Shown: positions 1 through 21,309 of the stretch, piece after piece
How the letters are laid out: each line of letters begins with the position of its first letter
Position numbering within the stretch: position 1 is the first letter of the stretch
Made by a program: the position numbers and the translations under genes
Notes under the pieces: model-generated
Databases searched by the model: none
What the model saw: only the letters and a program-made list of their open reading frames with translations
Told to the model about the DNA's origin: nothing
Virus record (IMG/VR): IMGVR_UViG_3300044998_000061
Location: 1 to 21,309 of that record
Length of the DNA: 21,309 nucleotides
Source of the DNA: a virus
Direction: 5' to 3' (one strand)

Positions 1-1
1 C

Positions 2-1549
2 GTGAAGAGGGCCTACATAGTCGCTGACAATGACAGGCCCGGCAAGGCTGCAATACCTAAGATCGCTCGCCAGTTGCGAGGGATTACGACATTCTCCGTT
101 GAATTCACCGACCTTTGGCCTGTTTCATTCGACCTGGCTGACAACTTCCCGAAGAAGATGTTCGCCAAGATCGGCTCAGTGACACACTACAATGGCCCAG
201 CGTTCCGTGACGTGCTGCACCCGGCCACTTGGGCCACTGACATGGTTCCTAATCCTGAAGGAAAAGGTAAAGATGTCCCTGTGCTGCGCAAGGAGTTCGT
301 GGACATGTGGGTCTGGGTGGAGGAGACTGACACCTTCCTCTGCAAGGAGCGCCCAGAGATCAATCACCAGTTGCAGTTGTTCAACTCAATGGTGGCACCC
401 TTCAGCGACACCCGATCAACAGGCCAGTTGCTCCAAGGCACCTACAAGGGCCGCACCGCCAAGGTCTGTTACCGCCCGGACATAGCTGCGCGCATCGTGA
501 CCGACCGGACAACGTCCGCCGTCAACCTGCACACTCCTGCGTCAATCAAGCCTGTGAAAGGCGACCCGGCTCCTTGGCTCGAATTCTGCGAGTACCTGTT
601 CCCGATCGAACGAGAGCGGCAGGCAGTGCTGCGCTGGTGCGCTACGCTGATCGCCCGGCCAGAGGTCAGGATGCTGTATGGCCTGCTGCTGGTGAGCGAA
701 CGTCAGGGCATGGGCAAGTCCACCCTCGGCGAACGCATTCTGGCTCCGCTGGTGGGGATGCAAAATGCAGGCTTCCCTGGCGAACGGGACATCGTTGAGT
801 CCGGGTTCAACGATTGGGTGGCCAACAAGCGCCTCATCGTGGTCGGCGAGATCTACACAGGTCACTCGTTCAAATCGTACAATATACTTAAGCATTACTT
901 GACGGACAAAAGTATACGTGTCAATGAAAAGTTCCAGCGCCCGTATACCATCGAAAACTGGACCCATTTTGTGGCCTGTTCCAACTCAAAAAAGGCTCTT
1001 CGCATTGAAGAAACGGACCGTCGATGGTTCTTTCCAAGGTTAAATGAGACGCCTTGGAAACGGGAAAAATGGGGTGAATTTTACGAGTGGCTGAGTTCTG
1101 GAGGGCTTTCGATCATCGCACACTGGGCTGAGGAATATGGGCAGTATGTCGAGCCTGGTGAGCATGCGCCGATGACTGCTGACAAGCAGGCTCTCATCGA
1201 GGACTCAAAGGGTGAGGTGCTCAACCACTGGGCAGACATTATGGCGGCATGTGAGGCGGAAGAAGAGGCAGTTGTGTTCGCGCTGAATGAGGTGAAAGGG
1301 GCCATGGCTCGTCGGCACCAAAGGGTGTTTGAGTCGGCCCTTCAGTTCAAGAAAGAGGCCATGGCTCGTGGCTGGGGGACGATCTCTGAAAGGGTGTCGA
1401 TAGACGGTGGATTGAGCCATGTTGTTGTGTCACCTGCCTTGGTGAACGAGGCACTCAACAAGGCCGACGAGGGTGACAAAAAGGCGTTAAGATCGTGGGC
1501 CATTTCCAAAATGGCGCGTCTTGGAGACAGGATCTTTAGGGGAATGTGA
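2..1549 (+). CDS. Phage primase-helicase, 5'-truncated by window edge (TOPRIM end + SF3/DUF5906-type helicase)
   Basis: This is the C-terminal part of a replication protein that primes DNA synthesis and unwinds the fork. The first visible residues (VADNDRPGKAA) match the Asp-x-Asp-x-x-Gly segment of a TOPRIM primase domain, so the true start is upstream and the first GTG is probably an internal valine. An ATPase domain follows: Walker A QGMGKST at visible residues 235-241, acidic Walker B-like VVGEIY near 280-285, a motif C-like HFVACSN at 322-328, and an arginine-finger-like ETDRRWF at 337-343. This order is that of superfamily 3 helicases of P4/DUF5906-type phage proteins. Base composition falls visibly within the gene from about position 870. 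It is followed by a 127-bp gap before the nuclease gene. The family call is strong; the extent of the missing N-terminus cannot be judged. Confidence 0.9.
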   Translation: MKRAYIVADNDRPGKAAIPKIARQLRGITTFSVEFTDLWPVSFDLADNFPKKMFAKIGSVTHYNGPAFRDVLHPATWATDMVPNPEGKGKDVPVLRKEFVDMWVWVEETDTFLCKERPEINHQLQLFNSMVAPFSDTRSTGQLLQGTYKGRTAKVCYRPDIAARIVTDRTTSAVNLHTPASIKPVKGDPAPWLEFCEYLFPIERERQAVLRWCATLIARPEVRMLYGLLLVSERQGMGKSTLGERILAPLVGMQNAGFPGERDIVESGFNDWVANKRLIVVGEIYTGHSFKSYNILKHYLTDKSIRVNEKFQRPYTIENWTHFVACSNSKKALRIEETDRRWFFPRLNETPWKREKWGEFYEWLSSGGLSIIAHWAEEYGQYVEPGEHAPMTADKQALIEDSKGEVLNHWADIMAACEAEEEAVVFALNEVKGAMARRHQRVFESALQFKKEAMARGWGTISERVSIDGGLSHVVVSPALVNEALNKADEGDKKALRSWAISKMARLGDRIFRGM

Positions 1550-1630
1550 TTTTTGGGCTCTGCAAGAAAACCCAAGGAAAACAATGACAGGTCTTTTTCT
1601 TTTTTCCGATCTCTCTCTGGATCCTACTCT

Positions 1631-1661
<31 letters not shown>

Positions 1662-1676
1662 ATAGAGGGGTAGGAA

Positions 1677-2135
1677 ATGCGACTAAATCGGAAAGAAGAA
1701 GGAAATGGATGGATGGCCTTTGAGTCGGCTTACAAGAGGGAGTTTCGGGCGACATTGGGCGTGTGGTCGGAGGCTTACGAGCCTGCGCGCGGGTCTGGAG
1801 TCGGCTACCCTGATTTGCAGTTTCTGGTGTGTGGAATTCTTGTGCCTGTGGAGCTCAAAAAAGGCAGGTTGAAGGGTGAGAGGATTTACCCGATGAATGT
1901 ACGTCCGTCACAGATAGCTTGGCTGCACAATTTTAACAAGGCTGGTGGCCGAGCCTTCCTGCTGGTGTGCACGGGGGAGCCCTCCCGGATGAGTGCTTGG
2001 GCAATACCGTCAATCGACAGAGAGGTGACTTCAAAATGGAAACAGGGCTGGTTGGTGGAGGATTGCACCCAGTGGGTCTTGGCTGGGGGCCTGACGACAA
2101 ATTTATCATCATTGGTGTTGGGCATGAAAGAGTAA
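1677..2135 (+). CDS. VRR-NUC-like PD-(D/E)xK nuclease
   Basis: A 152-residue protein with the catalytic signature of the PD-(D/E)xK superfamily: GYPD at residues 43-46 (Asp46) after a glycine-rich turn, then VELKKG with Glu59 and Lys61, then RPSQIAWL with a conserved-type Gln79, and a following hydrophobic strand (AFLLVC). This order fits the VRR-NUC branch of small phage nucleases found in replication modules, which act on branched or Holliday-like DNA. A glutamate in the N-terminal helix (FESAYKREF) could complete the metal site. The start at 1677 is preceded by a purine-rich AGGGG/AGGAA stretch. Its last 100 bp overlap the start of the NusG-like gene. The specific DNA substrate cannot be told from sequence. 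Confidence 0.8.
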   Translation: MRLNRKEEGNGWMAFESAYKREFRATLGVWSEAYEPARGSGVGYPDLQFLVCGILVPVELKKGRLKGERIYPMNVRPSQIAWLHNFNKAGGRAFLLVCTGEPSRMSAWAIPSIDREVTSKWKQGWLVEDCTQWVLAGGLTTNLSSLVLGMKE

Positions 2136-2554
2136 AAGCATTCAGAGAAATACTTGAGCTTTGGCCAACCGCAGAAATTGTCGCGCCCATTGAGCGCAGG
2201 ATGGTCCGGCCACGCCGAAAGAGCAAGACTGGCGAACCGTTCTTTATAGAGCGCCCATTGTTCATGGAGTACGTCGCAGTCGGCAGGGTGACAGAGTGGG
2301 AGGCACTGCTAAGAAAAGATTGGTGCCTGTTTGTTCTCAAGGAAGGTGAGCGCCCAAAGCAGCTGACAAGAGAATGCCTAAAGGGGATGCTGACAAAGAG
2401 CATGCTGAAGAGTTGGGAGGGGGCCGTTGTCGAGATAGTTTCAGGTCCGATGAAGGGGCAGAGAGGGATCTACCGTAAGGGTCGGGTTGAGGTCGGCTTA
2501 TTTGGTCGTCAGGTTCAAGTCAAGGTGAGCGTCTTCAATCTGTCGATGGTCTAA
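2036..2554 (+). CDS. NusG/RfaH-like transcription elongation factor (NGN + KOW)
   Basis: A 172-residue protein that resembles NusG, the factor that binds RNA polymerase and controls pausing and termination. The N-terminal half has an NGN-like pattern: strand KFIIIGVG, a helix, then VAPIERRMVRPRRKS and FIERPLFMEYVAVG, which parallels the NusG segment of a basic loop followed by 'FFPGYVLV'. The C-terminal part carries a KOW motif, GAVVEIVSGPMKGQRG, followed by short strands ending in VKVSVF. The ATG at 2036 was chosen because AGAGAGGTGAC precedes it by a good distance; the reading frame is open further up to a GTG at 1967, inside the nuclease gene. It is the last gene before the leader and late operon, so a role as late antiterminator is a natural inference, not shown. 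Confidence 0.75.
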   Translation: METGLVGGGLHPVGLGWGPDDKFIIIGVGHERVKAFREILELWPTAEIVAPIERRMVRPRRKSKTGEPFFIERPLFMEYVAVGRVTEWEALLRKDWCLFVLKEGERPKQLTRECLKGMLTKSMLKSWEGAVVEIVSGPMKGQRGIYRKGRVEVGLFGRQVQVKVSVFNLSMV

Positions 2555-2603
2555 CTTTTTGCTTTTCTTCCTTGCAATTTTCAGGCATAAATTAGGGATA
2601 GCC

Positions 2604-2623
2604 TGCAGGCAAATCGGCCTGCA
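2604..2623. other. Inverted repeat, 7-bp stem
   Basis: TGCAGGC at 2604-2610 pairs perfectly with GCCTGCA at 2617-2623 around the loop AAATCG. It is not followed by a T-run, so it does not look like an intrinsic terminator. It is the first of three stem-loops in this gap. Confidence 0.6.
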
Positions 2624-2688
2624 TGATCGTTCCCAGGATGCCAGCCCACGGCAGTGGGTGAAAGCGCAAGTGAGCCAGTTGGGACGGC

Positions 2689-2715
2689 GAGAGAAGGTGG
2701 GACCCACTTTCTCTC
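2689..2715. other. Strong stem-loop, 12-bp stem with GAC loop
   Basis: GAGAGAAGGTGG (2689-2700) pairs with CCACTTTCTCTC (2704-2715) with one G-U pair and a 3-nt loop. No T-tract follows (CTTGTTGCG), so a terminator is less likely than a structural or protein-binding RNA element or a DNA palindrome. It lies about 330 bp upstream of the small terminase gene. Confidence 0.7.
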
Positions 2716-2895
2716 CTTGTTGCGAAGCATTGCCAAGACCTAGAGTTGTGGGCCCCCATGGTGCAGGAATGTGCCCAGTGAACGAACATCATCCCGCAAG
2801 CGCGGCTGCACCCACCAATGGGACAAGGCGATGGCAGCCCATCACAGGGTTCTCAGCTTCAGTCGGGAGTCCTTTTCTCATGAGGGCACAAACCT

Positions 2896-3012
2896 ATGAC
2901 AATCATCTATCGTCCCGAAAGCGACTTCCCCTTCTGGGGTGTCCGCGATGACGGTGCTATCGTCTGCGCCTGCTCCACAGAGGTCGCCGCAAAGCGGATC
3001 ACAGGGCAGTGA
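2896..3012 (+). CDS. Possible 38-aa small protein, unknown
   Basis: A short frame starting with ATG at 2896 and ending with TGA at 3010-3012 encodes an acidic/aromatic peptide that begins MTIIYRPESDFPFWG and ends AAKRITGQ. A GAGGG stretch lies about 10 nt before the ATG, which is a usable ribosome-binding site, and codon choice resembles the downstream operon. It would be the first gene of the late transcript. It is too short to assign a family, and it may be non-coding leader instead. Confidence 0.45.
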   Translation: MTIIYRPESDFPFWGVRDDGAIVCACSTEVAAKRITGQ

Positions 3013-3049
3013 GAGAATGCTTCTTCGTGGTGGTTGTGGGTAGGGTGTG

Positions 3050-3583
3050 ATGCGCGAACGCCCGCCCACCAAGGAGCAAGTCAAGAAGATCGCCGACCGT
3101 GCCGAGCGCGTCGAGAAGAATGCACAGGGACGACCTGGTCGCCCGTCGCTCTACTCGCTGAAGCTGGTCGAGGAAATCTGTGCCCGCATCGCAGACGGTG
3201 AGAGTCTGCGCACGATCTGCGACGATGATACCATGCCAGACAGGGCAACGGTCCTGCGGTGGCTCGCCGCGCACCCCGATTTCGCGGCCAAGTACGCGCG
3301 CGCTCGGGAGGCCCAAGGCGACGCAATGGACGAGAAAATCCTCGCCGTTGCCGACGCTTGCACTAACGAGACCGCTGCCGCCGATCGGGTGAAGATACTC
3401 GCCTACCAGTGGCGAGCTTCCAAACTGGCGCCGAAGAAGTACGGCGACAAGATCGAGCACACCGGCCCGAACGGCGGCCCCATCGAGCACAAGGACGTGA
3501 GTGCGCGTGATGAACTCGCTGGCCGTCTCAATAGCATCGCTTCCGGACGCCGAGAGGGCGGCGATCCTCGCAAGCCTCACTGA
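3050..3583 (+). CDS. terS: Terminase small subunit
   Basis: A 177-residue DNA-packaging protein that recognises the phage genome and guides the large subunit. After a basic N-terminus (GRPGRPS) there is a helix-turn-helix-like region (EEICARIADGESLRTIC ... ATVLRWLAAHPDF), followed by helices (AAKYARAREAQGDAMDEKI) and a C-terminal segment (KILAYQWRASKLAPKKYGDK) typical of the small terminases found before Terminase_6 large subunits. A GTG directly before the ATG (3047) is an alternative start. Its 3' end overlaps the large-subunit gene by more than 70 bp. Gene order and motifs agree, so the call is firm; DNA site specificity (cos or pac) is not evident. Confidence 0.88.
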   Translation: MRERPPTKEQVKKIADRAERVEKNAQGRPGRPSLYSLKLVEEICARIADGESLRTICDDDTMPDRATVLRWLAAHPDFAAKYARAREAQGDAMDEKILAVADACTNETAAADRVKILAYQWRASKLAPKKYGDKIEHTGPNGGPIEHKDVSARDELAGRLNSIASGRREGGDPRKPH

Positions 3584-4814
3584 GGCGCAGGCCGAGGAGC
3601 TTCTGCACGACTGGCGGTTCTGGGCAAGGCCCAATCAGATTGCGCCGGACGGCGACTGGCGAACATGGATGGTATTGGCAGGGCGCGGCTTTGGCAAGAC
3701 CGAGGCGGGAGCGCAATGGGTGAGGGAGCGGGTCGCCAGCGGCGCCCGAAACATCGCGATTGTCGCCGAGACGCAGAAAGACCTTGAGGAGGTCATGGTC
3801 TCGCGACTGATGTCCATTCACCCGCCGGCCGAGGCGCCGAAGGTCCGCTACAAGCCGGTGCGGCTGGTCTGGCCGAACGGCGCGATGGCGCTGGGCTACA
3901 ACGGCACCGAGCCCGATCAGCTACGCGGACCCGAGTTCGATACTGCCTGGGTCGACGAGCTCGCCAAGTACCGGTACGCCCGCGAGACGTGGGACATGCT
4001 TCAGTTCACCATGCGCAAGGGGCGAGACCCGCGCGTGCTGGTGACGACGACCCCAAGGCCGATCCCGGTCCTCAAGGAGATCATGGCCGACACATCGACG
4101 AAGGTCACTCGCGGCTCGACCTTCGACAATGCCGATAACCTGCCTGCGGCGTTCCTCCAGACGATCCGCGACAAATACGAAGGCACGCGCCTCGGCAGGC
4201 AAGAGCTAAACGCCGAAATCCTTGACGATGTGCCCGGCGCCCTCTGGACGCGTGAGATGATCGACAGGGCTCTGGTCGCCAAGGCCCCCGATCTCGTTCG
4301 CGTCGTCGTGGCCGTCGATCCCTCCGGCACCAAGGGTGTGGCCGACAAAGGCGACAGCATCGGCATCGTCGCGGCTGGCAAGGGCGCGGACGGGAATTGC
4401 TACGTCCTCGCCGACCGCACCTGCAAGCTCTCGCCGGACGGCTGGGGCCGCCGCGCGGTCGAGGCATACCACGAACTAAGCGCAGACCGGATCGTGGCCG
4501 AACGCAACTTCGGCGGCGCCATGGTCGAGTACGTCATCCGCACCGTCGACCCACGGGTCTCCTACCGGGAGGTCACGGCATCAAGAGGCAAGGTCGCACG
4601 GGCCGAGCCCGTCGCGGCGCTATACGAGCAAAATCGCGTCAAGCACGTCGGCGGGTTTCCAGACCTTGAAGACCAGATGTGCGCCATGACCCCTGACGGC
4701 TATCTCGGTGAAGGGTCGCCTGACCGGGCCGACGCGCTGGTCTGGGCCATCACCGAACTGATGCTGAGCAAGCCGGTCCCTGTGGCCTCGTCTGGAACAT
4801 TTGTGAGGCTTTGA
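3501..4814 (+). CDS. terL: Terminase large subunit (ATPase-nuclease)
   Basis: This 437-residue motor pumps DNA into the prohead and cuts concatemers. The ATPase domain has Walker A GRGFGKT at residues 61-67, Walker B ending in FDTAWVDE with Asp152-Glu153, and a coupling motif VTTTPRP at 181-187. The RNase H-like nuclease domain shows AVDPSG (Asp273), VAERN (Glu334) and SPDRADA (Asp408, Asp411), the expected acidic cluster. This matches the Terminase_6N/6C family. The GTG at 3501 is chosen because AAGGA lies 5 nt upstream; GTG 3507 or ATG 3510 are alternatives. The stop overlaps the portal start (TGATG). Confidence 0.95.
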   Translation: MRVMNSLAVSIASLPDAERAAILASLTEAQAEELLHDWRFWARPNQIAPDGDWRTWMVLAGRGFGKTEAGAQWVRERVASGARNIAIVAETQKDLEEVMVSRLMSIHPPAEAPKVRYKPVRLVWPNGAMALGYNGTEPDQLRGPEFDTAWVDELAKYRYARETWDMLQFTMRKGRDPRVLVTTTPRPIPVLKEIMADTSTKVTRGSTFDNADNLPAAFLQTIRDKYEGTRLGRQELNAEILDDVPGALWTREMIDRALVAKAPDLVRVVVAVDPSGTKGVADKGDSIGIVAAGKGADGNCYVLADRTCKLSPDGWGRRAVEAYHELSADRIVAERNFGGAMVEYVIRTVDPRVSYREVTASRGKVARAEPVAALYEQNRVKHVGGFPDLEDQMCAMTPDGYLGEGSPDRADALVWAITELMLSKPVPVASSGTFVRL

Positions 4815-6283
4815 TGGCAGACGACTATACGCCGGCCACGCGGTCCTCGGCCTATAACGCAATGCTGCCGGCGTGGCAGAAGATCGACGCGATCCTGGCT
4901 GGTGCCGAGGCTGTGCGCGCGGGTGGGGTGCTCTACCTTCCCAAGTACGATGGCGAGACGAAAGCAGAATACGAGCGGCGCCGGATGTACGCGCCATGGC
5001 GGCCTGAGTTTGAGGACGCGCTTCGCAATCTGGCATCCCGGCCGTTCCAGAAGGACGTGACCCTGTCCGGTAGCGTCTCGCAGCGGATCAAGGACATCGC
5101 CGAGGACATCGACGGGCAGGGGAATAACCTCACGCAGTTCGCCGCGGCGGTGTTCAAAGCAGGGCTCGCCCGCGGCTTCCACGCGATCCTGGTGGACTAC
5201 CCCCCGATTGCCCCCGGTGCGACACTGGCGGATGAGCGTGCATCAGGCGCAAGACCCTATTGGGTCCACGTTCCATGCACGGAACTGATTGCACTTTACA
5301 CCGAGTTCGTCAACGGCCGCGAGGTCATCACCCACGCCCGCCTGTACGAGACGACAATCGTCCGCAAGGGCTACACCGAGGACATCGTCGAAAGGGTCCG
5401 CGAGTTCAATCCCGGCGAGTGGATCACATGGAAGCGTCAGACCGGCGCCGACAACGTGACCACATGGACTGAAGAGGGCCGCGGGACGCTCAACCGGAAC
5501 GGAAACGGCTCTATCCCGCTGGTGATCTTCTATGCCGGCGAACGCAATGGCCCTTTGGTCAAGGCCCCGCTCGATAATGTCGCGGAAGTCCAGCTTGAGC
5601 TTTACCGCGCCCTGTCCCGCAAGGACGAGGTGATGACCTATGCCGGGAGCCCGATGCTTTCGGCCAACGGCATGGCAAAGCCCCCGGAAGGCGAGACGAT
5701 CATCACCGGCCCGAAGCGCATTCTCTTCGCCCCGCCCGGCGGGGATGGTAACTCCCCATCGTGGGATTTTATCCAGCCGAACGCCGCGAACATCAAGGAA
5801 GTCCGCGAAGACATCGCGGCAATCGTTGACGACCTTCGCCGCCTTGCCATGCAGCCTATGGTCAAGGGCACGGGAAACCCCACAGCTACCGGCCGGGCCA
5901 TCGACGCGGCACGCTCTCATTCTGCTGTGCAGCAATGGGCGCTCTCGCTCAAGGACGCGCTGGAAGCGGCGTTCGTGATGACCTGCGAATGGCTTGGCGA
6001 GCAGCCGAACGTCGAGGTTACTGTTTTCACCGACTTTCAGGCTGTGCCCTATGAGCCGGAAACGCTGCGGGCTCTCAACACGGCCCGCGCGAACAAGGAT
6101 CTGTCGCAGCGCACCTATTGGGAGAACCTGCGGCGCCTTAACGTGCTGTCGTCCGACTTCGACCCGGACGCAGAGGAAGAGGCGCTCGCGGCAGAGTTTG
6201 AGGGGCTGGAAAGCGAAGAGCCGATCGATCCTCGCACCGGGGCGCCGCTCGTCCCCGTCGTTGAGCCAGAGCTGGTCGCGTGA
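4814..6283 (+). CDS. Portal protein, DUF4055 type
   Basis: A 489-residue protein placed directly after the large terminase, as expected for the dodecameric portal through which DNA enters the head. Recognisable segments include YLPKYDGETKAEYERR near the N-terminus, the YAPWRPEFEDALRNLASRPF block, GFHAILVDYP, IPLVIFYAGERNG, and a long C-terminal helix region (IAAIVDDLRRLAMQPM ... AALE). This pattern is that of the DUF4055 phage family, which serves as portal. The ATG at 4814 overlaps the terL stop and has GAGG a few bases upstream; a TTG three bases earlier is less likely. The acidic C-terminus (DPDAEEEALAAEFEGLE) is unstructured-looking. Portal role rests on family plus position. Confidence 0.87.
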   Translation: MADDYTPATRSSAYNAMLPAWQKIDAILAGAEAVRAGGVLYLPKYDGETKAEYERRRMYAPWRPEFEDALRNLASRPFQKDVTLSGSVSQRIKDIAEDIDGQGNNLTQFAAAVFKAGLARGFHAILVDYPPIAPGATLADERASGARPYWVHVPCTELIALYTEFVNGREVITHARLYETTIVRKGYTEDIVERVREFNPGEWITWKRQTGADNVTTWTEEGRGTLNRNGNGSIPLVIFYAGERNGPLVKAPLDNVAEVQLELYRALSRKDEVMTYAGSPMLSANGMAKPPEGETIITGPKRILFAPPGGDGNSPSWDFIQPNAANIKEVREDIAAIVDDLRRLAMQPMVKGTGNPTATGRAIDAARSHSAVQQWALSLKDALEAAFVMTCEWLGEQPNVEVTVFTDFQAVPYEPETLRALNTARANKDLSQRTYWENLRRLNVLSSDFDPDAEEEALAAEFEGLESEEPIDPRTGAPLVPVVEPELVA

Positions 6284-6804
6284 TCCACGATACGGCCTTC
6301 ATCCACCCCAAGGCGCATGTTGAAGGGGCCACGATAGGGGCACGTTCCAAAGTCTGGCAGTTCGCCAGTGTGATCCGCGGGACGGTCCTCGGGGAGGACT
6401 GCCAGGTCGGGGCAGCCGCAAATCTCGACGGGCCTGTATTTGGGGACCGCTGCATCATCAGCCCTGGCGTGATAATGGGGCCAGGTTTCGTGGTCGGCAA
6501 TGACGTGTTCATCGGGCCGAATGTGACTGTCTGCAACGACGTGTGGCCGGCGGTCCATAAGCAGGGCTTTGACCTCGACGGATTCCGGAACGGCTTCGTC
6601 ACGGTCCTTATCAAGGACGGGGCGGCCATCGGAGCTAACGCTGTCATCCTCCCTGGTGTCGTCGTCGGCGGGGGTGCGACTGTCGCCGCGGGCAGCGTCG
6701 TCAGCGCCAATGTTCCTGATGGGGGGCTTTGGACCCGCAAGGGGGCCGCGATCCCCTCCAGCGCGGTTTGTAAGTCTGACCGAATGCGGGCAGTATCATG
6801 GTGA
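6280..6804 (+). CDS. Left-handed beta-helix (hexapeptide repeat) sugar acyltransferase, WlbB-like
   Basis: A 174-residue protein built of hexapeptide repeats, the hallmark of left-handed beta-helix acyltransferases that move acetyl or similar groups from CoA or ACP to an amino sugar. Repeats such as AHVEGA TIGARS, SVIRGT VLGEDC, GPVFGDRC, FVVGNDVFIGPN and AAIGANAVILPGVVVG are visible along the whole length, with an insert loop (CNDVWPAVHKQGFDLDGFRN) and the typical end VVSANVPDGGL. It most resembles the WlbB/nucleotide-sugar N-acyltransferase branch. The GTG start overlaps the portal stop by 4 bp. Such a gene is not a virion building block. It heads a three-gene cassette with a glycosyltransferase and a Rossmann-like protein; modification of a capsid or host-surface glycan is inferred. 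Confidence 0.85.
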   Translation: MIHDTAFIHPKAHVEGATIGARSKVWQFASVIRGTVLGEDCQVGAAANLDGPVFGDRCIISPGVIMGPGFVVGNDVFIGPNVTVCNDVWPAVHKQGFDLDGFRNGFVTVLIKDGAAIGANAVILPGVVVGGGATVAAGSVVSANVPDGGLWTRKGAAIPSSAVCKSDRMRAVSW

Positions 6805-7409
6805 CTTTCGCTTGCTGCCTGTGGGACCCGAACCGCTCATCTTTTCCGTTCTCGTGCTGCTACAATGAGACGTGGGTAGATCGCTTGTTTCGGGGCTTTG
6901 CCCGAAATACCACGCACCCCTTCCGCTTCGTGGTCTTCACCGACCGCAAGCGCGAGTTCGCACAGCGGATTGACCAGATACCGCTTTCGGCCTCTGCGCC
7001 TGACTATTCGTCCTGCATCGAGCCATTCAGCATCAACGGTCCCCTGGTCGTGGCCGGGCTTGATACCGTCATCACCGGCAATATCGACGCGCTCGTTGAC
7101 TATTGCCATACCTCCGACCGCATCGCGCTGCCGCGCGACCCCTACCAGCCCGAAATCGCCTGCAACGGCGTCTCGCTCGTCCCGGCCGGCCTCACCTCCA
7201 TCCACAAACTGCACCGGGGCGAAAACGACATGGAGTGGCTGCGGAAGTTTCCGCACAACTTCATCGACGACCTCTTTCCGGGGCAGGTGGTCTCATACAA
7301 GGGCAGAGTGAGAGACAGCGGGCTTGGTGACGCCAGGGTCGTCTATTTCCACGGGGAAGAGAAACCCCATCAGATCAGCGCCCCATGGCTCGCCCGACAC
7401 TGGCGCTAG
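6798..7409 (+). CDS. Small GT-A-like glycosyltransferase
   Basis: A 203-residue protein that looks like a compact GT-A glycosyltransferase (GT8-like). Near the N-terminus HPFRFVVFTD resembles the nucleotide-binding strand. The centre has VAGLDTVITGNIDALVDY, corresponding to the 'LDxDtvi..di..l' metal-binding region, but the first aspartate of the DxD motif is replaced (GLD), so metal binding or activity may be altered. CNGVSLVPAG and the C-terminal VVYFHGEEKPHQIS, with a histidine in the usual 'FhG..KPW' position, support the assignment. It overlaps the acyltransferase gene by 7 bp and the following gene by 25 bp, so the three are co-translated. Donor and acceptor sugars are unknown. Confidence 0.72.
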   Translation: MVTFACCLWDPNRSSFPFSCCYNETWVDRLFRGFARNTTHPFRFVVFTDRKREFAQRIDQIPLSASAPDYSSCIEPFSINGPLVVAGLDTVITGNIDALVDYCHTSDRIALPRDPYQPEIACNGVSLVPAGLTSIHKLHRGENDMEWLRKFPHNFIDDLFPGQVVSYKGRVRDSGLGDARVVYFHGEEKPHQISAPWLARHWR

Positions 7410-7921
7410 TCCTCGGTGGCGCGGCGTGTGTCTGGGATGACATCGCTGCGGCGCTCGACCTCGCAGAACCTGATTACGTCTTCGCCTGCAACGATATCGG
7501 AACCCGCTGGCCTCATCGCCTCGACGGGTGGGTCACTCTCCACCCCGAAAAGATGGTCGGGTGGCGCAAAGAAAGAAAGGCCAACGGCTTCACCTCGGCC
7601 CTCGTCCACGTTGGGAACGAGATCGCGCCAGGGGTCGATCGGGTCGTTGATTATCGCTTTCCGAGCATGGGGAGTTCGGGGTCTTCAGGGCTCTATGCTG
7701 CCAAGGTTGCGATGGAGTTGGCTGACCGCATCGTCCTGTGCGGCGTGCCAATGCAAGCCCGCGAGGCTCATTTCTTTGACGCGGCCCAGTGGGCAGAGTT
7801 CGGATCGTTCACTCAGGGGTGGCAAGACGCCATGCCCTACATCAAGGACCGCGTCCGCTCCATGAGTGGGTGGACCAAGGAATTGCTTGGGGCTCCGTCC
7901 CCGCAATGGCTGGCCGGGTGA
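7385..7921 (+). CDS. Rossmann-like protein of glycan cassette (DUF115/sialyltransferase-like), unknown activity
   Basis: A 178-residue protein beginning with a nucleotide-binding-type strand and glycine turn (LALVLGGAACVWDD). It contains VFACNDIG, WVTLHPEKM, and a distinctive GSSGSSGLYAAKVAMEL followed by ADRIVLCGVPM. A glycine/serine turn before a helix with '(G/C)xSG..A...A' and a following hydrophobic strand with 'GxP/D' is seen in DUF115 and related sialyltransferase-like Rossmann proteins. HFFD and WTKELLGAP mark the C-terminus. The 25-bp overlap with the glycosyltransferase gene, and no ribosome-binding gap, tie it to the sugar cassette. I do not recognise the exact family; a nucleotide-sugar or CMP-sugar binding role is an inference only. 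Confidence 0.5.
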   Translation: MARPTLALVLGGAACVWDDIAAALDLAEPDYVFACNDIGTRWPHRLDGWVTLHPEKMVGWRKERKANGFTSALVHVGNEIAPGVDRVVDYRFPSMGSSGSSGLYAAKVAMELADRIVLCGVPMQAREAHFFDAAQWAEFGSFTQGWQDAMPYIKDRVRSMSGWTKELLGAPSPQWLAG

Positions 7922-7979
7922 TCCTGCCAACCAAACCAGGCCCTCGGCGTGATGCCCGGCCACACTCTCGGGATGAGAC

Positions 7980-8732
7980 ATGCTAAAGCTGACGGTAGAT
8001 AGCCTCGATGCCATCGATGAGCCCCTGCGTTCTCTCTATGAGGAGAACGAAGGCAAGTTCCGCCTGAAGGTTGACGGTGTGGAGGACACATCGGGATTGC
8101 GTTCCGCGCTCGAAAAGGAGCGCAAGGCGGCGCGCGACCTCGAAAAGCGGGTCAAGAAGTGGGAAGCCCTCGGCAAGTCCGAAGAGGAAATCCAGGCGCT
8201 TCTTTCCGCTGCCGAACAGGCCGAGCACGAGAAGGCCAGCAAGGCCGGGGAGTGGGAAAAGCTCCGCGCCCAGATGAACGAAAAGCACGAGGCGGCTCTT
8301 CGTGCCGAGGCTGACAAGTCCACCAAGATGCGGGCCACCCTGGAACGCTATCTGGTCGATGCAGCCGCAACCACTGCAATCGCAGCCGCCAAGGGCGTCC
8401 CCGAACTCCTCCTGCCGCATGTCCAGCGGCATGTGAAGGTGGTTGAGGAAGACGGCGATTTTGTCGCCCGTGTGGTCGATGCGAAGGGTGATCCTCGCGT
8501 CAATTCCAAGGGCGAGCACATGACCATTTCGGACCTCGTTGGCGAAATGCGCCAGTCCGAAGTGTTCGGCCGGGCCTTTGAAAGCTCGGGCAATGCCGGC
8601 AGCGGGAAGCAGCCGGGGAACGGAGCCGGGGGAGCCGGCGCAACTCGCAAGTCCGACTTCAAGTCGGAGAAGGACCGGGCGGCCTACGTCGAGAAACACG
8701 GCGTCGAGGCTTACCGCAACCTTCCAAACTGA
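7980..8732 (+). CDS. Phage scaffolding protein
   Basis: A 250-residue protein immediately upstream of the major capsid gene, where scaffolds are normally encoded. It is highly charged and helical: residues about 40-115 form a long coiled coil (LEKERKAARDLEKRVKKWEALGK and on), followed by a helical segment (RATLERYLVDAAATTAIAAAKGVPELLLPHV), a Gly-rich linker (GNGAGGAGATRKSD) and a short charged C-terminus (KDRAAYVEKHGVEAYRNLPN) that may contact the capsid protein. These features fit GP20-type scaffolds that template the prohead and are then lost. Fifty-eight bp separate it from the sugar cassette, the first real gap after the portal. Confidence 0.82.
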   Translation: MLKLTVDSLDAIDEPLRSLYEENEGKFRLKVDGVEDTSGLRSALEKERKAARDLEKRVKKWEALGKSEEEIQALLSAAEQAEHEKASKAGEWEKLRAQMNEKHEAALRAEADKSTKMRATLERYLVDAAATTAIAAAKGVPELLLPHVQRHVKVVEEDGDFVARVVDAKGDPRVNSKGEHMTISDLVGEMRQSEVFGRAFESSGNAGSGKQPGNGAGGAGATRKSDFKSEKDRAAYVEKHGVEAYRNLPN

Positions 8733-8774
8733 AGCGGGCACCACGCAATCGGCTCACCATAAGGAACCTGACCC

Positions 8775-9755
8775 ATGGCCGATTACCTTGCCTCGAATAT
8801 GAAGATCTACCAGGAGTACATGAAGACCCGCGCGGCTGAAACGCTTCAGCAGCAGGCGGATGCATTCAATGCGGCGGTCAACAACGCCATCATCCTGTCC
8901 ACCGCCGAGAAGGCCGGCGACTACGAGTACGAGAGCTTCTTCAAGAGCATCTCCGGACTCGTCTCCCGCCGCGATACGACCTCGGTGTCTGCCGCGACGA
9001 AGCTGTCGATGGAGCAGGCCGAGTTCGCCCGCGTCAAGCTGAACCGCAAGATCGGCCCCGTCGATATGGCGCGTGATGCTTTCCGCAAGGCTTTCGCCCG
9101 GTATTCGGAGGCTGAGTTCTCCGGCATCCTCGGCGGGCAGGTCGCGGTGGCACAGCAGCTCGACATGCTCAACTCGGTTCTGCTTGCGACCCGAGCTGCG
9201 CTCGTCACCGCGTCTTCGGGCGCGATGATGTACACAGTTCCCTCGTCTGGCACGATCACCACGACTTCGCTCGTGGATGCTCTCGCCAAGATGGGCGACC
9301 GATCGGATCGTGTCGTGGCCTGGGTCATGCACTCCAAGGTGTACTTCAACCTGGTGAAGGAGCAGATCACGCAGAAGATCGACGGCGTGTCGAACTTCAA
9401 CGTCCAGACGGGCACGCCGATCACACTGAACCGCCCGGTGATTGTGACGGACAGTGCAAGCCTTACTGCGGGTTCACCGCTCGACTACTATACGCTTGGC
9501 CTCGTCTCCAATGCGGCCATGGCGGAGGTGACCGAGACCAACGATATCGTCGTTGACGATGTGACCGGTCTCGAAAATCTGATCACCCGTATGCAGGGCG
9601 AGTTCGCCTACAACGTGGGCGTCAAGGGCTTCCGTTACGACGTGGAGAACGGCGGCGCCAACCCGAACGCCACGGCGCTCGGCACCGGCACCAACTGGGA
9701 CAAGGTCGCGACTGACAACAAGTCGCTGGCCGGCGTGGTCCTGAAGAGCCGTTGA
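8775..9755 (+). CDS. Major capsid protein
   Basis: A 326-residue protein after the scaffold, with a strong AAGGA ribosome-binding site at about 8761-8765, as expected for the most abundant virion protein. The N-terminal region is helical (YQEYMKTRAAETLQQQADAFNAAV), the middle shows capsid-like segments (KIGPVDMARDAF, MYTVPSSGTITTTSLVDALAKMGDRSDRV with VAWVMHSKVYFNLVKEQI), followed by RPVIVTDSA and a C-terminal GEFAYNVGVKGFRYD. This is the pattern of a family of HK97-fold-like coat proteins in which a domain with 'W.mHs..y..L' is common. No maturation protease is encoded next to it. A terminator follows directly. Confidence 0.85.
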   Translation: MADYLASNMKIYQEYMKTRAAETLQQQADAFNAAVNNAIILSTAEKAGDYEYESFFKSISGLVSRRDTTSVSAATKLSMEQAEFARVKLNRKIGPVDMARDAFRKAFARYSEAEFSGILGGQVAVAQQLDMLNSVLLATRAALVTASSGAMMYTVPSSGTITTTSLVDALAKMGDRSDRVVAWVMHSKVYFNLVKEQITQKIDGVSNFNVQTGTPITLNRPVIVTDSASLTAGSPLDYYTLGLVSNAAMAEVTETNDIVVDDVTGLENLITRMQGEFAYNVGVKGFRYDVENGGANPNATALGTGTNWDKVATDNKSLAGVVLKSR

Positions 9756-9762
9756 TGAAATA

Positions 9763-9795
9763 CGGGGCGGGCTTCGGCTCGCCCCGCTTCTCTTT
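9763..9795 (+). terminator. Intrinsic-type terminator with TTCG loop after major capsid gene
   Basis: CGGGGCGGGC (9763-9772) pairs with GCTCGCCCCG (9777-9786) with one G-U pair around a TTCG tetraloop, followed by CTTCTCTTT. The stem is GC-rich and stable; the T-tract is interrupted. Its position right after the capsid stop suits partial termination that boosts capsid mRNA relative to downstream genes. Confidence 0.75.
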
Positions 9796-9807
9796 CGGAG
9801 GCGAACG

Positions 9808-10176
9808 ATGCTGATCCTGTTTTATGGCGAAGACGGCGAGGCCGGGAAGGCCCGTCTCAAGGCTCTGAAGTCCGAAGGCATAGCCGCTCGCCTTTACCAT
9901 GCGACTGCGTGCAGGGAGGCCGAGCCGGCCCAGGGTGTCGAGTTCCTCCATGATGTGACGGAATACGAGCGGTCCCGGCTGGAGGCTCTTTTTGGCTTCG
10001 CAGGGCATCGTCAGCCACCGTTTGCGCCTCCTCCTCCTGCGGACCCCGCAGAAGCGACGGAAAGGCCAGGAAAAGGCCCCGGTGGCCGCTGGTACGTCAA
10101 GCGGGGTCGGGAGATCATGAGCGGCCCCTATGCTTCTGAGGATGATGCTGCATCTGCTATCGGGGCGAGGGCCTGA
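9808..10176 (+). CDS. Small head-region protein of unknown function
   Basis: A 122-residue protein with an excellent GGAGG ribosome-binding site before its ATG. It has three parts: an N-terminal alpha/beta stretch (LILFYGEDGEAGKARLKALKSEGIAARLYHA), a proline-rich linker (PPFAPPPPADPAEA) and a C-terminal mini-domain of the form GRWYVKRGREIMSGPYASEDDAASAI, a 'x-W-Y-V-x-R-G ... GPY.t..eA..A' pattern that occurs in small phage head/tail proteins. It sits between capsid and connector genes. I do not recognise its function; it could be a capsid-associated or decoration protein. Confidence 0.7.
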   Translation: MLILFYGEDGEAGKARLKALKSEGIAARLYHATACREAEPAQGVEFLHDVTEYERSRLEALFGFAGHRQPPFAPPPPADPAEATERPGKGPGGRWYVKRGREIMSGPYASEDDAASAIGARA

Positions 10177-10178
10177 CG

Positions 10179-10694
10179 ATGGCTCTCAGCGTTGAGGATG
10201 GCACCGGCGACATTGCGAGCGATGCCTATGCGTCGGTGTCCACGGTCGCGGCCTATGCGGTGGCTCGCGGCAAGGTGTTCCCTTCGTCACCCGCTGCGCC
10301 CGCTGAGGCTGCCATCCGCATCGCCACATCATGGATCGACGCCACCTATCGGGGCCGGTTCCCCGGCAGGCGCCTCAACGGTCGCGAACAAGCTCTCGAA
10401 TGGCCGCGCTCCGGTGCGACCGACACCAACGGCGAAGAGGTTGCCTCGGATGAGGTGCCGCAGGAGATCGTCAACGCCGTCTGTGAGGCCGCTATCCGTG
10501 AGTTTGCCAAGCCCGGCACCCTTGCGCCGGACCTGAAGCGCGGTGGCGCGATCAAGTCCGTAAAGGCTGGCAGCGTGCAGGTGGACTACATGGCCGGCGC
10601 GTCTGCCGAGACGACGTTCAAGGCGATCGACCAAGCGCTTTCGTCTCTTCTGCCTGCCCGTTCGGCCTATTCCGTGCTTGCCGTGAGGGGTTGA
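10179..10694 (+). CDS. Head-tail connector, DnaT-like family
   Basis: A 171-residue protein that matches the family annotated as 'putative DnaT-like ssDNA-binding protein', which structurally corresponds to gp6/adaptor-type head-tail connectors. Seen features: an opening DAYASVSTVAAYAVARG, a helix of aligned Ala residues with ATSWIDATYRGRFPG, QALEWPRSGA, and EVPQEIVNAVCEAAIREFAKPG, then KSVKAGSVQVDY and a terminal helix. The adaptor ring binds below the portal. It starts 2 bp after the preceding stop and its own stop overlaps the next ATG (TGATG). The connector role is from family and location. Confidence 0.75.
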   Translation: MALSVEDGTGDIASDAYASVSTVAAYAVARGKVFPSSPAAPAEAAIRIATSWIDATYRGRFPGRRLNGREQALEWPRSGATDTNGEEVASDEVPQEIVNAVCEAAIREFAKPGTLAPDLKRGGAIKSVKAGSVQVDYMAGASAETTFKAIDQALSSLLPARSAYSVLAVRG

Positions 10695-11065
10695 TGAGCA
10701 TCCTCGACGACCTGCCCGACACTATCGGCGGCGCGCTCGCAGACACGTTCCGCGATGCCACGCTGACGAAGACCACCACGACGCCCGCGGCGAACCCGTG
10801 GGACTCGCCGACGACCTCGACGGCATCCTACACCTGCAAGGCCCTTCGCGACACGTTCGGCGCCTATTGGCTGTCTGGCGGGCTCGTGGACGCCGAGGAC
10901 GTGAAGGTGCTGATCTTGGCCTCCACGCTTTCCGTCGCGCCTGAAGCCGGCGACCGCATCACGATCGGGTCGGAGATGTGGACGATTGTTCCGGCGGGAA
11001 GCGGCAAGCCCGCGGTGGCAACCGATCCGGCGAACGCGGTCTGGGAACTCAGGGCACGCAAATGA
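10694..11065 (+). CDS. Putative head-completion / head-tail joining protein
   Basis: A 123-residue protein beginning MSILDDLPDTIGGALADTF, with a Thr-rich stretch and a beta-rich core (SYTCKALRDTFGAYW, DVKVLILASTLSVAPEAGDRITIG, MWTIVPAG, WELRARK). The 'pD.ItigG.. W.i..' kind of pattern is typical of stopper or head-closure proteins that seal the portal after packaging. Its place between the adaptor and neck genes fits. GAGGGG precedes the ATG, and a TGATG overlap couples it to the connector gene. Family not firmly recognised. Confidence 0.6.
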   Translation: MSILDDLPDTIGGALADTFRDATLTKTTTTPAANPWDSPTTSTASYTCKALRDTFGAYWLSGGLVDAEDVKVLILASTLSVAPEAGDRITIGSEMWTIVPAGSGKPAVATDPANAVWELRARK

Positions 11066-11508
11066 CCACGATCGCATATCGCGACGGCATCATGGCATCG
11101 GATAGCGGCTCGTGGGTAGGCGGGGCGTTAATTTCGTGGGCTCGCAAGTTGGCGGTCGGGCCGGACGGCACGCTCTACGGTGCCACCGGCAATGCGCCCG
11201 AAGCTACGGCATTCCTGCATTGGGTTGATATGGGCTGCGAAGGCGACCCGCCGAAGGCCGAGGCGCTGCCTGATAGCGGCAACTCGTTTCTTGTGCTCGC
11301 GGCCCGCCCGGCGGGGCATATCGAACTCATCGGCGCTCGCGGTATTGAACGCTACATGGCGCCGTATTTCGCGCTGGGGGCTGGGGCGGCAGTGGCATAC
11401 GGCGCGCTGTTCATGGGCGCGACCGCGGAACAGGCAATCGAGGCCGCAAAAGAGCACGGGGATGGTGCCCACGGCCCCGTGCAAAGCGTTCGGAGCTCGT
11501 TCGCCTGA
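11062..11508 (+). CDS. Proteasome/HslV-like Ntn hydrolase
   Basis: A 148-residue protein that starts MTTIAYRDGIMASDSG, the same arrangement as the mature N-terminus of HslV and proteasome beta subunits. After Met removal the catalytic Thr1 would be exposed, with Asp13 and Lys28 (in ARKLAV) in plausible places for the Thr/Asp/Lys set. A following strand has YGATGNAPEATAFLHWV, comparable to the 'Gfag..ad...l' region, and the C-terminal half has AYGALFMGATAEQAIEAAKEH. No propeptide is present. Small phage proteins of this type exist among virion gene clusters, but their substrate is unknown. It overlaps the previous gene by 4 bp (ATGA). The longer frame starting upstream at 10978 is not used, since the conserved Thr would be internal. 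Confidence 0.78.
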   Translation: MTTIAYRDGIMASDSGSWVGGALISWARKLAVGPDGTLYGATGNAPEATAFLHWVDMGCEGDPPKAEALPDSGNSFLVLAARPAGHIELIGARGIERYMAPYFALGAGAAVAYGALFMGATAEQAIEAAKEHGDGAHGPVQSVRSSFA

Positions 11509-11693
11509 TGGCAACCGAGGACGAAGACCCGCGCCTTGACACCCTCGCTGACGCCGCGGTCATTCACCATGTGAGGTCGCGTTCCATTCTGTGCCTTGAG
11601 GCCGCTATATCCTGCCTCCTCGATGGCTACGACGCCAGGGAGGTCGCGGAAATCCTCCGGCAGCACGCCGAACACCTGGAAGACCATGGCTAG
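11508..11693 (+). CDS. 61-aa acidic helical protein, unknown
   Basis: A small, acidic, helix-rich protein (MATEDEDPRLDTLADAA ... EVAEILRQHAEHLED). Its ATG shares bases with the stop of the Ntn hydrolase gene (TGATG) and its end overlaps the minor head gene by 8 bp, so it is part of the translated operon. No family is recognised. Such small proteins next to an Ntn hydrolase could be an adaptor or merely a linker gene. Confidence 0.65.
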   Translation: MATEDEDPRLDTLADAAVIHHVRSRSILCLEAAISCLLDGYDAREVAEILRQHAEHLEDHG

Positions 11694-12708
11694 GCGCGGC
11701 AACAGGAACACGCTTGAGGCGCTTCTAGATCGCCTTGAGCCGAACACCAGAAAGGCATTCGAGGATGTCATCTACGACATCCGCAGGAATATCGACCTTC
11801 AGACCCTCACAGCGCGTCTAGAGGCCCGCGATATTGAGGGCGCCATCCGCGCTCTCAATATCGACGATGCCGCATTTAGGCCGCTAGAGGCTGCCCTGGT
11901 TGAGGCGTTCAACACTGGTGGACTCGCCACAGTCAACCGTATGCCTCCGCTTCGTCTTGAGACCGGGGAGCGAGCAGTCATCAGGTTTGACGCCCGCAAC
12001 CTAGTGGGCGAGGGCATCCTTCGCCAGCAGTCAGGAACTCTCATCCGAGAGATCAAGGCGGATGCCTTGTTCGGTGCCCGCTCGTATCTTTCTGACGCTC
12101 TTTCGAGAGGGGAAAACCCAACTACCACTGCGCTCGATCTGGCAGGCCGGATCAATCGCGCCAGTGGCAGGCGAGAGGGTGGTTTGATCGGGTTGACCAG
12201 TTCTCAGGTGGACACAGCTCGCCGGTTCGCTCTGGAATTGGCAACCGGGGATGCGAATGCGCTCTCCCGGAAACTCCGAGACCCCAGGTTTGATCGCACG
12301 ATCCGCAATGCGATTAAAGAAGGTAGGGGGCTCACCTCTGCCGAAGCGGTGCCGATGTATCGCGCATATCTCAACCGAGCACTTCGGTGGCGTGCAGAAA
12401 CGATCGCGCGGACGGAGACCATGACGGCCCTCAGCCAAGCGCAGGATGAGGCTTTTCGGCAAAACATTGAGGCTGGCAAGATTGACCCGTCTGCCGTGAC
12501 ATCTACTTGGTATGCGACGGGCGACAAACGAACCCGCGATACACACCGCGAAATGAGCGGGCAGAAGGTTGCATGGGGCGAACTGTTCATCTCTCCCTCC
12601 GGTGCCCGTCTCCGTTATCCGGGAGACCCGCGCGCACCCGCTTCCGAGCGGATAAATTGCCGCTGCGCCCGGTCGATTGACGTGGATTACCTAAAGCAGT
12701 TCCGCTGA
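11686..12708 (+). CDS. Minor head protein, SPP1 gp7 / Mu F-like
   Basis: A 340-residue protein of the Phage_Mu_F family, ejected or internal head proteins that bind the portal. The diagnostic C-terminal part is present: RAETIARTETMTALSQAQDEAF near residues 236-257, then TWYATGDKRTRDTHREMSGQ, followed by RYPGDPRAPASERINCRCA. The 'ARTE ... W....D.RtR..H..m.g' and 'iNCRC' signatures are clear. The start at 11686 is inside the end of the preceding gene; the open frame extends to 11596 but without a better start. It lies far from the portal, whereas this gene often follows it. Its base composition is lower (about 55% G+C by eye) than that of neighbouring virion genes. Confidence 0.85.
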   Translation: MARRGNRNTLEALLDRLEPNTRKAFEDVIYDIRRNIDLQTLTARLEARDIEGAIRALNIDDAAFRPLEAALVEAFNTGGLATVNRMPPLRLETGERAVIRFDARNLVGEGILRQQSGTLIREIKADALFGARSYLSDALSRGENPTTTALDLAGRINRASGRREGGLIGLTSSQVDTARRFALELATGDANALSRKLRDPRFDRTIRNAIKEGRGLTSAEAVPMYRAYLNRALRWRAETIARTETMTALSQAQDEAFRQNIEAGKIDPSAVTSTWYATGDKRTRDTHREMSGQKVAWGELFISPSGARLRYPGDPRAPASERINCRCARSIDVDYLKQFR

Positions 12709-13133
12709 TGGCCGTTACGAACCTTGCCTTTTCAGCCAAAATTGAACAGTTCGACAAGGATGCGGCAAAAAAGATGACTGCCGTTGCCCGCCAATCAGCG
12801 CAAGACGTGCGGAACACGATGCTATTCGGCCCGGCCATGAGAGTTGACACCGGTTTTCTGCGCCGGTCGCTCCTAGAATCCACGACTGCGATGCCGACGA
12901 TTGACCCGAACGCAAAGCCTGGTTCGTTCGCATATGAAGCCCCGCCGACCGTCAGCCTCGTGATCGCTGGTTGGGAGTTGGGGAAGCCCCTCTATATGGG
13001 GTTCACAGCGGCATATGCCGCGCATCGCGAGTACGGCGCCAACGGACAGGCCCCTGACGCATTCGTTCGCACGGCCGCGGCGCAGTGGCAGCAGATCGTC
13101 AATCGGAACGCGGCGCAGGTTCGGAAGGACTGA
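12708..13133 (+). CDS. HK97 gp10-like neck/tail completion protein
   Basis: A 141-residue protein with the profile of HK97 gp10-like proteins: N-terminal helical region (KIEQFDKDAAKKMTAVARQSAQDV), a 'P(v)DTGfLR.Sl' type segment (RVDTGFLRRSL), a beta strand region, YMGFTAAYAAHREYG, and APDAFVRTAAAQWQ near the end. Such proteins join the tail to the head. A TGATG overlap couples it to the minor head gene. Its 3' end is overlapped by the oppositely oriented small gene at 13099-13308. Confidence 0.82.
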   Translation: MAVTNLAFSAKIEQFDKDAAKKMTAVARQSAQDVRNTMLFGPAMRVDTGFLRRSLLESTTAMPTIDPNAKPGSFAYEAPPTVSLVIAGWELGKPLYMGFTAAYAAHREYGANGQAPDAFVRTAAAQWQQIVNRNAAQVRKD

Positions 13134-13308
13134 TGACGCAGCCAAGGGTATCGGCCATGACGAGGGCGAGTTGCAGCGCTGTGAGGCTGCGGCGCGCGAC
13201 CTGAAGCGCGGTGTTCCCTCGGATCGTTGCCCCCTCGGCCCGGCCCAGCGTCTCTGCCGCCTTGTGAATCAGGTCATAGACCTCGTTATCGGACAGTTTC
13301 GGCGGCAT
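13099..13308 (-). CDS. Small antisense-strand gene, 69 aa, unknown
   Basis: In the 228-bp gap between the neck and tail-terminator genes, the minus strand encodes a coherent soluble peptide starting MPPKLSDNEVYDLIHKAAE and containing a helical ARRSLTALQLALVMADTLG. Third codon positions are mostly G/C, like real genes of this operon, while the plus strand has no good frame. Its 3' end overlaps the end of the neck gene by 35 bp. There is a G-run right before the ATG but no well-spaced ribosome-binding site, which lowers confidence. A longer upstream frame exists to 13464 inside the tail-terminator gene but reads poorly. Function is not recognised. Confidence 0.5.
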   Translation of the reverse strand: MPPKLSDNEVYDLIHKAAETLGRAEGATIRGNTALQVARRSLTALQLALVMADTLGCVISPSEPAPRSD

Positions 13309-13361
13309 CCCCCGACCGTAGCAGCGCGCCGCGACGGCGGGAAGTGAAAGGGGTTTCGGAG

Positions 13362-13775
13362 ATGGCCGTCTATTCGGACACCAAGGTCTGGGCTGCGCTG
13401 GCGGCTCGGCTCCAGACGCTGACCTTCTCGCCGGCCCTGCCCATCGCATGGCCGAACACGACATTCAGCCCGCCCGCAGGTCGCAAATGGCTCCGGGTCA
13501 ACGAAATCCCCGCCTCGACCACGCCCTATGCCCTGTCTGGCGGCACCAGCGAGCACATCGGCCTGATGCAGGTGGACGTGTTCCGGCCCCTGAACGAGGG
13601 CCATGTCCCCGCGAAGGAGACAGCCGGCAGGATTGCCGCGCACTTCCCGGTCGCGCTTCGGCTGTTCAGCGACGGCGTGAAGGTCGTCATCACCCGATCC
13701 GAACTCGGTCCGGTCCTGAAGCAGGACACCGAGATCATGCTGCCTGTCACCATTCGGTGGCGCGCGTTCATCTGA
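13362..13775 (+). CDS. Tail terminator-like protein (DUF4128 / gpU-like)
   Basis: A 137-residue protein resembling tail terminators, which cap the tail tube at the head end. It begins with a helical segment (YSDTKVWAALAARLQTL), has PIAWPNTTF and KWLRVNEIP, a QVDVFRPLNEG strand, a helix (KETAGRIAAHFP) and a closing VTIRWRAF. The 'l....W.n..f.p..w..v.i.......... G. .q.dvy' pattern fits the DUF4128 family. The ATG at 13362 is preceded by GGAG; the frame is open to 13227 but that part overlaps the antisense gene and lacks family-like sequence. It starts the tail module. Confidence 0.75.
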   Translation: MAVYSDTKVWAALAARLQTLTFSPALPIAWPNTTFSPPAGRKWLRVNEIPASTTPYALSGGTSEHIGLMQVDVFRPLNEGHVPAKETAGRIAAHFPVALRLFSDGVKVVITRSELGPVLKQDTEIMLPVTIRWRAFI

Positions 13776-13785
13776 GGACCCCACC

Positions 13786-13989
13786 ATGCCCCGATACGAT
13801 GTCACGTCCAAGGCCAAGGGCGAGCGCGGCTTCGCGCATGTTGCCGGCTTCGCCACCATCCAGCCCGGCCAGACCCTCGATGGCATGGACCTTACCGACC
13901 CCCAGGTCGCGGCGCTGATGCTGACACGGGAGTTCACGCTTTCCGCCGTCGCCGAGCCCGCCGCTATCGCGAAGACCCGCAAGGGCTGA
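13786..13989 (+). CDS. 67-aa small tail-module protein, unknown
   Basis: A small basic protein (MPRYDVTSKAKGERGFAHVAGFATIQPGQ ... FTLSAVAEPAAIAKTRKG), 10 bp after the tail terminator gene with GAGGACC upstream. It shows a small beta-rich pattern (YDVTSKAKGERGFAHVAG and a Mu-like 'iqPGqtl'), reminiscent of short N-terminal domains of Mu-like phage proteins, but I do not recognise it. It lies just before a terminator and the tail tube gene. Confidence 0.6.
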   Translation: MPRYDVTSKAKGERGFAHVAGFATIQPGQTLDGMDLTDPQVAALMLTREFTLSAVAEPAAIAKTRKG

Positions 13990-14022
13990 CCACCATCCAT
14001 CCCGGCCCGGCCGGATCGCATG

Positions 14023-14053
14023 AGGCCGCTCCATTCCGGGGCGGCTTTCCTTT
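14023..14053 (+). terminator. Intrinsic-type terminator before tail tube gene
   Basis: GCCGCTCC (14025-14032) pairs with GGGGCGGC (14038-14045) with one G-U pair and a 5-nt loop, extended weakly by AG/TT on the flanks, and followed by TTTCCTTT. It ends about 15 bp before the tail tube ATG. Its strength in vivo is unknown. It could reset transcript levels before the abundant tube protein. Confidence 0.65.
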
Positions 14054-14067
14054 AACAGGAGGCCCCC

Positions 14068-14775
14068 ATGGGCGAGAGCACGACGGCCGGCACCAAGGTC
14101 TATATCGGCACCACCGCATCGAACGGCGTCACCGACACCTACACCGAGATCAAGGAAGTCACCTCCATCTCGGCCTATGGCAAGACCTTTGCCGAAGTGA
14201 CGCACACCCCCTTGGCGACCCGTGGCGTGCGCAAGCACAAGGGCTCCTTCAACGACGGCAACCTCGAACTGGAGATGGCCGACGATCCGGGCGATCCCGG
14301 CCAGATCGCCCTTGAGGCGGCGCTGGAGACGGACTTCGATTACAACATCAAGATCGAGCAGAACGACGCCGTGGCTCCGGCCTCCGCGACCGTCACGATC
14401 TCCGTCGCCACGCCCGGCGTCGTCACCGACACGGCCCATGGTCTGGCGGCGAATACCCCAGTGGCCTTCACGACAACCGGCGCGCTGCCGACCGGCCTGG
14501 TGGCCGGCACCACCTACTATGTCAAGACGGTCCTCACCGCCGACACCTACTCCGTCTCGGCCACGGCCGGCGGCGCAGCCATCAACACATCCTCGACGCA
14601 GTCTGGCGTCCACACCCGCACCACCGTCCCGGCGCCGACGACGAAGTTCATGAAGGCCAAGGTCATGTCCTTCCCGAACGCTGCCGCCACTGTGGATGCA
14701 GTCCAGGGGCGCACCTGCACCCTCGGCGTCAAGTCGGGGTCCATCTCCACCGTGAAGCGCATCCCGCTGATCTGA
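14068..14775 (+). CDS. Major tail tube protein with inserted FCCH-like domain
   Basis: A 235-residue protein with a perfect AGGAGG ribosome-binding site, in line with high expression. Residues 1-105 are tube-like (GTKVYIGTTASNGVTDTYTEIKEVTSIS, GKTFAEVTHTPLAT, NDGNLELEMADDPGD), and residues 190-235 complete the tube fold (KFMKAKVMSFPNAAATVDAVQGRTCTLGVKSG). Between them, about 107-185, lies an extra beta domain (TDTAHGLAANTPVAFTTTGALPTGL ... GTTYYVKTV ... YSVSATAGGAAI) of the kind often labelled ubiquitin-activating E1 FCCH-like in phage proteins. An inserted domain would project from the tube surface. Tube identity rests on order and sequence. Confidence 0.82.
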   Translation: MGESTTAGTKVYIGTTASNGVTDTYTEIKEVTSISAYGKTFAEVTHTPLATRGVRKHKGSFNDGNLELEMADDPGDPGQIALEAALETDFDYNIKIEQNDAVAPASATVTISVATPGVVTDTAHGLAANTPVAFTTTGALPTGLVAGTTYYVKTVLTADTYSVSATAGGAAINTSSTQSGVHTRTTVPAPTTKFMKAKVMSFPNAAATVDAVQGRTCTLGVKSGSISTVKRIPLI

Positions 14776-14783
14776 GGTGAGAC

Positions 14784-15098
14784 ATGCTTGGCGACGTGAC
14801 GATCACTCTGGACGGCAAGCCTGTCGTCCTGAAATGCACCCTTGGCGCGGCGATGACGGTCGATCAGAACGTAGGTGGTGTTATTGCCGCCTTTCGCGCT
14901 GTCGGCGGGGGCAATATCACAGCCATGGGCGCCATCATCGCGGCCGGGTCCGGCATGGATGAGGAAGCAGCCCGCGAGGCGGTATTCCGGAATGGCGTCG
15001 GCAGCCTCATCGACGGCGTGACCGAGTTCGTCGGGCTGCTCGCCTCGGGGGGCAGGAAGCCGGAGCCGAAGAAGGATGCCACCCCCAAGGGGGAATGA
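14784..15098 (+). CDS. Tail assembly chaperone (GTA gp10 / TAC-like)
   Basis: A 104-residue protein starting 8 bp after the tail tube gene. LGDVTITLDGKPVVLKCTLGAAMTVDQNVGGVIAAFRAVGGGN resembles the small beta-plus-helix proteins that occupy this slot in GTA-like and siphovirus tail modules and are annotated as tail assembly chaperones. The C-terminus is basic and Lys/Pro-rich (RKPEPKKDATPKGE). The stop overlaps the next gene in the -1 frame, as in paired chaperone genes (G/GT) of other phages, although no classical slippery heptamer is present. Preceded by a GAGGTGAG ribosome-binding site. Confidence 0.7.
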   Translation: MLGDVTITLDGKPVVLKCTLGAAMTVDQNVGGVIAAFRAVGGGNITAMGAIIAAGSGMDEEAAREAVFRNGVGSLIDGVTEFVGLLASGGRKPEPKKDATPKGE

Positions 15099-15334
15099 TG
15101 AGCCAGGCGCAGTTCCACGCCTGGCTGCTCAAGATTGCCACGGGCTGGTTAGGCTGGACAGAGGAACAGGCTCTCGCCACCCGCATGACAACTATTGCCG
15201 CGGCCTATGAGGGCCGGCTGGACATGCTCAAGGCCATCTTCGGTAGTGGCGAGGGCGACAAGCCGAAGAACAAGGTCTCGGCCAAGGTGACCGACACCAA
15301 GGCCATGCAGAAGGTCTTCGACGCTATCGGCTAG
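15098..15334 (+). CDS. Second small tail chaperone-like protein
   Basis: A 78-residue helical protein (MSQAQFHAWLLKIATGWLGWTEEQALATRMTTIAAAYEGRLDMLKAIFG then a charged Gly/Lys-rich tail) that follows the first chaperone in the -1 frame. Two consecutive ATGs at 15095 and 15098 are both possible; 15098 gives better distance to the G-run. Small proteins with 'W..kiatgWLGWtee.al.t....i..a..Gr.dmL..iFG' before the tape measure are normally the T-like half of the chaperone pair. Its stop touches the stop of the opposing gene at 15331-15495. Confidence 0.65.
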   Translation: MSQAQFHAWLLKIATGWLGWTEEQALATRMTTIAAAYEGRLDMLKAIFGSGEGDKPKNKVSAKVTDTKAMQKVFDAIG

Positions 15335-15495
15335 GGCTTCAGTCTGCCCATCAGCGCGGCGATGCCAAGCAGGATGAACGCCGAGAAGAGCCCTATCAGG
15401 GCGATGATGATCTGCACATCGGACCTGATCGAGACGGCGGCCAGCACCGCGACGCCGGCTCCAAGCACTGCACCCAAAATCATCAGCATGCACAT
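15331..15495 (-). CDS. Small antisense-strand membrane protein, two TM helices, 54 aa
   Basis: Between the chaperone and tape measure genes the minus strand encodes a 54-residue hydrophobic protein (MCMLMILGAVLGAGVAVLAAV, a short polar turn SIRSD, then VQIIIALIGLFSAFILLGIAAL and a basic end MGRLKP). Two membrane-spanning helices with a hairpin turn are evident. On the minus strand AGGAGG lies 7 nt before the ATG, the best-spaced site for any small gene here. It is convergent with the chaperone gene, their stops overlapping. A TATATT sequence in the reverse complement lies further upstream but no good -35 was found. Function unknown: superinfection exclusion or membrane protein is possible. 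Confidence 0.65.
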   Translation of the reverse strand: MCMLMILGAVLGAGVAVLAAVSIRSDVQIIIALIGLFSAFILLGIAALMGRLKP

Positions 15496-15502
15496 CGCGT
15501 CC

Positions 15503-15508
15503 CCTCCT
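15503..15508 (-). promoter_or_regulatory. Ribosome-binding site of the antisense membrane protein gene
   Basis: Read on the minus strand, AGGAGG sits 7 nt upstream of the ATG at 15495-15493, within GAGGAGGGG. This is a full Shine-Dalgarno match and is the main reason to believe the small antisense gene is translated. Confidence 0.7.
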
Positions 15509-15548
15509 CTGGCGGCGACGAATATAGGCGCGATCAAGGATACTCGCT

Positions 15549-17477
15549 ATGACCGAAGTCGCAACGCTTGGCATCCGCGTCCAGTCGACGGGCGTTCAGC
15601 AGGCACGGGACCAGCTTGCCCAGATGCAGCGCGCCGCGGCCGGCGCCGAGGAGGCGGCCCGCGGCCTTGAGCGGCAGGCTATGTCGTCCGGCGCAAGCCT
15701 CGGCAGGGCGTTCAGCAGCGCCTTGGTCATGGGCGCCCTGGCCGCGACCGTCACGAGCCTGAAGTCCATCAAGGCCGAGCTTCTGGAAATCGACCGCGTC
15801 TCGCGGATGACAAACCTCTCGCTGAACCAGGTCAACTCGCTCGGCGTCCTTGGCCGGATGAACGGGCTCACCGACGCACAGGTCAATACGGGCCTGACGG
15901 GCATCGCTGGCAAGTTGAACGAGGCTCGCCGCGAGGAGAACGAACTCACCGAGATCCTTGAGGCGAACAATCAGAAATACAAGGACCGCGAGGGCAACGT
16001 CATCGGCGTCAATGCAGCGCTCGAAATCGCAGCGGGCCTCATAGCCGGCGCGGCAACGAACCTTGACCGAATCGAAATCGCCAAGAAACTCGGCCTCACT
16101 GCCGAGTGGGTCCCGCTTCTGGAGAACGGCGCGCGTGCCTTCGCACAGCAGCGGGCGGAAGCTGAAGCGCTCGCTGGCACGATCGACCAGAGCCTCGTCA
16201 ACGGCGCCAAGGAGTTCGACCGGGCTTGGAACTCGGCATTCACCACCTTCGGCACGACAGCCAAGGCTGAGATTGTGGCCATCGCGGCGGGCCTCGCGGG
16301 CCTCGCGGGCCAGGCGTCCACGTTCCTAGGCGGGTTGAACCAGCGGTTTCAAGGCGTGTTCCGCAGACAATACTCGGACGAGGAAGTGGCGGCCATGGGG
16401 GCCGAGCAGGTGCCAAGAGTCCTGTCTTCTCGCCCGCAGGGCATGTCCGACGCGACTTGGCGCACGCTCCAGTCGTGGATGCAGAACCAGCGCGACACGT
16501 CCCGCGACTTCGCACCTTGGGAGCGGCTGCGCCAGCCCGGTGGCGGCGGTTTCCGCTCGACCAGCATCCCCGGCAGTGGCGGCAGGGGCGGGGCGCGCAG
16601 CAATTCTGACGCTGAATCGTCCGTAGACCGGGCTATCCGCCAGCTTGAAGAGCAGACCCGGCTCATCGAGCAGAACGCCCGAACTGTGGGCATGGAGGTC
16701 GGTGAGCGCGAGCGCATCCTCGCTCTCCAGCGCGCCATGAACGTCGCGGCGCGCGACGGCGAAACCATCACCGATGCCCAGCGCCAGAAGATCGAGGCCG
16801 CAGCAGCAGCCTATGGCGAGATGGCGCGAATGGCCGACAAGGCCAAGGAGGCCCAGCGCAAGGCCGACGAGATCAACGGCGCGGCCAGCGATGCGTTCAA
16901 GGGCTTCTTCTCCGATATCCGTCAGGGCAAGAGCGCGCTTGAAGCCCTGACCAATGCGCTCGACCGTTTCGCGTCGAAGCTCATGGACATGGCCCTGGAC
17001 AATATCTTCGACAGCCTCTTCGGCAAGCGCGGCCAGCCGGGGATGTTCAATCTCATGGACCTGTTCAAGGGCTTCCTGCCGGGGTTCTCGTCGGGTGGCT
17101 ACACCGGGGCGGGTGGCAAGCACGACCCTGCGGGCATCGTTCACCGCGGCGAATACGTCCTGCCCAAGAGCTTCGTGGATCGGGTCGGGGTCGGCTACCT
17201 CGACAGTCTGCAGAACGGCATCGCCAAGCCGGCCAGCCCCTCGCTCGGCGGTGGCGCCAGCATGAGCCGTAGCCCGAACGTGACGGTCAACAACTACAGC
17301 CAGGCCAAGGTCCGCACCGAAACCGACAGCCAGGGCAATGTGACCTTCACGATGGAGGATCACGAACGGCGGGTTGAGAGCAACATCGCCGCGCGGATCG
17401 GCAATCGCACCAGCCCGATTGGCTCAGCCATGGCCGCCACCACGGGCGTTCCGCAGAACGCAGGGCTCGTCGGCTGA
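15549..17477 (+). CDS. Tail tape measure protein
   Basis: A 642-residue protein, the longest complete gene here, in the standard place after the chaperones. It begins with a helical N-terminus (ATLGIRVQSTGVQQARDQLAQMQRAAAGAEEAARGLERQA) and has hydrophobic helices near residues 55-65 and 240-262, long helical repeats, a Gly/Ser-rich break at about 331-357, and a C-terminal region with the hallmark FSSGGYTGAGGKHDPAGIVHRGEYVLP, common to lambda-H-like and GTA tape measures. It fixes tail length and is ejected with DNA. By the usual ~0.15 nm per residue rule this would give a tail near 95 nm (estimate only). A short AAGGA precedes its ATG. Confidence 0.92.
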   Translation: MTEVATLGIRVQSTGVQQARDQLAQMQRAAAGAEEAARGLERQAMSSGASLGRAFSSALVMGALAATVTSLKSIKAELLEIDRVSRMTNLSLNQVNSLGVLGRMNGLTDAQVNTGLTGIAGKLNEARREENELTEILEANNQKYKDREGNVIGVNAALEIAAGLIAGAATNLDRIEIAKKLGLTAEWVPLLENGARAFAQQRAEAEALAGTIDQSLVNGAKEFDRAWNSAFTTFGTTAKAEIVAIAAGLAGLAGQASTFLGGLNQRFQGVFRRQYSDEEVAAMGAEQVPRVLSSRPQGMSDATWRTLQSWMQNQRDTSRDFAPWERLRQPGGGGFRSTSIPGSGGRGGARSNSDAESSVDRAIRQLEEQTRLIEQNARTVGMEVGERERILALQRAMNVAARDGETITDAQRQKIEAAAAAYGEMARMADKAKEAQRKADEINGAASDAFKGFFSDIRQGKSALEALTNALDRFASKLMDMALDNIFDSLFGKRGQPGMFNLMDLFKGFLPGFSSGGYTGAGGKHDPAGIVHRGEYVLPKSFVDRVGVGYLDSLQNGIAKPASPSLGGGASMSRSPNVTVNNYSQAKVRTETDSQGNVTFTMEDHERRVESNIAARIGNRTSPIGSAMAATTGVPQNAGLVG

Positions 17478-17842
17478 TGGCGCTCCCTGTCTGGCCAAAC
17501 ACACTTCCCGACCTGATGCAGGAAGGCTATGGCCGCGAGCAGCGGTTTCAGGCCGCAGTGACGGAGTTCGATGACGGCCCGGTGGGCGCCCGCCGCTGGT
17601 CGCGGATCAAGGCCCGTCGCGAGACGATGCAGTGGTTCATGACCGCTGCACAGGTCGTGACCTTCGAGACCTTCTTCGACGACACGCTGCTGGACGGAAC
17701 GCTGCGCTTCACCATGGTGACGCCCAATCCGGATGGCACCACCACGTCGCGAACCTGCCATTTCGAGGGCATGAAGCCGAAGGTCGCGCCTTCCGGGTCC
17801 GGTGATTGGATCGTCTCCGGTCAGGTGACGGTTTACCCATGA
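17477..17842 (+). CDS. Minor tail protein (distal tail, gpM-like position)
   Basis: A 121-residue protein overlapping the tape measure stop (TGATG). It begins MALPVWPNTLPDLMQEGYG and is beta-rich (RRWSRIKARRETMQWFM, TFETFFDD, LRFTMVTPNPDG, RTCHFEGMKPKVAP, WIVSGQVTVYP). In siphovirus tail modules this slot holds a small distal-tail/tip protein of the lambda M or DUF2460-like kind; the actual family is not firmly recognised. It precedes a DUF1833-type gene with a 4-bp overlap. Confidence 0.65.
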   Translation: MALPVWPNTLPDLMQEGYGREQRFQAAVTEFDDGPVGARRWSRIKARRETMQWFMTAAQVVTFETFFDDTLLDGTLRFTMVTPNPDGTTTSRTCHFEGMKPKVAPSGSGDWIVSGQVTVYP

Positions 17843-18369
17843 CCGACTTCCTCTCCGCTCGCATCAGGCAACGCTATGCGAACATGGATAGCGACGCGCC
17901 ATGGCAGACCGTAGAACTCAACCATTCAACCTTCGTCGACGGACCCGAGCGCTTCGTCTGCGGCCGGGACATTGACGATCACCTCACCGCTACGCTTGAG
18001 GCCGATGCGCCGTTCAATCCGGGCGCCGCGGTTGTGTTCACGTCCATGGCCTTCGACTTCATCCCGCCCGGTCAGGATGCCACCGGCCCGACCCCCGCGC
18101 GGGTGCGGATCGACAACATCTCAGGCCGCATCAGCGCGTTGATGAAGCTGACCATCACCGCCAACGACCCCGTCACGATCATCTATCGTGAGTTCGACCC
18201 GGAAGACCTGACCGAGCCGGGCTATGTCGTGAAGGGCCTCTTGCTCAAGCGCGTCCCTATCGGCGCCACCAGTGCCACCGGCGAACTCGGCTGGCGCGAG
18301 GTTCAACTCCAGGCGGTCAGCAATCAGGTCTACGACCGCGCACGGTTCCCGGCTCTGTTCGTCCGATGA
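17839..18369 (+). CDS. DUF1833-like minor tail protein
   Basis: A 176-residue beta-rich protein. Its ATG at 17839 overlaps the previous stop (ATGA), and its stop overlaps the NlpC/P60 gene by 4 bp. Segments such as FDFIPPGQDATGPTPARVRIDNISGRI and PVTIIYREFDPED followed by 'EPGYVVKGLLLKRVPIGA' fit the DUF1833 phage family, which lies next to the tail peptidase in lambda-like modules (compare lambda L position). The longer frame from 17806 is not used since its start falls inside the upstream gene without an RBS. Role in the tail tip is inferred from order. Confidence 0.7.
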   Translation: MTDFLSARIRQRYANMDSDAPWQTVELNHSTFVDGPERFVCGRDIDDHLTATLEADAPFNPGAAVVFTSMAFDFIPPGQDATGPTPARVRIDNISGRISALMKLTITANDPVTIIYREFDPEDLTEPGYVVKGLLLKRVPIGATSATGELGWREVQLQAVSNQVYDRARFPALFVR

Positions 18370-18755
18370 CCCTCACCGACTTCCTGAACACCATCAATGG
18401 CGAACCCTATTCCGAGGAGCGCCACTGCTGGGCGCTGGCCGCCGAAATCCAGTCCAGGTTCTTCGGCCGCACCCTGCCGCTCGGGACCTATGTCCGCTCG
18501 CCGGGTGAGCGCCACACATTGATCCATAGCCACCCCGAGCTTGGCCGGTGGGTCGCATCGGTCAGGCCGGTGCATGGCGCAGTCGTGCTGATGTCGCCTC
18601 GGCCGGTCAACCGCGTGGATTGCCACGCCGGAGTCTGCCTGTTCATGCCGCACCCCGTCATCGTCCACACCGAGCGACCTCAGGGTGTCGCTGTTGAGGA
18701 TATTCCGGCCATCGCGGCGCGCGGCTGGCACCCGACATATTGGGTGCCGGCGTGA
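18366..18755 (+). CDS. NlpC/P60-type tail peptidase (GTA peptidase/lambda gpK-like)
   Basis: A 129-residue protein of the NlpC/P60 cysteine peptidase type, which cleaves peptidoglycan peptides as the tail enters the cell. The catalytic Cys21 lies in the HCWALAAEIQSRFFG helix, typical of the family; His87 in VDCHAGVCL, preceded by a strand (GAVVLMSPRP), is the expected general base, with His101 (VIVHTERPQGV) as the likely third residue. It is coupled by 4-bp overlaps to the DUF1833 gene and to the tail tip gene, exactly as in lambda-like and GTA modules. Its short length fits this phage group. Confidence 0.85.
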   Translation: MTLTDFLNTINGEPYSEERHCWALAAEIQSRFFGRTLPLGTYVRSPGERHTLIHSHPELGRWVASVRPVHGAVVLMSPRPVNRVDCHAGVCLFMPHPVIVHTERPQGVAVEDIPAIAARGWHPTYWVPA

Positions 18756-21309
18756 CGGAAATCCGCTTCGTCAACGTCAATCGCGAGGAGGTCGCGCCGC
18801 GCGTCCAAACGCGAAAGAAGCGCCTTGACCTGATCGTCGAGAAGCACACCGCGCGGTTCGGCGGTGGCGAGAAGGTGCTTGTCTCTGTCCACGGCCGCGG
18901 GGACATCCTGGCGCCGAGTAACGACAGCATCTATTTCCCGGCGATCCCGGACGATGCCGACCCACATGAGCGCGACGATTTCGCGGCACGGCTCTACGGC
19001 GCCCGGCGCGTCGTCAAAGGTGAGATCGTGCTCGTCACAGTCCTGCCGGCCGGCGGGCGGCAGTCGGGCGGCGCGAAGATCGGCATTACGGTTGCCATGT
19101 TGGCCCTGTTCGCTTTCGCGGCATGGGCCGGCCCCGCTGCGGCAACGGGCCTCCTCGGGCTCCAGGCGGGCACGCAGGCGGCAGGCTTCGCTGGCAAGGC
19201 CATCACCGCCGGGATCATGATCGGTGGCGGTGCGGTGCTCTCCGCAGTCGCCAGGAGTGGCCAGAAGGACACGAAGGTCTACGGCGTCACCGGTGGCGGG
19301 AACATCCCGCGTCCGAACGACCGCATCCCCTTCGGCTCGGGTGTCTACTGGAACAACGCCGACCTCGCCCAGCCGGATTATTACGTTTTCGAAAACGAAA
19401 CGGACACCATCCTTCGCAAGCGCGTTGTGCTCGGTGCCGGCAAATACAAGCTCGCGGAAATCCGGGTCGGGAACACGACGTTCTGGACCGGGGACCTTTC
19501 GCCGAACGGTGGTGTGGTAACCTCCGGCATCACCGCGCCATTCCCCAACTGCCGGTTCGAACTTCTCTATGGGCAGGCATCGACGCTGGTTCCAGCGTCA
19601 GTCATCACCAGCCCGAATGTCACCGGGCAGACGGTCCCGCTGTCCAGCGATGTGACGCCGATCCTTGGTCCTTTCGCGGTCAACCCTGTCGGAACCGAAG
19701 TCAACAAACTCCAGGTCGATTTCTCGGTGCCGAACGGCTACTCGCGAAACGATCACGAGACCACGCAGGACATCTGGTTCGAGTATGCCTCGATCAACAA
19801 TGCCGGCGACCCGACTTCCTCTTGGCAGACGCTCTATCGGAACACCCGCCCGCTTTACGCCCGCAAGCCCCTCAGGTGGTCGAAGTTCATCGACGTACCG
19901 CCCGGCCGCTACGCGGTGCGGGTGCGGAACAACCGCGCGAAGATCGATGATGGCGACAACGTCGATTACTCGTGGGACGCACTTCGCGGCTACACGCCCG
20001 ACACGATCATCCGGACTGGCCTGACCGAAGTGGCGATGGAGGTTCGCTCTTCCAAAGACCTCGGCGTCACGTCTTTTTCCGATGTCCAGTTCCGTCAGGT
20101 CAGAGTCGGCGAGGTGTTCAATGGCACGTCATTCGTCGAGGCTCCGATCCGGAAGTGCGTTGATTTCTATGTCGATCTCCTGCGGACGCACGGGCAGATC
20201 GGAGACGACCTGATCGACCTGTCCAAGGTGGTCGCCTACCGCGAAAGCTTGTCCGAATTCGACACCTTCGACGGCATGATCCGCGGGCCTGTCTCGCTAT
20301 GGGAGGCAGCCAAGACGATCCTCGCCAACATGCGCGCCGAGCCGGTGCGTGTCGGTGCGGGCTTCTCGTTCGTCCGCGACGAGTTGAAGTCGGTGCGGCG
20401 GCACACCTTCTCACGCCGGCAGACTGTGCGTGGGTCGGTGAACATCGAATATGAGACGGAGGCCGACGACGGCTCGGCACATGTCGAGATCATTTTCAGC
20501 AAGGATGCCGACCCCAAGCAGCCGAATAGCGCCGAGAGCTATTATGGCCTGCCGTCTGTTTTCGGGCCGCGCCGCATCGAATGGCCAGGGGTATCGTCCT
20601 ACGAGCACGCCATGCACATCGCCCGGTGGCTTTCCGCCGCTGGCTTCTATCGTCGGGCTACGATCTCCTTCGAGGCGGAACTCGCCGGCCGGCTGATCCA
20701 GCGTGGCGACCCCATTGCCGTAGATGCGTGGTTTGTGGATAGCCGCAAAGTGGCCGGCGTCCTTTCGGCCGTTGGCAATGTGCTGACCCTCGATAGCGAC
20801 ATCGTCATCGCGGCTGGCGATTTTGCCATGCTGCGGGACGATCAGGGCCGCGAGTGGGGGCCGGTTGCCGTCACGCAAGACCCGTTGAACCCGCGCATCA
20901 TCGAACTGGATGCGGACGACGTTACGGCGGAGGAAAATGCTACAGGGATTGATCTCGCCGACGTGATCGCACCGCCGGAGCGCATGCCGACGACGATCAT
21001 CATCGGCCCTATGGCCGAGCACGGCGAGCAGTGGCTCGTCCAGTCCATGCAGCCCCTCGCCAAGGGGCGGACGCGGATCACGGCGAAACTCGACAGTGCA
21101 CTCGTTTACACAGCCATCGGTGAGGAGATCACACCGCAAGACCCGATTTCTTGGCAGCTTGTCCCGGCCGAAGCCCCGGAAATCATCAACCTGCGGGCCA
21201 ATATCGTCCAGCACACATCGTCGCTGGTCGCGCAGTGGTCTATTACGGCGCAGGTCGGCGCTGTCCGCTACGAGGTCCAGATTGCCTACGCCGACGCCCT
21301 CGGCGACTG
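18752..21309 (+). CDS. Tail tip protein J / TipJ-like host specificity protein, 3'-truncated by window edge
   Basis: From a GTG at 18752 (overlapping the peptidase stop by 4 bp), the frame stays open for more than 850 codons to the window end, so the C-terminus is missing. It is the central tail fibre/tip protein that contacts the host. The N-terminus has an EIRFVNVNREEV start, then two hydrophobic helices at about residues 109-137 and 145-167 (IGITVAMLALFAFAAWAG and AITAGIMIGGGAVLSAVA), as in TipJ-like proteins. It continues with a typical tip-like domain (SGVYWNN, WSKFIDVPPGRYAVRVR, PVSLWEAAKTILANMRAEPV) and ends in what looks like the start of a fibronectin type III-like domain (APEIINLRANIVQHTSSLVAQW). 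Confidence 0.88.
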   Translation, partial: MTEIRFVNVNREEVAPRVQTRKKRLDLIVEKHTARFGGGEKVLVSVHGRGDILAPSNDSIYFPAIPDDADPHERDDFAARLYGARRVVKGEIVLVTVLPAGGRQSGGAKIGITVAMLALFAFAAWAGPAAATGLLGLQAGTQAAGFAGKAITAGIMIGGGAVLSAVARSGQKDTKVYGVTGGGNIPRPNDRIPFGSGVYWNNADLAQPDYYVFENETDTILRKRVVLGAGKYKLAEIRVGNTTFWTGDLSPNGGVVTSGITAPFPNCRFELLYGQASTLVPASVITSPNVTGQTVPLSSDVTPILGPFAVNPVGTEVNKLQVDFSVPNGYSRNDHETTQDIWFEYASINNAGDPTSSWQTLYRNTRPLYARKPLRWSKFIDVPPGRYAVRVRNNRAKIDDGDNVDYSWDALRGYTPDTIIRTGLTEVAMEVRSSKDLGVTSFSDVQFRQVRVGEVFNGTSFVEAPIRKCVDFYVDLLRTHGQIGDDLIDLSKVVAYRESLSEFDTFDGMIRGPVSLWEAAKTILANMRAEPVRVGAGFSFVRDELKSVRRHTFSRRQTVRGSVNIEYETEADDGSAHVEIIFSKDADPKQPNSAESYYGLPSVFGPRRIEWPGVSSYEHAMHIARWLSAAGFYRRATISFEAELAGRLIQRGDPIAVDAWFVDSRKVAGVLSAVGNVLTLDSDIVIAAGDFAMLRDDQGREWGPVAVTQDPLNPRIIELDADDVTAEENATGIDLADVIAPPERMPTTIIIGPMAEHGEQWLVQSMQPLAKGRTRITAKLDSALVYTAIGEEITPQDPISWQLVPAEAPEIINLRANIVQHTSSLVAQWSITAQVGAVRYEVQIAYADALGD

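Follow-up and report, generated by a model that had tools for sequence, protein, structure and literature searches.

A PPH-family proteasome homologue among the head-tail connector genes of a virus contig, from a branch with an apparently altered active site

What does a proteasome-like enzyme do among the head-tail connector genes of a phage, and does it process virion proteins or has it been repurposed? We followed up this question in the window, by which we mean the whole 21,309-nucleotide stretch analysed here, a 21.3-kb virus contig with an ordinary siphophage head-to-tail cluster in the order terminase, portal, scaffold, major capsid, Ad1, Hc1, PPH, 61-aa gene, MuF-like, neck, tail terminator and tail proteins (Table 1). 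The 148-residue open frame that an earlier note had singled out is a real gene on the plus strand, and its ATG overlaps the stop codon of the upstream Hc1 gene (ATGA). The note had placed it within the head-tail connector genes, and this agrees with Ad1 and Hc1 upstream and the MuF-like gene downstream.

Table 1. The PPH gene of the window and the head and connector genes around it
Feature	Position	Strand	Remarks
Head scaffolding protein, separate	7980..8732	+	PHROG 206; no Pfam domain found
Major capsid protein, Gp13-like	8775..9755	+	PF20036; PHROG 247
Head-tail adaptor Ad1	10179..10694	+	PHROG 477, E 6.3e-41; Pfam DnaT_2; recurrent PPH neighbour in branch
Head closure Hc1	10691..11065	+	PHROG 161, E 1.5e-11; overlaps PPH start
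PPH-family proteasome-like Ntn hydrolase	11062..11508	+	148 aa from ATG; PHROG 1040, fold model
61-aa gene between PPH and MuF	11508..11693	+	PHROG 27758, E 3.1e-8
Mu gpF-like head morphogenesis protein (MuF-like)	11680..12708	+	PHROG 3517, E 5.5e-99

The protein matched PHROG 1040, labelled 'peptidase HslV family' (E 4.7e-21, residues 1-144). Since this profile also gave matches in 9 of 14 control genomes, E. coli for example, it takes in HslV and proteasome relatives as well. Pfam and NCBIfam searches up to E 1 returned no families for the protein, which is thus not HslV proper. A phmmer search of PDB with the single window protein gave weak, unrelated matches only, and with a profile of 33 sequences, proteasome and HslV chains were recovered. 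The AlphaFold2 model (single chain, 12-sequence alignment) had a pLDDT of 92.7; Foldseek grouped it with BPH, HslV and proteasome subunits, with BPH as the best solved fold (E 8.1e-8), VIA-align gave HslV as the best solved fold (Z 17.3, rmsd 2.7, 137 residues), and the BFVD matches were phage proteins, the first of them named 'Proteasome subunit beta'. The proteasome/HslV-like Ntn fold suspected earlier is thus borne out by the predicted single-chain model, both structure searches and PHROG 1040. The model has one helix in the first pair (45-56), followed by helices at 109-117 and 122-132, and with its 148 residues and predicted absence of helix H2 the protein agrees with the PPH description of about 140 residues and no H2. 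We therefore assign it to the published phage family PPH (Fuchs, Alva and Lupas 2021; PHROG 1040). Passages of PMC8665760 describe PPH as proteins of about 140 residues without helix H2 from tailed phages and their hosts, with no AAA+ partner found and no function known, and report no genomic context suggestive of function. We found no report of a function in the open-licence PubMed Central literature since the 2021 description, and the word 'proteasome' is absent from the main texts of PMC10386132 and PMC7047879.

Matches to the window protein itself are rare, as tblastn found 13 of 50,697 records in the phage collection, all weak (best E 3e-4), while a relative from our first scan used as the query matched 487 phage records. 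An alignment of 41 PPH and four host HslV proteins placed the window protein in a nine-member branch (support 0.997), which grew to 11 distinct proteins when a later sample was added (support 1.0). A profile of this branch (E 1e-8) had matches in 5 of 397, 6 of 397 and 4 of 394 host genomes, three samples that overlap and that include the genomes from which the PPH loci came.

For each of the 11 branch members, a terminase, portal, capsid, connector or tail tubular gene is no more than about three genes away. In seven of them (the window, L020, L122 from Aminobacter, L123 and L124 from Methylobacterium, L135 and L140) PPH adjoins Ad1 or Hc1, in one of three arrangements: PPH-Ad1, Ad1-PPH or Ad1-Hc1-PPH. 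L140 has the order of the window, Ad1-Hc1-PPH-MuF; both L135 and L140 were found by the branch-built profile after the neighbour pattern had been noted, and both fit it. Elsewhere in the branch, PPH is immediately upstream of a tail tubular gene (L026), between terminase and portal (L125, and likewise L022, which is placed by its likeness to L125, its own terminase and portal not having been scanned), or about two genes downstream of the terminase (L028, where the next downstream frames have no family and the terminase is the sole basis of placement). In the two terminase-PPH-portal loci, L022 (7408-7884) and L125 (8465-8911), the next gene encodes a small PHROG 10057 protein labelled DNA methyltransferase. 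At L149, PPH directly adjoins MuF, leaving no space for the 61-aa gene. A Clp/HslU-type ATPase (PF07724, AAA_2) was found in none of 27 records, the window and 26 others that carry PPH, several of them fragments, in line with the earlier remark that no HslU or Clp gene was visible.

We tentatively favor, as the reading that may well be right, that the window gene is an optional phage proteasome homologue in the connector cluster, acting as an accessory threonine enzyme on a few specific proteins. The tie of the branch to the head-tail connector neighborhood would narrow the candidate substrates to a small set. It is quite possible, if somewhat more doubtful to us, that the gene is late-operon cargo (a moron) acting on host or superinfecting-phage proteins, and that it stands in the connector slot merely because insertions are tolerated there. 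The slot between Hc1 and MuF is indeed variable in relatives: the 27.8-kb record L104 (capsid 79%, scaffold 65% and portal 50%) runs Ad1-Hc1-MuF and is empty at the PPH site, L054 (capsid 74%) keeps the same order without PPH and has a 74-aa gene at that site, and L044 has other frames in the slot. Additionally, transferase genes like those at 6280-7409 of the window occupy a different late slot in L052, and other PPH members lie in accessory regions of large phages. Because unrelated cargo genes (hexapeptide transferase, glycosyltransferase) occur in the same region, position alone is a weak argument. However, the placement of all 11 branch members near packaging, head or connector genes, with seven next to Ad1 or Hc1, is tighter than loose cargo requires.

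Two further features of the window were observed. Between portal and scaffold (6280-7921) it carries a hexapeptide transferase, a glycosyltransferase and one further gene; L104 has the same three-gene set and L052 has the first two between capsid and PPH, and these differing placements indicate that cargo genes of the region move about. The middle part (about 100-190) of the major tail protein (14068-14775) matches PHROGs other than tail tube and is possibly an inserted domain.

Outside the branch, we examined 14 named phages among the 487 matching records. phiM5 has the order terminase-PPH-portal, three further phages have PPH two to three genes from terminase or capsid, and the other ten have it in accessory, lysis or unannotated regions, including regions with NAD-salvage genes, with RNR and thioredoxin, or adjoining holin and lysozyme. 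An HslV-family enzyme is also named in a phage lysis module in a passage of PMC11841896. Since PPH is distant from structural genes in many other phages, a role in assembly does not extend to the whole family. In Roseobacter phage DSS3P8 and Caulobacter phage C1 (L119, L121), PPH shares its region with NAD-salvage genes, lying three genes upstream of a NadM-type gene and Nampt in the former and eight genes downstream of a ribosylnicotinamide kinase and a PnuC-like transporter in the latter. Another locus, L030 (6974-7471, same contig as L014), encodes a PPH without a start codon at Thr1, and an ATG after a Shine-Dalgarno-like GGAGG gives it a nine-residue leader that ends in Gly right before Thr1 and resembles a self-cleaved proteasome propeptide. 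Propeptides are said, in a passage of PMC8665760, to occur only in proteasome beta and HslV subunits.

Alignment of the active site confirmed part of what had been proposed for it. T2, D14 and K29 of the window protein align with Thr1, Asp17 and Lys33 of HslV, so the first triad of an active HslV-type enzyme is present as the earlier note had it, but the positions of the proteasome's second triad, Ser129, Asp166 and Ser169, hold A107, G133 and A136. Thr1, Asp17 and Lys33 are invariant in the branch (11 of 11), although conservation of the motif IAYRDGIM was partly selected for because it served as the search seed, and the seeds of the genome scan spanned T2, T3 and D14. The three residues are likewise present in all 32 non-branch PPHs of the first set, one of which has Ser1, and are kept again in the later set. 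Second-triad residues are scarce in the branch, with Ser129 in one of 11, Asp166 in none and Ser or Thr at 169 in two, and every member has a histidine immediately ahead of position 166; one of the six window peptides that first seeded the viral scan spans this histidine, and a scan with AYRDGIM as its sole seed retrieved the same 18 contigs. In comparison, of 39 distinct non-branch PPHs (32 plus 7 later ones), 36 have Ser129, 34 have Asp166 and all have Ser, Thr or Cys at 169. These counts leave out L113 and L114 (weak, likely other subfamilies), L115 (a fragment), L032, L116 and L129 (long C-terminal extensions), the duplicates L136, L141 and L146 (of L122, L123 and L125) and L139 (of L138), and several loci of the viral scans that were near-identical or from one contig.

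The later set weakened a clean split between branch and rest. Among its seven non-branch proteins, two lack Ser129 (L137, L144) and three lack Asp166 (L137, L142, L144), with Ser, Thr or Cys at 169 in all seven. As three of the five non-branch PPHs without Asp166 come from this set, such loss is commoner outside the branch than the first sample implied; L137, L142 and L144, all from host genomes, are cases of partial second-triad loss outside the branch. The four host HslV sequences all have Ser at 129, Thr at 169 and Cys at 166. Asp166 is thus dispensable in the HslV lineage, and the unusual losses in the window's branch are those at 129 and 169; the view that loss of Asp166 alone makes a dead enzyme was dropped once the aligned host HslV showed Cys there. 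We conclude from the alignment that the branch has kept the core active site and, as judged by its residues, has lost the proteasome's second triad, which gives some support to the earlier suggestion of a repurposed enzyme. The gene is not decaying in at least one part of the branch, since three closely related pairs, each from the L022 subgroup, had dN/dS values of about 0.02-0.06.

According to passages of PMC4792962, the Thr1 amine of the proteasome forms bonds with Ser129, Asp166 and Ser169, and efficient proteolysis requires a second triad to which Ser129 and Asp166 belong. The loss of these residues could mean that the branch protein is a structural or regulatory subunit with weak or no catalysis, serving as a scaffold or adaptor in connector assembly. 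We regard this as unlikely. The branch counts at 129, 166 and 169 fit it, as does the finding, from the same passages, that Ala at proteasome position 166 prevents autolysis and catalysis and that D166N strongly lowers activity. However, the invariance of Thr1, Asp17 and Lys33 in the branch and the Cys at 166 of host HslV itself both speak against it.

The earlier note had also connected PPH with the lack of a recognizable prohead protease. The window belongs to a capsid lineage with a Gp13-like major capsid protein (PF20036) and a separate scaffolding protein, for which a capsid-protein scan gave 60 loci and a portal-based scan one, L104; we searched 32 of these 61 records, chosen not at random but mainly as long ones and near relatives. 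S78, S14 and S49 proteases were indeed missing from the window, and they were found in none of the 33 lineage records, many of them fragments. PHROG 1040 matches occurred in 11 of the 32 relatives, of which G025 and G030 seem to belong to other subfamilies, and not in the other 21, among which single absences are soft because many records are fragments or possibly incomplete. Six of the 11 matches are a short way downstream of the capsid gene, ahead of the connector genes or within their cluster. No match was found anywhere in the L054 (62.7 kb) or L090 (52.2 kb) records. The capsid N-termini agree among near relatives, PPH-less ones included, and no PPH-linked extra segment in scaffold, capsid, Ad1, Hc1, MuF or Ne1 was consistent across relatives, in a comparison where start codons are uncertain and where the PPH carriers for capsid and scaffold are the window and L148 only. 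Ad1 is longer in L149 (195 aa), but also in the PPH-less L090 (191 aa). The proposed link therefore did not hold, and it is highly improbable that PPH is the essential prohead protease of the window phage in place of S78, S14 or S49 enzymes: its position beside the head genes and the absence of another head protease from the window would suit that role, but its predicted fold is that of the proteasome and not of those enzymes, 21 of 32 same-capsid relatives (many fragments) show neither kind of match, and L104 and L054 share the head module and capsid N-terminus but have no PPH.

The preferred reading, an accessory threonine enzyme acting on a few proteins, has computational support in the fold, the intact first triad, the loss of the second triad in the branch, the lack of a detected unfoldase partner and the optional presence of the gene, and there is purifying selection in one subgroup of the branch. 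By its gene position, PPH would be expressed late in infection. Given the Met-Thr start, methionine aminopeptidase would expose Thr1, whose hydroxyl, deprotonated by Lys33/Asp17, would attack a peptide bond of one specific protein, or of a few, with no HslU-type unfolding step, during the joining of heads and tails, and the acyl intermediate could then pass to water (cleavage) or to an amine. Against action in assembly, two virion analyses, of other PPH members, do not report PPH: in the phiM5 record, portal, scaffold and capsid carry a mark of detection in the particle and PPH carries none, and a passage of PMC4936722 gives four head proteins detected in the phiAH14a virion, PPH not among them. 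Both of these PPHs have an intact second triad. Against it also stands the absence of a consistent removable segment in the head and connector proteins of PPH-carrying relatives.

By analogy, the branch might even have turned from hydrolase to acyl transferase, cross-linking or tagging a head-tail connector protein through a Thr1-substrate amide, an idea to which we give very little weight. Without Ser129 and Asp166 the Thr1 amine would stay uncharged and be a better nucleophile, as passages of PMC4792962 argue for D166N, and this could allow a Thr1-substrate amide as in connectase. If true, virion assembly would involve a protein ligase derived from the proteasome. The branch also raises the chemical question of whether Thr1/Asp17/Lys33 is functional without a second triad. 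Since named, sequenced strains of Aminobacter, Methylobacterium and Ciceribacter carry members of the branch, both substrates and chemistry are testable.

Among known systems, connectase, an archaeal protein ligase, is proteasome-like and bonds with its substrate through Thr1 (passages of PMC11745163); the window model has no helix before residue 45 and so does not contain connectase's insertion of two helices between strands 3 and 4. BPH, the betaproteobacterial proteasome homologue, was the top Foldseek match, but is longer, as the first four chains listed have 183-187 residues. HslV (ClpQ) of HslUV shares the fold, Thr1/Asp17/Lys33 and the lack of Asp166. Unlike HslV, the window protein falls about 26 residues short of the 174-residue E. 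coli chain, has no H2 helix in its model, lacks equivalents of Ser129 and Thr169, has no HslU-type ATPase found with it, and gives no match to the NCBIfam HslV model TIGR03692, which passes its cut-off in four of four host genomes; NCBIfam, length and the absent H2 rule out membership in HslUV. The closest agreement is with PPH as described in passages of PMC8665760, in its roughly 140 residues, Thr1/Asp17/Lys33, lack of helix H2, occurrence in tailed phages and prophages, and lack of a detected AAA+ partner. Unlike PPH as published there, the window's branch lacks second-triad residues and lies close to head and connector genes; the abstract, passages and section 3.3 of PMC8665760 do not discuss the second triad. 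The PPH phage family was thus already known, and what stands out here is a branch near connector genes whose active site is changed and yet conserved.
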